64,000 bases of DNA, taken from positions 1-64,000 of the forward strand of contig JACZJC010000070.1 of NCBI GenBank assembly GCA_014860745.1, written 5' to 3'. Positions 1 through 64,000 of this stretch are shown here, one piece after another. A program made the position numbers and the translations under genes. The notes beneath the pieces are model-generated. The model ran no database searches, was not told where the DNA came from, and worked only from the letters and a program-made list of their open reading frames with translations. This DNA is from Anaerolineales bacterium (GTDB lineage Bacteria; Chloroflexota; Anaerolineae; Anaerolineales; Villigracilaceae). Each line of letters opens with the position of its first letter. Position 1 is the stretch's first letter.

Positions 1-257
1 CTCATTTCCCATTTTTCGTCGACTTTCTTTTTAAAATCCCAATGACCGCCGCTTTCTTCACCTGAAGGCTGAAACACAGCATGGACATTGTTCCACTCTG
101 AAACAGGGAGGGCGCGGCTCCACATCGCCTGGGATTCAGGACGCGAAAAAATGTATTTGCCGAAGCGTTCCATTTTCAAGCCATCGCCTGAATCGAGTAA
201 TTCGTAGTCGCGCCAGTTGCTGGCTTCGAGCAGGGTAAATGGGTGGGAGTTTTGCAT
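1..257 (-). CDS. SAM-dependent rRNA methyltransferase-like protein, N-terminal part (runs off window)
   Basis: An open frame of 85 codons runs from an ATG at 257 to the window edge without a stop. The translation contains YELLDSGDGLKMERFGKY followed by SRPESQAMW, the N-terminal signature of class I SAM-dependent methyltransferases related to RlmI that lack the PUA domain. The catalytic SAM domain lies outside the window, so the substrate (probably 23S rRNA cytosine) is family knowledge only. It is transcribed divergently from mraZ across a 150-bp gap. No clear Shine-Dalgarno motif precedes this ATG, so the start is less certain than the family. Confidence 0.7.
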   Translation of the reverse strand, partial: MQNSHPFTLLEASNWRDYELLDSGDGLKMERFGKYIFSRPESQAMWSRALPVSEWNNVHAVFQPSGEESGGHWDFKKKVDEKWEM

Positions 258-302
258 GGATGGCAAGGCCTTTTCTTAAATGAGAAAAAAGTACCAGCCC
301 AC

Positions 303-330
303 TTGCTTTTTCCCTCAAAAGGCGTATAAT
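303..330 (+). promoter_or_regulatory. dcw operon promoter
   Basis: A perfect TATAAT -10 box at 325-330 is preceded, with a 16-bp spacer, by TTGCTT at 303-308 (3 of 6 -35 matches). Transcription would start near 337, inside the MraZ-box repeats, so repressor binding would directly block initiation. Confidence 0.7.
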
Positions 331-331
331 G

Positions 332-356
332 TGGGAAGAAGTGGTAGAAAGTGGTA
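332..356 (+). promoter_or_regulatory. MraZ operator: three TGGKA boxes, 10-bp period
   Basis: TGGGA at 332-336, TGGTA at 342-346 and TGGTA at 352-356 form three direct repeats exactly 10 bp apart. This is the arrangement known for MraZ-binding sites, direct TGGGN repeats separated by 5 nt. They lie immediately downstream of the -10 box and upstream of mraZ, so autorepression is the natural reading. Confidence 0.8.
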
Positions 357-360
357 AGGA

Positions 361-377
361 CGCCGGGATGCCCGGCG
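361..377 (+). promoter_or_regulatory. Hairpin in mraZ 5' leader
   Basis: Perfect 7-bp inverted repeat CGCCGGG (361-367) and CCCGGCG (371-377) with a 3-nt ATG loop, in the untranslated leader just after the MraZ boxes. No T-run follows, so it is not a simple terminator. It may stabilise the transcript. Confidence 0.5.
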
Positions 378-407
378 TTCATCGCATTAAAAGGATAAGT
401 AGCACAT

Positions 408-854
408 ATGTTCTTAGGTCAGTTCCAACACAATCTCGATGACAAGGGGCGCTTGATGATTCCGGCGCGCTTTCGTGAGTTGTTGGAAGGCGGGGCCTTC
501 ATTACCCAAGGCTTTGATAAATGCCTCATGGTAATGACGGAGGATTACTTCAAACAGGTATATGAGCGTATCGAAGCCATGAACCTGGCTGACCCGACCG
601 CCCGTCTGCTGCGCCGTTTGATTCTTTCCAACGCCTATCCCATCGAAGTGGATAAGGTGGGGCGCATCCTCGTTCCGCAAAATTTGCGCGCTTTCCTTGG
701 GATCGAGAACGGCGAGCTGGTTGTAGCAGGGCAGGGCGAGTACTTCGAAGTGTGGATGCCTGCACAATGGAGCGAGCAAATGACCCAGCTCCAGGATACC
801 GAAGCAAACAATGCGCGCTTCTCCACGCTTGACCTTTCAAAAACTAAACCGTAG
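408..854 (+). CDS. mraZ: Transcriptional regulator MraZ
   Basis: This AbrB/SpoVT-fold DNA-binding protein is the first gene of the division and cell-wall cluster and represses it in other bacteria. The 148 residues match the usual length (about 145-150). The protein begins MFLGQFQHNLDDKGRL and contains two copies of the MraZ half-domain, with DKGRLMIPARFRE near residues 13-25 and DKVGRILVPQNLR near 82-94. An AAGGA motif lies 12 nt before the ATG. The three TGGKA boxes directly upstream are its expected binding sites. rsmH follows after a short palindromic repeat. Confidence 0.95.
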   Translation: MFLGQFQHNLDDKGRLMIPARFRELLEGGAFITQGFDKCLMVMTEDYFKQVYERIEAMNLADPTARLLRRLILSNAYPIEVDKVGRILVPQNLRAFLGIENGELVVAGQGEYFEVWMPAQWSEQMTQLQDTEANNARFSTLDLSKTKP

Positions 855-895
855 TAACGGCTTCAGCCGTTAGGGGCGACTGAAGTCGCCACTAC
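851..895 (+). repeat. Palindromic repeat between mraZ and rsmH
   Basis: A 45-bp element begins GTAGT and ends ACTAC. It contains two small hairpins, CGGCTTCAGCCG and GGCGACTGAAGTCGCC. It starts within the mraZ stop codon and ends at the rsmH ATG, so it fills the whole intergenic space. It looks like a small dispersed palindromic element. Confidence 0.6.
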
Positions 896-1813
896 ATGAT
901 GAGTCACAAACCTGTACTTTACCAAGAGATTATACACGTTCTGCAACCCCGCAGCGGCGGGCGGTATGTGGATGGCACTTTGGGCGCGGGCGGTCACGCT
1001 CGCGGGATCCTGGAGGCTTGCACGCCAGATGGGCTTTTGCTCGGTCTCGATGTAGACCCGCAGGCTTTGGCGCTCGCTCGTGAGAACTTGGCTCCTTACG
1101 AAAAGCGCATTCATCTCGTGCAAGCCTCCCACATCACCCTTGCCGAACAACTCGCTTCCTTGAAATGGGATGCGATAGACGGCATCGTGCTCGACCTCGG
1201 CGCATCATCCATGCAGTTTGATAATGCCGAACGCGGCTTTTCATTTATGCAGGATGGCCCGCTCGATATGCGCTTTGGTCCACATGCTTTGATGAGCGCG
1301 GAAGAGATCGTCAACACCTATGATGAAAGAGAACTGGCCGACATCATCTTCCGCTATGGCGAAGATCGCGACTCGCGCAAGATCGCCAAAGCCATCGTGA
1401 TGAACCGACCGCTTCGCACCACCCGAGAGCTGGTTGCTGTCATCGAAAAAGCATCTCCCCGACGAGGCGACCGAGTGCACCCCGCCACGCAGACTTTCCA
1501 GGCTCTGCGAATCGCTGTCAATGACGAATTGACCGCAGTGGAGAAAACGCTTCCGCAGGCAGTGGCAGCTTTACGGTCAGGTGGAAGATGCGCGGTGATT
1601 TCCTTCCATTCGTTGGAAGACCGCATCGTCAAGGAATATTTTCGAGAGCAGAGCAAAGAACTCGTCAACCCGCCTTACGAAAGAATTTACGAAGAGGAGC
1701 GTAAGGCAGTTCTGAAGTTGGTCAATAAAAAACCGATATTGCCCTCCGATCAAGAGATAAAAGATAACCCGAGGGCGCGTAGTGCAAAACTTAGAGTTGT
1801 AGAAAAACTATGA
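896..1813 (+). CDS. rsmH: 16S rRNA (cytosine-1402-N4)-methyltransferase RsmH
   Basis: This enzyme transfers a methyl group from SAM to N4 of C1402 in 16S rRNA; it was formerly called MraW. The 305-residue protein has the family N-terminus HKPVLYQEI, the SAM-binding loop DGTLGAGGHARGIL near residues 26-39, LDLGASSMQFD near 100-110, and the C-terminal SFHSLEDRIVK and NPRARSAKLRV motifs. ATG at 896 and a second ATG at 899 are both possible starts. The stop overlaps the ftsL start by 4 bases, so the genes are probably translationally coupled. Order and length match typical dcw clusters. Confidence 0.96.
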   Translation: MMSHKPVLYQEIIHVLQPRSGGRYVDGTLGAGGHARGILEACTPDGLLLGLDVDPQALALARENLAPYEKRIHLVQASHITLAEQLASLKWDAIDGIVLDLGASSMQFDNAERGFSFMQDGPLDMRFGPHALMSAEEIVNTYDERELADIIFRYGEDRDSRKIAKAIVMNRPLRTTRELVAVIEKASPRRGDRVHPATQTFQALRIAVNDELTAVEKTLPQAVAALRSGGRCAVISFHSLEDRIVKEYFREQSKELVNPPYERIYEEERKAVLKLVNKKPILPSDQEIKDNPRARSAKLRVVEKL

Positions 1814-2274
1814 ACATACCGAACGTAAACCACTACATCCATGCCTACAAGGTCGCTCCGTGGCGCATTCAACGCCAATGGGTCGGTTCTGCCTTGCTGG
1901 TGGTGGTTACGCTTGCCATGGTGGCGACTCTTTACCTTATCGTGACCTCGCAAGCTGCCATAGCCGGCCGCGAGATCCAGGACCTGACGTATTCGATCAA
2001 CCTCAGCCAGCAGGTGAGCAGTAATTTACAGACCCGGCTTGCTTCATTAACTTCAGCCAGCGCCATGGAACGACGCGCACTCGAACTCGGATTCCGTCCA
2101 ATGGAATCGGACGAGGTGGAATACCTCGTCGTGCCGGGCTATGCCAAGCCGGATCCTTTCATTTTAAACTCACAACAACTGCAATTGAGCGCCCTCACTA
2201 TTCCGCCGGAATACAACCAGTCACTGCTGGATTGGATGGATGAAAACCTCCTTTCCACGCGGGGGATGCAATGA
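1810..2274 (+). CDS. ftsL: FtsL-like cell division protein
   Basis: This small bitopic divisome protein is expected to work with FtsQ and DivIC/FtsB to activate FtsW and FtsI. The 154 residues comprise a short cytoplasmic N-terminus, one membrane segment near residues 25-46, and a heptad-like stretch (about 50-95) ending AMERRALELGF, typical of FtsL/DivIC proteins, then a roughly 60-residue extracytoplasmic tail. Sequence conservation in this family is weak, so position between rsmH and ftsI is the main evidence. It overlaps rsmH by 4 and ftsI by 4 bases. Confidence 0.8.
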   Translation: MNIPNVNHYIHAYKVAPWRIQRQWVGSALLVVVTLAMVATLYLIVTSQAAIAGREIQDLTYSINLSQQVSSNLQTRLASLTSASAMERRALELGFRPMESDEVEYLVVPGYAKPDPFILNSQQLQLSALTIPPEYNQSLLDWMDENLLSTRGMQ

Positions 2275-4019
2275 GACAACAATATGCGCGCCGCACCCAG
2301 GTATTGGCCTGTGCAATGGGGTTGCTCGCGCTTGCCATCGTCGTGCAGATGACCCGCATTCAAAACAGCGCCGAGGCGGTCATTTTTTCACAGCAGGCTC
2401 AAAACTATGCCTATGAATTGAAAACGTATTATCCGGACCGCGGCGAAATCTACGACCGCAATGGACGCCTGCTGGCGGGCAATAAAACTGTCTACGAAAT
2501 TGGGGTGGATCTGAATACGGTGAGAGACCCGCACGCCATTGCCTTTGCCGTCAGCGCAGAACTGAACATGGATTACAACCAGGTTCTGGATGTGATCAAC
2601 AATCCGCCGGATGGGATTTCCTATCTTGTCATTGCGGATTTTATCGAAGCGCAGCAGGCATTCAACCTTCAGGAATTGAAGAAGGCATTGCAGGAACAAG
2701 CCCCCGAAGGCACTCTAGCCGGGTTGACCGGCTTGCAATTCAAACCACATCCTCAACGCAGTTATCCCGAGGATGCTCTTGCTTCGAACATCATCGGCTT
2801 TGTCACCCGCGAAGGACGCGGTTATTTCGGCATCGAGGGGAAATATGACACCTTGCTTTCGGGCAACGCCGTGCAGGTGCTCGTTCCCACTGACCCAAAC
2901 AAAGCCTTTGAAATTCCCCGTGTGCAGAACGGTACGACCCTCATTCTTACCATCAACCGTGACTTGCAAGCCGCCGCAGAAGAGGTATTGTACGATGCCC
3001 TGCTGACCTACGGCGCACAGGGCGGCACCATCGTGGTAATGGACCCACGCAACGGCGAACTGCTCGCCATGGCCGCTTCCAGGCGCATGGATTTGAACCA
3101 GTTTTGGAATTACAACGTTATTTACGACCAGTCCAGTGAATTCAACCCCGCCATTTCAAAGCCCTACGAACCGGGTTCGGTGATGAAGATACTCACGATG
3201 GCTGCCGCATTGGATAGCAGCACGGTGAATCCCAACACAACCTACCTGGATACTGGTTCCGTTCTCATCGGCGGAGTCACCATACAGAACTGGGACCAGC
3301 AACCGTGGGGCGTACAGAACATGGTCGGGTGTTTGCAGCACTCGCTCAATGTCTGTATGGTCACCATTACCTCACAAATGGGCGCGGAAATCTTTTATGA
3401 TTATATGGATGCCTTTGGCTTCGGTCATCTCACAGGTGTGGATATGGAAGGGGAGGTGAGCGGCAGACTCAAGGTCCCGGGCGATGCGGATTGGTATCCC
3501 GTTGACCTCGGCACAAATTCATTCGGACAGGGCGTCACCGCCACGCCAATGCAGATGATGATGGCTGTCTCTTCCATTGCCAATAATGGACGTATGGTGA
3601 TGCCGCACGCGCTATATGCCATGGTGCGCGATGGCCGCCAGTATAATGTTCCCGCGCAATTTGCAGGATCTCCTGTTTCCGAAGCCACCGCCGATACGCT
3701 TTCTGAAATGCTGGCAATTTCTTTGGAAGCTGAAGCTTCGCTCGCGCTTGTGCCCGGCTATCGCGTAGCCGGTAAAACCGGTACCGCGCAGATCCCGGTA
3801 AACGGTTTTTACGACAGCACCCAAACCAACACATCGTTCATTGGCTGGGGCCCTGTGGACGACCCACAGTTCATGATCTACGTCTGGCTCGAACGTCCGT
3901 CTGAATCTATTTGGGGTTCCGAAACTGCCGCGCCCGTCTTTGCTGAAATGGCTGAGAAAACCGTCCTGCTTCTGGATATTCCCCCGGACTTTATCCGCCA
4001 CCAGCTTGTAGCCAAATAA
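2271..4019 (+). CDS. ftsI: Penicillin-binding protein 2 / FtsI, septal transpeptidase
   Basis: This class B penicillin-binding protein cross-links septal peptidoglycan outside the membrane. The 582-residue protein has an N-terminal membrane anchor (about residues 10-28) and a dimerisation domain with DRGEIYDRNGRLLA near 56-69. The transpeptidase domain has all three active-site motifs: S303-V-M-K306 (in YEPGSVMK), S358-L-N360 and K502-T-G504. Chloroflexota versions are compact, and no PASTA domain is present. It overlaps ftsL by 4 bases and is separated from murF by one base, the normal dcw position. Confidence 0.94.
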   Translation: MRQQYARRTQVLACAMGLLALAIVVQMTRIQNSAEAVIFSQQAQNYAYELKTYYPDRGEIYDRNGRLLAGNKTVYEIGVDLNTVRDPHAIAFAVSAELNMDYNQVLDVINNPPDGISYLVIADFIEAQQAFNLQELKKALQEQAPEGTLAGLTGLQFKPHPQRSYPEDALASNIIGFVTREGRGYFGIEGKYDTLLSGNAVQVLVPTDPNKAFEIPRVQNGTTLILTINRDLQAAAEEVLYDALLTYGAQGGTIVVMDPRNGELLAMAASRRMDLNQFWNYNVIYDQSSEFNPAISKPYEPGSVMKILTMAAALDSSTVNPNTTYLDTGSVLIGGVTIQNWDQQPWGVQNMVGCLQHSLNVCMVTITSQMGAEIFYDYMDAFGFGHLTGVDMEGEVSGRLKVPGDADWYPVDLGTNSFGQGVTATPMQMMMAVSSIANNGRMVMPHALYAMVRDGRQYNVPAQFAGSPVSEATADTLSEMLAISLEAEASLALVPGYRVAGKTGTAQIPVNGFYDSTQTNTSFIGWGPVDDPQFMIYVWLERPSESIWGSETAAPVFAEMAEKTVLLLDIPPDFIRHQLVAK

Positions 4020-4020
4020 C

Positions 4021-5436
4021 ATGCTCACACTCGCCGAAGCACTCGAAGCCATCACATCGGTACGCATCCCGAATGCAGCGACGGTCATTACCGAAGCCGC
4101 GGTCGATTCGCGCCAGGTGATTCCCGGCTCGCTCTTCGTGGCGATCCCCGGCGAAAAAGTAGATGGACATGATTTCATTGCAGATGCGTTCAGGAGGGGG
4201 GCGTCTTTTGCTTTAATCCAGAAAGATGTTCCCGCCTCCTTCCCGACCCTCGACCTGCGCGCTGGTCTATCTGCTGATGCTCCACTGATGCTTGATTCTC
4301 CCCTCTGCCTGCGCGTGGACAACACCGTTTCCGCCCTGCAGCAGATCGCCCGCTTCTGGCGCCGCAAATTGGAATTGCGGGTGATCGGCATTACCGGCAG
4401 CGTTGGAAAATCCACCACAAAAGAAATGGTGGCCGAAGTGCTGGGAATGCGCTACCGAACGTTGAAAAATCTTGGCAATTTGAATAATGAAATCGGCCTG
4501 CCGCTCACTATATTAAAACTTGGCAGCGGATACGAACGGGCTGTACTGGAAATGGGCTTTTATGTGCCCGGCGAAATTCAATTTCTTTGCGATATTGCCA
4601 AGCCTCAAATCGGGGTGGTGACGAACGTGGGCACCGTCCATGCGGAACGCGCGGGCTCGCAGGAAGCCATTGCAAAAGGAAAAAGCGAATTGATCCAGGC
4701 CTTGCCAAGCGACGGTATCGCGATCTTAAATTTCGACGATCCCTGGGTTCGAAAAATGGAAGAGAAATCCAAAGCGCGGGTTTTCTTCTACGGCCTTTCT
4801 CCCGAAGCCGACCTGTGGGCTGACCAGATCGAAGGGCTTGGCCTCGATGGCATTCGATTCCGTCTTCATTACAAAGGCGAGACCCTGCACACGCACATAC
4901 CCATGATCGGCCGGCATTCCGTGCACACGGCGTTGCGCGCCGCGTCGGTGGGGCTGAACGACGGTATGAGCTGGCAGGAAATATTCGAAGGCCTATCCCA
5001 CGGACATACCCAACTGCGCCTTGTGGCAGTCCGCAGCGGGAGCGGGGCGCTGATTCTCGATGACACCTACAACGCATCTCCCGAATCCATGCTGGCCGCC
5101 TTGAACCTGCTCGATGAAATGGACGGTCGCAAGATCGCTGTCCTTGGCGATATGCTCGAGCTGGGCCCCTACGAACGGCAGGGGCACGAAATGGTGGGCA
5201 TGCGCGCCGCTCAGGTGGCGAAGACCCTGCTTACGCTGGGCAATCGCGCTCACCTGATCGCGGAAGCAGCTCGGCGTGCCGGCATGAAACAGAATCATAT
5301 TTTTGAATTCGATAACGCCGATATGATCGTGGATTGGTTGAATAAAAACCTCACTTCGGACGATGCCGTTCTTATTAAAGGCTCTCACGGCTTGCGCATG
5401 GACCGCATCACTGCCGCTCTGGAGGTGAAGTCATGA
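4021..5436 (+). CDS. murF: UDP-N-acetylmuramoyl-tripeptide--D-alanyl-D-alanine ligase MurF
   Basis: This cytoplasmic ATP-dependent ligase adds D-Ala-D-Ala to the UDP-MurNAc-tripeptide. The 471-residue protein shows the Mur-ligase layout: an N-terminal UDP-binding domain with AAVDSRQV and GSLFVAIPGEKVDGHDF, a central ATPase with P-loop GITGSVGKSTTKE near residues 122-134, and a C-terminal domain with DDTYNASPESM and LGDMLELG. The DDTYNASP motif separates MurF from MurE. It starts one base after ftsI and overlaps mraY by 4 bases. Confidence 0.96.
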   Translation: MLTLAEALEAITSVRIPNAATVITEAAVDSRQVIPGSLFVAIPGEKVDGHDFIADAFRRGASFALIQKDVPASFPTLDLRAGLSADAPLMLDSPLCLRVDNTVSALQQIARFWRRKLELRVIGITGSVGKSTTKEMVAEVLGMRYRTLKNLGNLNNEIGLPLTILKLGSGYERAVLEMGFYVPGEIQFLCDIAKPQIGVVTNVGTVHAERAGSQEAIAKGKSELIQALPSDGIAILNFDDPWVRKMEEKSKARVFFYGLSPEADLWADQIEGLGLDGIRFRLHYKGETLHTHIPMIGRHSVHTALRAASVGLNDGMSWQEIFEGLSHGHTQLRLVAVRSGSGALILDDTYNASPESMLAALNLLDEMDGRKIAVLGDMLELGPYERQGHEMVGMRAAQVAKTLLTLGNRAHLIAEAARRAGMKQNHIFEFDNADMIVDWLNKNLTSDDAVLIKGSHGLRMDRITAALEVKS

Positions 5437-6431
5437 GACAGATCGCGCTTTCCCTCAGCCTGGCCGGATTGGCCTTCATCATGACTGCTATTTGGGGCGG
5501 ACCGCTCCTGCGGATTTTACGTCACTTTCGAGTCGGCAAGATTATCCGCGTGGAGGAGCCCGATGCGCACCGCGTAAAGATGGGCACGCCCACTATGGGC
5601 GGCGTCATGTTCATTTTGCCGGTGCTGCTGCTCAGTGGCTTGTTGAATGCCGTGGCGTTGATTGGAGTTTCCACCGGCGGAGTGGGGCGCTCCATCCTTT
5701 TGCCGATGGCGGTGATGGTGGGATTCGCCATCCTTGGCGCAGTGGACGATTGGGAAGGCATTCACGGCAAGCGCAAAGGCGATGGTATGCGCGCTCGCAC
5801 TAAATTTATATTTCAGGTACTGCTTGCGATTGCCGCAGCCTTTGCCCTGAAATATGTGTTCGATGTGCCGGATATGTATTTCCCCGGTTTTTTCTTCGAG
5901 ATCGAGCTTGGCTGGATCTATGTGCCGATTGCCGCTTTCATCATCGTTGCCGAGTCGAATGCGATTAATTTTACAGATGGCCTGGACGGCCTGGCGGGAT
6001 TGATCGCCGCCACAGCCATTGCAGCATATGGCGGCATTGCCATCATGCAGGAACAGGTTTACATCGCGCGTTTTTGTTTTATTCTCGTTGGCGCGCTCTT
6101 CGGCTTTTTGTGGTTTAACGTTCATCCCGCCGAACTCATTATGGGTGATACGGGTTCAATGGCATTGGGCTCGGTGCTTGCGGTCATTGCATTGATGACC
6201 GGCCAGTGGCCCATGCTGCTCGTGATCGGCATTATCCCGCTCGCAGAAATGCTCAGCGTGGTGATCCAGATCGGATACTTCCGTTGGACGAAAGGCAAAC
6301 GCTTTTTCAAAATGGCGCCCCTCCATTTGCATTTTGAACTGCTCGGCTGGAGCGAAACGCAGGTCGTGCAGCGATTCTGGCTGATCGGTTTGATGGCCGC
6401 GTTGATTGGAATAGGATTATCGCAGGTGTAA
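5433..6431 (+). CDS. mraY: Phospho-N-acetylmuramoyl-pentapeptide-transferase MraY
   Basis: This integral membrane enzyme transfers phospho-MurNAc-pentapeptide to undecaprenyl phosphate, giving lipid I. The 332-residue polytopic protein carries the family signatures TPTMGGVMF near residues 52-60, GAVDDWEG with the paired aspartates, NFTDGLDGLAG (catalytic Asp motif), and MGDTGSMALG. The C-terminal LHLHFELLGWSETQVV is also typical. It overlaps murF by 4 bases. The 113-bp gap to murD is occupied almost entirely by a palindromic repeat. Confidence 0.97.
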   Translation: MRQIALSLSLAGLAFIMTAIWGGPLLRILRHFRVGKIIRVEEPDAHRVKMGTPTMGGVMFILPVLLLSGLLNAVALIGVSTGGVGRSILLPMAVMVGFAILGAVDDWEGIHGKRKGDGMRARTKFIFQVLLAIAAAFALKYVFDVPDMYFPGFFFEIELGWIYVPIAAFIIVAESNAINFTDGLDGLAGLIAATAIAAYGGIAIMQEQVYIARFCFILVGALFGFLWFNVHPAELIMGDTGSMALGSVLAVIALMTGQWPMLLVIGIIPLAEMLSVVIQIGYFRWTKGKRFFKMAPLHLHFELLGWSETQVVQRFWLIGLMAALIGIGLSQV

Positions 6432-6436
6432 ATAAT

Positions 6437-6535
6437 ATGTCATTGCGAGGGCGATCTTGTTCTTTGCCCGAAGCAATCTCCCACGCAAGGGAGGAGGTTG
6501 CTTCGTCGGGAAGAACGCCCTCCTCGCAATGACAT
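6437..6535 (+). repeat. 99-bp palindromic dispersed repeat, copy 1
   Basis: The ends are perfect 13-bp inverted repeats, ATGTCATTGCGAG (6437-6449) and CTCGCAATGACAT (6523-6535), and internal halves with GAAGCAATCTCC and GTTGCTTCGTC also pair. The whole element can fold as a long hairpin. It fills the mraY-murD gap. The reverse complement closely matches copy 2 at 10711-10809. REP/MITE-like repeats of this type are widespread in bacteria; no encoded protein is seen. Confidence 0.85.
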
Positions 6536-6544
6536 AGGAAAATT

Positions 6545-7939
6545 ATGACTAACTGGAGCAACACCCACGTTCTCATTTTAGGAGCCGCCAGACAAGGAAT
6601 CGCCCTTGCCCGCTGGCTCTCCCGCCACGGCTCACACGTGACCTTGAATGATTCGCGCTCTGCGGACGAATTATCCTCCGCCAGGGCATCCCTCGCGGAT
6701 ACGAATGTGACATGGGCAGTGGGTGGTCATCAGCTTGAGCTTTTGGATAACACGGATGTGCTTTGCCTCTCCGGCGGCATCCCGATGACTTTGCCCATCG
6801 TGCAGGAAGCTGTCAAACGCGGCATCCCGCTTTCCAACGACTCGCAGATATTCATGGAAGTGACTCCGTGCAAAACCATCGGCATCACCGGCTCGGCGGG
6901 CAAGACAACCACGACAACACTGGTTGGTGAAATGGCGAAAAAAGGCCGAGGACAAGGGACCGAGGACAATAAAACCTCTGTCTATGTCGGCGGCAACATC
7001 GGTGACCCGCTCATCAACTATGTGGACGGAATGACAACGGATGATATTGCCGTCCTTGAATTGTCATCCTTTCAATTGGACCAGATGACCATTTCGCCAA
7101 ATATCGCTGCCGTATTGAACATCACGCCCAATCATTTGGACCGCCACGGCACGATGGAAGCGTACACTGCCGCAAAAGCTCGAATTCTTGAATACCAGAC
7201 GAAAGAAGACACTGCCGTCCTTGGCAGGGATGACAGCGGCGCATGGGATTTGCGGGTTAAAGTGAAGGGCAGTTTGTTCACGTTCAGTCTGCATGACCTG
7301 GAGGAAGGATTGAACGGCGCTTATCTACACGATGGATTATTGAACTTGCGCGATGGCAATGCCTACCTGCCTTTGCTGCTGCGTGAAAAGATACAACTGC
7401 GCGGCGACCATAATGTAGCGAACGTGCTTGCCGCGTTCACAATCGGCCACGCGGCGGGCTTCAAACTGGACGATATGCTTGAAGCCGTGGAGGAATTCCG
7501 CGGTGTGCCGCATCGGCTTGAGCTTGTCCGTGAGTTGAATGGCGTGCGTTGGTATAACGACTCGATCGCAACTGCGCCCGAACGTGCCATGGCCGCCATC
7601 CATGCTTTTGACGAACCAATCGTGCTCATGCTCGGTGGGCGGGACAAAAACCTGCCCTGGGGCGACATTGCAAAATTGATTTGTGAACGCGTGGATCATT
7701 TGGTGGTTTTTGGCGAAGCGGCAGATATGATTCAGAAAACGGTATCAGCTGCCGGCGGGGAGAGAGGCGTAGACATTCATCGCGCTGAAACTCTTAAAGA
7801 AGCCGTCATCCTTGCCGCGAATGTCGCCAGCGCGGGTGATGTCGTTTTGTTATCACCGGGCGGCACGAGCTATGATGCCTTCAAGGATTTTGAGGAGAGA
7901 GGAGAATGTTTTAGAAAATGGGTACAGGAACTTTCGTAA
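6545..7939 (+). CDS. murD: UDP-N-acetylmuramoyl-L-alanine--D-glutamate ligase MurD
   Basis: This cytoplasmic Mur ligase adds D-glutamate to UDP-MurNAc-L-Ala. In the 464 residues, the N-terminal Rossmann-like domain starts VLILGAARQGIALARWL, the P-loop is GITGSAGKTTTT, and central motifs include LSSFQLD and NITPNHLDRHG. The C-terminal domain has WYNDSIATAPE and LLSPGGTSYDAFKDFEERG, specific to MurD. A 10-residue insert after the P-loop (EMAKKGRGQGTEDNK region) is slightly unusual. AGGAAAATT precedes the ATG. The 3' end overlaps the assigned ftsW start by 22 bases. Confidence 0.96.
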   Translation: MTNWSNTHVLILGAARQGIALARWLSRHGSHVTLNDSRSADELSSARASLADTNVTWAVGGHQLELLDNTDVLCLSGGIPMTLPIVQEAVKRGIPLSNDSQIFMEVTPCKTIGITGSAGKTTTTTLVGEMAKKGRGQGTEDNKTSVYVGGNIGDPLINYVDGMTTDDIAVLELSSFQLDQMTISPNIAAVLNITPNHLDRHGTMEAYTAAKARILEYQTKEDTAVLGRDDSGAWDLRVKVKGSLFTFSLHDLEEGLNGAYLHDGLLNLRDGNAYLPLLLREKIQLRGDHNVANVLAAFTIGHAAGFKLDDMLEAVEEFRGVPHRLELVRELNGVRWYNDSIATAPERAMAAIHAFDEPIVLMLGGRDKNLPWGDIAKLICERVDHLVVFGEAADMIQKTVSAAGGERGVDIHRAETLKEAVILAANVASAGDVVLLSPGGTSYDAFKDFEERGECFRKWVQELS

Positions 7940-9168
7940 AGGAACGTTCATATTCCCCGCCCAACCCTGCCGGGTTTTTGCGCGGGTTTGACATGCCGCT
8001 CCTGGTTTCGGTTGTGGCGTTGGTGGTATTTGGGTTGGTGATGTTATATTCCGCTTCCTGGGATTTTTCTCTCGGCGCATACAACGACCCGATGGTTATG
8101 TTTACCCGCCAGTTGACCTGGCTCGGCCTTGGTTTGGCGGTTGCTACTTTCCTCGCATTCTTTGATTATCATCACTGGCGCAGGCTGGTTGTGCCGGCCA
8201 TGGCATTGACGATTGTCTTGCTGATGGGTGTGCTTTTGATGAACGAGATTCGTTTTGGCGCAAAGCGTTCCTTCATCGCCGGCTCGGTGCAGCCCTCGGA
8301 ACTTGCAAAATTGATTTCGATCTTATATCTCGCGGTTTGGTTGTACGCCAAGCGCCAGCAGTTGCACGATATTTCGTTTGGGTTAATTCCGCTCGGTGTG
8401 ATCCTGGGTGTGGTGGGTGGTCTGATCTACCAGCAGCCCGATTTGAGTGCGGCCGCGACTGTGCTTGTTTTGGGCGGCTTGCTCTTCTTTTTGGCAGGCG
8501 GTGATTTGAAACAGATCGGCGGCCTGCTGATCGTGGCATCCATCGCCGCATGGCTTGTGGCGTCCATCAGCCTGACAGGCCAGCAGCGCGTGGGCGATTT
8601 TCTCGCGGGTATCAAAGACCCATTGCAGGCTTCGTATCATGTGCGCCGTTCGTTCGAAGCCATTGTCAATGGCGGATGGTTTGGCGTCGGTCTCGGACAA
8701 TCTCAATCCAAGTTAACGGGTCTGCCTGTGCCGCCAACGGATAGTATTTTTGCGGTGGTCGTTGAGGAACTTGGCTGGTTCGGTTCCGTTGGGTTGATGA
8801 TCTTATATGGTTTTCTCGTCTGGCGCGGATTAGTGATCGCCCGCCGCGCACCAGACATGCTTGGAACGTTGCTCGCTTCCGGTTTGGTGATTTGGATCGG
8901 CATGGAAGCGCTGATCAATATGGCTGTGATGGTGGGTCTCATGCCGTTTGCTGGAAATGCGTTACCGTTCGTAAGTGCGGGCGGCTCGAACCTGGTCACC
9001 ACGCTGGCGGCATTGGGAATTCTCTTTAATATTTCCCGCCAGGCTGGTGATGGCACGATTTCAGATGAAGAATGGAGGTCTTACAGTGCGGTTGCTAATT
9101 TGCGCTGGTGGAACGGGCGGCGGGGTGTATCCCGCACTCGCCGTTCTCGAAGCGTTGAAAGCCAATAA
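7918..9168 (+). CDS. ftsW: FtsW, septal peptidoglycan glycosyltransferase (SEDS family)
   Basis: This SEDS-family membrane protein polymerises lipid II at the septum together with FtsI. The 416-residue protein has about ten membrane segments and family motifs AKRSFIAGSVQPSELAKL near residues 119-136 and NALPFVSAGGSNLVTTLAA near 343-361. The assigned ATG lies inside murD; a later ATG near 7993 (MPLLVSVV) would shorten it by 25 residues. The C-terminal tail is basic (RRGVSRTRRSR) and is encoded by DNA that also encodes the first 27 residues of MurG in another frame. Confidence 0.93.
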   Translation: MGTGTFVKERSYSPPNPAGFLRGFDMPLLVSVVALVVFGLVMLYSASWDFSLGAYNDPMVMFTRQLTWLGLGLAVATFLAFFDYHHWRRLVVPAMALTIVLLMGVLLMNEIRFGAKRSFIAGSVQPSELAKLISILYLAVWLYAKRQQLHDISFGLIPLGVILGVVGGLIYQQPDLSAAATVLVLGGLLFFLAGGDLKQIGGLLIVASIAAWLVASISLTGQQRVGDFLAGIKDPLQASYHVRRSFEAIVNGGWFGVGLGQSQSKLTGLPVPPTDSIFAVVVEELGWFGSVGLMILYGFLVWRGLVIARRAPDMLGTLLASGLVIWIGMEALINMAVMVGLMPFAGNALPFVSAGGSNLVTTLAALGILFNISRQAGDGTISDEEWRSYSAVANLRWWNGRRGVSRTRRSRSVESQ

Positions 9169-10183
9169 CCGAACTCCCGACCTCCTGTGGGTCGGCGGTG
9201 AAGGCGGCATGGAAGAGGAACTTGTGAAACGCGAAGGCATTGCTTTTCGTTCTATTTCGGCTGCGGGCGTGCATGGCGTCGGCTTGCGCGCCCTGCCCGG
9301 CAACCTGGCCAAACTCACACGCGGGGTTTTTGAATCGCGCCGCATTTTGAGCGAGTTCAATCCCGATGTGCTCTTCTTCACCGGCGGTTTTGTTGCCGCG
9401 CCGATGGCTTTGGCTGGCCGAAATATTCCAACCGTATTGTATGTGCCCGATATCGAGCCCGGTCTTGCGCTCAAGTTCCTTTCCCATTTTGCAGATGTCG
9501 TCACTGTGACCGCGCCCGACTCAAAGAAATATTTTTCACGCCCCAAGCGACTCATTGTCTCAGGTTACCCGCTTCGTGCGGACCTTTCAAGCTGGTCCCG
9601 CGAAAAAGCGACACAACACTTTGGGCTGGATGCGGCCAAACCCACCCTGCTGGTCACTGGCGGCAGCAAGGGCGCGCGTTCGATCAATATGGCCGTTTTG
9701 AATCATCTTGAAGAGATATTGGATATTGCGCAGGTCATCCACATTACAGGTAGTCTCGATTGGCCCGTTGTGGAAAAAGCCGCGCTGGAATTGCCTATGG
9801 AGTTGAAGTCACAATATCATGCCATGTCCTACTCCCATGAAATGGGAGCCGCCCTCGCCGCAGCGGACTTGGTTGTCTCGCGTGCTGGCGCATCCACGCT
9901 GGGAGAATATCCATACTTTGGATTGCCCGCCGTGCTTGTTCCGTATCCGTACGCATGGCGCTATCAAAAAGTAAATGCAGATTATCTTGCCGAACAGAAC
10001 GCCGCGGTCATCTTGCAGGATGAAGTATTGGAAGATAAACTCCTGCCAGTGTTGAAAGACCTCTTGATGAATGAGAACAAACGCGAAGCCATGCGAACTG
10101 CGCTGAAAAAATTATCCAACCCTGCAGCGGCGAAAGTGATCGCCAGCCAGTTGGTCGAACTGGCAGGAGAACAACCCCTATGA
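9086..10183 (+). CDS. murG: UDP-GlcNAc:lipid I GlcNAc transferase MurG
   Basis: This peripheral membrane glycosyltransferase converts lipid I to lipid II. I chose the GTG at 9086 because GGAGG (9074-9078) lies 7 nt upstream and translation then begins directly with the expected RLLICAGGTGGG. An upstream in-frame ATG at 8975 would add 37 non-homologous residues. The protein is then 365 residues, the normal length. The usual GGTGGH loop reads GGTGGG here. The UDP-GlcNAc site includes SRAGASTLGE and GLPAVLVPYPYAW. It overlaps ftsW by 83 bases and the next gene by 4. Confidence 0.93.
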   Translation: MRLLICAGGTGGGVYPALAVLEALKANNRTPDLLWVGGEGGMEEELVKREGIAFRSISAAGVHGVGLRALPGNLAKLTRGVFESRRILSEFNPDVLFFTGGFVAAPMALAGRNIPTVLYVPDIEPGLALKFLSHFADVVTVTAPDSKKYFSRPKRLIVSGYPLRADLSSWSREKATQHFGLDAAKPTLLVTGGSKGARSINMAVLNHLEEILDIAQVIHITGSLDWPVVEKAALELPMELKSQYHAMSYSHEMGAALAAADLVVSRAGASTLGEYPYFGLPAVLVPYPYAWRYQKVNADYLAEQNAAVILQDEVLEDKLLPVLKDLLMNENKREAMRTALKKLSNPAAAKVIASQLVELAGEQPL

Positions 10184-10707
10184 TGAGTATCGTTTACCTC
10201 TTTTGGATGTATGTCATCCTGTTTGCAGTAATCGGCGCGATGCGCGGCTGGGCAAAGGAATTGCTCGTGGCTTTCAGCGTCATCACCTCGCTGGCGGTCA
10301 ATCTGCTATTGGAGAAATACATTCCCCTCGTCCGCGACCTGGATAAAACCAGCAGCTCTGTCTTTTGGATCCGCACCATTATTCTCATTGCGCTTGTTTA
10401 TTTCGGATATCAAACCGTGTCCATTCCACGGCTGGCATCCAAGGCGGCGCGGGAGCGTTTACAGGACGCGTTATTCGGCGCAGTGCTAGGCGCCATGAAC
10501 GGCTATTTCATTGCAGGGACCATCCTGTATTATAACCATGTGGCAAACTACCCATACAGCCAGATTATCAGCCCCGCAACAGACCCTGCAATTGCGGAAG
10601 TCGTCAATCGGATGATGAATTACATGCCCCCGCGCTTTTTAGGCGAACCGGGCATTTACTTTGCTGTCATCATCATCCTGATTTTTATTATTGTGGTGTA
10701 TATCTAA
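10180..10707 (+). CDS. CvpA-like membrane protein
   Basis: A 175-residue hydrophobic protein with about four predicted membrane segments (near residues 5-25, 30-48, 64-82 and 155-175). The N-terminal GAMRGWAKELLVAFSVI resembles the CvpA family motif (GxxRGxxxEl), and a helix with LQDALFGAVLGAMNGY follows. CvpA proteins have been linked to envelope maintenance, but the role here is unknown. It overlaps murG by 4 bases (ATGA), so it is a true member of the dcw operon. The gap to murC contains palindromic repeat copy 2. Confidence 0.65.
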   Translation: MMSIVYLFWMYVILFAVIGAMRGWAKELLVAFSVITSLAVNLLLEKYIPLVRDLDKTSSSVFWIRTIILIALVYFGYQTVSIPRLASKAARERLQDALFGAVLGAMNGYFIAGTILYYNHVANYPYSQIISPATDPAIAEVVNRMMNYMPPRFLGEPGIYFAVIIILIFIIVVYI

Positions 10708-10710
10708 TTC

Positions 10711-10809
10711 ATGTCATTGCGAGGAGGGAGTTCTTCCCGACGAAGCAATCCCATACAGAAAACGGGAGATTGCTTCGGGCAAAGAACAAGTGCGCCCTCG
10801 CAATAACAT
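10711..10809 (+). repeat. 99-bp palindromic dispersed repeat, copy 2
   Basis: It begins ATGTCATTGCGAGG and ends CTCGCAATAACAT, exactly 99 bp like copy 1 but inserted in the opposite orientation. The central GACGAAGCAATC and GATTGCTTCGGGC segments can pair. It separates the CvpA-like gene from murC. A long upstream in-frame extension of murC runs through it and should not be annotated as coding. Confidence 0.85.
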
Positions 10810-10819
10810 CAGGAATCTT

Positions 10820-12205
10820 ATGAAACGAATTCACTTCATTGGCATAGGCGGGTCGGGGCTTTCTGCCATTGCGCGCCTGCTCAAAGAGAGCGGCTTTGAA
10901 GTGACAGGCTCCGACCGCGCCCTCTCCCAATTTGCCGTGGAATTGCAGAACGAAGGCATTGCCATCTACATCGGTCACCATCCGCGCAATGTGGGCGGAG
11001 CGGATATTGTCATACGCTCCTCTGCAATTGGGGATGACAACCCCGAGGTCGAAGCCGCGAAGCGTGCCGGAATCCCCGTTTTTAAACGTTCAGACTTCAT
11101 TGGTCAATTGATGTCTGATAAAACGGGAATCGCTGTTGCGGGCACGCATGGCAAGACCACTACAACCGCCATGATCGCATGGGTCTTGATTGCCATGAAG
11201 CGCGACCCATCCTTCATCGTGGGCGGGACGCTGAATAACTTGAAGGTCAACGCCCATGCAGGCAAAGGCGACCTCTTTGTGATCGAAGCGGATGAATACG
11301 ACAACATGTTCCTCGGCCTCAAACCGCAGATCGAAGTTGTGACAAACCTCGAACACGACCATCCGGATATCTTCCCGAAATTCGAGGATATGTTTACAGC
11401 CTTTCAGCGCTTTGTGGATTTGATTCCGCCCGACGGCTCATTGATTGCCTGCGCGGAAGATGAGGGAGCGGTCATGTTACTTTCTCATGCGCGCCGCAAA
11501 GGTTTGAACGTCGTCTCCTACAGTGTGCAGGGCGAGATGACCATTAACAGCCCGCAATGGATGCAGGCACGAACGGTAAAACCGAACGACCGCGGCGGTT
11601 TTGATTTTTCTGCAATGACGAACATCGGCTCATCGGCTTCCTCGGCGATTAACGTTTCTCTGCAGGTGCCGGGCGAGCATAATGTCCGCAATGCGCTGGC
11701 GACCCTGTCCGTTGCGGCGACGCTTGGGCTCCCCTTACATGAAGTGGCGGGAGCTCTGGGTGAATTTACCGGGACAGGCCGCCGTTTCGAAGTGCGCGGC
11801 GAACGCAATGGCGTAGTAGTGATCGACGATTATGCCCATCATCCCACCGAGATCCGCGCCACACTGGCCGGCGCGAAGACGCGTTATCCGAATCGTCGCA
11901 TTTGGGCGGTCTGGCAGCCGCATACCTATTCCCGCACACAGACCTTGTTCTTTGAGTTCTCTCGAGCCTTTGCCGATGCCAGTGAAGTGCTCGTCACTGA
12001 AATTTACGCCTCGCGGGAAGCGCAGCAAGGTTTCTCTTCAGCTGAAGTGGTCAGCGCCATGCCGCATCCATCCGCGCGCTATACCGGCTCGCTGGTGGAC
12101 ACAAAAAAATATTTATTGAAGCACATCCGCTCCGGTGATGTGGTCATAGTCCTTTCCGCAGGGGACGCCGACCGCATCAGTACTGAACTTTTGAAGGAAT
12201 TGTAA
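10820..12205 (+). CDS. murC: UDP-N-acetylmuramate--L-alanine ligase MurC
   Basis: This cytoplasmic ATP-dependent ligase adds the first amino acid, L-alanine, to UDP-MurNAc. I chose the ATG at 10820, giving 461 residues and the exact family N-terminus KRIHFIGIGGSGLSAIARLL; the open frame upstream runs through a palindromic repeat. Other motifs are the P-loop GTHGKTTTTAM near residues 109-119, EADEYDNMFL, NLEHDHPD, and DDYAHHPTEIRATL in the C-terminal domain. A weak AGGAA lies 4-8 nt upstream. The stop is one base from the next small gene. Confidence 0.96.
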   Translation: MKRIHFIGIGGSGLSAIARLLKESGFEVTGSDRALSQFAVELQNEGIAIYIGHHPRNVGGADIVIRSSAIGDDNPEVEAAKRAGIPVFKRSDFIGQLMSDKTGIAVAGTHGKTTTTAMIAWVLIAMKRDPSFIVGGTLNNLKVNAHAGKGDLFVIEADEYDNMFLGLKPQIEVVTNLEHDHPDIFPKFEDMFTAFQRFVDLIPPDGSLIACAEDEGAVMLLSHARRKGLNVVSYSVQGEMTINSPQWMQARTVKPNDRGGFDFSAMTNIGSSASSAINVSLQVPGEHNVRNALATLSVAATLGLPLHEVAGALGEFTGTGRRFEVRGERNGVVVIDDYAHHPTEIRATLAGAKTRYPNRRIWAVWQPHTYSRTQTLFFEFSRAFADASEVLVTEIYASREAQQGFSSAEVVSAMPHPSARYTGSLVDTKKYLLKHIRSGDVVIVLSAGDADRISTELLKEL

Positions 12206-12206
12206 G

Positions 12207-12416
12207 ATGGGCGCATCCGACGAATTCCGGCCAACGCCTCAAAACCAGACCGAGGTGATTGCCATGCCTCCGTTGAAGATGATCCTCGTCCATGCAAAGG
12301 ATGAACGCGAGCATGCGCTGGCGGCTGTCGTCAAATCTGCCGAGCCGCAGGAACGTTTGCAGGCGCAGGCGCTGAAGAAGATCATCGAACATTTGGAAAA
12401 GAAAGATCGACTGTGA
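12207..12416 (+). CDS. Small hypothetical protein in dcw operon
   Basis: A 69-residue open frame begins one base after the murC stop and overlaps murB by 4 bases (ATGA), the spacing used throughout this operon. The protein is highly charged and mostly helical (QERLQAQALKKIIEHLEKK), with no membrane segment and no motif I recognise. The Shine-Dalgarno is weak (AAGGA about 12 nt upstream, inside murC). Tight coupling on both sides argues that it is real. Its role cannot be inferred. Confidence 0.55.
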   Translation: MGASDEFRPTPQNQTEVIAMPPLKMILVHAKDEREHALAAVVKSAEPQERLQAQALKKIIEHLEKKDRL

Positions 12417-13339
12417 TGGTTATGACCGATTCCGTTCAAGTAGTGGAAATGTTACGCCAGCAGTTTGGCATTGACGTGCAGGAGAATGTGACTCTTGCGC
12501 CGTATACCTCTGCGCGCATCGGCGGCCCTGCGGATGTACTTGTCACTGTCAAATCGGCGGATGAATTTGCTTCAGCCATGCAATTGCTTTGGGAACATGA
12601 ACTTCCATATTACGTGCTGGGTGGCGGCTCGAATGTTCTCGTCAGCGACAAAGGTGTGCGCGGGGTGGTGGTTTTGAACAAGGCGAAGGAATTGCGCTTC
12701 GAAACGGGTGACAACCCCACGGTTTGGTGTGAAGCGGGAGTCATCTTTAGCAATCTCGCAAACCGCTGCGCATCCAAAGGGCTGGCCGGTTTGGAGTGGG
12801 CCGCCACAGTTCCGGGCACCATCGGCGGCGCAGTTTATGGAAATGCGGGCGCGTTCGGCGGCGATATGTCCGGCAATTTGATCTGGGCCGAGTTGTTGAC
12901 GAAGAACGGGCGTGAAAAATTTTCCGTCGAACAAATGGGATACAACTACCGTACCAGTGTGCTGAAGCGCGGTGAAATAAATGCAATAGTACTTTCGGCT
13001 TTGTTGAGGTTAAAAAATTCAACGAGAGAGGAAGTGTCTGTTAAAATTGAACAATTCAGTGAACGCCGAAAAGCCACGCAGCCGCCCGGTGCGAGCATGG
13101 GTTCCATGTTCAAAAATCCTGTGGGCGACCATGCGGGGCGCTTGATCGAAGCCGCGGGTTTGAAGGGCACGCGCATCGGCACCGCTGAGATCAGCAGGCT
13201 GCACGGAAACTTTTTTGTAAATCATGGTGAGACACGCGCAAGTGATGTCCGCGAGTTGATCGATTTAACCCGCAGGACTGTAAAACAAAAACTTGGCGTT
13301 GAACTTGAGTTGGAGATCGAACTTGTAGGAGACTGGTAG
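12413..13339 (+). CDS. murB: UDP-N-acetylenolpyruvoylglucosamine reductase MurB
   Basis: This FAD- and NADPH-dependent enzyme reduces UDP-GlcNAc-enolpyruvate to UDP-MurNAc. Of the 308 residues, the FAD-binding part shows TSARIGGPADVLV near residues 28-40, LGGGSNVLVSDKGVRGVVV near 67-85, and GLEWAATVPGTIGGAVYGNAGAFGG, which is diagnostic. The C-terminal catalytic part has QPPGASMGSMFKNP and LIEAAGLKG. Starts at 12413, 12416 or 12422 are all possible. It belongs to the type II group without the extra loop of E. coli MurB. Confidence 0.95.
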   Translation: MMVMTDSVQVVEMLRQQFGIDVQENVTLAPYTSARIGGPADVLVTVKSADEFASAMQLLWEHELPYYVLGGGSNVLVSDKGVRGVVVLNKAKELRFETGDNPTVWCEAGVIFSNLANRCASKGLAGLEWAATVPGTIGGAVYGNAGAFGGDMSGNLIWAELLTKNGREKFSVEQMGYNYRTSVLKRGEINAIVLSALLRLKNSTREEVSVKIEQFSERRKATQPPGASMGSMFKNPVGDHAGRLIEAAGLKGTRIGTAEISRLHGNFFVNHGETRASDVRELIDLTRRTVKQKLGVELELEIELVGDW

Positions 13340-13340
13340 T

Positions 13341-14453
13341 TTGAAGAAACTTCGCGTTGCAGTGTTATTCGGCGGGCGTTCCGGCGAACATGACGTTTCG
13401 CTCATGTCCGCGCGTTCCGTGCTGGCAGCGCTTGACCCTGAAAAATATGAAGTGACCCAGGTTGGCATCACGCTGGATGGTGAATGGCTGCATGGCGCAA
13501 ATACCCTGGAAGCCTTTAACAGTGGAAAATTCAATGTATTGAATCGAGTGATCCTTCCCGGCGATCCTTCACATTCCAAAATTTATGAATTACGAAGCAC
13601 AGATCAGGGCGAGGCGATTAACAAACTTGCCGATATCGATGTCTACTTCCCAGTCCTGCATGGCCCCTTTGGCGAGGATGGCACACTGCAAGGTCTGCTC
13701 GAAATGGCGGATGTGGCTTATGTGGGCGCAGGTGTGGCTGGTTCCTCTGTGGGCATGGACAAGGGTATCTTCAAAGATGTCATGCGCGCCAACCATATAC
13801 CCATCGTGGATTCGCTTCTTGTCCTGCGCGGCGACATCGAGAACGACATGAACGGTGTGATCGAACAAGTGGAAAAGATGGGCGCATATCCTTTCTTTGT
13901 AAAACCTGCCAACCTTGGTTCTTCTGTGGGCATCAGCAAAAGTAATTCCCGCTCCGACCTTGGTGAAGGATTGATGGAAGCGGCCCGCTACGACCGCCGC
14001 ATTGTTATTGAAAAGGGGGTGGGCAATGTGCGCGAGGTGGAAGTCAGCGTGCTTGGAAATGAAGACCCGCAAACTTCCGTCTGCGGCGAAGTACTGCCGA
14101 GCCGCGAATTCTATTCCTACGAATCAAAATACATCGACGGCACCTCCGGCCTAATCATCCCTTCGCAATTGCCGGGTAAAGTGACCGAAAAAATCCGCGA
14201 GTATGCAGTCCGTGCGTACAAGGCGATTGATTGTGCAGGCATGGCCCGCGCAGACTTTTTCGTTGAAAGCGATACAAACAAGATCTACCTGAATGAGTTG
14301 AACACCCTGCCGGGCTTTACATCCATCAGCATGTATCCCAAACTATGGCAGGCAAGCGGTCTATCGTATCCCCAGCTTGTGGACCGCCTGATCGAACTTG
14401 CTCTTGCGCGCAAGGCACAGCGCGATCGCACCGAACATCGGAGGACTGCATGA
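13341..14453 (+). CDS. ddl: D-alanine--D-alanine ligase
   Basis: This ATP-grasp enzyme joins two D-alanines for MurF. The start is TTG at 13341, with AGGAG 9 nt upstream, and gives the family N-terminus KLRVAVLFGGRSGEHDVSL. The 370-residue length is normal. Motifs seen are FPVLHGPFGEDGTLQG near residues 105-120, FVKPANLGSSVGISK, and the metal-binding C-terminal YLNELNTLPGFT. It starts one base after murB and overlaps ftsQ by 4 bases. Confidence 0.95.
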   Translation: MKKLRVAVLFGGRSGEHDVSLMSARSVLAALDPEKYEVTQVGITLDGEWLHGANTLEAFNSGKFNVLNRVILPGDPSHSKIYELRSTDQGEAINKLADIDVYFPVLHGPFGEDGTLQGLLEMADVAYVGAGVAGSSVGMDKGIFKDVMRANHIPIVDSLLVLRGDIENDMNGVIEQVEKMGAYPFFVKPANLGSSVGISKSNSRSDLGEGLMEAARYDRRIVIEKGVGNVREVEVSVLGNEDPQTSVCGEVLPSREFYSYESKYIDGTSGLIIPSQLPGKVTEKIREYAVRAYKAIDCAGMARADFFVESDTNKIYLNELNTLPGFTSISMYPKLWQASGLSYPQLVDRLIELALARKAQRDRTEHRRTA

Positions 14454-15481
14454 GCGACAGACGCGAACTTTCCCGCGCCGAAATCGTCCGCCGCCGCCGC
14501 GCCCAGCGTACTGCAAAAGAGCTGGAACAAACCGCAAAACGCGCGCTCAAACCGATCGTACCGGTCAACTCGCGCACGCCGACATCATCCTCTCGCGGGA
14601 CCATTCCGAATTCATCCAGGCCGAAATTGGTGGCAAAACCCCGCCGATTCAATATTGCGTTGGGTTTGCCGGAGTTCCATTTACACAAACTGAAAATTTC
14701 CATGCCGCGTATTCATGCAAATTGGCGGTTGGCCTCGATTCTGCTTTCGATTTTGCTTGGTGTTGCCATTTACCTCGCGTTCACCCTGCCGTACTTTTAT
14801 GTTCCCGGTGCAACGGTGCTTGGCAACGTCCGTTTGAATAGGGATGAGATCACCAATGTATTGGGTGTCGTCGGCCAATCCATTTTTACTATTCAACCCG
14901 ATGAACTGGAAGCGCGTTTGCGGATGAATTACCCCGAACTGCTTTCAGCGGAGATAAAAATCTATTTGCCGAACCATGTTTACGTTACGGTCAGCGAGCG
15001 TCAGCCGGTCATCCTCTGGCAAAAAGGCGAGGGCTATACATGGATCGATCAAGCTGGCGTGGCGTTTCGTCCGCGTGGAGCGGAAACGGGACTTGTACCA
15101 GTCGTGGCTGTGGATGAGCCGCCCGCAGGGCTTCCCGATTTGGCTGACCCTTTCAGTCCGCTGCCGTACATGCAAAGGGAATTGGTGGATGCGGTCATCG
15201 CTCTTTTCCCGCTTCTGCCTGCCGGCACGACGATGACATTCGATTCGGCTCATGGGTTGGGTTGGAAGGACCCGCGCGGATGGCAGGCCTACTTTGGCAC
15301 CAGCGCGCACGACATGCCCTTGAAAATTCGCGTGTATCAATCGTTGGTTGATTCGTTGATGGCACGCAATGTGTTTCCAGAAACTATCAATGTGGTCTAC
15401 GCTGACGCGCCTTTCTACCGCATTGCCGTCACCGAGACCGAAGAATTGACCACAGAAGAAACAGTGGACAGCGGACAATAA
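14450..15481 (+). CDS. ftsQ: FtsQ/DivIB-type cell division protein
   Basis: This bitopic divisome protein links FtsL/FtsB to other septal proteins. I chose the ATG at 14450, with GGAGG 5 nt upstream, giving 343 residues. A basic cytoplasmic tail (RRRRAQRTAKELEQ) of about 90 residues precedes one membrane segment (LLSILLGVAIYLAFTLPYF), then a POTRA-like domain starting VPGATVLGNVRLNRDEI and a beta domain with ILWQKGEGYTWIDQAGVAFR. It overlaps ddl by 4 bases and is followed one base later by ftsA. Confidence 0.88.
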   Translation: MSDRRELSRAEIVRRRRAQRTAKELEQTAKRALKPIVPVNSRTPTSSSRGTIPNSSRPKLVAKPRRFNIALGLPEFHLHKLKISMPRIHANWRLASILLSILLGVAIYLAFTLPYFYVPGATVLGNVRLNRDEITNVLGVVGQSIFTIQPDELEARLRMNYPELLSAEIKIYLPNHVYVTVSERQPVILWQKGEGYTWIDQAGVAFRPRGAETGLVPVVAVDEPPAGLPDLADPFSPLPYMQRELVDAVIALFPLLPAGTTMTFDSAHGLGWKDPRGWQAYFGTSAHDMPLKIRVYQSLVDSLMARNVFPETINVVYADAPFYRIAVTETEELTTEETVDSGQ

Positions 15482-15482
15482 G

Positions 15483-16727
15483 ATGGAAGAGATTGTAGTT
15501 GGCATTGATGTAGGTACGACCAAGGTTTGCACCCTCGTGGGCCGCGTGGAGGATGCAAACTCCATTCGCATTCTTGGCGTGGGCATCGAGCCTTCGGATG
15601 GGATCCGCAAAGGCATCATCGTTGACCTTTCCGCCGCATCGGCAGCCATCAAACGTTCCGTGGAAAAGGCGGAACGCACCTCCGGCATGGAAATTACCAC
15701 CGGGCTCGTCAGCCTGGCGGGCGCGCATGTTTCATCGGTCAACAGCCGCGGGGTGTCAGGCATCCCCGGTGGGATTATCGATGCGACAGATATCGCCCGT
15801 GCTCTCGAACAGGCGCAGGCGGTTGCCATCCCGCACGACCGCGAGATCGTGCATGTCATCCAGCGCGGAATAAGCGTGGATGGGCAGGAAGGTGTGCGTA
15901 CTCCCATCGGCATGCACGGCTTCAAACTGGAAGTGGAAACACATATCATCACCGCCGCTGCCGCAACCGTGGATAACCTTCGTCAATGTGTGGGTGCGGC
16001 TGGTGTGAATATTCAACAATTCGTTTTGAATCCGCTCGCTTCAGCGGAAGTGGTGCTGACCGAGCAGGAACGTCAGATGGGTGTGGCAGTCTGCGATATA
16101 GGCGGCGGCACCACCGACCTGGCAATTTATGTGGATGGCGACGTCTGGCATACGATGGTACTGGCCGTGGGCGGCAACCACGTCACCCAGGATATTGCTC
16201 ATGGTCTGCGCCTGCCCATGTCGCAGGCGGAGGAAGTGAAAAAACAGCAGGGACATGCCATTCGGTCCCAGGTGGGAAGCGAGGAATATTTTTCCATCCG
16301 CCCGTTTGGAGAGGACCATGATGTGCAAATCAACCGCCAGGACCTGGCTCATATTATCGAAGCCCGCATCGAAGAGACATTTGGCCTGATCCTGCAGGAA
16401 ATAAAACGTTCCGGCTATGATGGTTTACTCCCTGCCGGCATGGTGTTGACGGGCGGCACTTCCGCATTGCCGGGCATCAAATTTGTAGCCAGTGATCTAT
16501 TGGGCATGCCCGTACGCACCGCCCAGCCGGAACGATTAACCGGGCTCGTGGATAAATTGAATTCACCCGCCTATTCAACCAGCGTTGGTTTACTCCGCTG
16601 GGCTACTACCATGCGCGGACATGATGTGGCGCCTTCAAGCGGCGAAAAGAAACGCCGCAGATCGCGAGGAGAAAGTAATATGAATTTTGACGCAATCAAG
16701 AACTGGATGAAACGGTTGTTACCTTAA
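15483..16727 (+). CDS. ftsA: Cell division protein FtsA
   Basis: This actin-like ATPase anchors FtsZ filaments to the membrane. The 414 residues have the phosphate-1 loop GIDVGTTKVCTLVG near residues 6-19, the SHS2/1C insertion domain (about 80-160), VCDIGGGTTDLAIY (phosphate-2) and VLTGGTSALPGI (adenosine motif). The C-terminus is an amphipathic helix after a basic linker (FDAIKNWMKRLLP), the expected membrane-targeting sequence. It starts one base after ftsQ. ftsZ follows after 152 bp. Confidence 0.96.
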   Translation: MEEIVVGIDVGTTKVCTLVGRVEDANSIRILGVGIEPSDGIRKGIIVDLSAASAAIKRSVEKAERTSGMEITTGLVSLAGAHVSSVNSRGVSGIPGGIIDATDIARALEQAQAVAIPHDREIVHVIQRGISVDGQEGVRTPIGMHGFKLEVETHIITAAAATVDNLRQCVGAAGVNIQQFVLNPLASAEVVLTEQERQMGVAVCDIGGGTTDLAIYVDGDVWHTMVLAVGGNHVTQDIAHGLRLPMSQAEEVKKQQGHAIRSQVGSEEYFSIRPFGEDHDVQINRQDLAHIIEARIEETFGLILQEIKRSGYDGLLPAGMVLTGGTSALPGIKFVASDLLGMPVRTAQPERLTGLVDKLNSPAYSTSVGLLRWATTMRGHDVAPSSGEKKRRRSRGESNMNFDAIKNWMKRLLP

Positions 16728-16879
16728 GGCGGTCCCTTTCTTCTGTTTACTTTCGATAAAAAAAGAAGAAAGATGAAAGAAATCGCAAAGAGAAAAGATT
16801 CACAATCGGCTTTTAAACCCTTTTAAAATTCAACATTCTCGTTTAAGATATATGGCATATTCCTTGCCAGGAGGAACAA
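16728..16879 (+). promoter_or_regulatory. ftsA-ftsZ intergenic leader
   Basis: A 152-bp AT-rich gap, the longest non-repeat gap in the cluster. A possible -10 (TAAGAT, 16844-16849) has only TTTTAA 17 bp upstream, so an extra ftsZ promoter is plausible but weak. A strong Shine-Dalgarno AGGAGG (16869-16874) lies 5 nt before the ftsZ ATG, consistent with high FtsZ synthesis. Confidence 0.4.
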
Positions 16880-18043
16880 ATGGACTCGAACAAAAGAAAT
16901 CTGCAAACCGAAGCCTTCGCCCGCATCAAAGTGATCGGCGTGGGTGGTGCCGGACAAAATGCCGTCAACCGCATGATGGAAGAGGGCATTCAAGGCGTTG
17001 AATTCATCGCCGCTAATTCCGATGCGCAGGCGCTCACGCTTTCGCGCGCTCCTGTTCGTGTCCGCCTCGGCGACAAAATCACCCGCGGACTCGGCGCAGG
17101 CGGTGACCCCGAGATCGGGCGCAAAGCCGCGGAAGAATCATCCGACGAACTCTACAACGTGCTCAAAGGCGCAGACATGGTCTTCGTCACTGCGGGCATG
17201 GGCGGCGGTACCGGCACGGGTGCGGCTCCCGTTGTTGCACAAGTCGCCAAGGAATGCGGCGCGCTCACCATCGGCGTTGTCACCCGTCCCTTTACTTTCG
17301 AAGGCGGCAAGCGCACGCAGTCCGCTGAGGCGGGTGTGCAAAAGATGAAGGAGCATGCGCACACCCTCATCTCCATTCCGAACGACCGGTTGCTGCAACT
17401 CGCCGATAAAAAATCATCCCTGCAGGATGCCTTCCGCATGGCGGATGAAGTTCTGCATCAGGGTATCCAGGGCATCTCCGAGTTGATCACCATCCCTGGT
17501 TTGATCAACCTCGACTTTGCCGATGTCCGCACGATCATGTCTGAAGGCGGCGCGGCATTGATGGCCGTTGGTCGCGGCGCCGGGGAAGACCGCGCAAAGA
17601 CCGCAGCTGAGCAGGCCATTTCCAGCCAGCTGCTCGACATCACCATCGATGGTGCGCGCGGCGTGCTTTTCAACGTCACCGGCGGATCGAACATGACTCT
17701 CTTTGAAGTTAATCAAGCAGCCGCCATCATACGCGAGACTGCCCATCCAGACGTAAACATGATCTTCGGTGCGGTCATCGATCCTGAAATGGGCGACGAG
17801 ATTCGCGTCACCGTCATCGCCACTGGATTTGAACGCAGCGGAGTCCCGCGCCGCGCGTTGGAACGCCTCCCTCGTAACGAGAAGCCTGTTCCTGTTGCCA
17901 ACACGCCTTTCTCACGCCCAAGCGAATCCGTCAGCGTCAGCGTGGAGACCCGCTCATCGGCGGATGCGAAATCCGCATCTCAATCTCCCAGCATCAACAC
18001 GGATGACCTGGATGTCCCGACGTTTTTGAGAAATAGACGTTAA
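16880..18043 (+). CDS. ftsZ: Cell division GTPase FtsZ
   Basis: This tubulin-like GTPase polymerises into the Z-ring. The 387-residue protein has the N-terminal motif [17 protein letters not shown], the tubulin signature [13 protein letters not shown] near residues 109-121, the T7 loop motif [11 protein letters not shown] (catalytic Asp), a roughly 55-residue Ser-rich linker, and the conserved C-terminal peptide [11 protein letters not shown] that binds FtsA. The start is supported by AGGAGG 5 nt upstream. It is the last gene of the cluster, followed by an intrinsic terminator. Confidence 0.98.
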
Positions 18044-18056
18044 ATTTCAATGGACC

Positions 18057-18095
18057 AAAAGTGACAGCCGCCTTCAAGGTGGCTGTCACTTTTTT
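18057..18095 (+). terminator. Intrinsic terminator after ftsZ
   Basis: GTGACAGCC (18061-18069) pairs with GGCTGTCAC (18081-18089). CCTT/AAGG extends the stem toward a tiny loop, and six Ts follow. A preceding A-run makes it potentially bidirectional. It ends the dcw transcript. Confidence 0.9.
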
Positions 18096-18110
18096 GATTC
18101 ATGCTAAAAT
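18083..18110 (+). promoter_or_regulatory. Promoter for membrane-protein pair (leaderless)
   Basis: CTGTCA (18083-18088, 4 of 6) and an extended -10 TGCTAAAAT with TAAAAT at 18105-18110 are separated by 16 bp. The ATG at 18118 is only 7 nt downstream, so the mRNA would be essentially leaderless. The -35 lies inside the ftsZ terminator. Confidence 0.6.
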
Positions 18111-18117
18111 AGAAACA

Positions 18118-18543
18118 ATGAAAGCCAAACTCCCCCAGCCCGAACACTACTCTTATCAAACGCATCGCAAGCAGCGTAATACGCAAATTATTTTTCCCAT
18201 CATTCTCAGCTCGCTTGTGTTCCTCGGCTTGATCGTGTTGATCAGCCTTGCCACCTTCACACAAAGCGGGGACGTGGGCCGCTGGGCGGCGATCTCCACG
18301 ATGTGGATCATCATCCCGATCATGATCGCGGGGTTGATTCTGCTGGCCGTGTTGATCGGGCTGATCTATCTCATGGCGCGGGCGCTGGGAGCATTGCCGC
18401 ACTATACGGGCATCGCGCAGGATTACGTCTACAAAGCGCGCGGGTATCTCGTCCGCGCTGCGGATATGGCAGTCAAACCCATCCTGGCATTGGATGGCTG
18501 GCTTGAAAGCATCAAAGCATTTTTTGGAAGGATGACACCATGA
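18118..18543 (+). CDS. Two-helix membrane protein of unknown function
   Basis: A 141-residue protein with two predicted membrane helices (near residues 23-47 and 58-84) connected by a short polar loop, and a C-terminal amphipathic region with several aromatic residues. An in-frame start upstream at 18061 lies inside the ftsZ terminator and is rejected. The ATG at 18118 follows a -10 box by 7 nt. It overlaps the next gene by 4 bases. I recognise no family. Confidence 0.65.
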   Translation: MKAKLPQPEHYSYQTHRKQRNTQIIFPIILSSLVFLGLIVLISLATFTQSGDVGRWAAISTMWIIIPIMIAGLILLAVLIGLIYLMARALGALPHYTGIAQDYVYKARGYLVRAADMAVKPILALDGWLESIKAFFGRMTP

Positions 18544-18731
18544 ATAAAACCAGAATCATACTCGGCGGCACGATGGTCGGCGCATTGACAGGTCTCATTG
18601 CTGCCATGCTCCTTTCCCGCCGCGCGGAACGGAATCAGCGCGAAACCGCCATCACCACCGGTGAAGGCTTGAAATTGGGAGTGCTGGTCTTCGGTCTGCT
18701 GCGGGCAATCGCCTCCCTGAGCGACGATTAA
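18540..18731 (+). CDS. Small single-pass membrane protein
   Basis: A 63-residue protein with one membrane-spanning segment near residues 6-25 (LGGTMVGALTGLIAAMLL), a basic stretch (RRAERNQR) on the inside, and a second hydrophobic patch (GLKLGVLVFGLLRAIASL). The glycine-rich helix recalls YtxH-like small membrane proteins, but it is too short to assign. It overlaps the upstream membrane protein by 4 bases and is followed by an intrinsic terminator, making a two-gene unit. Confidence 0.6.
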   Translation: MNKTRIILGGTMVGALTGLIAAMLLSRRAERNQRETAITTGEGLKLGVLVFGLLRAIASLSDD

Positions 18732-18748
18732 TATAAATTTCATGAAGG

Positions 18749-18781
18749 GACCGATAATCATTACAGATTGTCGGTCTTTTT
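18749..18781 (+). terminator. Intrinsic terminator
   Basis: GACCGATAATC (18749-18759) pairs with GATTGTCGGTC (18766-18776), with an ATTACA loop and five Ts. It ends the small membrane-protein unit. Confidence 0.88.
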
Positions 18782-18839
18782 GTCTTAATGGCATGAATAT
18801 GTGATATATGGAAGGAGTAGACGAGCATAGGAGAGCTTG

Positions 18840-21800
18840 ATGGTAGAAGAAATATCCGCACAAAACGACGATTCATTCCTTGGCATTTTCAGGAAACATG
18901 ATGCGGCCATGCTTTTGGTCGAACCGAAATCAGGGCGGATTGTGGATGCAAACCCCTCAGCTGAAAAATTCTATGGATATTCACTGTCCGAATTGCGCGG
19001 AAAGGCCATCGGGGAGATCAAGTCTCAGCCCGCCGGGCCATTATCGGCGCGTGAAGAGCGGGGATCGTACGGAGAGGGCGGGAATCTTGTCGAGTCCCAT
19101 ATTCTTGCAGACGGCGAAATCCATACTGTCGAAGTACAATCCTCCCAAATTAACCTAAACGGCCGCGTCCTCCTTTTTTCCATCATCCACGACTTGACCG
19201 AACATCAAAAGCGGGCGGAAGAGAAACTGCACGCAGAGGAAATAAAATTCCATGCGCTGGCAGAGAACATCCCCAGCGTAATCTATCAATGCCGCAACGA
19301 TGAAAAGTTCACGTTCATTTACCTTAACCAGGCTGTGATGGATTTGACCGGATATCCCCCGCAGGCATTTTTGGAAGGGTCTCTTAGTTTTTTCGATCTC
19401 TATCATCCGGACGATCTGCCGGTTATTACTGCGCCATTTAGGAAACCCTATCGCATCACATATCGTATTCGGCATAAATCGGGGGAATGGCGCTGGGCGG
19501 ATGAATGGGGCACCGGCATACGGGACGAGAAGGGCGAAGTTCGGTTTCTGGAAGGCGTTATCATCGACATCACCGAGCGCAAGCGTATGGATGCCATCCT
19601 GCTCGAATCGGAAAAACGGTATCGATCCCTGTTCGAGAACATGATCGATGGTATTTATCGCAGCACCCATGATGGGAGATTCATTGATATTAACCCGGCC
19701 ATGGTGAAGATGTTCGGCTATTCCTCAAGGGAGGAAATGCTGGGAATTGATATCAAGAAGGAGCTTTATTTTGCCCCTGAAGAACGGGGCAGCCACATCC
19801 TGGATACGGGAAAGCAGGAGATCGAGGCCTACCGGATGCGGCGCAAGGATGGTTCTGAGATCTGGGTGGAGGATCACGGCTATTATGTCCATGATGAGCA
19901 GGGCAACATTATCTACCACGAAGGCATGCTGCGTGACATTACCGGGCGCAGGCAGGTTGAGGAGGCCTTCCGTGAAAGCGAGAGCCTGTTAAAAGAATCA
20001 CAGATCATTGCCGGACTGGGCAGTTATGTGCTGGATTTTTCCACAGGTTTGTGGAAGAGTTCGGACGTTCTCGATAAGTTATTTGGCATAGATAAATCCT
20101 ACGTTCGTTCTGTGGAAGGGTGGGCTGATCTTATCCATCCCGACGATAGAATGGAAATGACCGATTACTTTGCCGATGAAGTGATAGGCAAAAGGATTCG
20201 TTTCGATAAAGAATACAGGGTCATCCGAAAAAATGACCATGCCGAGCGATGGGTGCATGGCATGGGCGAACTTGAAATCGATGAACAGGGCGTTCTCAGG
20301 AAGATGCGGGGAAGTATTCAGGATATTACCGAGCGAAAGCATTCCGAGCAGGTCCTTCGCCAGCATTTGATCGAATTGGAGTCTTTATACAACGTTTTAT
20401 CCTCCCTGCGGACGGTGCAGACATTCGATGAAGCCCTGCCTATTTTGCTGAACCAAACCCTGGCCGCCCTTGGAACCGAAACAGGCACCATCCTCCTTTA
20501 TCATCCCCCCAGCGGCGAATTACGGGATACCCTCCCGCGCGGCTGGTTCAAGGAGATTCAAAATATTCCTGCGAAGGCAGGTGAGGGTGTGGCGGGGACG
20601 GTTTTTGCCACTGGCCAGCCTTATGTGTCCGTTGAGTTTGCCAAAGACCCGCTTCCCAGCGGGGCGGGACGCAGCTTGATTCCGCCGGGTTGGGGCGGCG
20701 CATGTGTGCCTATTCGAGCTGATTCCGAAATTGTGGGGGTAATTTTTGTCTCTGTTAAATTGCCGCGGCAGATCACCCTGGATCAATTGAAACTTCTGAA
20801 TTCCCTGGCTGAGATTGCAGGTGCTACATTGCACCGCACGAGGCTCTTCGACGAAACCACGCGCCGCGCCCGCGAGTTCGCATCCTTGTATGAGACAAGC
20901 CAGGTCCTTTCTGCAGAGACGGAACTGAAAACCATGATGCAGACGGTTGTGGATGTTGCCAAAAGACTCCTGAATGCATCCTCCAGCGGCATGTATTTTT
21001 TCATCCCTGCCGAGAATATACTCGAATTGACAGTGGATACTGAGTTGTATGTCCCGCTTGGAACCCGTATGCAGATGGGCGAAGGGGTTGCCGGACGTGT
21101 CGCGCAATCCCGCAAACCGATGCGCATCGACGATTATTCAACCTGGGAAAGCCGTTCAAAAATATACGAGGGAATACCCCTGCATGCCGTGCTGGAAGTA
21201 CCAATGATCTATGGAGGGGAATTGATCGGAGTTCTTTCCGTGGATGAGATCGAAGACTCGGAACGGAAATACACCGAAGCGGATGAACGCCTGCTATCCC
21301 TCTTCGCATCCCAGGCTGCGGCAGCCATCCACTCGGCGCGTCTGCGGGAGGATGCGATCAACCGCCTCCAGCACTTGCAAACCCTGCGTACCATCGACAA
21401 AGCCATCACCTCCAGCCTTGACATAAACATCACATTAAACATTCTCCTAAATCACGTCCTTTCCCAATTGAATGTGGATGCCGCCGATGTGCTCCTGCTT
21501 CATGTTCATGAACAGACCCTCAAATACTCGGCCGGCCGCGGATTCCGCACCCGCATGGTCGAGAAAGCCGATGTTCATTTGAACGATCGGTTCGCCGGGC
21601 GTTGTGTGATGGAACGCAGCGTGATCAACGTCTCGGATCCCGCACAGATCATAGACAACCCGCCCTTCGCACGCTTATGGAAGGAGGAGGGATTCCAGAT
21701 TTATTTTTGTGTCCCGCTTATCGCCAAGGGAGAGGTGAAGGGCGTGTTGGAAGTTTATCGCCGCTCGAAATTTTCCCCAAGCGACGAATGGTTTGATTTT

Positions 21801-22448
21801 CTTGAAACGCTTGCCAGCCAGGCCGCCATCACGATCGACAACACCCAGATGTTCGACAACGTTCAGCGGGCCAGCCTGGAGCTGGCCATTGCGTATGAAG
21901 CCACCATCGAAGGCTGGTCGCACGCACTGGACCTGCGCGACCGGGAGACCGAAGGCCATACCCAGCGTGTGACCGAACTAACCATGACGCTGGCAGGCAT
22001 GATGGGAATTGAAGCAAACGAACTTCAGCACATTCGCCGCGGTGCACTTTTACATGATATCGGCAAGATGGGTATCTCCGACCGAATCCTGTTGAAAAAA
22101 GGAAAGCTCACAAAAAAGGAATGGGAGATCATGCGCACGCATCCCACGCTCGCGTTTCAAATGCTCCAGCCCATCAGCTATCTGCGCCCGGCGTTGGATA
22201 TTCCCTATTGCCATCACGAAAAATGGGATGGCAGCGGCTACCCGCGCGGGTTGAAAGGGGAGCAGATCCCGCTCATGGCGCGCGTCTTTGCAGTTGTGGA
22301 TGTTTGGGACGCACTGACAAGTTTGCGTTCCTACCGCAAGGCATGGACAAAAAAGCGGGCATTGACCTACATCAAACAGCAAAGCGGAAAACATTTCGAC
22401 CCCCGCGCCGTGGAAGTATTCCTGCAGGTGATAAAAAATTATCTGTAA
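18840..22448 (+). CDS. Multi-PAS, multi-GAF HD-GYP phosphodiesterase-family signalling protein
   Basis: A 1202-residue soluble sensor protein. By repeat pattern I see four PAS domains (about 14-115, 131-252, 254-374, 378-500, each ending with a DITERK/DITGRR-like motif), three GAF domains (about 514-670, 680-833, 846-1004) and a C-terminal HD-GYP domain (about 1018-1202). The HD-GYP core is intact: HDIGK with H1072-D1073, PYCHHEKWDGSGYP, and VVDVWDAL. Such domains typically hydrolyse cyclic di-GMP. No membrane segment is seen. ATG at 18840 is preferred over TTG at 18837 because AGGAG then sits 6 nt upstream. Confidence 0.9.
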   Translation: MVEEISAQNDDSFLGIFRKHDAAMLLVEPKSGRIVDANPSAEKFYGYSLSELRGKAIGEIKSQPAGPLSAREERGSYGEGGNLVESHILADGEIHTVEVQSSQINLNGRVLLFSIIHDLTEHQKRAEEKLHAEEIKFHALAENIPSVIYQCRNDEKFTFIYLNQAVMDLTGYPPQAFLEGSLSFFDLYHPDDLPVITAPFRKPYRITYRIRHKSGEWRWADEWGTGIRDEKGEVRFLEGVIIDITERKRMDAILLESEKRYRSLFENMIDGIYRSTHDGRFIDINPAMVKMFGYSSREEMLGIDIKKELYFAPEERGSHILDTGKQEIEAYRMRRKDGSEIWVEDHGYYVHDEQGNIIYHEGMLRDITGRRQVEEAFRESESLLKESQIIAGLGSYVLDFSTGLWKSSDVLDKLFGIDKSYVRSVEGWADLIHPDDRMEMTDYFADEVIGKRIRFDKEYRVIRKNDHAERWVHGMGELEIDEQGVLRKMRGSIQDITERKHSEQVLRQHLIELESLYNVLSSLRTVQTFDEALPILLNQTLAALGTETGTILLYHPPSGELRDTLPRGWFKEIQNIPAKAGEGVAGTVFATGQPYVSVEFAKDPLPSGAGRSLIPPGWGGACVPIRADSEIVGVIFVSVKLPRQITLDQLKLLNSLAEIAGATLHRTRLFDETTRRAREFASLYETSQVLSAETELKTMMQTVVDVAKRLLNASSSGMYFFIPAENILELTVDTELYVPLGTRMQMGEGVAGRVAQSRKPMRIDDYSTWESRSKIYEGIPLHAVLEVPMIYGGELIGVLSVDEIEDSERKYTEADERLLSLFASQAAAAIHSARLREDAINRLQHLQTLRTIDKAITSSLDINITLNILLNHVLSQLNVDAADVLLLHVHEQTLKYSAGRGFRTRMVEKADVHLNDRFAGRCVMERSVINVSDPAQIIDNPPFARLWKEEGFQIYFCVPLIAKGEVKGVLEVYRRSKFSPSDEWFDFLETLASQAAITIDNTQMFDNVQRASLELAIAYEATIEGWSHALDLRDRETEGHTQRVTELTMTLAGMMGIEANELQHIRRGALLHDIGKMGISDRILLKKGKLTKKEWEIMRTHPTLAFQMLQPISYLRPALDIPYCHHEKWDGSGYPRGLKGEQIPLMARVFAVVDVWDALTSLRSYRKAWTKKRALTYIKQQSGKHFDPRAVEVFLQVIKNYL

Positions 22449-22480
22449 TCCCTCAAGAGAAAAGATATCCTCCGCTCTTC

Positions 22481-22509
22481 TTGACAAGCTGGAACATAAG
22501 TTCTAAAAT
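22481..22509 (+). promoter_or_regulatory. Near-consensus promoter, leaderless gene
   Basis: Perfect TTGACA (22481-22486), a 17-bp spacer and TAAAAT (22504-22509). The ATG at 22516 begins 6 nt after the -10 box, so the predicted transcript starts at or next to the start codon. No Shine-Dalgarno is present. Confidence 0.8.
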
Positions 22510-22515
22510 TCGTTC

Positions 22516-23769
22516 ATGGACTCCATCTCAAAACAAACCTATCGCCGCTTCCTGCTCGCCTCGCAGGGACTTTGGCCTGGCCGCCGTTTCGAAGGGCCGC
22601 TCGGCGCCGAATCCGCTTTGCGCCAGATGCAGGCGCTCCAGCTCGACCCGCTGGTCATGGTCGCCCGCAGCCAGGACATTGCAATGTACGGCCGCGTGTT
22701 GAATTACAAGCCTGAACACCTTTACAAAATGGCGTATGAAAAACGCAAAGCCTTCGATTACGGCGGCTGGCTGATGATGTATCCCATGGGGGATTTTCCG
22801 TATTGGCGTTTGCACATGCGGCAACGGAAAGCCCAGGGCTTGAACTACGAATCCTTCAAACATCCCCCGAAGGATTTGTTAAAATTCCTCCTCGATGAAT
22901 TGCGCGATCGCGGCCCGCTGGGCAACCGCGATTTTGAGGGCACAAAAGTAAAAGCATGGAGTTACCGCGGGCGCAAGGAAACTTCCGTTGCCCTCTTCTA
23001 CCTCTGGCTGACAGGCGAAGTGATGATCTCGAATCGAAAAGGCTTCGACCGCATCTATGACCTGCGGGAACGGGTGGTGCCGGCCGAATTCGATTATTCG
23101 GTAAGTGAAAAAGAAACCATCGACTTTATGAGTAGAAAGATCATTGCCTTTTTGGGAATGATCCGTGAAAACCGATTGGGGACGGAACTCTCCTACTATC
23201 TTCACAAGGAAGTTCCACGGGAAAACGCAAGAAAATTAGTCCATCAATTGATCGAAACAGGTGTTGCATCGCGGATTGCGGTGGAGGGCTCAAAGGATGG
23301 ATTCCTCATCTTGAACAGCGACCAGCCCCATCTGTCCGAATTGGAGGCGGGGCGTCTTCCCAAAGTATGGAAGCCAAAGGGTCCCACAACGGAAGAAGAG
23401 GTCACCTTCCTCGCGCCATTGGAAATCGTCAGCGCCAGGGGACGCGCGAAAAAAGTTTTTGATTTTGAATATTTGTGGGAAGTGTACAAACCCGCGCATC
23501 AACGCCGCTGGGGATATTACACCCTGCCGATTTTATACGGCGATGACCTTGTGGCACGCCTCGATCCCAAATTGGACCGCGCCACGGGCACACTGCAGAT
23601 CCTTGGTTTCTGGCTGGAAGATGACGCCCCGAAAGATGAAGCCTTTGCGAATGCGCTTGCTGATGGACTGAAAAGATTCGCCGACATGATCGCCGCAAAG
23701 AAAATTGACCTGAGCGGAATCAAGCAGGCGAAACTGCGTTCCTATTTAAAGAAGAAGTTGAAATCATGA
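22516..23769 (+). CDS. YcaQ/AlkX-family winged-helix DNA glycosylase
   Basis: A 417-residue protein of the HTH_42 (YcaQ/AlkZ) family, whose characterised members excise bulky or cross-linked alkylated bases. Seen in the sequence: N-terminal RRFLLASQGLWP, the catalytic-type Q-phi-D motif Q42-L-D44 (in LQLDPLVMVARSQD), and a C-terminal section with RRWGYYTLPILYGDDLVARLDPK that is strongly conserved in the family. The QLD form matches the YcaQ/AlkX branch rather than the AlkZ branch (QxQ). It overlaps the P1 peptidase by 4 bases. Confidence 0.85.
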   Translation: MDSISKQTYRRFLLASQGLWPGRRFEGPLGAESALRQMQALQLDPLVMVARSQDIAMYGRVLNYKPEHLYKMAYEKRKAFDYGGWLMMYPMGDFPYWRLHMRQRKAQGLNYESFKHPPKDLLKFLLDELRDRGPLGNRDFEGTKVKAWSYRGRKETSVALFYLWLTGEVMISNRKGFDRIYDLRERVVPAEFDYSVSEKETIDFMSRKIIAFLGMIRENRLGTELSYYLHKEVPRENARKLVHQLIETGVASRIAVEGSKDGFLILNSDQPHLSELEAGRLPKVWKPKGPTTEEEVTFLAPLEIVSARGRAKKVFDFEYLWEVYKPAHQRRWGYYTLPILYGDDLVARLDPKLDRATGTLQILGFWLEDDAPKDEAFANALADGLKRFADMIAAKKIDLSGIKQAKLRSYLKKKLKS

Positions 23770-24761
23770 AACTAAATAATGCTATCACCGATGTGCGCGG
23801 CATCGAAGTTGGGCACGCGCAGGATGACGAAGCCCTGACCGGTTGCACGGTGATCCTCTGCCGCAAAGGCGCAGTGGCTGGCGTGGATGTGCGCGGCGGC
23901 GCGCCCGGCACACGCGAGACCGATTTGTTGAATCCCATCAATCTCGTCGAAAAAGTTCATGCCATTGTTTTAGCTGGCGGTTCCGCGTTTGGATTGGATG
24001 CGGCCAGCGGCGTGATGCGATATCTTGAAGAAAAGAAAATTGGCTTCAATACCGGCGCCGCCAAAGTGCCGATCGTCCCTTCCGCTATTTTGTATGATTT
24101 GAACCTCGGTCGCGCGGACGTTCGGCCTGATTCTGCAATGGGAGCATTGGCCGCCGCCTCAGCAGTGTTTGATCCGCCTGCGGAGGGAAATGCCGGGGCA
24201 GGCACTGGCGCATCTGTCGGTAAGATGTTCGGCTTGAAGCTGGCCATGAAGTCCGGGCTGGGCACCGCCAGCATGGACATTGGCGGGGGCGTGATCGTCG
24301 GCGCCATTGTCGCGGTCAATGCGTTTGGCGATGTGATTGATCCAACGTCAGGTGAGATCATCGCAGGCCTTCGGTCTGGAAAAGTGGGTCCACTGCGGGT
24401 TGGCAAAAAAGGTCAATTTGCAGATACGCTTGCGATGATGAAAACCCCAATCGGACGCGGGATTCTCGGTCTTGCAAGTCGCAGCAACACAGTCATCGGA
24501 GCAGTGGCGACAAACGCAAAGTTGACCAAAGCCCAGGCGGCCAAGGTTGCTCAAATGGCACAGGATGGAATCGCGCGGACGATCCGTCCCGCTCACACCA
24601 TGCTGGATGGCGATGTGATTTTTGCATTATCCACAGGCGCAAAAAAAGCCGATGTCTCGATCATCGGCGCGTTCGCCGCGGAAGTGATGGCGCAGGCAAT
24701 CGTACGAGCGGTGAAAATGGCAAAGTCTGCTGGGGGATTGCCAGGGTTGAATAACCATTAA
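23766..24761 (+). CDS. P1 (DmpA/BapA-type) aminopeptidase-family protein
   Basis: Members are self-cleaving Ntn-fold peptidases. The 331-residue protein starts with NAITDVRGIEVGHAQ and contains VRGGAPGTRETDLL and LAGGSAFGLDAASGVMRYLE, all family signatures. Aligning with DmpA puts the N-terminal nucleophile of the beta chain at T242 (in SNTVIGAVATNA), preceded by Asn241 instead of the usual Gly. It overlaps the glycosylase gene by 4 bases. A second copy of its last ~55 codons lies about 2 kb downstream, after the kinase gene. Confidence 0.88.
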   Translation: MKLNNAITDVRGIEVGHAQDDEALTGCTVILCRKGAVAGVDVRGGAPGTRETDLLNPINLVEKVHAIVLAGGSAFGLDAASGVMRYLEEKKIGFNTGAAKVPIVPSAILYDLNLGRADVRPDSAMGALAAASAVFDPPAEGNAGAGTGASVGKMFGLKLAMKSGLGTASMDIGGGVIVGAIVAVNAFGDVIDPTSGEIIAGLRSGKVGPLRVGKKGQFADTLAMMKTPIGRGILGLASRSNTVIGAVATNAKLTKAQAAKVAQMAQDGIARTIRPAHTMLDGDVIFALSTGAKKADVSIIGAFAAEVMAQAIVRAVKMAKSAGGLPGLNNH

Positions 24762-25115
24762 AATAAGTTTGAACTATCAACTGATAAGAACTCGAACGCC
24801 CTTTGATTACCCAGCAATTTTCAATATGTCGTTGCGAGGAGGGCGCTTGCTCTTTCCGACGAAGCAATCTCCTGTTTTCGGAGACTGCTTCGGCAAAAAC
24901 CAAGCGTCGCCCTGAGCCTGTCGAAGGGAGCGCCTCGCAGCGACATTATTCATACTGAGAATTGCTGTTGATTACCCCGCTTGACCATGCTCATTGAAAG
25001 CCGTACAATCACAAAAGTTTATTGTCTTCCTAAAACCACCGCCTATTGCAGTGGTAGAGTGAGATGATTTTACCGTGAAGAGTATTGTATATATGCAGGA
25101 AAAAAGCATAAAACC
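24762..25115 (+). other. 354-bp gap between peptidase and kinase genes
   Basis: It contains the third palindromic repeat (24826-24946) and an AT-rich stretch before the kinase start. No convincing open frame or clear promoter consensus is seen. It is the left side of a segment flanked by the duplicated peptidase tail. Confidence 0.6.
24826..24946 (+). repeat. 121-bp palindromic dispersed repeat, copy 3, with nested repeat
   Basis: The ends are ATGTCGTTGCGAG (24826-24838) and CTCGCAGCGACAT (24934-24946), a perfect inverted repeat. The internal GACGAAGCAATC and GACTGCTTCGGC segments match copies 1 and 2. It is about 22 bp longer because CCTGAGCCTGTCGAAGGG, itself a widespread bacterial repeat motif, is present near 24911-24928. 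Confidence 0.85.
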
Positions 25116-26747
25116 ATGTCAAAGCTGATAGGTCAAAATTTAGGGCGTTACCAAATCCTTGAGCTGATCGGGGAAGGCGGAATGGCAACCGTGTACAAGG
25201 CATATGACACGCGCCTTGAACGCAATGTTGCAATAAAAGTAATTCGGCGCGAAGCTTTTCCACCGAACCAGTTGACTACGATCCTCAAACGCTTTGAACG
25301 TGAAGCCAAGTCATTGGGCGGGCTTTCGCATCCCAATATCGTCGGCGTGATCGATTATGGCGAACATGAAGGCTCGCCTTATTTGGTGATGGTCTACTTG
25401 TCCGGTGGCACGCTCAAAGATCTGCTTGGAAAACCCATGCCCTGGCGGGATGCAGTACGATTGCTCATTCCCATCGCGCACGCGCTGGAATATACCCATG
25501 AGCATAATATTATCAACCGAGACGTAAAACCATCCAACATATTAATGACCGAAAGGGGACAGCCTCTGTTGAGCGATTTTGGGTTGGTGAAAATATTTGA
25601 GGATAAAGATAAAAGGTCGACAAATTTAACCTCTTCCGGCACGGGTCTTGGCACGCCGGATTATATGGCTCCCGAACAATGGATAGGTGATTCCACGGCA
25701 CAATCCGATCTGTATTCGTTGGGGGTGGTTCTCTACGAAATGATCACCGGACGCAGGCCCTATGCATCCGATACTCCGGCGGGCATCTTACTTAAACAGG
25801 CGAACGAACCTTTGCCGCATCCCAAACAATATGTTCCAGACCTGCCGCAGAATGTGGAATCGGTCCTTCTCAAAGCGCTTGCCAGAAAACCGGATGATCG
25901 TTATCCTGATATGCGCTCCTTCACAAATGAATTGCAGGATTTGCTGGATGGCAGAGAAGTTAACGCGACAGCCATAAAAGTCACACTGCTGCGTGAACAA
26001 ATGACTGGCATGGTGGAAAGACAGCCTCAATCAGATAAAAACAAGGTTGAGCAGATTCCTGTTGAGCCAGGTCGAAACGTGCATGTTGAGCCAGGTCGAA
26101 ACACCGCGTCTCTGTCTGTTCCCGGAAAAACACAACGTGGAAACAGGTTTTGGATTGTTGCTGGCGGCATTGGCGCTGGTTTGTGTGCCTGCATCGCATT
26201 GGTCTCAGTCGGCTTTTTAGCCATGAATGGTTTTAAAAGTCCCCCATCTCAGAACACGAACACTGCCATACCAACGTCAACCGCTTCGGAACTGCCCTTT
26301 ATTACAGTTTTAGGATGTACCTCAACCGATGATTGCCCCGATGCAGTTCAGGTTGTAGATTTATTCGGGGAAAACGAAACCCTGGGGTACAACACCGAAT
26401 ACAAGGTTTCCATTTCCCATGACAAAAATGTTCATTTTTTCTCTGGATGGTGCGCCATTGACCGGAAAACATTGGACGAGAATCTAAACAATATGCAATT
26501 TGTATTTACCATTGACGGAAAATCCTATAGTGAGAACATAGAAAATGAATATTACGACCAGCAAAACGAAACCGATACCACAAAACAGAATTCCTGCTAT
26601 GGAGTAGGCGGAGTGGCAAGCGGCTGGCAGATGGCTCATACCTATCGGGTGGTGGTTGGCCAAATTTTTGAAAAACAGATATTTGACGGCTGGGATATAT
26701 ATCCACAAGCGGAACAACTATATATTTATTCGATCACCGTTGAATAA
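25116..26747 (+). CDS. Receptor-type serine/threonine protein kinase
   Basis: A 543-residue membrane kinase. The cytoplasmic kinase domain (about 12-280) has the glycine loop GEGGMATVYKA (19-29), Lys41, the DFG motif at D154 and MAPEQW. The catalytic loop reads N134-R-D136-V-K-P-S-N, so the usual His of HRD is Asn. A linker carries a duplicated VEPGRN motif (18-bp DNA repeat at 26061-26078 and 26085-26102). One membrane segment (about 345-370) leads to a roughly 170-residue extracellular domain with four Cys (CTSTDDC, C, C) and no recognised fold. It lies between two copies of the peptidase tail. Confidence 0.9.
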   Translation: MSKLIGQNLGRYQILELIGEGGMATVYKAYDTRLERNVAIKVIRREAFPPNQLTTILKRFEREAKSLGGLSHPNIVGVIDYGEHEGSPYLVMVYLSGGTLKDLLGKPMPWRDAVRLLIPIAHALEYTHEHNIINRDVKPSNILMTERGQPLLSDFGLVKIFEDKDKRSTNLTSSGTGLGTPDYMAPEQWIGDSTAQSDLYSLGVVLYEMITGRRPYASDTPAGILLKQANEPLPHPKQYVPDLPQNVESVLLKALARKPDDRYPDMRSFTNELQDLLDGREVNATAIKVTLLREQMTGMVERQPQSDKNKVEQIPVEPGRNVHVEPGRNTASLSVPGKTQRGNRFWIVAGGIGAGLCACIALVSVGFLAMNGFKSPPSQNTNTAIPTSTASELPFITVLGCTSTDDCPDAVQVVDLFGENETLGYNTEYKVSISHDKNVHFFSGWCAIDRKTLDENLNNMQFVFTIDGKSYSENIENEYYDQQNETDTTKQNSCYGVGGVASGWQMAHTYRVVVGQIFEKQIFDGWDIYPQAEQLYIYSITVE

Positions 26748-26757
26748 TGCGCCCATC

Positions 26758-26925
26758 CACACCATGCTGGATGGTGATGTGATCTTTGCATTATCCACAG
26801 GCGCAAAAAAAGCCGATGTCTCGATCATCGGCGCGTTCGCTGCGGAAGTGATGGCGCAGGCAATCGTACAAGCGGTGAAAATGGCAAAGTCAGCTGGGGG
26901 ATTGCCGGGGGTGGGCAAAATGTAA
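26758..26925 (+). pseudogene. Headless duplicate of P1 peptidase 3' end
   Basis: Bases 26758-26910 match 24594-24746 at 147 of 153 positions. They encode HTMLDGDVIFALSTGAKKAD onward, ending GLPGVGKM and a stop. Five of the six differences are synonymous third-position changes and one gives Arg to Gln, so both copies appear to have evolved as coding sequence. It begins 10 bp after the kinase stop and has no 5' part of the gene, so it is a remnant, not a functional peptidase. Confidence 0.88.
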
Positions 26926-26938
26926 AAAGATGGAATTG

Positions 26939-28144
26939 TTATCTCTTCACACAGATCAAACCCTTCAGATACGCACCTTCGGGGAAATGCAAGCTGACCG
27001 GGTGATCCCTACCCTGTGACAAATGCTCGATGATCGTCGCTTCTGTACCTGCATCCAATGCGGCGGAGGCGACGATTTTTTGAAAGAGGGCCGCATCCAC
27101 ACCGCCGGAGCAGGAGAAGGTGGCGAGGATGCCGCCATGCCTTAATAACTTGAACGCCAGCAGGTTGATATCTTTGTAGGCGCGCGAGGCTTTCTCTGCA
27201 TGTGCGGCGGTGGGTGCAAACTTTGGCGGGTCGAGGATGATCATGTCAAAGGAGCGATTTTCGTCGCGGAATTTTCTGAGCAGTTGAAAGACATCGCCTT
27301 CGAGCGAAGTGTGACGGTCTGCAGGCAGGTTGTTGAGGGCGATATTTTCTTCGAGCAATGCAAGCGCATCGGCAGATGAATCCACCGAGAGCACGGATTT
27401 TGCTCCATTTGCCAAAGCATTAATGGAAAATCCACCCGTATAGCAGAAGCAATTCAACACATCGCGGTCTTTGGCGAGTTCCCCCACACGCTGACGATTT
27501 TCACGTTGGTCAAGATAGAAACCTGTCTTGTGGCCGTGTTGAATATCCACTTTAAATTTGAGGTTGTGTTCGGTAATTTGTAATTGGGGATTGGTAATTT
27601 TGCCGCGTAGAATTCCTGTGATCGGTTTTAGCCCTTCGAGTTCACGCACGTCTACATCCGAGCGTTCGTAAATAGTCTGAATGCCTGTCTCTTCGATGAG
27701 CAGGTCGGCGATGGTTTCCTTCCAGAATTCCGAGCCAGCGGTTGTGGATTGCAGGACAAGCACATCGTTGTAGCGGTCCACGATAATGCCGGGGAGACCG
27801 TCCGATTCGGCGTGAATGAGGCGGTAGGAATTTGAAAAACGTTGAACGTCTAATGTTAAACGCTGCGCGATTGCGGATTTAATTTTCCTGCGGAAGAATT
27901 CTTTATCCACAGGTTCGTCATCGAACGTCCACACGCGGGCGCGGATTTGGGAAAGGGGCGAGTAGGATGCTTTCGCTAGAAAATGCCCACTGGCATCGAG
28001 CAGGTCAACGGTCGAGCCGGAGGCGATGTCTTGAGCTTGTCGAAGGGCGGGTTCTTTATCCAATGATTGAAACGCGCTGGCAAAGACCCAGGGATGCCGT
28101 CGCAGCAGGCTTTTTTCACGTCCGGGTTTGAGGGTGAGTTTCAT
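26939..28144 (-). CDS. RlmI-like class I SAM-dependent rRNA methyltransferase
   Basis: A 401-residue protein with an N-terminal PUA-like domain (LKPGREKSLLRRHPWVF) and a C-terminal methyltransferase domain. It resembles RlmI, which methylates C5 of cytosine 1962 in 23S rRNA. The SAM region has LNCFCYTGGFSINAL, the catalytic pair is ILDPPKFAP and ATFSCSGGVD (Cys nucleophile motif), and HGHKTGFYLDQRENR is a family hallmark. A short repeat-derived insert encodes LRQAQD near residues 35-40. The start overlaps the upstream GNAT gene by 4 bases. Confidence 0.9.
   Translation of the reverse strand: MKLTLKPGREKSLLRRHPWVFASAFQSLDKEPALRQAQDIASGSTVDLLDASGHFLAKASYSPLSQIRARVWTFDDEPVDKEFFRRKIKSAIAQRLTLDVQRFSNSYRLIHAESDGLPGIIVDRYNDVLVLQSTTAGSEFWKETIADLLIEETGIQTIYERSDVDVRELEGLKPITGILRGKITNPQLQITEHNLKFKVDIQHGHKTGFYLDQRENRQRVGELAKDRDVLNCFCYTGGFSINALANGAKSVLSVDSSADALALLEENIALNNLPADRHTSLEGDVFQLLRKFRDENRSFDMIILDPPKFAPTAAHAEKASRAYKDINLLAFKLLRHGGILATFSCSGGVDAALFQKIVASAALDAGTEATIIEHLSQGRDHPVSLHFPEGAYLKGLICVKR
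28031..28047 (+). repeat. Dispersed TTGAGCTTGTCGAAGGG repeat inside coding sequence
   Basis: This 17-bp motif belongs to the same repeat class as the one nested in palindromic copy 3. Here it lies in frame within the rRNA methyltransferase gene and is translated on the - strand as part of PALRQAQDIA, between the PUA-like domain strands. Confidence 0.6.
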
Positions 28145-28587
28145 TCTTCACCGGGAAATGGATGCAGGCGCTGCATCCATTTATGGGGATCAGTCAGTTG
28201 CTCGAAATCGAATTGTTGATAAAGACCCTGGGCATCATCGGTGGCCAGCAGCCAGCGGCGTACGTTTTTAAGGTCGGGGTGTTCAAGGATGCTTTGCACC
28301 AGCCATTTTCCGAGGCCGTGCCCGCGATAATCTTCGTGGATGAATACGTCGCACAGGTAGGCCACAATGGAGAAATCGGTGATGACGCGGCCCATGCCGA
28401 TCTGACGGCTTCCTTCATACACGCCAAAAACAAGTGAATTTGTAAAAGCGGTTTCGGTGCGCTCCAGGGGGCGGCCTTTGGCCCAATATGCCCGTGCAAG
28501 AAATTCATGAACAACGTTCATGTCGAGGCGGGCGGGATCGGTGCTGATGGTGCAGGAGTCTCGGTTGGTTTCAAATATTTGCGGCAT
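28141..28587 (-). CDS. GNAT-family N-acetyltransferase
   Basis: A 148-residue acetyl-CoA-dependent acyltransferase. The core acetyl-CoA motif A is seen as YLCDVFIHEDYRGHGLGKWLV (about residues 76-96; the Q/RxxGxG/A loop reads RGHGLG), and motif B as LYQQFDFE. The substrate is unknown. It overlaps the downstream methyltransferase gene by 4 bases. On the - strand a TAGACT -10 box (28594-28599) is only 6 nt from the ATG and there is no Shine-Dalgarno, so the message is probably leaderless. Confidence 0.85.
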   Translation of the reverse strand: MPQIFETNRDSCTISTDPARLDMNVVHEFLARAYWAKGRPLERTETAFTNSLVFGVYEGSRQIGMGRVITDFSIVAYLCDVFIHEDYRGHGLGKWLVQSILEHPDLKNVRRWLLATDDAQGLYQQFDFEQLTDPHKWMQRLHPFPGEE

Positions 28588-28650
28588 GCGGAGAGTCTAT
28601 CACAGCAGATTATGCTGTGCATGGTATCATCATCGGGTCAAAGGAGATAA

Positions 28651-29307
28651 ATGCTAAAACCAATCCGCTGGAATACATTTTTGCAGGATTTTATCCGCAT
28701 CGAGATCGGTTTCTTTTTGTTTGGGTTGGCGATCACATTGATGATTCGCGGCAATATCGGCACGAGCGCGTGGGCGGTGTTGGAAGTGGCGCTGGCGCAG
28801 CGAATCGGAATCACGATTGGGACGATGACCGTGTTGATGGGTTTTCTGGTGCTTTCAGGCGCGTTGATCATGCGCGAAAAGATCGGGTGGGGCACGCTGG
28901 GAAATATTTTATCCATCGGGCCGTGGGAGGATTTCTGGCTTTCGATCATTCCATCGGTGAAGGAGAACCTGCCGTTGCAGATCGGCATGTTATTGCTGGC
29001 CATCTTTTTGATGGGTCTGGCCAGCGCGGTCTACATCGGCGTGGATGCGGGCGCAGGTCCGCGCGACAGCATGATGCTGGCGATCAAACGCACCACGGGC
29101 ATCAGCATCCGCGCGGCGCGCGCGATCATCGAAGTGACCGTCGTAACGCTTGGATGGATGCTGGGTGGGCCGGTGGGTTTTGGCACGCTGGCGTATGCCG
29201 TATTAGTCGGGCCGTCGGTGCAGTGGGGGTTTAAAATATTCAAGGTCCAGCCGCACAAGCCGATGGCAGAAGAAGTGGCCGCGGGGGTTGAAGGCGGCGC
29301 GGAGTAA
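28651..29307 (+). CDS. YczE/YitT-type integral membrane protein
   Basis: A 218-residue protein with about five membrane segments. Family-like features are FFLFGLAITLMIRGNIGTSAWAV-type N-terminal helices, GALIMREKIGWGTLGNIL and the loop GVDAGAGPRDSMMLAI, which is conserved in the YczE branch (PGPRDG-like). The function of this family is not established; some relatives affect antibiotic production or transport. AGGAG lies 5 nt before the ATG. It is transcribed divergently from the GNAT gene. Confidence 0.75.
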   Translation: MLKPIRWNTFLQDFIRIEIGFFLFGLAITLMIRGNIGTSAWAVLEVALAQRIGITIGTMTVLMGFLVLSGALIMREKIGWGTLGNILSIGPWEDFWLSIIPSVKENLPLQIGMLLLAIFLMGLASAVYIGVDAGAGPRDSMMLAIKRTTGISIRAARAIIEVTVVTLGWMLGGPVGFGTLAYAVLVGPSVQWGFKIFKVQPHKPMAEEVAAGVEGGAE

Positions 29308-29324
29308 ATTTAAAGGAGCGAACC

Positions 29325-31655
29325 ATGACCGAGTCAATTGATAACACCCCAATCGTTTCACCGAGAAACAGAAGCACGGCTGCTCTGGTTCTCTTTTTGT
29401 TCTTTGCGCTGCCGATGCCGTTGTGTTTGTTCCTCTACCACTTCGTGTTGTGGTCAATGGAACAGAGCGCGATCATCTCGTTGAGTTCGAAAGACTTCGC
29501 CTGGGCGGGACCGATTGGGCTCGCGGTGCAGGGAATTGTCATGTCTGCGGCCGCGGGCTTGTTGTGGCGTTTTACAAAAGATGAGCGCTTCAAGCCCGTC
29601 TATGCGGGTTTGTTCGGCGCAGCCCTGATGGCATTCCCTGCCCTGTTATTGCGGACGCTTGGCGCAAACAACGATCAGCCTGGCTCGATCATGCAGATCG
29701 TAATCGCGCTGGTCGCCATCTTCATTGTGATTCGCATTCGCAAAGATCAAATCGTTTGGGATCGCGGCGCGCTTCCATTTGGATTGGTGGCGGCGGGCAT
29801 TGGCATCGCGCCGCTGATGATCTACGGCTCATTCGGTTCGTTTGGCGACGCCTTTCTCAGTTTACTGGCGGGGCTGGCATTTGGATTCCTCGCCGCAGTG
29901 TTGATGTCTGCCACGACCGAAAATATATTAATGGATGGGATCGGTGTGGGAGCGGTTCTGGCCTTGCTTGCATCCTCGCTGGGGTATGACGGCTCGCAGC
30001 TTTTATTGCTGGTGCTGGTCCCCGCTTTTGCATGCACAGTCACTGCCGTTCTGCCCTCGCGAATTGCGGCAGGCGCGGCTTCCGGCATCCTTGCATTTGC
30101 GGCGCTGGCATTGTTCGACCCCACGGAATTGACCTTTGTGCTCGGCGATATCGCGGGGCTTGCAAGTAAAGCCTTTGCCATCGCATTGCTGATGGGTTGG
30201 GGCACGAGTGTCGTAGCGTTGATTCTCCGTCAGATAAACGTGACAGGCGCGGGCGCGGGTGTGAAGCGTGCGGTTGGCTGGGCAGGAGCGGGCGTGGTCT
30301 GGCTTTCTGTCATCGCCATTTTCTTTTTATTCGGCAATCCCGGAAATTATAGCGACAGGCTTTTCGTCATCTTCAAAGATCAGGCGGAACTTTCTGCTGT
30401 GACGGAGATCGAAGACCGCGATGAGCGATTGACTGCGGTGTATGAACAATTGACCGAACATGCGAATCGCACACAAGCTGAGCTGCGTCAGTTCTTTGAT
30501 GCGGTCGGCGTTGAGTACACACCCTATTATTTGGAAAACGCGATGGAGGTGCAGGGCGGGACGCTGGTGCGCCTGTATTTGCTGACCCGCCCCGAAGTAG
30601 ACCGCGTCATTCCAAGCCCGCGCCTGCGTGCCGCTCCCGAAGATTCTCCTGCGCCTGGATATTTGACCACGGTGGATGGCAGCGTGCAGTGGAATATTTC
30701 CATGATCGGCGCGGATAAAGTTTGGGACGAGTTCAATGTGCAAGGGGAAGGCATTGTGGTCGGCCAGTCTGATTCAGGTGTGGACGGGAATCATCCCGCG
30801 ATTGCGAAACAATATCGCGGCTTCAACACAGGCGGTGAGTACAACTGGTTCGACCCGTGGGATGGAACGACATCCCCGAACGATGAAGGCGGGCATGGCA
30901 CGCATACAATGGGAACGATTTTGGGTTCGGATGGAATCGGCGTCGCGCCCAAAGCGCAGTGGATCGGCTGTGTGAATTTGGACCGCAATCTTGCCAACCC
31001 GGCTTTGTATTTGGATTGCATGCAATTCATGCTGGCTCCGTTCCCATCGGGAGGCGATCCGTTTTTGGATGGTGACCCGACCAAAGCGGCGCATGTTTTG
31101 AACAATTCCTGGGGTTGTCCCGGTATCGAAGGCTGTGACCCGAATGCGCTTTTAAATGCCGCGAATAATTTGCGCGATGCGGGCATTTTTGTTGTGGTGT
31201 CCACCGGCAATGACGGGCCTGCATGTGAAACGGTTGAATCGCCGCTCTCTTTGTATGATTCTGTTTTCTCAGTCGGCGCAATCGACCAGTTCGGTAATAT
31301 GGCCCCGTTCAGCAGCCGCGGCCCTGTCACAGCGGATGGTTCGGGCAGGAACAAACCTGATATCGTCGCTCCGGGTGTGGAAATTCTCTCTTCGATGCCC
31401 GAAGGAACCTACGCCTCGAACAGCGGCACTTCGATGGCGGGTCCACATTTGGTGGGGGTGGTGGCGTTGATATGGTCGGCTCAGCCCGATTTGATCGGCG
31501 ACATCGACGCGACAGAACAACTCATCATCGACACCGCCCAACCTTTCACCGGAGACACAACTAATGGGTGTTTTTCAGGGGATACACCGAATAATGCCTA
31601 TGGCTATGGTGTGGTGGATGTATACGAAGCAGTGAAGCAGGCGTTGGGGCAATGA
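29325..31655 (+). CDS. Polytopic membrane protein fused to subtilisin-like (S8) protease
   Basis: The 776-residue protein starts with about 320 residues containing roughly eight membrane segments instead of a cleavable signal peptide. A region around 365-440 resembles an I9-type propeptide (AELRQFFDAVGVEYTPYYLE). The catalytic domain has a full triad: D483 (SDSGVDGNHP), H524 (GGHGTHTMG) and S703 (NSGTSMAGPH), with the oxyanion Asn in NNSWGC. The protease domain should face outside. AGGAG precedes the ATG by 8 nt. The target is unknown. Confidence 0.88.
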   Translation: MTESIDNTPIVSPRNRSTAALVLFLFFALPMPLCLFLYHFVLWSMEQSAIISLSSKDFAWAGPIGLAVQGIVMSAAAGLLWRFTKDERFKPVYAGLFGAALMAFPALLLRTLGANNDQPGSIMQIVIALVAIFIVIRIRKDQIVWDRGALPFGLVAAGIGIAPLMIYGSFGSFGDAFLSLLAGLAFGFLAAVLMSATTENILMDGIGVGAVLALLASSLGYDGSQLLLLVLVPAFACTVTAVLPSRIAAGAASGILAFAALALFDPTELTFVLGDIAGLASKAFAIALLMGWGTSVVALILRQINVTGAGAGVKRAVGWAGAGVVWLSVIAIFFLFGNPGNYSDRLFVIFKDQAELSAVTEIEDRDERLTAVYEQLTEHANRTQAELRQFFDAVGVEYTPYYLENAMEVQGGTLVRLYLLTRPEVDRVIPSPRLRAAPEDSPAPGYLTTVDGSVQWNISMIGADKVWDEFNVQGEGIVVGQSDSGVDGNHPAIAKQYRGFNTGGEYNWFDPWDGTTSPNDEGGHGTHTMGTILGSDGIGVAPKAQWIGCVNLDRNLANPALYLDCMQFMLAPFPSGGDPFLDGDPTKAAHVLNNSWGCPGIEGCDPNALLNAANNLRDAGIFVVVSTGNDGPACETVESPLSLYDSVFSVGAIDQFGNMAPFSSRGPVTADGSGRNKPDIVAPGVEILSSMPEGTYASNSGTSMAGPHLVGVVALIWSAQPDLIGDIDATEQLIIDTAQPFTGDTTNGCFSGDTPNNAYGYGVVDVYEAVKQALGQ

Positions 31656-31666
31656 CCTCGGATAGT

Positions 31667-31727
31667 GTAGGGGCGACCCGCCCATGACGAAGAAGATACT
31701 TTGTTATTATTGAAGGTTCGCCCTTAC
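31667..31727 (+). repeat. Imperfect inverted repeat between protease and hydrolase genes
   Basis: GTAGGGGCGACCC (31667-31679) and GGTTCGCCCTTAC (31715-31727) are inverted copies with two mismatches, around a 35-bp AT-rich centre. It resembles a small MITE-like element. The GGGGCGAC core is also present in the repeat at 851-895. Confidence 0.55.
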
Positions 31728-31747
31728 ATTCAAAGGAAAAAAAATAC

Positions 31748-32656
31748 ATGAACCGTGCCATAAAAATCACTTTAGGCGTAATTGCAGCACTTTTTATTGC
31801 TGTCATTGTTGGTCTTTTCGCACGAACCCGCACGGAAGCCTATAACCTGCTCCACTCGCCGGTGGAAACGCGCGAATTGCCCGATGAAACACCCGCCGAT
31901 TACGGGCTTGAGTTTGAAGACATCACTGTTACCAATCCCGACGGACAAAAACTTGCAGGCTGGTTCATTCCCTCCGAAAACGACGCAGTCCTCATCATGC
32001 AGCACGGATATAAATCCACGCGCTCAGAGTTGCTCAACGAAGCGGAAATGATGCATCGTCATGGGTATGGGGTGCTGGTCACTTCCATCCGCGCACATGA
32101 CTATAGCGAAGGCGACCTTATTACCCTTGGCGTCTACGAAATGGCCGATATGGAAGCCTGGTACCAATACCTGCTCACCCGCGATGACCTTGACCATGAA
32201 AAGATCGGTATCATCGGTAATTCCTACGGTGGGATGCTGTCCATTCAATATGCCGCGCAGAATGAAAATATCAAGGCTGTGGTTGCCAACTCGGCGTTTT
32301 CATCCATGCCCGATACGGTGGCAACCAGCGTCACGCACTTCACGGGTTTGCCTGAATTCCCGTTTGTGCCCCTCATCGTCTTTTGGGCGGAGGCGGATAC
32401 AGGCGTCAAAATGGAAGAGATAGATGCCACAAAATGGATCTCAAAAATCAGCCCGCGCCCGGTCTTCCTCATGCAGGGAGGCGCAGATACCGTCATTTCG
32501 CCGGACAGCGGTCAGCGTTTGTATGATGCGGCGGGCGAACCGAAGGAATTGTGGTTCGATCCCGAACTCGGTCACGTGGATTTCGATAAGAAACGGGCCG
32601 GGGAATATGATGCCAGGGTCTCCGCATTTTTCGACCGATATCTGTTGGATAAATAA
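31748..32656 (+). CDS. Membrane-anchored alpha/beta hydrolase
   Basis: A 302-residue protein with an N-terminal membrane anchor (about residues 6-25) and an alpha/beta hydrolase domain probably outside the membrane. The nucleophile elbow is GNSYGG with S159. A C-terminal acid (MQGGADTVISP) and base (ELGHVDF) are in the expected order, giving a Ser-Asp-His triad. The HGYKSTRSE segment supplies the oxyanion region. It resembles the S9/S15-like serine aminopeptidase group (YtfL/FrsA-like). Substrate unknown. Confidence 0.82.
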   Translation: MNRAIKITLGVIAALFIAVIVGLFARTRTEAYNLLHSPVETRELPDETPADYGLEFEDITVTNPDGQKLAGWFIPSENDAVLIMQHGYKSTRSELLNEAEMMHRHGYGVLVTSIRAHDYSEGDLITLGVYEMADMEAWYQYLLTRDDLDHEKIGIIGNSYGGMLSIQYAAQNENIKAVVANSAFSSMPDTVATSVTHFTGLPEFPFVPLIVFWAEADTGVKMEEIDATKWISKISPRPVFLMQGGADTVISPDSGQRLYDAAGEPKELWFDPELGHVDFDKKRAGEYDARVSAFFDRYLLDK

Positions 32657-32660
32657 AACG

Positions 32661-33272
32661 ATGTGGGTTTACCTTTTACAGGGAATTGGATTCGGCTTCG
32701 CCGCCGCCTCACAACCGGGACCGTTTCAGACGTACCTGATTTCACAGGCATTGACTCGCGGCTGGCCGCGGACTCTCCCTGCCGCTCTTGCCCCGCTGAT
32801 AAGTGATTGGCCGATCATTCTCCTGTCCGTTTTGGTGTTGAGTCAAGTTCCCGATTGGCTGCAAAGAGTCCTCTATTTTGCAGGAGGAATTTTTATTTTA
32901 TATCTGGCCTACAGCGCATTTCAGTCCTGGAGGAATTTCAATCCTCAAGCCGCCGAATTCAACAGCGAAGGGTCTCAAAGGAGCATCGGAAAAGCGGCCA
33001 TGGTGAATATACTCAGCCCCGGCCCCTATATTTTTTGGACCCTGGTGACCGGCCCGATTTTGTTGAAAGGCTGGCGAGAGACCCCGCTCCATGCCTTTGG
33101 CTTTCTTGCAGGGTTTTATGGAACCTTTATTTTTGCGCTGGCTGCAATCATCTTCATTTTTGGAACAGCGGCAAAACTGGGACCAAAACTCAACCGCGCC
33201 TTGCTGGGTATGTCATTCATTGTATTGTTTGGGTTCGGGTTGTATCAGCTTTGGTTGGGAATTGCAGGATAA
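32661..33272 (+). CDS. LysE-family amino-acid exporter
   Basis: The 203-residue protein has six predicted membrane helices and the LysE/RhtB pattern: GFAAASQPGPFQTYLISQAL with the PGP motif at about 17-21, a hydrophobic core LYFAGGIFILYLAYSAFQSW, and a second half with NILSPGPYIFWTLVTGP. LysE-family proteins export amino acids or related compounds; the substrate cannot be read here. ATG at 32661 was chosen because an upstream in-frame extension overlaps the hydrolase gene and is not membrane-like. A strong terminator starts at its stop codon. Confidence 0.85.
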   Translation: MWVYLLQGIGFGFAAASQPGPFQTYLISQALTRGWPRTLPAALAPLISDWPIILLSVLVLSQVPDWLQRVLYFAGGIFILYLAYSAFQSWRNFNPQAAEFNSEGSQRSIGKAAMVNILSPGPYIFWTLVTGPILLKGWRETPLHAFGFLAGFYGTFIFALAAIIFIFGTAAKLGPKLNRALLGMSFIVLFGFGLYQLWLGIAG

Positions 33273-33308
33273 AAACGTCCGCGTCTCCAAAGAGACGCGG
33301 ACGTTTTT
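33271..33308. terminator. Bidirectional intrinsic terminator
   Basis: AAAAACGTCCGCGTCTC and GAGACGCGGACGTTTTT form a perfect 17-bp stem with a CAAA loop, with A and T runs at both ends. It can end the LysE transcript on + and the P-ATPase tail remnant on -. Confidence 0.95.
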
Positions 33309-33309
33309 A

Positions 33310-33390
33310 TTATTCAGCACTCACCATTTTCTTGCGCACTTCCATCACCACGAACACGATCACACCCGCGCCAGCCGCAATGGACAGGTC
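33310..33390 (-). pseudogene. Headless duplicate of P-type ATPase 3' end
   Basis: Read on the - strand, 27 codons encode [20 protein letters not shown] and end in a stop just before the terminator. This matches the C-terminal segment [18 protein letters not shown] of the P-type ATPase about 3.3 kb upstream on the same strand. At the DNA level 33341-33390 matches 36692-36741 at 46 of 50 positions. Three differences are synonymous and one gives Ala to Val. The match begins two bases after the stop codon of the surface-protein gene. No other part of an ATPase gene is adjacent. Confidence 0.82.
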
Positions 33391-33392
33391 AA

Positions 33393-34532
33393 CTAATTAC
33401 TTTCGTTTATCACGCAGCCATTATCGAAGGTGATAGTGACGCTGTAACCATTGGCCTGAAGGTTGTCCTGGAACAGCAACTCAAGAAGTTTGGAATCAGA
33501 TGCAGCCAATTCGAGGTCACTCTGTGCTCCTGTCCAATTCCTTTCGGCGGGATATTCGCTGGGCGGTTCGGGGTCAGTGGAATTTACAATAGTCACACCG
33601 TCAAATTTGACCTCTTTTATATCCTGGGAGATTGGTGTGTCAGGCCAGTTGACGTTGATGGCAGTAATCGTTACCAGAGTATTCCCGTTGTTTGTGATGG
33701 TCATGTCAATTTGCTGGGCGGAGATGTTGATGCCATCCGATGTCAACGCACAGATGGGCGTAACCGTTGGCGTGGGCGTATCTGTCGGGGTTGCCGTGAC
33801 GGTAGGTGTATTCGTCTCGATAGGTGTGGCGGTTGGCGTCAATGTGGGAGTCAGGGTGGGAGTGTAGGTCCCTGTGCTGGTGGCTGTGTTCGTGGGCGTG
33901 AATGTTTGGGTGGGAGTGTAGGTCAATGTATGAGTTACCGTATTCGTGGATGTGAATGTTTGGGTGGGAGTGTAGATCAATGTATGAGTGACCGTGTTCG
34001 TGGATATAAATTCTGGGGTGGGAGTCAACGCCTTTGTTGGAATAAAGGATTTCGTGGGTGTTAAGATGGAAGTCGGTATCTGCGTTTTTGGCAACGTTGG
34101 AATTGAAGCAGGGGTTCGAGAGAAAACCGGTTGAATTGTTTGTGCCGTGGTAATGGTTGCAGGCAAAAAACCGCCAGGTGTCATGGTGGGTACAGGCAAA
34201 GAAAGGGCAGCCTGTAAAGTTGACATACGGTCTTGTGGACTGCCTGTGGCGGGCATATCAGCGATGATCTGCTTGAGAATATCCTCGCTGATAATAGGAA
34301 TGGATAGCGCATACGCATCGCGGCTGTAATCGGCCTGGGAGGCGGCTCGTATTGAGACGGGCAAGCTGTCATGCCCGCTCGCCTTGACATTGAACATCCC
34401 GAAGTTCACCAACTGACAGAGAAATAATAAAAATGAAAATAACAGGAGGATTGCTGCAATATTAAACACGCGGCGCGATTTATGCTCGGTGGCCTGGTGT
34501 ACGGAGGCAGAATGCTTATTCTGCTCGCTCAT
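33393..34532 (-). CDS. Membrane-anchored Pro/Thr-repeat surface protein
   Basis: A 379-residue protein of unknown function. It has a cytoplasmic tail of about 23 residues, one membrane segment (about 24-44), a globular-looking stretch (50-115), a long Pro/Thr-rich stalk (about 130-265) with an 18-residue repeat containing TNTVTHTLTYTPTQTF, and a C-terminal domain (270-379) with two Cys, rich in Asn and beta-type sequence. The stalk suggests a cell-surface sensor or adhesin. It overlaps the upstream HD-GYP gene by 4 bases, which suggests a sensory partnership. Its stop abuts the P-ATPase tail remnant. Confidence 0.75.
   Translation of the reverse strand: MSEQNKHSASVHQATEHKSRRVFNIAAILLLFSFLLFLCQLVNFGMFNVKASGHDSLPVSIRAASQADYSRDAYALSIPIISEDILKQIIADMPATGSPQDRMSTLQAALSLPVPTMTPGGFLPATITTAQTIQPVFSRTPASIPTLPKTQIPTSILTPTKSFIPTKALTPTPEFISTNTVTHTLIYTPTQTFTSTNTVTHTLTYTPTQTFTPTNTATSTGTYTPTLTPTLTPTATPIETNTPTVTATPTDTPTPTVTPICALTSDGINISAQQIDMTITNNGNTLVTITAINVNWPDTPISQDIKEVKFDGVTIVNSTDPEPPSEYPAERNWTGAQSDLELAASDSKLLELLFQDNLQANGYSVTITFDNGCVINESN
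33857..34006 (-). repeat. 54-bp tandem coding repeats
   Basis: Near-identical units start at 33857, 33911 and 33965, exactly 54 bp (18 codons) apart. They encode the Thr/Pro stalk of the surface protein. Shorter degenerate T-P repeats flank them. Such repeats are prone to length variation. Confidence 0.8.
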
Positions 34533-36274
34533 GCTTTTCCTTTATAGTACGTATTCAAAATACGGAAAAATGCATCTGCAACATTTGGATCGAAATGCTG
34601 CCCGCTTTGACTCTTCAGATAAGATATGACTTCCTCCAGTGGCAAGGCCTTTCGATAGGGACGATCATTGGTCATGGCGTCCCACACATCCACGATGGAA
34701 AATATTCTGGCCGTGATCGGAATTTCTTCCCCCTTCAAACCGCGAGGATAACCTGTGCCGTCCCACTTCTCATGGTGGCAAAAGGGGATGTCAAGCGCAG
34801 CCTGCAAATAATCGATCTCCTTCAACATGTCGTATGCAAATTTTGGGTGCCTGCGGACGATTGCCATCTCTTCTTCAGTCAGGCTTCCTTTCTTGTGCAG
34901 AATTGCGTCAGGAACGCCCATCTTGCCGATGTCGTGAAGGAGGGACCCTCTGCGAATGTTTGTCAAAGCCTCCCCATGAATTCCCATTTCAGTGGCCAAT
35001 TGGATTGTGAGTTCCATGACGCGCTCTGAATGCCCTTCCGTTTCCTTATCACGTAATTCAAGAGCTCTGGCCCATCCTTCAAGAGTATCATCATAGGCGT
35101 TGAGCAGTTCCTTTTGAGACTGATTAAGGCTTGCCACCATGGTATTAAATGATTCGGTCAGGACGGAAATTTCATCATTTGTGTTCGAGTTGATCTGAAC
35201 ATCCAAATCGCCTTTGGATACCTGAACTGAAGCCTGTACGAGTCGAATTAACGGACGAGTTATTGTATTTGCCAGATTGATACCGACCAGGATGATCAAA
35301 AAGTTTGCAGATACCAGCATAAAAAAGATACGCCAGCGTGAATTGGCAGAGGCTTGCACCACGGCATTCTGACTTAATGCAACTCCCAGGACTCCCAATT
35401 CGTGGTTTCCACGCACTTCCCAAACCCCAAGTATTTCTGAAAATGGGATGTTTGCCGCAGTAAAATCGCGCTGATTGGAAATATCGCGCTTCGTGCTGCT
35501 GATATCTTTAAACGAAATGGTCAGAGATGCTGTTTCCGAGGCCAAATCTCGTGGGAAAGGGAGGGTGCTGTAGATCACCTGGCCCAGCGCATCATATAAG
35601 GTAATCTGCGCAAATGTTTTGGCGCGCATATCTGCCGTCAATGTTGGCAGTGACCTGCCTACCAACACAACACCAGCCAGGCTTCCCTGCCGATCATAAA
35701 CGGGTCCGGAAATATATAGAAAATCACCCCAATCAGTTTGGATCAGGTCGGCAAATTTATCGCCTGTGACATCATTCTTTTGTGCAAGAATATTTTGCAC
35801 AATTTCCAGGCTGGTAAATGATGTTTGGGCGCCTGTTGAGAAGTCATACTCCTCCGGATTTGCGCCACGACGATGGTGGACGGAAAGCACATGCGATCCG
35901 TGGATATCGAGAAATTCCACTGCTTCCTGTTGATCATTTGCAATGATGCCCAGTGTGAGAGCTCTCAAAGTGTTTGGGTCATTCGATTGAATGGCCGTGG
36001 ATACCCCTTCTGCATTTGCTAACAGACGTTGAGTTTGCAGTAACTGCGATTCATAATTTACGATCAGTTCGGAGGATATCTTCCCCGCCTCATATAATTG
36101 TTTGTTGAAACGTTCCTCCACATTTTCGAGTACTAATTGCGTTATCAGGTACGCAGCTGCCGCCGCCAAAATTAAAGACAGAATTAAATACGGCAGGGTG
36201 AGCTTTATCCTTATCGGGACGCGTATCTTGCGGGCGGATATTTGCCGATAAGAAATATCCTTAAAAACAGACAT
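34529..36274 (-). CDS. Cache-HAMP-HD-GYP transmembrane phosphodiesterase-family protein
   Basis: A 581-residue receptor. An N-terminal membrane helix (about 27-48) precedes an extracellular double Cache-like sensor domain (about 50-315), a second membrane helix (about 318-340), a HAMP domain (DLDVQINSNTNDEISVL region), and a C-terminal HD-GYP domain (about 390-575) with HDIGKMGV, PFCHHEKWDGTGYP and VVDVWDAM. The HD-GYP part closely resembles that of the large protein at 18840. It probably hydrolyses cyclic di-GMP in response to an external ligand. GAGGAAAA precedes the ATG. Confidence 0.9.
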   Translation of the reverse strand: MSVFKDISYRQISARKIRVPIRIKLTLPYLILSLILAAAAAYLITQLVLENVEERFNKQLYEAGKISSELIVNYESQLLQTQRLLANAEGVSTAIQSNDPNTLRALTLGIIANDQQEAVEFLDIHGSHVLSVHHRRGANPEEYDFSTGAQTSFTSLEIVQNILAQKNDVTGDKFADLIQTDWGDFLYISGPVYDRQGSLAGVVLVGRSLPTLTADMRAKTFAQITLYDALGQVIYSTLPFPRDLASETASLTISFKDISSTKRDISNQRDFTAANIPFSEILGVWEVRGNHELGVLGVALSQNAVVQASANSRWRIFFMLVSANFLIILVGINLANTITRPLIRLVQASVQVSKGDLDVQINSNTNDEISVLTESFNTMVASLNQSQKELLNAYDDTLEGWARALELRDKETEGHSERVMELTIQLATEMGIHGEALTNIRRGSLLHDIGKMGVPDAILHKKGSLTEEEMAIVRRHPKFAYDMLKEIDYLQAALDIPFCHHEKWDGTGYPRGLKGEEIPITARIFSIVDVWDAMTNDRPYRKALPLEEVISYLKSQSGQHFDPNVADAFFRILNTYYKGKA

Positions 36275-36639
36275 TTTTCCTCAAAGACGAAAAAGAATAT
36301 GACAGATTTGAATAAAAGGATTATACGTATGAATACGGTTATTCACCTTATCACCCCCGTAAGGTAACGGTTTTGCAAGGCTGCAGGGATGGTCAATAGT
36401 CAAAGCAGCATATTCGTGAACAGATTCGCCTGCAACCCGCTTCAGTGCTTCTGCATACACTACCACGGAAGTGACGCCATAACTGTGAGACGGCGCGAGC
36501 CAGGATAATAATAGTATCAAGAAGTCCATTATTCACCAAATTCCCGCCTCTACAGATTGGATTAAGGGGGAAGAGTTGGTGAAAGTTTGCAAAAAAGCCA
36601 ATACGTTGTAGGCTTCTCCTGCGATATTGCTGTTTTCGG
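36275..36639 (-). promoter_or_regulatory. 365-bp upstream region of HD-GYP operon
   Basis: If the small frame at 36281-36529 is not a gene, this is the promoter region. A TATAAT box on the - strand (36320-36325) would give a roughly 40-nt leader with a Shine-Dalgarno before the HD-GYP ATG; no good -35 is visible. The rest is AT-rich without recognisable features. Confidence 0.4.
36281..36529 (-). CDS. Doubtful small open frame upstream of HD-GYP gene
   Basis: An 82-codon frame whose TGA stop overlaps the Shine-Dalgarno of the HD-GYP gene, an operon-like spacing. However, its residue pattern (frequent His, Tyr, Cys, no clear fold), the lack of a good ribosome site, and a TATAAT box inside it on the same strand argue against it. 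It is listed because nothing else fills the space. Confidence 0.2.
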   Translation of the reverse strand: MDFLILLLSWLAPSHSYGVTSVVVYAEALKRVAGESVHEYAALTIDHPCSLAKPLPYGGDKVNNRIHTYNPFIQICHILFRL

Positions 36640-39363
36640 TTATATCAATTTTGGGAGAATCTGTTTCTTACGCCTTATTCTCTTACTTAACTCCATCACC
36701 GCGAACACGATCACTCCCGCCCCCGCCGCAATGGACAGGTCGCAGCCGCTCAGTGGGATGACTTCAAAGAATTTACTTAATGCGGGAACGTAAAGCACGG
36801 CCAATTGCAAGCCCATCACCAGCAACGCCATCCCAGCCAGTAGCGGGTTGCTCATCAACTTCAGCTTGAACAAGGATTCCTTATTCGAGCGGGAGGCCAA
36901 CGCTTGAAATACCTGCATGAATGCCAATGATGTGAAGATCATTGTCTGCCATTCGGGGCGGCCGCTGAAGAAGTACCAGGAGCCAAGTCCCAATGCGAGG
37001 GCGCCGATCAGCACGCCAACCCAAATGGTCTGGGCTCCGGCACCGCGTGAGAACACACCTTCGGTGGGGGAGTAAGGCTTGCGCTTCATCGTATCGGGTT
37101 CGGGGTTTTCCACGCCCATGCCGAGTCCAAGCAGGCCGTCGGTCAATAAATTCAACCAAAGCAATTGCAAAGGCAGCAAAGGCAATGGCTTCCCTAAAAA
37201 TGGAGCGATCAACATCACCAGCACTTTGCCGATATTGCCCGCCACGCTAAAGCGCACAAACTTGCGGATGTTATCGTAAATAGTGCGTCCTTCCTTCACA
37301 GCCGCAACGATGGTTGCAAAATTATCGTTAAGCAAAACCAGGTCGGAGGCTTCCTTGGAAACATCTGTGCCGGTGATGCCCATCGCCACGCCGATATCCG
37401 CCTTGCGGAGGGCGGGCGCATCGTTCACGCCGTCGCCGGTCATCGCAACGATGTGACCTTTTTCCTGCAGGGCCTGCACGATCCTCAATTTGTGTTCCGG
37501 GGCCACTCTCGCAAAGACGTTCACTTCGTCCACAACATTCTTCAATTCCTCGAACGATAAGCTTCCGATCTCTACGCCGGTCAATGCGCGGCCGTTATCG
37601 GTAATGCCCAGCTGCCGCGCAATCTCGATCGCGGTCAATGGATGGTCGCCCGTGATCATCACTGGCCGAATGCCGGCCGCGCGGCAGGTTGCCACCGCAT
37701 CTTTTACTTCGTTGCGCGGCGGGTCGATCATGCCGAACAAACCAACAATGGTTAAATTCTGTTCGAGGTCGGTTTGAATGATTTCAGGGATGGAATTCAA
37801 CAAACGGAATGCCACGCCAAGGACTCGCATGCCTTTTCTTGCAAGACGGTCATTTGCCGCTTCAATTCTGGACCTCCACTCTGCATCCAGTTTCAGAGAT
37901 TTCCCCTCCATCCAGACATGGCTTGCCACATCGAGCAGCCCGTCGATGCTGCCTTTCGTGAAGGCGATATATCGTTTGTCGCCGATCTCCAAGCCAGATA
38001 ACACAGTCGGGTCGTATTGCCCAAGGTGATGGACGGTGGTCATGCGCTTGCGTTCCGAGTCAAATGGAAGTTCTGCTGCGCGCGGGAAGGATGAATCGAG
38101 TGTTCCTTTCCAATAACCCATTTTTGCGCCAGCCACAACCATGGCGCCTTCCGTGGGGTCGCCAAGCGTATGGAAACGGTCATCGCCTGTGTCGATCAAC
38201 TTCGCGTCATTGCAGAGCGCGCCGCCAATCGCTGCCAGCGAAAGAGATGATTGGACCGGCGCACCCAGCCCACGGGTAGCATGAAGCGAGCCTGATCTTT
38301 CCATGGTTTCGGTCAGGTCAATCGCATGTTCGGCTACATCCAGCACAATGACGGTCATGCGGTTTTCAGTCAGTGTGCCGGTTTTATCGGAACAGATGAC
38401 GGTGACGGAGCCGAGCGTTTCCACGGCGGGCAGTTTGCGGATCAATGCTTCGCGTTTTAACATGCGTTGCGCGCCGAGTGCGAGGGTGATGGTGACGACT
38501 GCGGGCAGGCCTTCGGGGACGATGGCGACTGCCACGCTGACCGCCGTGAGAAGCATGTGGCGGATATCATCCCCGCGCAGCAAACCCATAACGAAGATGA
38601 GCGCCGCAATGGCTATGCCGATCAATGCCAGGTTTTTGCCAAGCGCATCCAGCCTGCGCTGCAGGGGAGTTTGCTCCTGTTTTACCTGTTGAATGAGGTC
38701 GGCAATCTTGCCGAGCTCGGTGGTCATGCCTGTGGCAACCACGAGCGCGAGTCCGCGCCCTTGTGTGACGATGGTTCCCATGTAGGCCATATTACGGCGG
38801 TCACCGAGCGGAAGCTCTTCGCTGGAAATTGCTGCCGTGTGTTTTTCGATGGGTTCGGATTCGCCTGTGAGCGCGGCTTCCTGAATTCTCAAATTGACGG
38901 CTTCGAGCAAACGCAGGTCCGCAGGAATGACATTGCCCGTTTCCAATTGAATAACATCGCCCGGCACCAGTTCACGGGCGGAAAGTTCAAATAACTTTCC
39001 ATCTCGCAAGACCCGCACATTCGGCACGGACATTTTTTTGAGGGCGGCGATCGCCTGTTCTGCGCGGTATTCCTGTATGAAACCCAGCAGGGCATATAAC
39101 GTGACAATGGAAAGGATGGCGATTGTATTTTTTGTGTCGCCGAGAAACCCTGCCAAAACCGCCGCCCCGATAAGGATCAGGACCATGGTGGCAGTGACCT
39201 GCTCCCATAGAATTTGCAGAGGGGTGCGTCCACCGCGTTCGATGAGTTCGTTTACCCCGTATTTTGTTTTATTTTCCTGGGCATGAGCAGTGCTCAATCC
39301 CGCCTCTGAGGAAGAGTGGAGTGCATCGAGCGCGGAGTTCGTTTCGAGAGTGTGCCAGTTCAT
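36640..39363 (-). CDS. Ca2+-type (P2A) cation-transporting P-type ATPase
   Basis: A 907-residue ion pump. Motifs seen are the N-terminal cation ATPase domain ([12 protein letters not shown]), [10 protein letters not shown] in the actuator domain, [16 protein letters not shown] in M4, the phosphorylation site D326 in [26 protein letters not shown], and about ten membrane segments. The PEGLP motif and overall length fit SERCA/PMCA-like Ca2+ pumps. I chose the ATG at 39363; a start 12 codons earlier would lie inside a hairpin. Its C-terminal coding segment is duplicated at 33310-33390, downstream of two signalling genes. Confidence 0.92.
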
Positions 39364-39381
39364 GTTTTTCCATTTCAGGGC

Positions 39382-39421
39382 AGACCCTTCAGGTTGCAAA
39401 AACCTGAAGGGTCTATTTTTT
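39382..39421. terminator. Hairpin repeat between M50-CBS and ATPase genes
   Basis: AGACCCTTCAGGTT (39382-39395) and AACCTGAAGGGTCT (39401-39414) form a perfect 14-bp stem with a 5-nt loop. The T-run is on the + strand side, where no gene ends, so on the - strand it acts at most as an attenuator between the two genes. It may be a dispersed palindrome. Confidence 0.6.
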
Positions 39422-40520
39422 AGAAACTATTTATACCACTTGCAGCATTTCTCAACGCGGAGCGGATCAATAAATACTCGGTGATATTCTCGGCAGTGAC
39501 GATGCCGACCAACTGCCCCGCGTGGGTGACTGGCAGGGCAGGGACTCCGGATTCCTGGATTCGCATGAGAGCCGTCTCCACCATATCGTGAGAATCCACT
39601 TCGGGTAACCCGCTCTTCATGACAGCGGAGACGGCGGTATTCTGTCCATCGCGGGTGAGGGCGTTAAGAAAATCATCGCGAGTTACAACACCAACCACGC
39701 GGTCGTTATCGATGACGGGGAAATCGTGCTGGGAGCCAGCCAGAATCAACTGGGCCATGCGGGAAAGCGGATCGCGCGGCGAGAGACTTTTATAGTCAGT
39801 GAGCATGGCCCGCCCGACGGGTATCCCGCTGATAGCGTTCTTCATTTGAGTCGCGCTGGATTCTTGCGAGGCGCCGATCCATACAAAGAAGGCGATGAAC
39901 AGCAGGGATGGGTTGCCGAATAGCCCGATAAAGCCGAAGAGCAGCGCCAGGCCTTGACCAATATTTGCGGCGATCTGCGTCGCGCGCACATAGTCCATGC
40001 GCATGGCAAGCAGAGCGCGCAGCACCCGGCCGCCGTCCATGGGAAAGGCGGGGATCAGGTTGAACAAGACGAGCAAAATGTTCACCGTCATCACGCGTTC
40101 GAGGAAACTGCCCGTGGCGATGGTCAACTCACTCAGGGGAATCAGGCTCGAGGTCAGAAAAAGATACGCAAACAAGCCCGCAGCGATCACTACGTTGACG
40201 GCGGGTCCCATTAAAGCCACCCACAATTCTTCAATCGGTTTTTCCGGCATTCGCTCCAGCCGGGCCACACCGCCGATGGGATAGATCGTAATGTCGCGGG
40301 TTTTGATCCCATATTTACGGGCTGTGAGGGCATGCCCGAATTCATGCAGGATCACACACAGAAAGAGGGTTAGAATAAACCCGATGCCCGCGAGTACCTC
40401 ACCCCAATTTTGATTCTCCAGCCAGTGGCTATACCCGACCCACCCAATGATCAGCAGGAAAGTGGCGTGGATGTAAACGTCAATCCCTGCAAAAGTTCCA
40501 AGTTTCCATTGCCATTTCAT
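39420..40520 (-). CDS. Site-2 (M50) membrane protease with tandem CBS domains
   Basis: A 366-residue intramembrane metalloprotease. The zinc site is H59-E-F-G-H63 (LHEFGHALTARKYG) with D162 in NLIPAFPMDGGRV. About six membrane segments occupy residues 1-215 and two CBS domains (about 235-290 and 300-358) form the C-terminus, the SpoIVFB-like group III layout. CBS domains usually bind adenine nucleotides and may gate the protease. AGGAG lies 7 nt before the ATG. A good promoter is present upstream. Confidence 0.92.
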   Translation of the reverse strand: MKWQWKLGTFAGIDVYIHATFLLIIGWVGYSHWLENQNWGEVLAGIGFILTLFLCVILHEFGHALTARKYGIKTRDITIYPIGGVARLERMPEKPIEELWVALMGPAVNVVIAAGLFAYLFLTSSLIPLSELTIATGSFLERVMTVNILLVLFNLIPAFPMDGGRVLRALLAMRMDYVRATQIAANIGQGLALLFGFIGLFGNPSLLFIAFFVWIGASQESSATQMKNAISGIPVGRAMLTDYKSLSPRDPLSRMAQLILAGSQHDFPVIDNDRVVGVVTRDDFLNALTRDGQNTAVSAVMKSGLPEVDSHDMVETALMRIQESGVPALPVTHAGQLVGIVTAENITEYLLIRSALRNAASGINSF

Positions 40521-40574
40521 AATTCAACTCCTTTTGAAGTTGACGGGATTGTAATATTAATTTGTTAGAAAAAT

Positions 40575-40603
40575 GTTATAAATATTCTATCAGATACTAT
40601 CAA
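40575..40603 (-). promoter_or_regulatory. Promoter of M50-CBS gene
   Basis: On the - strand TTGATA (40598-40603), a 17-bp spacer and TATAAC (40575-40580). A leader of about 50 nt with AGGAG at 40528-40532 leads to the ATG at 40520. Confidence 0.7.
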
Positions 40604-40678
40604 AATTGGATTCCCGCCTCTTTCTCCGCCTCACCTGGTTTTTCCTCTTTCGCTTTTGCCACACCCATGCAGAGGGAG

Positions 40679-40710
40679 AAAAAAACTCGCTCCATATTCG
40701 GAGCGAGTTC
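40679..40710 (-). terminator. Terminator of alpha-oxoamine synthase gene
   Basis: On the - strand ACTCGCTCC and GGAGCGAGT form a 9-bp stem with a 6-nt loop, followed by a run of seven Ts. It lies directly after the synthase stop codon. Confidence 0.9.
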
Positions 40711-40718
40711 TAAACCTG

Positions 40719-41930
40719 CTATTTGACCATCCCCATTCGTTTGCCTGCTTCGTAAATAACATCCATCGCGCGCTCGATCTCGCGGGGGTCGTGCGCCGCA
40801 GTGACGGTGGCCCGCAGGCGTGACATCCCCTCCTGCACGGCCGGGGAAACGACCGGCAGCACGAAGACATCATTCGCCTGGCATTGTTTGGTGAGTTCGA
40901 AGGCGCGTTCATCGGTCCCGCATAGGACTGGCACAATGGCCGTTTCTGTGAGCAATGTGTCGAAGCCCATGCTCTTCAAACCGCCGATGAATTGTTTTGT
41001 GTTTTGATTAAGCCTTTCAATGCGCCAGGGCTCATCCAAAATGACCTTGAAGGCTTCATTGGCGGCGGCGGCTTGCGCGGGGGGCAATGCCGCAGAGAAG
41101 ATATACGCGCGGCTGCCATGACGAAGATAATCGATCAGATCCTTTTTGCCTGCCACATATCCGCCCACCGAAGGGATGGTCTTACTCAGCGTGCCCATCT
41201 TGATATCGATCACATCACCCATGCCGAAATGCTCTTCGATGCCCGTCCCTTTTTTACCGAGCACGCCCACCGAATGCGCCTCGTCGATCATCAGCCATGC
41301 GTTGTATTTTTTGCTTAATTCCACGATTTTAGGCAGGTCGATGATATCTCCATCCATGCTGAACACCGAGTCTGCAATCACCATTTTGGCAACATCGGCT
41401 GGCGCATTTTTGAGCAGACCTTCGAGATGCTCCATGTCATTGTGACGGAAGCGGCGGAACTCTGCGCCGGACATGAGGCAGCCATCCACGATGGATGCAT
41501 GGTTGATCTTGTCCGAAAATACATAGTCTCCGCGTCCGAGCAAAGTGGAGATTACCGTCAGGTTGGTGACGTACCCGGAAGTGTAGGTGATCGCGGTTTC
41601 GGTATGTTTGAAATTCGAAATGGTTTCTTCCAATTCATTGTGCAGGGTCAATGTCCCGGCCAGGGTGCGGACGCCGTTTGTCCCCGTTCCCCACTGGTCA
41701 ACAGCCTTTTTGGCGGCTTCGTTAATTCTTGGGTGTCCGACCAGACCCAGGTAGGAGTAGGAAGCGTACATTCCCATTATCCGTCCATTCACGCGCACCT
41801 TCGCCCCTTCCAGAATCTCCTCCACAGGCTGATTGTAAAAATAATAACCGTGCTCCTTCATGGTATCCACACGCGCCTTCAATGCTTCGATGCGCCTTGT
41901 GGTTGCATTGTCAATTTTTTGAAAATCCAT
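40719..41930 (-). CDS. Alpha-oxoamine synthase family PLP enzyme (KBL/BioF/SPT-like)
   Basis: This 403-residue fold-type I enzyme condenses an amino acid with an acyl-CoA. The PLP lysine is K250 in GTLSKTIPSVGGY, and D216 and H219 in IDEAHS complete the cofactor site. YLGLVGHP and GTGTNGVRTLAGT are family signatures. 2-Amino-3-ketobutyrate CoA ligase, 8-amino-7-oxononanoate synthase and serine palmitoyltransferase are all possible; no bio or tdh gene is nearby to decide. It lies downstream of ligA with its own promoter, and GGAGG is 7 nt before the ATG. Confidence 0.88.
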   Translation of the reverse strand: MDFQKIDNATTRRIEALKARVDTMKEHGYYFYNQPVEEILEGAKVRVNGRIMGMYASYSYLGLVGHPRINEAAKKAVDQWGTGTNGVRTLAGTLTLHNELEETISNFKHTETAITYTSGYVTNLTVISTLLGRGDYVFSDKINHASIVDGCLMSGAEFRRFRHNDMEHLEGLLKNAPADVAKMVIADSVFSMDGDIIDLPKIVELSKKYNAWLMIDEAHSVGVLGKKGTGIEEHFGMGDVIDIKMGTLSKTIPSVGGYVAGKKDLIDYLRHGSRAYIFSAALPPAQAAAANEAFKVILDEPWRIERLNQNTKQFIGGLKSMGFDTLLTETAIVPVLCGTDERAFELTKQCQANDVFVLPVVSPAVQEGMSRLRATVTAAHDPREIERAMDVIYEAGKRMGMVK

Positions 41931-41958
41931 TTAATTGCCTCCGAAACAGAATGGCGTA

Positions 41959-41987
41959 AGTGTAGCCGAGGGGATTATTTCTGTCTA
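41959..41987 (-). promoter_or_regulatory. Promoter of alpha-oxoamine synthase gene
   Basis: On the - strand TAGACA (41982-41987, 5 of 6), a 17-bp spacer and TACACT (41959-41964). The leader is about 20-25 nt and contains GGAGG. Confidence 0.7.
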
Positions 41988-41995
41988 CTGCGGAA

Positions 41996-44465
<2,470 letters not shown>

Positions 44466-44492
44466 GGCTTTCTCCTTGCGCCAGAGCCTGCC

Positions 44493-45248
44493 TCAGTCTT
44501 TGAGTTGATTCACAAGACTGCGCAGGCCTTTTGTAACAGCATGATCGGGGAATCGGATCGCAAAAATACCGGAACTGGCAAGAGTCATCATTTCATCGGA
44601 ATGACCCAGAACTGCGCCCACTGTGGCGCCATAGGTCTGTTCCACGCGAGCGCGGACATCTTCAAAGTCAAATGTGGAAGGCACCTTGTTTACCAGGATC
44701 AGCATCTTCGGCACATCCAGTTTCTTGGCGACATCCACGGTTACGGCGGTGCCCTGGTAATCCTGCGAATCCGGGCGCAGAATGATGACCAGGGCGTCGG
44801 AGATGGCAATGGAGAGCAGGGTTTCTTCGTTCAAGCCCGGATGCGTGTCGATCAAAAGATAATCGAGTTTTAGTTTTTCCACCACATCGCGGAAACCGTC
44901 ATTCAACAGGCCCACATCGTAGCCTTCGCGCAGGATGCGGGCAATTTCCCCGGCTTTGATGCTGGAGGGGATCAGGAAGACCTGCCCCTTGATCTCGCCG
45001 CCGAGGTGGCCGGTCACATCGTGAGCTGCGTCTTCGATCGCGCATTTACCCCACAAATAATCATTCAGAGAATGGACCATTTCTGATTCATCGAGGTTAA
45101 AGAGAACATGGATCCCGGGCGATGCAATATCCGTATCCACCACACCCACACGCGCGCCATCCATTGCGAGAAGAGCAGAAATATTTGCAGTCGTGTTCGA
45201 TTTTCCCGTACCCCCGCGAAACGAGTGAATTGAAATGATCTTGGACAT
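44493..45248 (-). CDS. MinD/ParA-like ATPase (module A)
   Basis: A 251-residue deviant Walker ATPase. The P-loop is FRGGTGKSNTTAN (residues 10-22) with the signature first Lys replaced by Arg. DTDIASPGIHVLF follows, as does LLIDTHPGLNEETLLSIAISDALVIILRPD, the Walker B/switch region. It is closely related to the protein at 48379 (shared SIHSFRGGTGKSNTTAN and THPGLNEETLLSIA). No C-terminal amphipathic membrane-binding helix typical of true MinD is obvious, so a regulatory or positioning ATPase is more likely than Z-ring control. It is divergent from the sigma-factor gene. Confidence 0.88.
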   Translation of the reverse strand: MSKIISIHSFRGGTGKSNTTANISALLAMDGARVGVVDTDIASPGIHVLFNLDESEMVHSLNDYLWGKCAIEDAAHDVTGHLGGEIKGQVFLIPSSIKAGEIARILREGYDVGLLNDGFRDVVEKLKLDYLLIDTHPGLNEETLLSIAISDALVIILRPDSQDYQGTAVTVDVAKKLDVPKMLILVNKVPSTFDFEDVRARVEQTYGATVGAVLGHSDEMMTLASSGIFAIRFPDHAVTKGLRSLVNQLKD

Positions 45249-45398
45249 CTTCTCTCTCCAAATTTTTAATGGGTTTTCGTTATTATTTGACCTTTCCTGG
45301 ATTATAGCCCAACTAATTTGAAAGTCAATTGCCCCTGTTCTATGTTATATTCTGTGAAATTCATCAACCCCTTTTCCCCATCAACCACCACCAAGTAT

Positions 45399-45953
45399 AT
45401 GGAAAACACCTCCAATTCACCCTTTCAAGGTCCCAGCGACGAGCTTCTCATCCAGCAGTTCAAGGATGGCAGCCAGAGCGCATTCGACCAGTTGTATTAC
45501 CGCCACCTTCCAAAGGTATTCAAGAGGGTCCGCTATGTGGTTCCAGAAAACGATGTGGAGGATGTAACCCAGGAAATATTCATCGCTGCATTGAACTCGC
45601 TTTCCTCTTTCCGAGGCGACGCAAAATTCAGCACCTGGCTGCGAACTTTAACCAATTACAAAGTGGCTGAGTTTTACAGAAGACGCACTCGTAAACAGGA
45701 GCCCCTCCTTTCCCCGCTTTCGGATGCATCCGCTCACACCACCGGCAGTTCCTCCAAAACAATGGAGGAAAGGATCTACCTTCAGCGGGCCCTTCAAGAC
45801 CTGCCCGAAAATTACAGGGAGATCATCATGCTCCGTTTTGCCGAAGACCTCCAGTTCAATGAGATTGCCGAACTGATCAGCCAGAACCTTGAAGCGACCA
45901 AATCCCTTTTCCGCAGAGCCATCGCCGCACTCCGCACTCATCTGGATAAATAA
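45399..45953 (+). CDS. ECF-type RNA polymerase sigma factor
   Basis: A 184-residue sigma-70 family protein with region 2 (FDQLYYRHLPKVFKRVR; DVTQEIFIAAL; STWLRTLTNYKVAEFYRR) and region 4 (LPENYREIIMLRFAEDLQFNEIAELI). I chose the ATG at 45399; an upstream in-frame start at 45318 overlaps the promoter region (TATATT near 45346-45351). Directly downstream, one base away, is a membrane protein with an anti-sigma-like N-terminus, then a PrsW-type protease. This suggests release by regulated proteolysis. Confidence 0.9.
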   Translation: MENTSNSPFQGPSDELLIQQFKDGSQSAFDQLYYRHLPKVFKRVRYVVPENDVEDVTQEIFIAALNSLSSFRGDAKFSTWLRTLTNYKVAEFYRRRTRKQEPLLSPLSDASAHTTGSSSKTMEERIYLQRALQDLPENYREIIMLRFAEDLQFNEIAELISQNLEATKSLFRRAIAALRTHLDK

Positions 45954-45954
45954 C

Positions 45955-46422
45955 ATGGACCAAATTAACGAACAATTCAATCCACAACAGGATAACCAAC
46001 TGGCGGAGTTTGCCGATCAGGTAATGCAGGGAAAGCTCAACCGTCCCGCTTCATCCCTGACCGATGAACTGCTCGGCCTTAAGGAAACAATTCTACGCCT
46101 CAGCAATGGCTTCCCTCCCAACCCGCTGGACGATGCCGCCATTAAACAGATGCATGTGCGTCTCAAAGCCCGCATCCGCCGTGAAGAAAAAGCGGCCAAG
46201 CCGTCTTTTTGGAAAAAGTGGTTTGGCAGGGATGTCTCCCCCCAGCTTGGCCTGGCATTTACCATCCTCGCCGTTCTGATAGTGGTTTTTGTCAGCACCC
46301 CCTCATTGACGGCCCCGGGCTCCACCACCACTGGGACCGCGTCCACACCAGTGAATTTTATAGCGGCTGCCGTGTTGGCAGCGGTTTTATTTGTCGTTTT
46401 TTGGGTGACGCGCAGAAAATAA
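45955..46422 (+). CDS. Putative membrane anti-sigma factor
   Basis: A 155-residue protein with a cytoplasmic N-terminal part of about 80 residues (LAEFADQVMQGK; LLGLKETILRL), like the N-termini of Chloroflexota anti-sigma proteins, and two membrane helices near 100-117 and 134-152 separated by a Ser/Thr-rich loop. It lacks the HxxxCxxC zinc motif, so the assignment rests on position one base after the sigma gene and on topology. A terminator follows 28 bp later, then a PrsW-type protease gene. Confidence 0.65.
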   Translation: MDQINEQFNPQQDNQLAEFADQVMQGKLNRPASSLTDELLGLKETILRLSNGFPPNPLDDAAIKQMHVRLKARIRREEKAAKPSFWKKWFGRDVSPQLGLAFTILAVLIVVFVSTPSLTAPGSTTTGTASTPVNFIAAAVLAAVLFVVFWVTRRK

Positions 46423-46449
46423 ATTCTCGAATTCAACATGCTATGTATG

Positions 46450-46477
46450 CGGTGACAGGCGAACTGTCACCGTTTTT
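46450..46477 (+). terminator. Terminator after sigma/anti-sigma pair
   Basis: CGGTGACAG (46450-46458) and CTGTCACCG (46464-46472) form a 9-bp stem with a 5-nt loop and five Ts. Confidence 0.88.
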
Positions 46478-46483
46478 ATTTCC

Positions 46484-46512
46484 TTGCAGGCCCTATCCAG
46501 TTACGGTATTAT
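46484..46512 (+). promoter_or_regulatory. Promoter of PrsW operon (leaderless)
   Basis: TTGCAG (46484-46489), a 17-bp spacer and TATTAT (46507-46512). The ATG at 46519 begins 6 nt after the -10 box; no Shine-Dalgarno is present. Confidence 0.6.
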
Positions 46513-46518
46513 TCCTTC

Positions 46519-47625
46519 ATGGTCGTCTGGATTGCCCTTACTTTTGCCTTTCTTGCCCCGCTTGCGTTCTTGTGGTTTTTAAGAAAATTCGACCTGTACT
46601 CCACTGGTAGATATTTCATAAACATCGTCACCCTGGTTTGTGGGTTGATCGCCTACCAATTTGCGGCGCAGATCAACCCGGCCATTGTCAATGCGGGCTG
46701 GGCAACGTGGGATCAGGTTATCCGAGTATATGCCCCGCTCGGTGAGGAAATCCTGAAGAGTTTGATTCTGATTTACCTCGTCCAGCGCGCGGACTTTAAT
46801 TATGTGGTGGATGGCGCGCTCTATGGCTTTGGCGCGGGAATCGGTTTTGCGATCATTGAGAATTATGAATATGTGACGGGTGACCCGGGGATCGCATTAT
46901 CAATTGCAGTTGCACGGGTGTTCTCCACCAACCTCGTCCACGCCACGGCAAGCGGATTGATCGGCACGGCACTGGCATATCGCCGTGGTGATCCCAGTTG
47001 GCGGGGTTGGGCGGTGGCGGGAGGTGGGTATGTTGTTTCCATCTCGCTGCATATGGCGTTCAATACCATGGTCAGCGCCGGGGCGTTCCTCGTGATTGCG
47101 ATAATTTTTGGGCTGACCGGCATGACGTTGATCTGGTTTGTGATCAAGCGCGGCATGCACACCCAGAAACAATGGGTGGGTGAAAAGCTTGGCGTTGAAG
47201 ATCGCGTCACAAAAGCGGAAACAAAGGCTGTTACAAGCATCGATAAGATTATTGATGACTTGTTGAAACCGTTCGAAGACAGGTTTGGAAATGAGAAGGT
47301 TCCTGCGGTGAAGGAATTGCTTTCCAAACAGGCGGAAATTGGCATCAAGCGCAAGTTATTGGATGCCACGCCAAGCCCGACGAAGCGTAAGGAAGTTAAA
47401 GAAATTGTTCTGCGGCTTGGCAGAGAAATGGAATTGCTGCGCAGCCAGATCGGGATGTACCCGATGATGTTCGTGCGGACGGTCTATCTCGAACAGGATG
47501 TGAAGGTTTGGGATGCGATCAATGCCCGGGTGGCAGAGGCAAGCACAGGTCAAAAAGGAGGCGGGTTGTGGGACCGGGTAACTGACCGGGTTAAACAATC
47601 CGCTTCACAGGATGATAAGTCATGA
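46519..47625 (+). CDS. PrsW-family intramembrane metalloprotease
   Basis: A 368-residue protein with about seven membrane segments in residues 1-215 and a roughly 150-residue cytoplasmic C-terminus rich in charged helices, longer than in Bacillus PrsW. Catalytic motifs are E76-E77-I-L-K80, GFAIIEN with E114-N115, H141 (NLVHATASG) and a final H in LHMAFN. In Bacillus, PrsW cleaves the anti-sigma factor RsiW; here a sigma/anti-sigma pair lies just upstream. It overlaps the cyclic-nucleotide-binding gene by 4 bases and leads an operon with a MinD-like ATPase. Confidence 0.88.
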   Translation: MVVWIALTFAFLAPLAFLWFLRKFDLYSTGRYFINIVTLVCGLIAYQFAAQINPAIVNAGWATWDQVIRVYAPLGEEILKSLILIYLVQRADFNYVVDGALYGFGAGIGFAIIENYEYVTGDPGIALSIAVARVFSTNLVHATASGLIGTALAYRRGDPSWRGWAVAGGGYVVSISLHMAFNTMVSAGAFLVIAIIFGLTGMTLIWFVIKRGMHTQKQWVGEKLGVEDRVTKAETKAVTSIDKIIDDLLKPFEDRFGNEKVPAVKELLSKQAEIGIKRKLLDATPSPTKRKEVKEIVLRLGREMELLRSQIGMYPMMFVRTVYLEQDVKVWDAINARVAEASTGQKGGGLWDRVTDRVKQSASQDDKS

Positions 47626-48356
47626 AGAGCGATGTTCTTAATCAATTACAAAAGACCACTATTTTCAAGAATGTTTCGGATGATGTGCTGGCTGAAGTCG
47701 CTGTAAAAGCATCCACCCGTAAGCTGGCAAAGGATGAAATCTTGATGCGGAAGGGGGAAAAGGGTGATTCCCTTTTTTTGATCCATGACGGCTGGGTAAA
47801 GATCGTCACCGTCGACTCAAAAGGCGATGAATTGATCATCAACAAGTGCGGGCCGGGTGAGATGATCGGCGAGATGGCGCTGCTGGACGGAATTCCGCGC
47901 TCGGCGACGGTCATCGCATTGAGCGATGCGGAAGTGCTTGAATTGAAACAGGATGTTTTTGAGGAAATTCTCAAGCAGCGTGCGGATGTCTCGCTGGCCA
48001 TCATCCGCAGTTACTCCGAGCGGCTTCGCTTTTCGACAACCTATATTGAAAAAGCCATCGATTGGTCGCAAAAGACAGCGGAAGGCGATTATTCGTTTGC
48101 GGAGCAGGCGCAGCCCTTGATCAACAGCGCCGGTTCGGATGATGATAAAGCCGCGCAGCTTCTCTCTGCCTTCTTTGCAATGGTGCGGAAGGTGAAGGAA
48201 CGCGAAGATGGCTTGAAGCAACAACTCGAGAAATTAACATTTGAAATCGATCAGGCGCGCCGCAAGCAGGAGTTCGAGGAGATTACCGGCACGGAGTTTT
48301 ACGCAAACCTGAAGGAACAAGCCAGGGCATTGCGTCAAAAACGCGCGCAGGGATGA
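47622..48356 (+). CDS. Cyclic-nucleotide-binding domain protein with conserved C-terminal tail
   Basis: A 244-residue cytoplasmic protein. The N-terminal cyclic-nucleotide-binding domain (about 10-130) has an intact phosphate-binding cassette, GEMALLDGIPRSATV with E84 and R93, as in cAMP-binding proteins. There is no DNA-binding domain, so it is not a Crp-type regulator. A helical middle leads to a C-terminal motif (201-244) with EIDQARRKQEFEEITGTEFY that is shared with the GAF protein at 51437. It overlaps the protease gene by 4 bases and precedes a MinD-like ATPase by 22 bp. Confidence 0.88.
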   Translation: MKSDVLNQLQKTTIFKNVSDDVLAEVAVKASTRKLAKDEILMRKGEKGDSLFLIHDGWVKIVTVDSKGDELIINKCGPGEMIGEMALLDGIPRSATVIALSDAEVLELKQDVFEEILKQRADVSLAIIRSYSERLRFSTTYIEKAIDWSQKTAEGDYSFAEQAQPLINSAGSDDDKAAQLLSAFFAMVRKVKEREDGLKQQLEKLTFEIDQARRKQEFEEITGTEFYANLKEQARALRQKRAQG

Positions 48357-48378
48357 ATTCACCAGATTTGGAGACGTT

Positions 48379-49164
48379 ATGAACAAAGGCAAAATTGTAT
48401 CCATTCATTCTTTCCGTGGCGGGACAGGTAAATCAAACACCACGGCCAACCTTGCGGCACAGGTTGCCATGGCAGGCAAACGGGTGGGGGTGGTGGATAC
48501 GGACATCCAATCTCCGGGCATCCATGTTCTTTTTGGTTTGGATGAAAACAAGATGGGCAAGACCATGAACGATTTCCTGCACGGAAAGGCTACCATTCGT
48601 GAGATCGGTTTTTCGATTGGCGATCACTCCAGCGGCGGAGAAGGACGCGCGAAACTCGCCGGGAAAAATCTCTGGCTGTTTCCATCCAGTATTCGCGGGC
48701 GGGAGATCAGCCAGATTTTGAAAGAAGGGATTGATTTCAATCTTCTGAATGAAGGGTTGCAAAAAACGATCACAGAGTTTGATCTGGATTATCTTTTTAT
48801 TGATACGCACCCCGGCTTGAACGAAGAGACTTTGCTTTCGATTGCCACGTCCGATATTTTGATCATCATCCTGCGCCCGGATAACCAGGATCTGCAAGGC
48901 ACCTCGGTAACTGTGGACATTGCCCGCAGTTTGGACGTGCCGAACCTTTTATTAATGGTGAACAAAGCCCTGCCTAAATATGATTTTGCGGAACTTAAGA
49001 AAGAGATCGAAGATAAATTCAATGCCCCTGTCACAGGTATCCTTCCGCTTTCTTTCGACCTCGCGGATAATGCCAGTAATGATCTTTTCTCGCTGCGCTT
49101 CCCGGACCATGACTGGTCAAAAGCATTGCGCGGCGTGGCAGAAGCTGTTCTTGCAGTTGAATAG
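48379..49164 (+). CDS. MinD/ParA-like ATPase (module B)
   Basis: A 261-residue deviant Walker ATPase with P-loop FRGGTGKSNTTAN (about 12-24), DTDIQSPGIHVLF, and LFIDTHPGLNEETLLSIATSDILIIILRPD. It is the paralogue of the ATPase at 44493 with a slightly longer middle (GDHSSGGEGRAKLAG). Genomic partners are a PrsW protease and a cyclic-nucleotide sensor upstream, and a Cys-rich protein and winged-helix-like protein downstream. This suggests a nucleotide-switched regulator of a signalling complex rather than plasmid or septum positioning. Confidence 0.88.
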   Translation: MNKGKIVSIHSFRGGTGKSNTTANLAAQVAMAGKRVGVVDTDIQSPGIHVLFGLDENKMGKTMNDFLHGKATIREIGFSIGDHSSGGEGRAKLAGKNLWLFPSSIRGREISQILKEGIDFNLLNEGLQKTITEFDLDYLFIDTHPGLNEETLLSIATSDILIIILRPDNQDLQGTSVTVDIARSLDVPNLLLMVNKALPKYDFAELKKEIEDKFNAPVTGILPLSFDLADNASNDLFSLRFPDHDWSKALRGVAEAVLAVE

Positions 49165-49173
49165 GAGAATGCG

Positions 49174-49386
49174 ATGAAATGCTGGCATTGTGAAGAGGCC
49201 GCGCGCGCTTCCTGCGCTTTCTGCGGGCGTTTTGTGTGCAAGGATCATGCGGCGACCATGTCCACTTTTATTACGATGTTCGTGGGTGCAAATAACACGC
49301 CCAAGGGACTCGCGGTCGCAAATGTCATCTGGTGCGGGGAGTGTGAGCCGCAGCCGGAACCGATCAGCATGCCCGAACTTTATTGA
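49174..49386 (+). CDS. Small B-box-like zinc-finger protein
   Basis: A 70-residue protein with CWHC, CAFC, C-x2-DH and a final CGEC: Cys at 3, 6, 14, 17, 22 and 54, 57 with His25. This spacing resembles B-box-type zinc binding (CEEAARASCAFCGRFVCKDH). It starts 9 bp after the ATPase gene, with AGGAG before the ATG, and lies within the operon. It may be a zinc-dependent adaptor. No closer assignment is possible. Confidence 0.75.
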   Translation: MKCWHCEEAARASCAFCGRFVCKDHAATMSTFITMFVGANNTPKGLAVANVIWCGECEPQPEPISMPELY

Positions 49387-49401
49387 GATGGAGAGGTTGC
49401 C

Positions 49402-49776
49402 ATGCCCGGAGTCTTTGATCGGTTAAATAAAGAGATAAAGGATAAGCAGCAGGAAGGCGGTATTACCGCCCTCGACCTGGCTGACTTGCAGCCTGCCTTG
49501 CGCAAGATCATGCGGTTGATGCTGCGCGAATTGCAGATGACCTATCCGCGGCTGTGCGAGGCCATGGATGACACGCCCGAAAAAGATCGCCTCACACGTG
49601 ACGAGTTGGATGATTCCCTTTCCATGCTGACTCAACAATTCTGGCTGATTCGGATCGGCGAAGGCGAAAAGGCCATTTACAAGGTGAATCTGCGGCGCAA
49701 GGAAGGCAGTAAACTTGCGGCTGGAATATGGTCTGCGTTGGATGCGAAATTGAAAGACAAACCCAAAGATGGATGA
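49402..49776 (+). CDS. Small winged-helix-like protein paired with MinD-like ATPase (module B)
   Basis: A 124-residue protein: a charged N-terminal helix, then ADLQPALRKIMRLMLRELQM, a helical TRDELDDSLSMLTQQFWLIRI wing-like region with EKAIYKVNLRRK, and the ending AGIWSALDAKLKD. It shares this order of motifs with the 110-residue protein at 44133, although identity is low. It is the last gene of the PrsW/cyclic-nucleotide/MinD operon and is followed by a strong terminator. Confidence 0.72.
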   Translation: MPGVFDRLNKEIKDKQQEGGITALDLADLQPALRKIMRLMLRELQMTYPRLCEAMDDTPEKDRLTRDELDDSLSMLTQQFWLIRIGEGEKAIYKVNLRRKEGSKLAAGIWSALDAKLKDKPKDG

Positions 49777-49778
49777 AT

Positions 49779-49809
49779 AAAAACGACGGGCTGAAAGCCC
49801 GTCGTTTTT
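49779..49809. terminator. Bidirectional intrinsic terminator
   Basis: AAAAACGACGGGCT (49779-49792) pairs with AGCCCGTCGTTTTT (49796-49809), a 14-bp perfect stem with a 3-nt loop. It separates the + strand operon from the convergent cyclase gene. Confidence 0.95.
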
Positions 49810-49810
49810 A

Positions 49811-51361
49811 TTACTGTTCCTTTATTTGTTCCCCCAATTCGAAAAGCTGCATTGGTTTGTTTTTTCCTTTAAGGGAAACTTCACCAAGAGATCTGCATTC
49901 ATAACTTGATTGGATCGCCTGCTGTACCCGCTCCGAAACGATGATCTGGTTCTTTTCGGCGTGGTTCATCATGCGCGCTGCCGTGTTCACGGTATCTCCC
50001 AGCACATTGTATTCCCGACGCCCGCGCGGTTCACCGATCTCGGCCACGAAGGCCGGGCCTGTGTTGATCCCGATCTGGCAAAAGATATCGGGCTGCACAT
50101 TTCCAATTGTGGGAGCCTTGTGATTGGCATTTTTGATGATATCGCGAATGGCAATCGCTGCGGATGCAGCCCGCAGTTCGTCATTGGTATGGGCATTCGG
50201 CACTCCGAAGTAGATCACAATATCCGAGCCTGCCAGGTGGTAGGTGACTTTCTTCAACACGCCGCCGCGCGATTCCACCGCGGCATTGATGAGGGAAAAT
50301 GCGCGCGAAAAATTAAGCGCCAATTTTGTCTCTTCCCCGGGTAATGCCCGGTCCGCGGATTCGGGCAGGCCGATAAAGTTGACGAACATGATGGTGGGCC
50401 GCGGAAAATCGGGCGGTATTTTCCTGTCGGCTGCGCTTTCCACAATCAGCGAAAGCACAGGCGCGGGGATATAGCTTGCCATCGGCTCGATGGTGTTGAG
50501 CAGGTCAAGGATATTTAACATGACTTCGTTCTTGTCACGTGTCAGCAAAACATTGGAGGCCATGCGCCGCCCAACAGGGGTGATTTCATATTCGCCGAGC
50601 TTATCCTCTGAAAGATCGTCGACCACCAGGAAATAGCCCGGATTACCCTCTTCGAAACGGAAATCATTTGCAACCCGCTCATGTGCTTTTTGCGATAAAT
50701 TCACCCTCTCATTGCGGCCATTGCTTTCGGTCAGCTTGGCCTGTTGCACATCCTTGCCGAGCAGAACATGCTCCATGCGGCGTGGCGTGCCAATATCCGC
50801 AGTGAGGTAACGGCCGCAGTGAATGCCGATGCGCATTTGCAAATTGACGATTCCCGCAGGGGTTTCGATCTCTGCAAATTCCTTCATTGCCCGTTGCATG
50901 CGCAGCCCGGCTCGCACCGCTCGCAGGGTATCGTCGTTCTTTTCCGTCTTTCGAAAGACGACCAGCATGGCATCACCGGTGAATTCCACCAGTTCGCCGC
51001 CAGACTTGCTGATTACCGAGATCATTTCCGAAAAATATTTTGTCAGTTGTGCCAGCAGGTTTTCCGCGCCGTCGCGCCCCTTGGATGAGTTTGCTTCCAT
51101 TAATTTTGTAAAACCGGCCAGGTCTGTGAACATCATTGACCCGTGCTGCCATTCAGTCCTCACATCCCCCGGCTTTAATTTATTGATCGAGATCTGTCGA
51201 GAAGTGTAATCATGCAGAATTCGCTGCAACGTCCGCAAATGTTTGTGGACGTCGATCATGATCTCCACAGACGGGTTGCCCCACATGGAGGCGTACATTT
51301 CCGCCGGAAGCAAATATCGCAGGCGGCTTTCAATTGTGGTAAGCGGCGACTCTGGGAGCAT
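49811..51361 (-). CDS. Tandem-domain class III adenylate/guanylate cyclase
   Basis: A 516-residue soluble protein with two cyclase homology domains. Domain 1 (about 70-240) keeps both metal Asp, D80 (MFTDLAGFTK) and D130 (EFTGDAMLVVF), but lacks the Asn/Arg pair (Q206, L210). Domain 2 (about 318-490) has lost the first metal Asp (N328) but keeps K371 and N459...R463 (GDTVNTAARM). Together they would form one complete active site, as in the C1/C2 halves of mammalian adenylyl cyclases. The base-selecting position is N452, so ATP preference is likely but not certain. A TATAAT 7 nt before the ATG suggests a leaderless mRNA. Confidence 0.88.
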   Translation of the reverse strand: MLPESPLTTIESRLRYLLPAEMYASMWGNPSVEIMIDVHKHLRTLQRILHDYTSRQISINKLKPGDVRTEWQHGSMMFTDLAGFTKLMEANSSKGRDGAENLLAQLTKYFSEMISVISKSGGELVEFTGDAMLVVFRKTEKNDDTLRAVRAGLRMQRAMKEFAEIETPAGIVNLQMRIGIHCGRYLTADIGTPRRMEHVLLGKDVQQAKLTESNGRNERVNLSQKAHERVANDFRFEEGNPGYFLVVDDLSEDKLGEYEITPVGRRMASNVLLTRDKNEVMLNILDLLNTIEPMASYIPAPVLSLIVESAADRKIPPDFPRPTIMFVNFIGLPESADRALPGEETKLALNFSRAFSLINAAVESRGGVLKKVTYHLAGSDIVIYFGVPNAHTNDELRAASAAIAIRDIIKNANHKAPTIGNVQPDIFCQIGINTGPAFVAEIGEPRGRREYNVLGDTVNTAARMMNHAEKNQIIVSERVQQAIQSSYECRSLGEVSLKGKNKPMQLFELGEQIKEQ

Positions 51362-51368
51362 AAATCAA

Positions 51369-51374
51369 ATTATA
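51369..51374 (-). promoter_or_regulatory. -10 box of cyclase gene (leaderless)
   Basis: Perfect TATAAT on the - strand ends 7 nt before the ATG at 51361. No Shine-Dalgarno and no clear -35 are visible. Confidence 0.55.
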
Positions 51375-51436
51375 CTTGAAACACCGGGAGGGTTTATTTC
51401 ACATATTGACTGATGTTTACCTCCCTCTTTGCGTGG

Positions 51437-52336
51437 TTATTTTTTCTCATCCCTTGAACGCATTTCTTTCGCCTTATCTCGTAAATCTTGAAAAAACCTG
51501 GACTCGGTAATTTCTGATACTTGCTTGGCACGCCGGGATTCGTCGATTTCGATCTTGAGCTTGGCGATTTCCTGTCGTAGGGAGGCTTCACGAATATACC
51601 CATCCAAAGCAGCGGTTGCCAGCAGCACCAAAGCCTCCAGCACATCATCATCCGCAAATGGGATGATTTCCCCCGTCTCCGCATTTTTTGCATTGATCAA
51701 TTGAAGCACACCGATCACCTGCCCATCATTGTTCTTGAGCGGAATGGTGAGAAAGGATTTGGAACGGTATTTGGTGCGCGCATCGAAAGCCTTTGTACCG
51801 GAGAAATCGAAGCCATCGGCCTGATATGCATCGGCAATGGTGATGCGCTGGTGGGTTAATGCTGCGTGGGAGGCAACATTCGCCCGATTCTCGCTCCCAT
51901 CCGCATTGTGCAAACGGACCGGATAAAAAGGGATCTCATTCCCGCTTGTTCCGCCCATAGCCATATTCAGGGAAGTATTCCGCAGAATTACAAATTTGAG
52001 CTCGTCATTTTCCATTAGATACAGAGTGCCGGCATCTGCATTCGTCACAGCTTGCGCTTCCATCACCAGACTTTCGAGCAGGCGGTTGAAATCCTTTTCA
52101 GCCGAAAGGGAAACACCGATTGGAATCACCTTCCTTAATAGGCGTAATTGGTTGTCGCGGAAGACGACACTGCGCGCCATCGCATCCAGCATCCGCGCCA
52201 ATTGACCGAGATCTCCTGCATCGTTCGCAATGTCGCTCAGGAGGTCGGACGTGTATTCGCCGTTCTCCACAGCTTTCACGGCGTGGATGATGCGTTTCAG
52301 CGGGGAGGATGAGCTGATCATAGTAAGGTTGGACAT
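51437..52336 (-). CDS. HAMP-like/GAF signalling protein with conserved C-terminal tail
   Basis: A 299-residue soluble protein. An N-terminal HAMP-like helical part (ENGEYTSDLLSDIA; GQLARMLDAMARSV) leads into a GAF domain (about 80-255) of the kind found in cyclic-nucleotide phosphodiesterases and cyanobacterial cyclases (LTIPLKNNDGQVIGVLQLIN). The C-terminal 43 residues (EIDESRRAKQVSEITESRFF region) match the tail of the cyclic-nucleotide-binding protein at 47622 without gaps. ATG at 52336 with AAGGAA upstream is preferred over GTG at 52366. It lies 75 bp upstream of the cyclase gene on the same strand. Confidence 0.82.
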   Translation of the reverse strand: MSNLTMISSSSPLKRIIHAVKAVENGEYTSDLLSDIANDAGDLGQLARMLDAMARSVVFRDNQLRLLRKVIPIGVSLSAEKDFNRLLESLVMEAQAVTNADAGTLYLMENDELKFVILRNTSLNMAMGGTSGNEIPFYPVRLHNADGSENRANVASHAALTHQRITIADAYQADGFDFSGTKAFDARTKYRSKSFLTIPLKNNDGQVIGVLQLINAKNAETGEIIPFADDDVLEALVLLATAALDGYIREASLRQEIAKLKIEIDESRRAKQVSEITESRFFQDLRDKAKEMRSRDEKK

Positions 52337-52356
52337 TTCAATTTCCTTCCTCGAAA

Positions 52357-52404
52357 AGTATACCACCTCGAAAAGGATCGCCTGCGAAAACTTTGCGATA
52401 TACT
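52357..52404. promoter_or_regulatory. Divergent TATACT promoters
   Basis: TATACT occurs on the - strand at 52357-52362 (for the GAF gene) and on the + strand at 52399-52404 (for nadD). The nadD ATG begins 6 nt after its box, again leaderless; the GAF gene has a short leader with AAGGAA. No strong -35 boxes. Confidence 0.5.
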
Positions 52405-52410
52405 ACCTGC

Positions 52411-53022
52411 ATGCCACGAGAACATATTGGATACTTTGGCGGCACGTTCGACCCGCCGCATATTGGGCATCTTGTCCTCGCCAGCGAAGCCGCACACCAG
52501 TTTAATCTTTCCCGCCTCTATTGGGTACTCACGCCGGAGCCTCCGCACAAACAGGAACAAGCCATCACCCCGCTTGGTCACCGTCTTGCAATGCTGCAAG
52601 AGCTGATTGCCAACAACCCGTTGTTCGAAATCTCCCGCCTCGAAATCGATCGGCCCGGACCGCATTACACGGTTGACACCATTCGATTGCTTGCCCAGCA
52701 GCAGCCCTCAGCCGAAATTTTCTTTTTGATCGGCGGGGACTCCCTTCGTGACCTGCCCGCCTGGCGCTTCAGTTCAGACCTCGTAGCTGCTGTTTACAAA
52801 ATAGGCGTGATGCGCCGCCCCGGCGACTTCACCGATCTCTCCCCGTTGGAGCAAACCCTCCCAGGAATTTCCGAAAAGATTATGTTTATTGATACTCTGT
52901 TGCAATCCATCTCCTCACGGGAATTGCGCCGTCGTATTGCTGCAGGAGAAACATACCGGTATTACCTGCCTCCCTCCGTCTACAACTATATCGAAAAGAA
53001 CAATCTCTATCGCGGAAAATGA
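52411..53022 (+). CDS. nadD: Nicotinate-nucleotide adenylyltransferase NadD
   Basis: It makes nicotinate adenine dinucleotide from nicotinate mononucleotide and ATP in NAD synthesis. The 203-residue protein has the nucleotidyltransferase motif GYFGGTFDPPHIGHLVLA (about 7-24) and ISSRELRRRI with YLPPSVYNYI near the C-terminus, typical of NadD. I chose the ATG at 52411; a TTG six codons upstream overlaps the -10 box. It is followed 9 bp later by an MFS transporter gene. Confidence 0.93.
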   Translation: MPREHIGYFGGTFDPPHIGHLVLASEAAHQFNLSRLYWVLTPEPPHKQEQAITPLGHRLAMLQELIANNPLFEISRLEIDRPGPHYTVDTIRLLAQQQPSAEIFFLIGGDSLRDLPAWRFSSDLVAAVYKIGVMRRPGDFTDLSPLEQTLPGISEKIMFIDTLLQSISSRELRRRIAAGETYRYYLPPSVYNYIEKNNLYRGK

Positions 53023-53031
53023 AAATAGACC

Positions 53032-54195
53032 ATGTCCATATTCCTTGATTCCATTTTCTCATCCATTGCCCTCAGCCATTTGATGGTGGATACCTTCAAT
53101 GCCAGCCGCCCCGTTCTGCTGACTTATCTTGGACTGAGCGAATGGCAGATTGCCTTGTTCTCCACGATCTATATCTGGACCTCCGCCCTGACGCAACCCT
53201 TTTTCGGCTGGGTCTCAGACCGCACCGGTCCGCGCTGGCTGGCGGCGGGAGGGGTGCTATGGATGACGGTTTTTTATTCCGCGGCGCTGTTTATTCCAGG
53301 CAACTTTGGCCTGGGTTGTTTGATTGTCGCAGCCTTGGGTTCCTCTGCGTTCCACCCAGTTGGCGCAGTGCAAGCTACTTTGCGCGGGCGCGACCTGATG
53401 AAAGGGCGCGAGACAACCGCCACCTCGCTCTTTTTTATGGCCGGTCAGATTGGGCATTTTATCGGCCCCATCATTACGGGCATCATCCTCGCATCATACA
53501 AAATCCCCGGCATGTTCATTGTGCCGGTCATTTCCATCCCGATCGGTTTTACCCTGCTTAATCAACTTCGTGAGAATCGCCCGCATCCGCAGCCATCCGC
53601 ATCGGTAAGCCGGGTCAATCGCGCACAGGTCGGAATCTTCTTTATCGTTGTGCTGGCCCTGGTGGCGGCCATGCAATCCTGGGCACAGGCCAATATGGTC
53701 AACCTTATCCCCAAATATATAAAGGATTTGGGGCAGAGCGCAACCATCTACGGAAGCATGGCAGGCTTGTTTATGGGCGGCTCTGCATTGGGCAATGTGG
53801 CCGGCGGATATCTCGGAGACCGGTATTCCAAGCGTTTTGTCGCCGCGGGAGTTTTATTTTTCGCCGCCTTTCCGATCTATCTTGTCAGTCTAATTGGATG
53901 GTCCTGGTGGCTCTATATCCTTATCCCTCTTGCAGGCGCTTTTACCGGGGCTGTGCACAGCATCATGGTCGTCTTTGCCCAGCGGATCATCCCCGGAGGA
54001 ATGGCGCTGGCTTCCGGGCTGGCATTGGGCTTTATCTTTTCGTCCGGCGCGCTGGGACTGTTGTACACCGGTCATTTAACGGAGTTGTATGGCTTCCCCT
54101 TTGTATTGACCTTGACAACCGGCATGGTGTTGATCGCGGCACCGCTGGCTTTGTTCTTGAAAGAGCCTGAACTAATTGCTGTCCCGGCAGATTAA
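53032..54195 (+). CDS. MFS transporter (Fsr-like)
   Basis: A 387-residue protein with about eleven or twelve membrane helices. Major-facilitator signatures are GWVSDRTGPRW in the loop between helices 2 and 3 and GGYLGDRYSKR in the second half. AFHPVGAVQA resembles the fosmidomycin-resistance (Fsr) branch of MFS exporters. The substrate is unknown. It is in one transcription unit with nadD, but no functional link is evident. Confidence 0.85.
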   Translation: MSIFLDSIFSSIALSHLMVDTFNASRPVLLTYLGLSEWQIALFSTIYIWTSALTQPFFGWVSDRTGPRWLAAGGVLWMTVFYSAALFIPGNFGLGCLIVAALGSSAFHPVGAVQATLRGRDLMKGRETTATSLFFMAGQIGHFIGPIITGIILASYKIPGMFIVPVISIPIGFTLLNQLRENRPHPQPSASVSRVNRAQVGIFFIVVLALVAAMQSWAQANMVNLIPKYIKDLGQSATIYGSMAGLFMGGSALGNVAGGYLGDRYSKRFVAAGVLFFAAFPIYLVSLIGWSWWLYILIPLAGAFTGAVHSIMVVFAQRIIPGGMALASGLALGFIFSSGALGLLYTGHLTELYGFPFVLTLTTGMVLIAAPLALFLKEPELIAVPAD

Positions 54196-54226
54196 TGAAA
54201 TAACATGATATCTCGCCCACTAAAAA

Positions 54227-54253
54227 ACCGCCCCGGAGGAATACCGGGGCGGT
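54227..54253 (-). terminator. Terminator of sigma/beta-solenoid operon
   Basis: On the - strand ACCGCCCCGG and CCGGGGCGGT form a 10-bp stem with a 7-nt loop, followed by six Ts. It lies about 20 bp after the stop codon of the gene at 54274. Confidence 0.9.
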
Positions 54254-54273
54254 GAGATTTATCAGGGTAGGTT

Positions 54274-55341
54274 TTATGAAGCGGGTGGAATCTCTTCCAC
54301 TTTTTGAATGACCATGCCCGGTGCGCTTCTTGTTCCGAACCAGGTCATACCCACACCGCCAATCGCTGCGAGAGTGATAAGGAAGGATGGCAGCCAGCCT
54401 ACGCAGGGGATCAAACCCACCAAACCAACTACCAGCATAAGCAGGAAGGTGCCAAAGCCTATGGAAAGGACAGGCGCCCAGGTCTGGTTGATGGCTTTAG
54501 TGAAGCGGTCGCCGACTTCCTGGCCGAGTGCAATCATGCCGAACAACCACGCCAGCGGTGCAATGAATGCCACGATCAAGGCGATGGGGATGAGGATGAT
54601 GGTGACAGCCATGATGAGGATTGCCACAGGAATGACAATGAATGCCAGCAGGCCATACCCCCCAGCAACGAATGGTTGACGCATGATGGCATCGCCGACT
54701 CGTTCCATCTGCGGCTGAAGGAAGAGCGCCAGCAGCATGCCAACCAACGCCACCAGCAAGGCTTCCCCGACCCGGCCGGCCACACTCCACAACGGGTTGA
54801 CATTCATGTTAATTTCCGGTGCTCCGGGAACACCCGGAATGTTTGGTACGTTGGGAACATTCGGCGCATTGGGAACATCAGGCACACTGATGACTGGCGG
54901 GGCATTATTTGTGATATTGCCGGTTACTTCCGCGCCGGGCTCCTTTTGCACATTTCCGCCGATGGTGGCAATATCGCCATCCACGAGGGCGGTTTCAGTC
55001 AGCAGAACCTGCCCGCCAACAATGACAATGTCGCCGTCGATGGTGCCGGAGATGGTCAGATTGCCGCCGATCAAAGCCACGTCGCCGTTCACATCGCCCA
55101 GGATCGAAAGGTTTCCTCCGATGAGCGCAACGTCCCCGTTCACTTTGGCGCCTTCCTCGATACTTGCGTTTCCGCCAAATACCGCCAAGCTTCCGTTCAA
55201 TTCATCGCCGCTTTCCAACGTGTAATTTTGCCCGAACAGGACCACGTCCCCACCGGGTCCCTGCGCAAACACGCTGCGAGTGGGTAAAAATAATAGTGCC
55301 AGTAATAAGATGACGCTGACCAGATTTTTTTTCATTTTCAT
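54274..55341 (-). CDS. Exported bactofilin-like beta-solenoid protein with membrane domain
   Basis: A 355-residue protein. A signal-like segment (NLVSVILLLALLFLPTRSVFA) is followed by a repetitive beta-helical domain (about 30-150) with repeats such as VNGDVALIGGNLSI and IDGDIVIVGGQV. A proline-rich linker of repeated PNVPN-type units and about four membrane helices follow. The repeats resemble bactofilin/polymer-forming domains, but placed outside the membrane. The ATG at 55341 has AGGAG 7 nt upstream and overlaps the anti-sigma gene by 4 bases. It is probably a target or output of the sigma factor. Confidence 0.75.
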   Translation of the reverse strand: MKMKKNLVSVILLLALLFLPTRSVFAQGPGGDVVLFGQNYTLESGDELNGSLAVFGGNASIEEGAKVNGDVALIGGNLSILGDVNGDVALIGGNLTISGTIDGDIVIVGGQVLLTETALVDGDIATIGGNVQKEPGAEVTGNITNNAPPVISVPDVPNAPNVPNVPNIPGVPGAPEINMNVNPLWSVAGRVGEALLVALVGMLLALFLQPQMERVGDAIMRQPFVAGGYGLLAFIVIPVAILIMAVTIILIPIALIVAFIAPLAWLFGMIALGQEVGDRFTKAINQTWAPVLSIGFGTFLLMLVVGLVGLIPCVGWLPSFLITLAAIGGVGMTWFGTRSAPGMVIQKVEEIPPAS

Positions 55342-55868
55342 ACCGTTACTCCTTGCGGCTTGTGTGCAAACCGCCAGATGGATACAACCCAGATTAATCC
55401 CATGCCGGCCAGTGTGGAGAGCATGACCATCCACGCATAGGGCGGGATGAAATTCGGCGCCATGCGCGCCAGCACCCTTAAGATTTCACTGAAGGCCTGC
55501 ATGGATGTGAACACGAATAGAAAATAGCCGACCACTGCAGTGAGCCATTCCACTGGCGCAGAGATAAAAGCATACACAACCGGAGCGGCAAACCAACCCA
55601 GCAGAGATACCCCGCTCACGATCAACACGATCAGCCCCCACAACCTGCGCCGGCGTTCCGCCACTTTTTGGACGGCCAGCCTGTGCTGGAAGCGCAGGGC
55701 GAACCCTGCCGTAGGGGAGGATGCTTTAGCAGAACGCAGAGCAAGCCCGGTCTCGGCAAGAGCCGAACAGGATCTGCAAATCCGCAAATGCGAATCAAGC
55801 TCGCGCTTCTCCGCGGCATTCAAAATTTTATCGGCCAACAGCCAGGTTTCAAAAGGCTGGTGATTCAT
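55338..55868 (-). CDS. Zinc-finger (HC2) anti-sigma factor
   Basis: A 176-residue protein with an N-terminal zinc-binding anti-sigma motif, HLRICRSC (HxxxCxxC, about residues 27-34), and two or three membrane helices (about 76-98, 104-125, 150-168). Such proteins hold an ECF sigma factor inactive at the membrane. It overlaps the upstream sigma gene by 20 bases and the beta-solenoid gene by 4, so all three are translationally coupled. Confidence 0.85.
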   Translation of the reverse strand: MNHQPFETWLLADKILNAAEKRELDSHLRICRSCSALAETGLALRSAKASSPTAGFALRFQHRLAVQKVAERRRRLWGLIVLIVSGVSLLGWFAAPVVYAFISAPVEWLTAVVGYFLFVFTSMQAFSEILRVLARMAPNFIPPYAWMVMLSTLAGMGLIWVVSIWRFAHKPQGVTV

Positions 55869-56457
55869 GATGTCTCCTTTCTATTTCGGCAAGCAAGTCG
55901 TCTTCCTCTTCCTGCCACATGCCTGCCAGTTCCTTGCGGGCACGATGTAGGCGGCTTTTTACCGCGCTGACTGTCAACCGCAAGGATTCAGCAATTTCCT
56001 TTTCTGAATAGTCGTACCAATACCTCATGATGATCGCCGCGCGGTCGGTTGTATCCAGGTCTTTGAGCATCGCATGGACTCTTTCCTGCGTCTGCCCTTT
56101 GATGGACTCCGCTTCAGGGTTGGGTGCATCGACGTCGGGCAGTTCGAACGAATTGCCTTCATCGTCTTCCGCATCCATCGAAAACATGAAAAATTTCCTG
56201 CGCCGCAATTTGTCGATGCAATAATGCGCCGCAATCGAAAGCAGCCAGGTCGCGAACGGGCGCTTCTGGTCGTAGCGGTGCAAGTGCTGGTAGGCGCGCA
56301 AAAACGTTTCCTGCGCGGCATCCTCCGCGAGTTCAGGTTCGCCCAACATGCGATAGCACAGATTGAACACCGGGGTCTGATAGGTTTCGACAAGCCGGGT
56401 AAATGCTTCATCGTCGCCCTGTTGCGCCTGGGCAACCCAGGTTTGCTCTTCGTTCAC
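55849..56457 (-). CDS. ECF RNA polymerase sigma factor (SigW-like)
   Basis: A 202-residue sigma-70 protein with region 2 (FTRLVETYQTPVFNLCYRML; EDAAQETFLRAYQHL; PFATWLLSIAAHYCIDKLRRRK) and region 4 (AIIMRYWYDYSEKEIAESLRLTVSAVKSRLHRARKEL). An acidic 25-residue linker (DAEDDEGNSFELPDVD) separates them. Its cognate anti-sigma factor overlaps its 3' end. The unit probably responds to envelope stress, by analogy with SigW. Confidence 0.92.
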   Translation of the reverse strand: MNEEQTWVAQAQQGDDEAFTRLVETYQTPVFNLCYRMLGEPELAEDAAQETFLRAYQHLHRYDQKRPFATWLLSIAAHYCIDKLRRRKFFMFSMDAEDDEGNSFELPDVDAPNPEAESIKGQTQERVHAMLKDLDTTDRAAIIMRYWYDYSEKEIAESLRLTVSAVKSRLHRARKELAGMWQEEEDDLLAEIERRHHESPAF

Positions 56458-56523
56458 GTTTCTCCTTGGTGGCTTTCTATCTTATCTTACGCAGGAGATG
56501 GGGGAAAGGTTGCAAATTACGAA

Positions 56524-56586
56524 TTACGGATTACGAAATACGTGACACCAGCACTTGCGTACGGTGCAAGTGTGCGTAATCCGTAA
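56524..56586. repeat. Nested inverted repeat between sigma and YibE/F genes
   Basis: Outer arms TTACGGATTACG (56524-56535) and CGTAATCCGTAA (56575-56586) enclose inner arms CACTTGC (56552-56558) and GCAAGTG (56566-56572). Short TTACG repeats also precede it. No T-run follows, so it is a dispersed palindrome rather than a simple terminator. Confidence 0.75.
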
Positions 56587-56588
56587 GG

Positions 56589-57767
56589 CTAGTGGACATG
56601 CCCCTCCCCGCTTCCTTCCGGACCGAGAACCTGCTCCCACCGCCCAAGTGACTCGGCCCTTTGAGCAAGGAAAATGGCGATGGTGGTCGTGAGCGGCACG
56701 GCCGCGATCAGCCCCAGCGAGCCGACCAACGTCCGCACAATTTCCTCAGCGATAAACGAAAAGTTGACCAGATAACCATAGTCCCCGCGCCCAAGCGAGA
56801 ACATCAACAACATTGGAAGAGATGCTCCAGCGTAGGCCAAAACCAGGGTGTTGACCGTGGCCGCCACATGGTCCTGCCCGATGCGCATGGCTGAGTTGTA
56901 CAGTCCGCGAAAGCCAAGTGATGGGTTCGCATGGTGGAGTTCGAACACCGCCGAGGCTTGAGTCGTTACCAGGTCATCCAGCACGCCGAGCGCGCCAATG
57001 ATCATTCCGCCGAGCAGCAGTCCGCGCAGGTTGATCGGGGTTTCCATCAATTGCATCAGGAACATCACGTTTTCATCACCCGTCCCATTCAATTTTGCAA
57101 AGACTACAAATAATCCTGAAAGCGCGCCTGTCAAAATCAAAACCAAAATCATGCTGAAGACCGCCGCGTGGGTTTTCAACGTCCAGCCGTAGGTCAGGTA
57201 AAGCGACACAGCCAGCAAAATGATCGAGCCGATGATGCTGACCCGCAGCGGATCTTCGCCGATGAGGATGTGAGGGATGATGTAACCGATGATGATATAC
57301 AAACTGAAGGCCATGCTTAGCAATGCGCGTATCCCCTTCCAACTGCTGATGAGGATAATGGCAACTGCAAAAATGACCGTCAACCAAAGGATCGGCGTGG
57401 TGCGGACGTAATCCACAAAATAGGCGTTGACCACATTGTCCGGTGTCTTGCTGATGGAAACCAAAATCTTGTCGCCCGGCCCCATCAAATAATCATCCGA
57501 GCGGACCTGCCGTTTGCCGTAATCGATTTCCATCGGAATGCCCGCGTATTGGCCTTCCAGAATGTTCACGCGTGCGATTTGATACGTTTGTAAATTCCCT
57601 CCTAAATCAATTTCGCCTTCATCGATAATTTGCAGCACCTCCGCACGGACGGTATCTGCGCCAAAGGTGGAGAATCCGTCACCCGGCAGCTGCACCTGCG
57701 TGAGGAGAGCGTAGGCGAGGGTTCCCACAAGCAATAAAAAAGGAAAGAGCCATGATCTGTTTTTCAT
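56589..57767 (-). CDS. YibE/F-family multi-pass membrane protein
   Basis: A 392-residue protein. An N-terminal membrane anchor is followed by an extracellular beta domain (VRAEVLQIIDEGEIDLGG; YAGIPMEIDYGKRQV) and seven or eight membrane helices. Family hallmarks are GALGVLDDLVTTQASAVFEL and AMRIGQDHVAATVNTLVLAYAG. YibE/F proteins are suspected transporters or efflux components but no substrate is established. A TATAAT box 7 nt upstream of the ATG suggests a leaderless mRNA. Confidence 0.88.
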   Translation of the reverse strand: MKNRSWLFPFLLLVGTLAYALLTQVQLPGDGFSTFGADTVRAEVLQIIDEGEIDLGGNLQTYQIARVNILEGQYAGIPMEIDYGKRQVRSDDYLMGPGDKILVSISKTPDNVVNAYFVDYVRTTPILWLTVIFAVAIILISSWKGIRALLSMAFSLYIIIGYIIPHILIGEDPLRVSIIGSIILLAVSLYLTYGWTLKTHAAVFSMILVLILTGALSGLFVVFAKLNGTGDENVMFLMQLMETPINLRGLLLGGMIIGALGVLDDLVTTQASAVFELHHANPSLGFRGLYNSAMRIGQDHVAATVNTLVLAYAGASLPMLLMFSLGRGDYGYLVNFSFIAEEIVRTLVGSLGLIAAVPLTTTIAIFLAQRAESLGRWEQVLGPEGSGEGHVH

Positions 57768-57774
57768 GGCTCTG

Positions 57775-57780
57775 ATTATA
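57775..57780 (-). promoter_or_regulatory. -10 box of YibE/F gene (leaderless)
   Basis: Perfect TATAAT on the - strand ends 7 nt before the ATG at 57767; no Shine-Dalgarno or clear -35. Confidence 0.55.
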
Positions 57781-57821
57781 AACGGATGGTGGACCGTGGA
57801 CGATGGCCCACCGCCTATGGG

Positions 57822-58595
57822 CTATTGCCTATCTTCTGGGTTCGGCATCTGCGATTCTTCGATCAAATTTTTTGGTGTCGCGGCTCCGCAGCTTGGACAG
57901 ATATATTTATGCTCAATCGGCACATACGACCTCGTACAAAACGGACAGGTAATGGGCATTGGCTCTTTCGGAACTTCCTTCACCACTTCCTTTGTCACTT
58001 CGCGGGTTTCGACGCGGGTCCCTCCACCACCAATAAAAATCGGGCCGCCTCCACGGTGAGAACTGCCTCCCGATGAAGAACGTGACGACGATTTATTCGC
58101 AAACGCCCCGCCGATGGCTCCGCCAAACGCGCTGCCGCTCTTTGAAGGTTTCGCAGACCCCGAAGACTTCGAGGATGACTTGGATGATGACTTGGATGAT
58201 TTCGAACCTGACCCGCCTTTCATGTTCCCCAGCACAAAAAACAAAACCGCCACGATCACCACCGCCGCAAGCGTGACGAACACGATGATCGCCGTCAAAC
58301 GGATGGCGCGCGGGATGTTGTACAACTCATAGCCATAGCTAAAGAGAAATACGCCGCCAACATAAAACGGCGCGAGGATCAAGCACAGGATCGTACCCAA
58401 TTCCTGGGCAAGGCTTTCCTCCAACCAGGTTTGATAGCCAATAAAAATGATCAGTGCGAGAGATGCTAAAGCGATCAACCCGCCGGGGATGAGGATGTGC
58501 AGGGGCTTGCCGGGCTTTTCATCATCGTGGTCATATTCGTATACTTCGTGTGTTTTCGCGCGGACTTGCCGCGCTGTATATTCCGATTGCGGCAT
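57822..58595 (-). CDS. Membrane protein with Ser/Gly-rich linker and C-terminal zinc ribbon
   Basis: A 257-residue protein of unknown function. It has three predicted membrane helices (about 34-54, 66-88, 97-120), a low-complexity Ser/Lys/Gly linker (about 125-195), and a C-terminal zinc ribbon with CPFC and CPSC about 20 residues apart. The termini are probably cytoplasmic. It lies 53 bp downstream of the solute-binding lipoprotein gene on the same strand. I recognise no named family. Confidence 0.7.
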   Translation of the reverse strand: MPQSEYTARQVRAKTHEVYEYDHDDEKPGKPLHILIPGGLIALASLALIIFIGYQTWLEESLAQELGTILCLILAPFYVGGVFLFSYGYELYNIPRAIRLTAIIVFVTLAAVVIVAVLFFVLGNMKGGSGSKSSKSSSKSSSKSSGSAKPSKSGSAFGGAIGGAFANKSSSRSSSGGSSHRGGGPIFIGGGGTRVETREVTKEVVKEVPKEPMPITCPFCTRSYVPIEHKYICPSCGAATPKNLIEESQMPNPEDRQ

Positions 58596-58648
58596 TCTCT
58601 CTCTCCTTTAATTCTCTCTTCTCCTGCTGTGAGAAGGGATGGGGCCGT

Positions 58649-60025
58649 TTACTTGCTCAAATCCTTTGCCATCGTTTCCATTTGTGCCAGGATCGCGGCG
58701 ACCTGTCCGCTGGCGACGTTGACACGGTACATGTGTGCGAACCCGTCACCGAGCATTATTTTAATTGTACGCCACGAAGCCAGTTTAGGTTGCATTTCAC
58801 CTTCGGGTAAAAGATCCACGGCTTGTTTCCATTGAGGATGAGTCTTCTCGTAATCGCCGAGCAGGTCCAGGGTCGAGGTGCGAAGCGGAAAGAGGTGAGT
58901 GGTCTCCACCCAACGGGCATCCTGTTTGTTGTCCAGCAGCCATTTCACAAAAAGCCAGGCAGCCAGTTGTTCCTCCTCCGTTGATTCCAATATGACATAC
59001 GAGGAGCCGTACACAACCATCAAGCCGTTGTTTTCGGCGGGGAACGGGATGACGCTCCACTTGTCTGTGCTGTTGGCGGCGGCAAATGCACGGGCAACGC
59101 CGGGTAAATCGTGCAAACTTGCGGTAATGAATAATGCCTCACGATTTGCGAACGAAGAGAGCGGGTCAGCCGGTGCACTTTGCCATGCACAGCTCGTTTC
59201 GGAAAGTTCGCGTAAAAATTTAAAAGCATCGATATTATTCGGCGTGAGGAAGCGGTAATTGCCCTCCTCCAAAACGCCGCCGCCGAAAGCCAGCATCCAG
59301 GAATAGGCGGTCATCGAATCCGCGTTTACCAGCCAGCCGCCAAGGGAATCGTTTTCAGCAAATTCATCCGAGAGCATGGATTTTTGTGCGCCGCAGGATT
59401 GCTTTTGAAAATCTTCTGACGACGCTGGCATTAAATCAAAGCCAAGCTCCTTCGCCCAGGTTTCATTCCAAAGTAAAAATTGCGCGGTTCGCTGCGCGGG
59501 GAATGCCACGCGCACTTCCTCCGCCAGGTCCTGATTCCAAAACACAAATGGAATATCGCTCGAGTCAATTCCATATTTTGAGTCTTCGACATACTCTGTC
59601 AGGTCGGTCACCGCGCCGTCGGTGTACCAGCCCTGCGCGTGTTCGGGAAGTGCGATTACCAGGTCGGGTCTGTCATCCGTCGGCAGGGAGGCGGTCACTT
59701 TATCGTACATGTTCGAAAAATTAATTTGATTTTCGGCATTCACCCGAATACCCCACTCGTTTTGTGAATTGAATTCGTTGACGAAGGTGTTGAAAAGGTC
59801 GGACTCGATTCCATACCAAGGAATCCAGACATCGATCGCCAGTCCGTTCAGCGCCTCTTCATCGACGTTGAGCCTGCTGGCCGTTTCGACAGCAGGCTCC
59901 GCCGTTTGAGTTTTTTCACTGCCCTGCGTGGCGGATGGTTCTGCCGTGGCTGTGGTATTTTCTTCCCCGCTGCAGGCGGCAAGGATGATCGAAGCGATAA
60001 AGAAGAAAGTGAATATTTTTTTCAT
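58649..60025 (-). CDS. ABC-type extracellular solute-binding lipoprotein
   Basis: A 458-residue protein with a lipoprotein signal (IILAAC, lipidated C18), a Thr/Glu-rich tether, and a family 1 (sugar-type) solute-binding fold: LAIDVWIPWYG, TASLPTDDRPDLVIALPEH, YSWMLAFGGG, AWLFVKWLLDN. These normally feed carbohydrates to an ABC permease, but no permease or ATPase gene is next to it. Its start overlaps the stop of an M50 protease gene by 4 bases. Confidence 0.87.
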   Translation of the reverse strand: MKKIFTFFFIASIILAACSGEENTTATAEPSATQGSEKTQTAEPAVETASRLNVDEEALNGLAIDVWIPWYGIESDLFNTFVNEFNSQNEWGIRVNAENQINFSNMYDKVTASLPTDDRPDLVIALPEHAQGWYTDGAVTDLTEYVEDSKYGIDSSDIPFVFWNQDLAEEVRVAFPAQRTAQFLLWNETWAKELGFDLMPASSEDFQKQSCGAQKSMLSDEFAENDSLGGWLVNADSMTAYSWMLAFGGGVLEEGNYRFLTPNNIDAFKFLRELSETSCAWQSAPADPLSSFANREALFITASLHDLPGVARAFAAANSTDKWSVIPFPAENNGLMVVYGSSYVILESTEEEQLAAWLFVKWLLDNKQDARWVETTHLFPLRTSTLDLLGDYEKTHPQWKQAVDLLPEGEMQPKLASWRTIKIMLGDGFAHMYRVNVASGQVAAILAQMETMAKDLSK

Positions 60026-61200
60026 GGAGCGAGAGTCATGAATGGGACGGGCATGAAAACCAAAAAGAAGACGAAGATCATTGCAAAGCCGATCAGGCGT
60101 CGGGTGGGGTCGAGCGTTGTGATCTGGTCAAGGGGCTGCGCGTGGACGCGCCCGAGCCAGAATAGTATCGCTGCCCACAACCACCATCCGCTCCAGAAGA
60201 AGCCGAACATAATCAACAAGCCGACAATGAATGGAAATGCCTTGCGGGCTTTATCCCCAAACAACCCATAGATGACGTGGCCGCCATCCAGTGTGCCAGC
60301 GGGGATAAGATTCAACGCGGTGACGAGAATCCCAGCCCAACCTGCGAAGGCGACCGGGTGAATGAACACATCCAAACCGCCAAAGGGAATTGGGCCTCCG
60401 GTAAAGAAATATCTCAGCCAATATAAAAATCCCTGCGGCTCAAGGGGGGCGGGCAGCAATTGACCGAAAGTGACATATTTTGCGAAGAGGTAAAGCAGCG
60501 AATTGCCTTCCATGAAGCCGTTGGGGTTTGGGTCGATGGTTCCCAATTCGGAAAGCGACAATCCCAAAAACAAAACAGGGATGGCAATCACAAGACCGGC
60601 AATGGGGCCTGCAATGCCAATGTCGAACAAGATGCGCTTGTTCTTTGGAATTCCGCGCATGATGATGGCTGCGCCCATGGTGCCCAATGGGCTTAATGGA
60701 AATGGGAAGAAATACGGCAAGGTGGCGGGCGTTTTGTGATAGCGGCTCATGAAGTAGTGTCCCAGTTCATGCGCCACCAAAATTCCGAGCAGGCTGAGGG
60801 CAAAGGGCCAGCCAGTGAGAATACTTTTTGCGAGCGCCAGCAGCTGCCCTGCGAAGTCGTTCGGGATGGGGCCTTCGGGCTGCGCACCGGCAAGCATCAC
60901 GCTGAGGACGGTTAATATAAAAAGAATGATATTTGTGGAAATTTTATCTTTGGGCGGTTCGGGTTGTTTCGGCGCAAGGTAAATGATATGCCGTCCCTCT
61001 TCCAATCTGAGGAGTGGCGTTACATTGTATTGGCTCAATGATTCCGCCAGCTGGTCGTAGGCGGCGGCGGAATCGTCACCGAGCAATTCCCCGCGATAGC
61101 GCAGGAAGAATCCCTTGGAAGGGTCCTGGCTTGTAATGTCGTCGATGCGAAGGACGCGGGAGACAAATCTCGTATATACTTCGGTTTCAGGGAAAGACAT
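60022..61200 (-). CDS. Site-2 (M50) membrane protease
   Basis: A 392-residue intramembrane metalloprotease of the plant EGY-like/cyanobacterial type. A cytoplasmic N-terminal domain of about 85 residues precedes seven or eight membrane helices. The zinc site is H144-E-L-G-H148 (AHELGHYFMSRYH), with the second motif NLIPAGTLDGGHV. I chose the ATG at 61200, with AGGAG 4 nt upstream, over one 8 codons earlier. The leader between it and tRNA-Sec contains a nested hairpin. Confidence 0.9.
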   Translation of the reverse strand: MSFPETEVYTRFVSRVLRIDDITSQDPSKGFFLRYRGELLGDDSAAAYDQLAESLSQYNVTPLLRLEEGRHIIYLAPKQPEPPKDKISTNIILFILTVLSVMLAGAQPEGPIPNDFAGQLLALAKSILTGWPFALSLLGILVAHELGHYFMSRYHKTPATLPYFFPFPLSPLGTMGAAIIMRGIPKNKRILFDIGIAGPIAGLVIAIPVLFLGLSLSELGTIDPNPNGFMEGNSLLYLFAKYVTFGQLLPAPLEPQGFLYWLRYFFTGGPIPFGGLDVFIHPVAFAGWAGILVTALNLIPAGTLDGGHVIYGLFGDKARKAFPFIVGLLIMFGFFWSGWWLWAAILFWLGRVHAQPLDQITTLDPTRRLIGFAMIFVFFLVFMPVPFMTLAP

Positions 61201-61217
61201 CGTTCTCCTTGCAAGAA

Positions 61218-61273
61218 ACCCCAAAGGTCTTTTGTGAGTTGAGGACCCAACTATGCGAGCAGACCTTCAGGGT
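61218..61273 (-). promoter_or_regulatory. Nested hairpin leader upstream of M50 gene
   Basis: Outer arms ACCCCAAAGGTCT (61218-61230) and AGACCTTCAGGGT (61261-61273), nearly complementary, enclose a perfect inner stem AGTTG (61237-61241)/CAACT (61248-61252). On the + strand eight Ts follow, but no + gene ends here. On the - strand it forms the transcript leader between tRNA-Sec and the protease start. Confidence 0.55.
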
Positions 61274-61291
61274 TTTTTTTATGAAATGGAG

Positions 61292-61385
61292 CGGGAGTGG
61301 ATGGGAGTCGAACCCACCGCGACCCGCAACGCGACCCGCCACAGGTTTTGAAGACCAGGAAGCCCACCGGGACCTAACCACTCCC
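61292..61385 (-). tRNA. selC: tRNA-Sec (TCA anticodon)
   Basis: A 94-nt tRNA-like sequence. An 8-bp acceptor stem GGGAGTGG/CCACTCCC is followed by discriminator G. The anticodon loop CTTCAAA gives UCA. The variable arm is long and contains a GCGGGTCGC direct repeat, and the T-loop is GGTTCGACTCC. Long acceptor, long variable arm and UCA together define selenocysteine tRNA. One T-T mismatch in the anticodon stem is visible. CCA is not encoded. The opposite strand gives the familiar spurious frame over this tRNA. Confidence 0.88.
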
Positions 61386-61455
61386 GTTCGCAAGGATAAC
61401 CGAGAGAAGAGGGATTCGCAAGTTGCAGGTTAATAGCCGCTTATATTTGATGGTT

Positions 61456-61800
61456 TTATAAGAAGGGGGGCAGCGACTCGGGGGCGACGAGAAACAATGA
61501 GACCAATGTGATGACCAGACACAAAACACATAGGAAGACGAATCCACCGCTGAGGATGCCGATCCACGCCATGCGGCGGCCTGATTCATTCCGCACGCGG
61601 ATTCGGTTCAAAGAGACCATCCCATAGATCAGAGCCAGAATAGCCAGCAGAAAACTCACTGGAGCGCAGATCAAACTCGTAAATGGGACCGGGATGAGGA
61701 TGCCCCCGCAGAATGTAAAGATGGTTAACAAACCCAGGATCAGGCTGATGATGGAATGTTTATTGATGGGGGATGAGGGAATGCCTTCGTTTATTTCCAT
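61456..61800 (-). CDS. DUF4190-like small membrane protein
   Basis: A 114-residue protein with a short polar N-terminus and two membrane hairpins (about 17-58 and 80-108). The segment SIISLILGLLTIF followed by ALIYGMVSLNRIR and RRMAWIGILSGG is the pattern of DUF4190-type proteins (KAxxSLVLGI...xGxxAlxxI...GxGlAiaGlv). Its function is unknown. It lies between the two tRNA genes on the same strand. Confidence 0.72.
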   Translation of the reverse strand: MEINEGIPSSPINKHSIISLILGLLTIFTFCGGILIPVPFTSLICAPVSFLLAILALIYGMVSLNRIRVRNESGRRMAWIGILSGGFVFLCVLCLVITLVSLFLVAPESLPPFL

Positions 61801-61818
61801 GGATTAGTGAGATTTTAA

Positions 61819-61854
61819 AAATAAAACCATCCTGGTGGCAGGACGGTTTTATTT
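61819..61854 (-). terminator. Terminator downstream of tRNA-Pro
   Basis: AAATAAAACC with CCTG and CAGG with GGTTTTATTT form a near-perfect stem around a GTGG loop. On the - strand a TTTTATTTTT run follows. It ends the tRNA-Pro transcript before the DUF4190 gene. Confidence 0.8.
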
Positions 61855-61858
61855 CCAC

Positions 61859-61878
61859 TGTCGGGGCGAGAGGATTTG
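61859..61878 (-). repeat. Duplicate of the tRNA-Pro 3' end
   Basis: TGTCGGGGCGAGAGGATTTG at 61859-61878 is identical to 61931-61950, which covers the last 18 bases of tRNA-Pro plus 2 flanking bases. The sequences diverge immediately after. This has the form of a small attachment-site-like duplication 72 bp downstream of the tRNA. Confidence 0.85.
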
Positions 61879-61928
61879 CATCGTCCCCCCTGCGGGGAAA
61901 TCTGCGACCATCTCTTTGTTGATAAACT

Positions 61929-62007
<79 letters not shown>

Positions 62008-62110
62008 ATTGAGCGAGGCCGATTATAGCCTTGTTTCCCCGTTCTGGCAAATCGAATTTCACTTCCCTATTCTTACCGAAAAGTTCGAACCATCCTGCAA
62101 CCATATATGC

Positions 62111-62116
62111 TAAAAT
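62111..62116 (+). promoter_or_regulatory. -10 box of bifunctional-nuclease gene
   Basis: Extended -10 TGCTAAAAT (TAAAAT at 62111-62116), the same sequence as the box at 18105. Here a roughly 12-nt leader with GGAG at 62126-62129 precedes the ATG. Confidence 0.5.
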
Positions 62117-62134
62117 AGAAACACTGGAGTTCCT

Positions 62135-62698
62135 ATGTCTGATATGGTTGAAGTGGTTATCGATAGCATTCGCGTGCATTTAATGGCGCCGCAGCGTGTG
62201 GTAGTGTTGAAACAGATCAACACTGAACAGTATCTCACCATTTGGGTCGGCCCCTACGAAGCAGAGGCTATCACCGTTGCCCTGCAGGAAGTTGAAATGG
62301 TGCGCCCGCTCACCCACGACCTGATCAAAAATATATTCGGCGCCTTCTCCGCGCGTGTTAACCGTGTGGAGATCGTCAGCGTTCAGGATAATATTTTTTA
62401 CGGAAACATAGTCGCCGAAGCGGATGGACGTGAGATCCACATCGATTCCCGCCCCTCCGACGCCATCGCGATCGCGGTCCGTGCGCATGTGCCTATATTT
62501 GTCCACAAAAAAGTGATGGAAGAAGCCGGGATGACACCGGACCAGGATCTGCCCGAAGCGAGCGCCCCTCCGAAAAAGGAACCGCCCACGCCGTTATCAG
62601 ATGAAGCCAGCGACAGATTATCCGTCTTCAAGGATTTTATCGACAAGCTGGATATGGACGATGCCGACAAAGATAAACCCGATTCAAACTCCACCTGA
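62135..62698 (+). CDS. Bifunctional nuclease family protein (DUF151)
   Basis: A 187-residue protein. The DUF151/BFN domain (about 3-130) shows VEVVIDSIRVHL, LPIWVGP-like LTIWVGPYEAEAI, RPLTHDLIKNIF, and IDSRPSDAIAIAVRAHVPIFV, which is diagnostic. Relatives have RNase/DNase activity in plants, but the bacterial role is unclear. An acidic C-terminal helix (LSVFKDFIDKLDMDDAD) resembles a UvrB/UvrC-interaction motif. dnaB starts 15 bp later, so the two are probably cotranscribed. Confidence 0.9.
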   Translation: MSDMVEVVIDSIRVHLMAPQRVVVLKQINTEQYLTIWVGPYEAEAITVALQEVEMVRPLTHDLIKNIFGAFSARVNRVEIVSVQDNIFYGNIVAEADGREIHIDSRPSDAIAIAVRAHVPIFVHKKVMEEAGMTPDQDLPEASAPPKKEPPTPLSDEASDRLSVFKDFIDKLDMDDADKDKPDSNST

Positions 62699-62713
62699 AG
62701 CTGAACCATCCAA

Positions 62714-64000
62714 ATGACAGAATATTTTCCTCCAGAAGAATCCACCGCCCCCGCCAGCCCGATGTCAACGGTAGTCCCGCATAGCCGGGAAGCCGAGGAA
62801 GCAGTTGTAGGGGCGGTGCTGATTAACTCCGAAGTGTATTATGACGTTGCCCAGTTTCTGAGCGCGGATGATTTCTACATCCACCGCAACAAATGGATCT
62901 GGGAGGCGTTTTCCCGCCTGCACGAACAGCGCATTCCAGTTGACCTGCTGACCTTATCCGAGGAGTTGGAGCGCGCCGGCCAACTGGCTGAAATTGGCGG
63001 TTCGGCGTATCTCACTTCGTTGATCAACCAGGTTCCGACGTCGCTGAATGCCGAGGCCTACGGGCGGATCGTGGAGGAAAATTCCATCCGTCGCAAGATG
63101 ATAAACGCGGCGAATCAGATTGCCTCCCTGGCCTACAAAGGCAGCACCATCGACAATGTCATGAACGAAGCGGAAAAAGCCGTGTTCAACGTCAGTGAGA
63201 AGCGTTTGAAACACGACCTGCAGCCGATCCGTAACGTCCTATCAACTTATTATGACCGCATCGATGACCTTTCCAAACGCCCGGATGATTTTCACGGCGT
63301 GCCGACAGGTTTCTATGATCTCGATAAATTACTCGGCGGATTGCAGCCTTCCGATCTGTTGATCATTGCTGGCCGCCCGGGTCAGGGTAAGACTGGCTTT
63401 CTGCTTTCTATTGCAAAGAACGCAGCGTTGACCCATAAAAAGCATGTCGCCATCTTTTCGTTGGAAATGTCTAACGAACAGGTGGTTCAGCGTCTGATCG
63501 CACAGGAAACGGGTATCGACTCGCAGCGGCTGCGCACGGGGAAATTGCTGGAAAACGAATGGCCACTCTTCACCCACGCCATCGAAGTTTTTTCCGACAC
63601 GCATATTTATCTTGACGATACGCCTGCCATCACACCGTTGCAATTGAGAACCAAATGCCGCCGCCTGCACATGGAATTCGGAATCGATCTGGTCATTGTG
63701 GATTATCTTCAATTAATGGGCGGTGACTCTCGCAGTGATAACCGTGTGCAGGAGGTTTCGCATATTTCACGCAGTTTGAAGGTGCTGGCGCGTGAGTTGA
63801 ATGTGCCTGTTCTTACTGCCGCGCAGTTGAGCCGCGCCGTGGAACAACGCACCGATAAACGCCCCGTCCTTTCGGATTTGAGAGAATCGGGCTCGCTCGA
63901 ACAGGATGCCGATATCGTCATGTTCATTTATCGTCCCGACCAATACGAAAAGGATTCGGATAAACAGAATGTGGCGCAGATCCTTGTATCCAAACATCGT
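62714..64000 (+). CDS. dnaB: Replicative DNA helicase DnaB (3' end beyond window)
   Basis: This hexameric helicase unwinds DNA at the replication fork. The visible 429 residues have the N-terminal primase-interaction domain (PHSREAEEAVVGAVLI; DDFYIHRNKWIWEAF), a linker, and the RecA-like ATPase core with Walker A GRPGQGKT, Walker B LVIVDYLQLMGG, and LSDLRESGSLEQDADIVMFIYR. The usual GMGKT loop reads GQGKT. No intein is seen up to the window edge. It lies 15 bp after the bifunctional nuclease gene. Confidence 0.95.
   Translation, partial: MTEYFPPEESTAPASPMSTVVPHSREAEEAVVGAVLINSEVYYDVAQFLSADDFYIHRNKWIWEAFSRLHEQRIPVDLLTLSEELERAGQLAEIGGSAYLTSLINQVPTSLNAEAYGRIVEENSIRRKMINAANQIASLAYKGSTIDNVMNEAEKAVFNVSEKRLKHDLQPIRNVLSTYYDRIDDLSKRPDDFHGVPTGFYDLDKLLGGLQPSDLLIIAGRPGQGKTGFLLSIAKNAALTHKKHVAIFSLEMSNEQVVQRLIAQETGIDSQRLRTGKLLENEWPLFTHAIEVFSDTHIYLDDTPAITPLQLRTKCRRLHMEFGIDLVIVDYLQLMGGDSRSDNRVQEVSHISRSLKVLARELNVPVLTAAQLSRAVEQRTDKRPVLSDLRESGSLEQDADIVMFIYRPDQYEKDSDKQNVAQILVSKHR

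Follow-up and report, generated by a model that had tools for sequence, protein, structure and literature searches.

A C-terminal tail on diverse bacterial sensors coincides with one subfamily of MinD-like ATPases

Sensor proteins of many kinds end in the same short tail, and the genomes that encode this tail almost always encode one particular MinD-like ATPase as well. This combination makes the tail look like a plug into a shared hub. We consider it probable (roughly 0.7) that the tail serves as a C-terminal module for docking and output, acting on a dedicated MinD-like ATPase that carries the motif HSFRGGTGKS.

Results

A Common Tail in the cNMP and GAF Proteins

The window is the whole stretch of 64,000 nucleotides of Anaerolineales DNA that was analysed; the genes considered here are listed in Table 1. 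According to the original prediction, a cyclic-nucleotide-binding protein (P0001) and a GAF protein (P0002) share a gapless tail of about 43 residues behind unrelated domains. The tail itself was confirmed, while its extent in the profile is 47 residues: positions 194–240 of P0001 align without gaps to positions 249–295 of P0002, with 18/47 residues identical and 34/47 positive (43.9 bits; E 9e-10 for this single comparison). The top score in 2000 shuffles of the two C-termini was 12.8 bits. The upstream domains are indeed different, being cNMP_binding in P0001 and GAF in P0002 (Pfam), and the N-terminus of P0002 has in addition a weak HAMP match (17.3 bits, cut-off 25).

Tails from other families find the same two proteins. 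A profile of 14 tails, obtained from the 21-row profile A2 by omitting seven rows (the two tails of the window and five of its family), was run against the 937 six-frame ORF segments of the window that have at least 40 residues, and it matched only P0001 and P0002 (68.3 and 53.4 bits; the next score was 2.6 bits). Across the whole 4.3 Mb genome, the two-row profile A1 detected just these two tails at E <= 1.

In the AlphaFold2 model of P0001, which is of moderate confidence (mean pLDDT 78.8), the tail has a two-helix shape. A helix at residues 175–222 is followed by a break and a second helix at 225–243; the first half of the tail prolongs the linker helix, and the break falls at a conserved I-T-x-T step. 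The two window tails have no NCBIfam match and no Pfam match above a cut-off; sub-threshold overlaps were TF_AP-2 (E 0.08) and HEPN_RiboL-PSP (E 0.023). Comparison with solved structures gave nothing below E 0.09, the only matches being a designed scaffold and two coiled coils.

Table 1. Genes and tails of the locus, in window coordinates.
Feature	Coordinates	Strand	Basis
P0006, small putative winged-helix-like protein beside MinD-A	44133..44465	-	profile family; no Pfam match
P0004 (MinD-A), MinD-like ATPase of the subfamily coinciding with the tail	44493..45248	-	profile searches, fold model
Sigma-70 family (ECF-like) sigma factor, candidate member of the system	45318..45953	+	same locus
PrsW-type intramembrane protease	46519..47625	+	ORF overlaps start of cNMP-tail gene by 4 bases
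P0001, cNMP-binding sensor, 244 aa, linker helix and C-terminal tail	47622..48356	+	Pfam cNMP_binding E 2.2e-26
Tail of P0001, F25/Y34 variant (goes with MinD-B)	48201..48341	+	alignment, profile; variant pattern in relatives
P0003 (MinD-B), MinD-like ATPase, paralogue of MinD-A	48379..49164	+	56% identity to P0004
P0005, small putative winged-helix-like protein downstream of MinD-B	49402..49776	+	profile family; no Pfam match
Protein with two class III nucleotidyl cyclase stretches	49811..51361	-	Pfam Guanylate_cyc, 2 stretches
P0002, GAF sensor, 299 aa, C-terminal tail	51437..52336	-	Pfam GAF E 2.8e-9
Tail of P0002, V25/F34, common variant	51452..51592	-	alignment, profile; variant pattern in relatives

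The Tail as a Module of Many Sensors

The tail is a discrete and specific C-terminal module present on many sensors. Of the 151 tail ORFs, which come from 125 loci with some fetched twice, 150 have their last tail copy no more than 56 residues from the C-terminus; the sole exception, in locus L080, has a hydrolase behind the tail. Residues L5, L12, I16, D17, I28, F34, L37, and R45 are kept at 91–99% in 141 distinct tails. The check set with the original prediction, recurrence on different sensory domains as against a generic coiled coil, came out in its favour: the carriers of the tail include cNMP, GAF, Cache, CHASE, Tll0287, receiver, PrsW, and STAND proteins and HAMP receptors. We found 42 Pfam families among 68 tail proteins (the 67 of 128 that a 60%-identity filter retained, and one added manually), with HAMP in 44, receiver in 14, cNMP and dCache in nine each, HisKA in eight, and GAF in six.

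The second half of the tail is repeated in 12 cyanobacterial proteins, which fits the expectation for a binding motif, and the match in a STAND protein (NB-ARC plus TPR) is limited to profile positions 10–41. With the search filters off, further second copies appeared, one of them in the Anaerolineae locus L162, together with some short matches at other places in tail proteins (L099 and L149, for example) that are probably due to chance.

Co-Occurrence of the Tail and One ATPase Subfamily

Genome by genome, the tail goes tightly together with one ATPase subfamily. Tail, HSFRGGTGKS ATPase, and both were found in 42, 41, and 40 of 301 Chloroflexota genomes, in 31, 29, and 29 of 194 Cyanobacteria, and in 4, 3, and 3 of 111 Deinococcota; pooled over the 606 genomes the numbers are 77, 73, and 72, and Fisher values for this co-occurrence take no account of kinship. 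The tail was sought with A1 in Chloroflexota and with A2 in the two other phyla. This profile search scores just first-look candidates, and absences hold for that search, as for the 259 of 301 Chloroflexota genomes where A1 gave nothing at E <= 0.01. A tail without the ATPase was seen in G116 (a weak match) and G293 of Chloroflexota, in G396 and G510 of Cyanobacteria (weak matches with an internal stop), and in G589 of Deinococcota; the ATPase without a tail was seen in G185, whose assembly is 80% complete. In a separate sample of 18 tail-bearing genomes, picked for variety from 80 loci, 15 have the ATPase and three (G309, G314, and G317) have the tail without it.

The original prediction had the tail near MinD-like genes, and this is often the case. 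A simple longest-ORF caller, which gave no tail ORF in 12 of the 80 loci, placed the subfamily within 39 of the 68 loci having a called tail ORF, and in 25 it is the direct neighbour; the other 29 have no such ATPase within 8 kb flanks or up to the contig ends. In ATPase-positive genomes, 59 of 131 tails (a count that excludes the second, partial copy of G485) are separated from the ATPase gene by more than 10 kb or located on another contig, a figure inflated by draft assemblies. Thus, the pairing exceeds operon structure. No protein with tail and ATPase fused was found among the genes called in the 125 loci. The proposal of a common docking partner of MinD type has therefore gained support from the coincidence of the tail with this subfamily.

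The ATPase Differs from Bacterial MinD

The AlphaFold2 model of the ATPase (pLDDT 93.8) has the MinD-type P-loop fold. Its best Foldseek matches are MinD 1hyq (E 1.3e-17, TM 0.80) and 4v03, and the closest folds include MinD, Soj/ParA, McdA, and FlhG; the sequence is over the Pfam cut-offs for AAA_31, ParA, and CbiA. MinD/ParA ATPases have a deviant Walker A motif with a signature lysine, KGGxGK[ST]. The HSFRGGTGKS subfamily departs from this motif: of 85 aligned ATPases, 83 have Arg where the signature Lys would be, one has His, and one has Met. Scores with TIGR01968 (bacterial MinD) are 48.7 bits for P0004 and 50.8 for P0003, below the cut-off of 212.9. Bacterial MinD ends in an amphipathic membrane-targeting helix. 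P0004 ends at residue 251, and the last helix of its model (237–250) has no extension beyond it.

Paralogous ATPases and Tail Variants

The paralogous ATPase in the window's family goes with its own tail variant. F25/Y34 occurs in 13 of 148 tails. Eleven of these precede a same-strand MinD-B gene by at most 300 bases, and for the remaining two a MinD-like gene begins, by coordinates, 30–35 bases from the tail match (the gene caller missed MinD-B at L049 and L050 in this count). Among 135 V25/F34 tails, 32 are adjacent to MinD-A and none to MinD-B. The window's own cNMP tail, which is outside the 148, fits the pattern, with MinD-B 22 bases downstream of its gene. Only the window's family and L134 have the F25/Y34 variant, which may therefore reflect a single event. 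The winged-helix proteins of this family are likewise duplicated.

Neighbouring Genes

The family of P0005 and P0006 may be winged-helix-like, as its sequence pattern suggests, and a relative in L101 has a weak MarR_2 match (E 0.006). It often forms a third part of the set, lying close to the ATPase gene in 32 of 64 loci. The same domain was matched inside a permease-like protein of L101 (E 3e-25); weaker matches, with E values from 6e-8 to 5e-5, lie in ABC exporters at L092 and L095 and in permease-like proteins at L061 and L118. A permease-like neighbour or a piece of it was found in 17 of 125 loci, twice through the winged-helix domain alone. We rejected it as a general output: it is present in only 2 of 194 cyanobacterial genomes, indicating that the downstream genes vary.

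The winged-helix family occurs in 27 of 301 Chloroflexota genomes at E <= 1e-9, all 27 being among the 41 with the ATPase; this cut was picked after the list was seen, and the preset 1e-3 gives 69 genomes. In this search its link to the tail is looser than that of the ATPase, which speaks against the winged-helix protein that had been suggested as the alternative partner.

PrsW and a cNMP-tail protein are one fused protein in L058. In 10 of 64 loci, almost all of them from the window's family, the ATPases have relatives of the sigma factor nearby. The two-stretch cyclase protein is a plausible source of the cNMP ligand.

Discussion

From these patterns we infer direct docking of the tail on the ATPase, an effect on its ATP turnover or control, and output through the winged-helix proteins. 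The sensor domain would alter the helix, often a HAMP linker, that precedes the tail, and the tail would then bind the dedicated ATPase and change its ATP-bound or dimer state. In the window, MinD-B would respond, by way of the cNMP-tail protein, to a cyclic nucleotide that the neighbouring cyclase probably supplies, and MinD-A would respond to the GAF-tail protein. Small winged-helix proteins, or their domain where it is fused to a membrane transporter, may carry the signal onward from the ATPase, perhaps joined in the window's family by PrsW and the sigma factor. Co-occurrence is no proof of contact, and the partner of the tail could be a third protein whose presence follows that of the ATPase.

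Three other explanations were weighed. The ATPase might position tail proteins in the cell, the tail being a cargo tag and not a signal output. MinD, Soj/ParA, McdA, and FlhG, which are among the closest folds, are positioning ATPases of cargo, and bacteria often cluster membrane receptors, which many tail proteins are. We consider this unlikely, because the tail is also found on proteins with soluble matched domains (receiver, cNMP, STAND) and often follows HAMP, a signal-transmitting linker, and the winged-helix and transporter neighbours suggest a regulatory output. Somewhat less likely still is docking on the small winged-helix protein or a membrane effector, with the ATPase as a further component of the same pathway. 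The frequency of the family beside the ATPase and its presence within permease-like proteins and ABC exporters, where it may be an adaptor, agree with this idea; its looser distribution does not, nor does the tracking of the ATPase paralogue by the tail variant, though the winged-helix pair of the window are paralogues too. Finally, a generic coiled coil or S-helix form that extends HAMP or GAF helices for dimerisation beside incidental ATPase neighbours, suggested by the many HAMP matches, the continuous linker helix, and the coiled coils among the only structure matches, is rejected as very improbable, since the tail profile is silent in most Chloroflexota genomes and its presence tracks the ATPase, the helix breaks at I-T-x-T, and the second half is repeated alone in cyanobacteria and matched from position 10 only in the STAND protein.

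The S-helix and the tail are alike in being helical, about 40 residues long, and carried by many signalling proteins; according to PMC1592074, the S-helix almost always connects two signalling domains, and its central heptad bears an ERT signature, whereas the tail ends its protein, has no ERT in the 141-tail consensus, and coincides with one ATPase. The conservons (Cvn) of Actinomycetota also couple a sensor to a P-loop switch protein in an operon, by the account in PMC13343842, but with a histidine-kinase-like sensor, a roadblock protein, and a Ras-like GTPase in place of a MinD-like ATPase and a tail motif. The PEP-CTERM/EpsH tag is a protein-sorting signal, while the tail is carried by signalling proteins.

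MinD with MinE or MinC, ParA with ParB, and FleN with FleQ are known ATPase-partner pairs. As in our case, they combine an ATPase of MinD/ParA fold with a short partner element; structure 3r9i, by its title, is MinD, a solved relative, with the peptide MinE 12-31. Here, in contrast, the partner element is common to many unrelated sensors, and the ATPase has Arg for the signature Lys and scores far below the MinD cut-off. In chemotaxis, many HAMP receptors feed CheW/CheA. This too is a convergence on one shared hub, but with a MinD-like ATPase as the putative hub here and a 47-residue C-terminal tail as the contact. The Pycsar anti-phage system consists of a cyclase and a cNMP-binding effector with TIR or membrane parts. 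P0007 matches PycC models and P0001 matches Pycsar effector models over residues 4–143; Pycsar was rejected, since the latter match covers only the cNMP part and Pfam finds no TIR in P0001.

Among the open-access papers listed in our literature searches, and by term in PMC3140520 and PMC2887384, we found no description of the tail or the ATPase. Taken jointly, the data give slightly better than even odds to an undescribed mode of bacterial signal transduction, in which about a dozen sensor classes (HAMP receptors, receiver, cyclic-nucleotide, STAND, and others) would act through an interchangeable docking tail on a dedicated MinD-like ATPase and on winged-helix adaptors, some within membrane transporters. 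It would extend over Chloroflexota, Cyanobacteria, Deinococcota, Armatimonadota, and some Actinomycetota, with duplicated hubs kept apart by matched tail variants.

If this is true, it would enlarge the small set of bacterial signalling hubs by a class in which a shared tail plugged into a MinD-like ATPase, and not phosphorylation or a second messenger, carries the signal of the sensors. MinD-like ATPases would then have a role outside cell division, and there would be a testable partner for many HAMP, Cache, GAF, cNMP, and receiver proteins whose ends hold no known output domain. The matched pairs, F25/Y34 with MinD-B and V25/F34 with MinD-A, would offer a natural case of docking specificity.

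The shared tail of the two window proteins

The original prediction held that the cNMP-binding and GAF proteins of the window (P0001 and P0002) end in a shared tail. This alignment is correct, running over 47 residues without gaps, with 18 identities and 43.9 bits. For a non-circular check, 7 of the 21 rows of a tail profile were omitted, leaving 14 tails from other bacterial families. Run against 937 six-frame ORF segments from the window, this reduced profile matched P0001 and P0002 alone (68.3 and 53.4 bits); the next-best segment reached 2.6 bits, and the top score in 2000 shuffles of the two C-termini was 12.8 bits. With a two-row profile of both window tails, these places were also the sole matches at E <= 1 in the organism's own 4.3 Mb genome.

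Features of the window discussed in the text
Feature	Location	Strand	Remark
cNMP protein P0001	window 47622-48356	+	C-terminal part aligns with P0002
GAF protein P0002	window 51437-52336	-	C-terminal part aligns with P0001
MinD-like ATPase P0004 (MinD-A)	window 44493-45248	-	
MinD-like ATPase P0003 (MinD-B)	window 48379-49164	+	
Winged-helix-like protein P0006	window 44133-44465	-	beside MinD-A
Winged-helix-like protein P0005	window 49402-49776	+	downstream of MinD-B
Sigma-70 family (ECF-like) sigma factor, 177-aa protein, PrsW-type intramembrane protease	window 45318-47625	+	precede the cNMP-tail gene
Second ECF-type sigma factor and adjoining protein	window 55338-56457	-	adjoining protein has a weak zf-HC2 (anti-sigma type) match

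Position, shape and sensor partners of the tail

We collected 151 tail ORFs in 125 loci from genome loci, plasmids (Nostoc, Pseudanabaena, Deinococcus) and a scan of species genomes, of which 80 of 203 confirmed places were retained; some loci (L061 and L106, for instance) are present twice. The record titles of the 80 scan places, many of them from metagenome-assembled genomes, include Chloroflexi, cyanobacteria, Chthonomonas, Fimbriimonadaceae, Rubrobacter, Pseudonocardia, Nitriliruptorales, Trueperaceae, Acetothermia, Rokuibacteriota and Planctomycetia. In 150 of the 151 ORFs the protein ends no more than 56 residues after the last tail copy; the sole non-terminal tail belongs to a receiver-GAF-tail protein continued by a fused alpha/beta hydrolase (L080, 8117-10684). 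The consensus of 141 distinct tails is R-E-x-x-L-[KR]-x-[QE]-V-x-x-L-R-I-E-I-D-E-x-[KR]-[RK]-x-x-Q-V-A-E-I-T-E-[TS]-[DE]-[YF]-F-x-x-L-x-x-[KR]-A-x-x-[LM]-R. An AlphaFold2 model of P0001 (7 sequences), of moderate confidence (mean pLDDT 78.8), predicts one helix at 175-222 and another at 225-243, separated by a break at 223-224 (the I-T-x-T step). In 12 cyanobacterial proteins the second tail part is duplicated once more behind the tail, a pattern more in keeping with a short binding unit than with a plain coiled coil. The S-helix was ruled out, since the tail differs from it in position and in the ERT signature (PMC1592074). The open-access literature searched yielded no description of the tail or of the ATPase.

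The domain census covered 68 tail proteins, 67 kept from 128 by a 60%-identity filter and one added by hand (L115), with matches to 42 Pfam families. Among the matches listed were HAMP (44 proteins), receiver (14), cNMP (9), dCache (9), HisKA (8), GAF (6), sCache (5), a riboflavin-transporter-like membrane domain (5), Tll0287 (4) and PrsW, CHASE3, CHASE4, PAS and Nif11 (1-2 each). The protein of L115 (8159-10597) is a STAND protein (NB-ARC and TPR) with a C-terminal match to tail positions 10-41 (E 3e-7), and its gene adjoins a MinD-like ATPase. The 30 residues preceding the tail carry D at -19, F at -10, M at -7 and V at -3, each in 76-84% of cases (n=140), and in many proteins resemble the final stretch of a HAMP helix. 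The usual order is thus sensor, HAMP-like linker, tail, the tail taking the place in which a kinase or cyclase would commonly stand.

A PrsW-type protease domain is fused in a single protein with cNMP and tail in L058 (6934-8772), and with GAF and tail in L066 (8813-10195). A partial tail match occurs in the CHASE2 protein of L090 (4793-8261, Nostoc sp. NIES-3756 plasmid); its gene is preceded by those for an anti-sigma factor antagonist, an ATP-binding protein and a PP2C phosphatase, possibly a partner-switching module.

Co-occurrence with a MinD-like ATPase

As had been anticipated, the profile scan found the tail on differing sensor domains, many beside a MinD-like ATPase. The ATPase occurred in the stretch examined at 39 of 68 scan loci with a called tail ORF, as direct neighbour in 25, and was not found there in the other 29. 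Genome-wide presence makes the link sharper than adjacency does. Among 301 Chloroflexota genomes (tail by the two-row profile, E <= 0.01; ATPase by P0004, E <= 1e-45), 42 have the tail, 41 the ATPase and 40 both. The respective numbers are 31 (by the 21-row profile), 29 and 29 in 194 Cyanobacteria, and 4, 3 and 3 in 111 Deinococcota. Fisher values, which ignore kinship, are 3e-46 for Chloroflexota and 2e-32 for Cyanobacteria. Within a single genus of the window's family presence shifts and is still concordant, genome G064 having both and G096 neither. The ATPase was also present in 15 of 18 tail-bearing genomes picked for variety from the 80 scan loci, the best matches being 57-71% identical to P0004.

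No ATPase was found in the tail-bearing genomes G293, G589, G309, G314 and G317, in G116 (weak tail match), or in G396 and G510, whose weak tail matches each contain an internal stop; no tail was found in the ATPase-bearing G185 (80% complete). Of 131 tails in ATPase-positive Chloroflexota and Cyanobacteria, 72 have such an ATPase no more than 10 kb away. The other 59, a number inflated by draft assemblies, are farther away or on another contig, so the association is not only a matter of operon structure.

The ATPase and its paralogue-matched tails

The modelled ATPase (pLDDT 93.8) has a predicted MinD fold, with MinD 1hyq as top match (TM 0.80). Its P-loop is HSFRGGTGKS, and 83 of 85 sequences have Arg at the position of the MinD/ParA signature lysine. 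It scores well short of the bacterial and archaeal MinD family cut-offs and by these tests falls outside bacterial MinD, but it may act with short partners as MinD or ParA do. The own genome has two copies, MinD-A and MinD-B, 56% identical, and further relatives reach at most 33.1 bits.

Phe25/Tyr34 replaces Val25/Phe34 in 13 of 148 tails. The window's cNMP tail, not counted in the 148, also carries the variant and adjoins MinD-B. Eleven of the 13 lie directly upstream of MinD-B; in the remaining two a MinD-like gene starts about 35 (G112) and 30 (G018) bases from the tail match. None of the other 135 tails adjoins MinD-B, and 32 adjoin MinD-A. Such matching would be the expected trace of direct recognition after duplication; the cases, limited to the window's family and locus L134, may reflect a single event.

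Winged-helix-like proteins and other neighbours

At 32 of 64 loci a member of a small winged-helix-like family (P0005, P0006) is encoded close to the ATPase. The profile of this family matched 69 of 301 Chloroflexota genomes at E <= 1e-3 and 27 at E <= 1e-9, every one of the latter ATPase-positive, at a cut-off picked after the list had been seen. This domain also lies within a permease-like membrane protein (L101, 197-2074, E 3e-25), with weaker matches (E 6e-8 to 5e-5) in ABC exporters (L092, 4153-6558; L095, 931-3078) and permease-like proteins (L061, 2027-4117; L118, 11778-13715); in Nostoc, a relative of the permease (L086, 8241-10835) gave no match. The matches in permease-like proteins and exporters suggest an adaptor rather than a DNA-binding role alone.

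The permease-like neighbour is rare (2 of 194 cyanobacterial genomes), and downstream genes vary. Some cyanobacterial tail loci adjoin Nif11 or NHLP peptide-export genes and cyclic-nucleotide proteins, as on the Nostoc and Pseudanabaena plasmids (L086, L089); L086 also has a DUF7005 protein near the tail gene.

Proposed mechanism

On comparative evidence, we propose the MinD-like ATPase as the docking partner of the tail. The HAMP-like helix would carry the sensor state to the tail, whose docking would alter the ATP-bound or dimer state; an effect on ATP turnover is conjecture. The ATPase would then act on winged-helix adaptors, an output proposed from neighbourhood and fusions only. One arm in the window would comprise a cyclase, the cNMP-tail protein, MinD-B and a winged-helix protein, and the other the GAF-tail protein, MinD-A and the second winged-helix protein.

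The 177-aa protein encoded between the sigma factor and the protease has no Pfam match and appears membrane-anchored. The cNMP-tail gene overlaps the PrsW protease gene. Elsewhere PrsW cuts an anti-sigma factor, and the window locus may thus control its ECF-like sigma factor.
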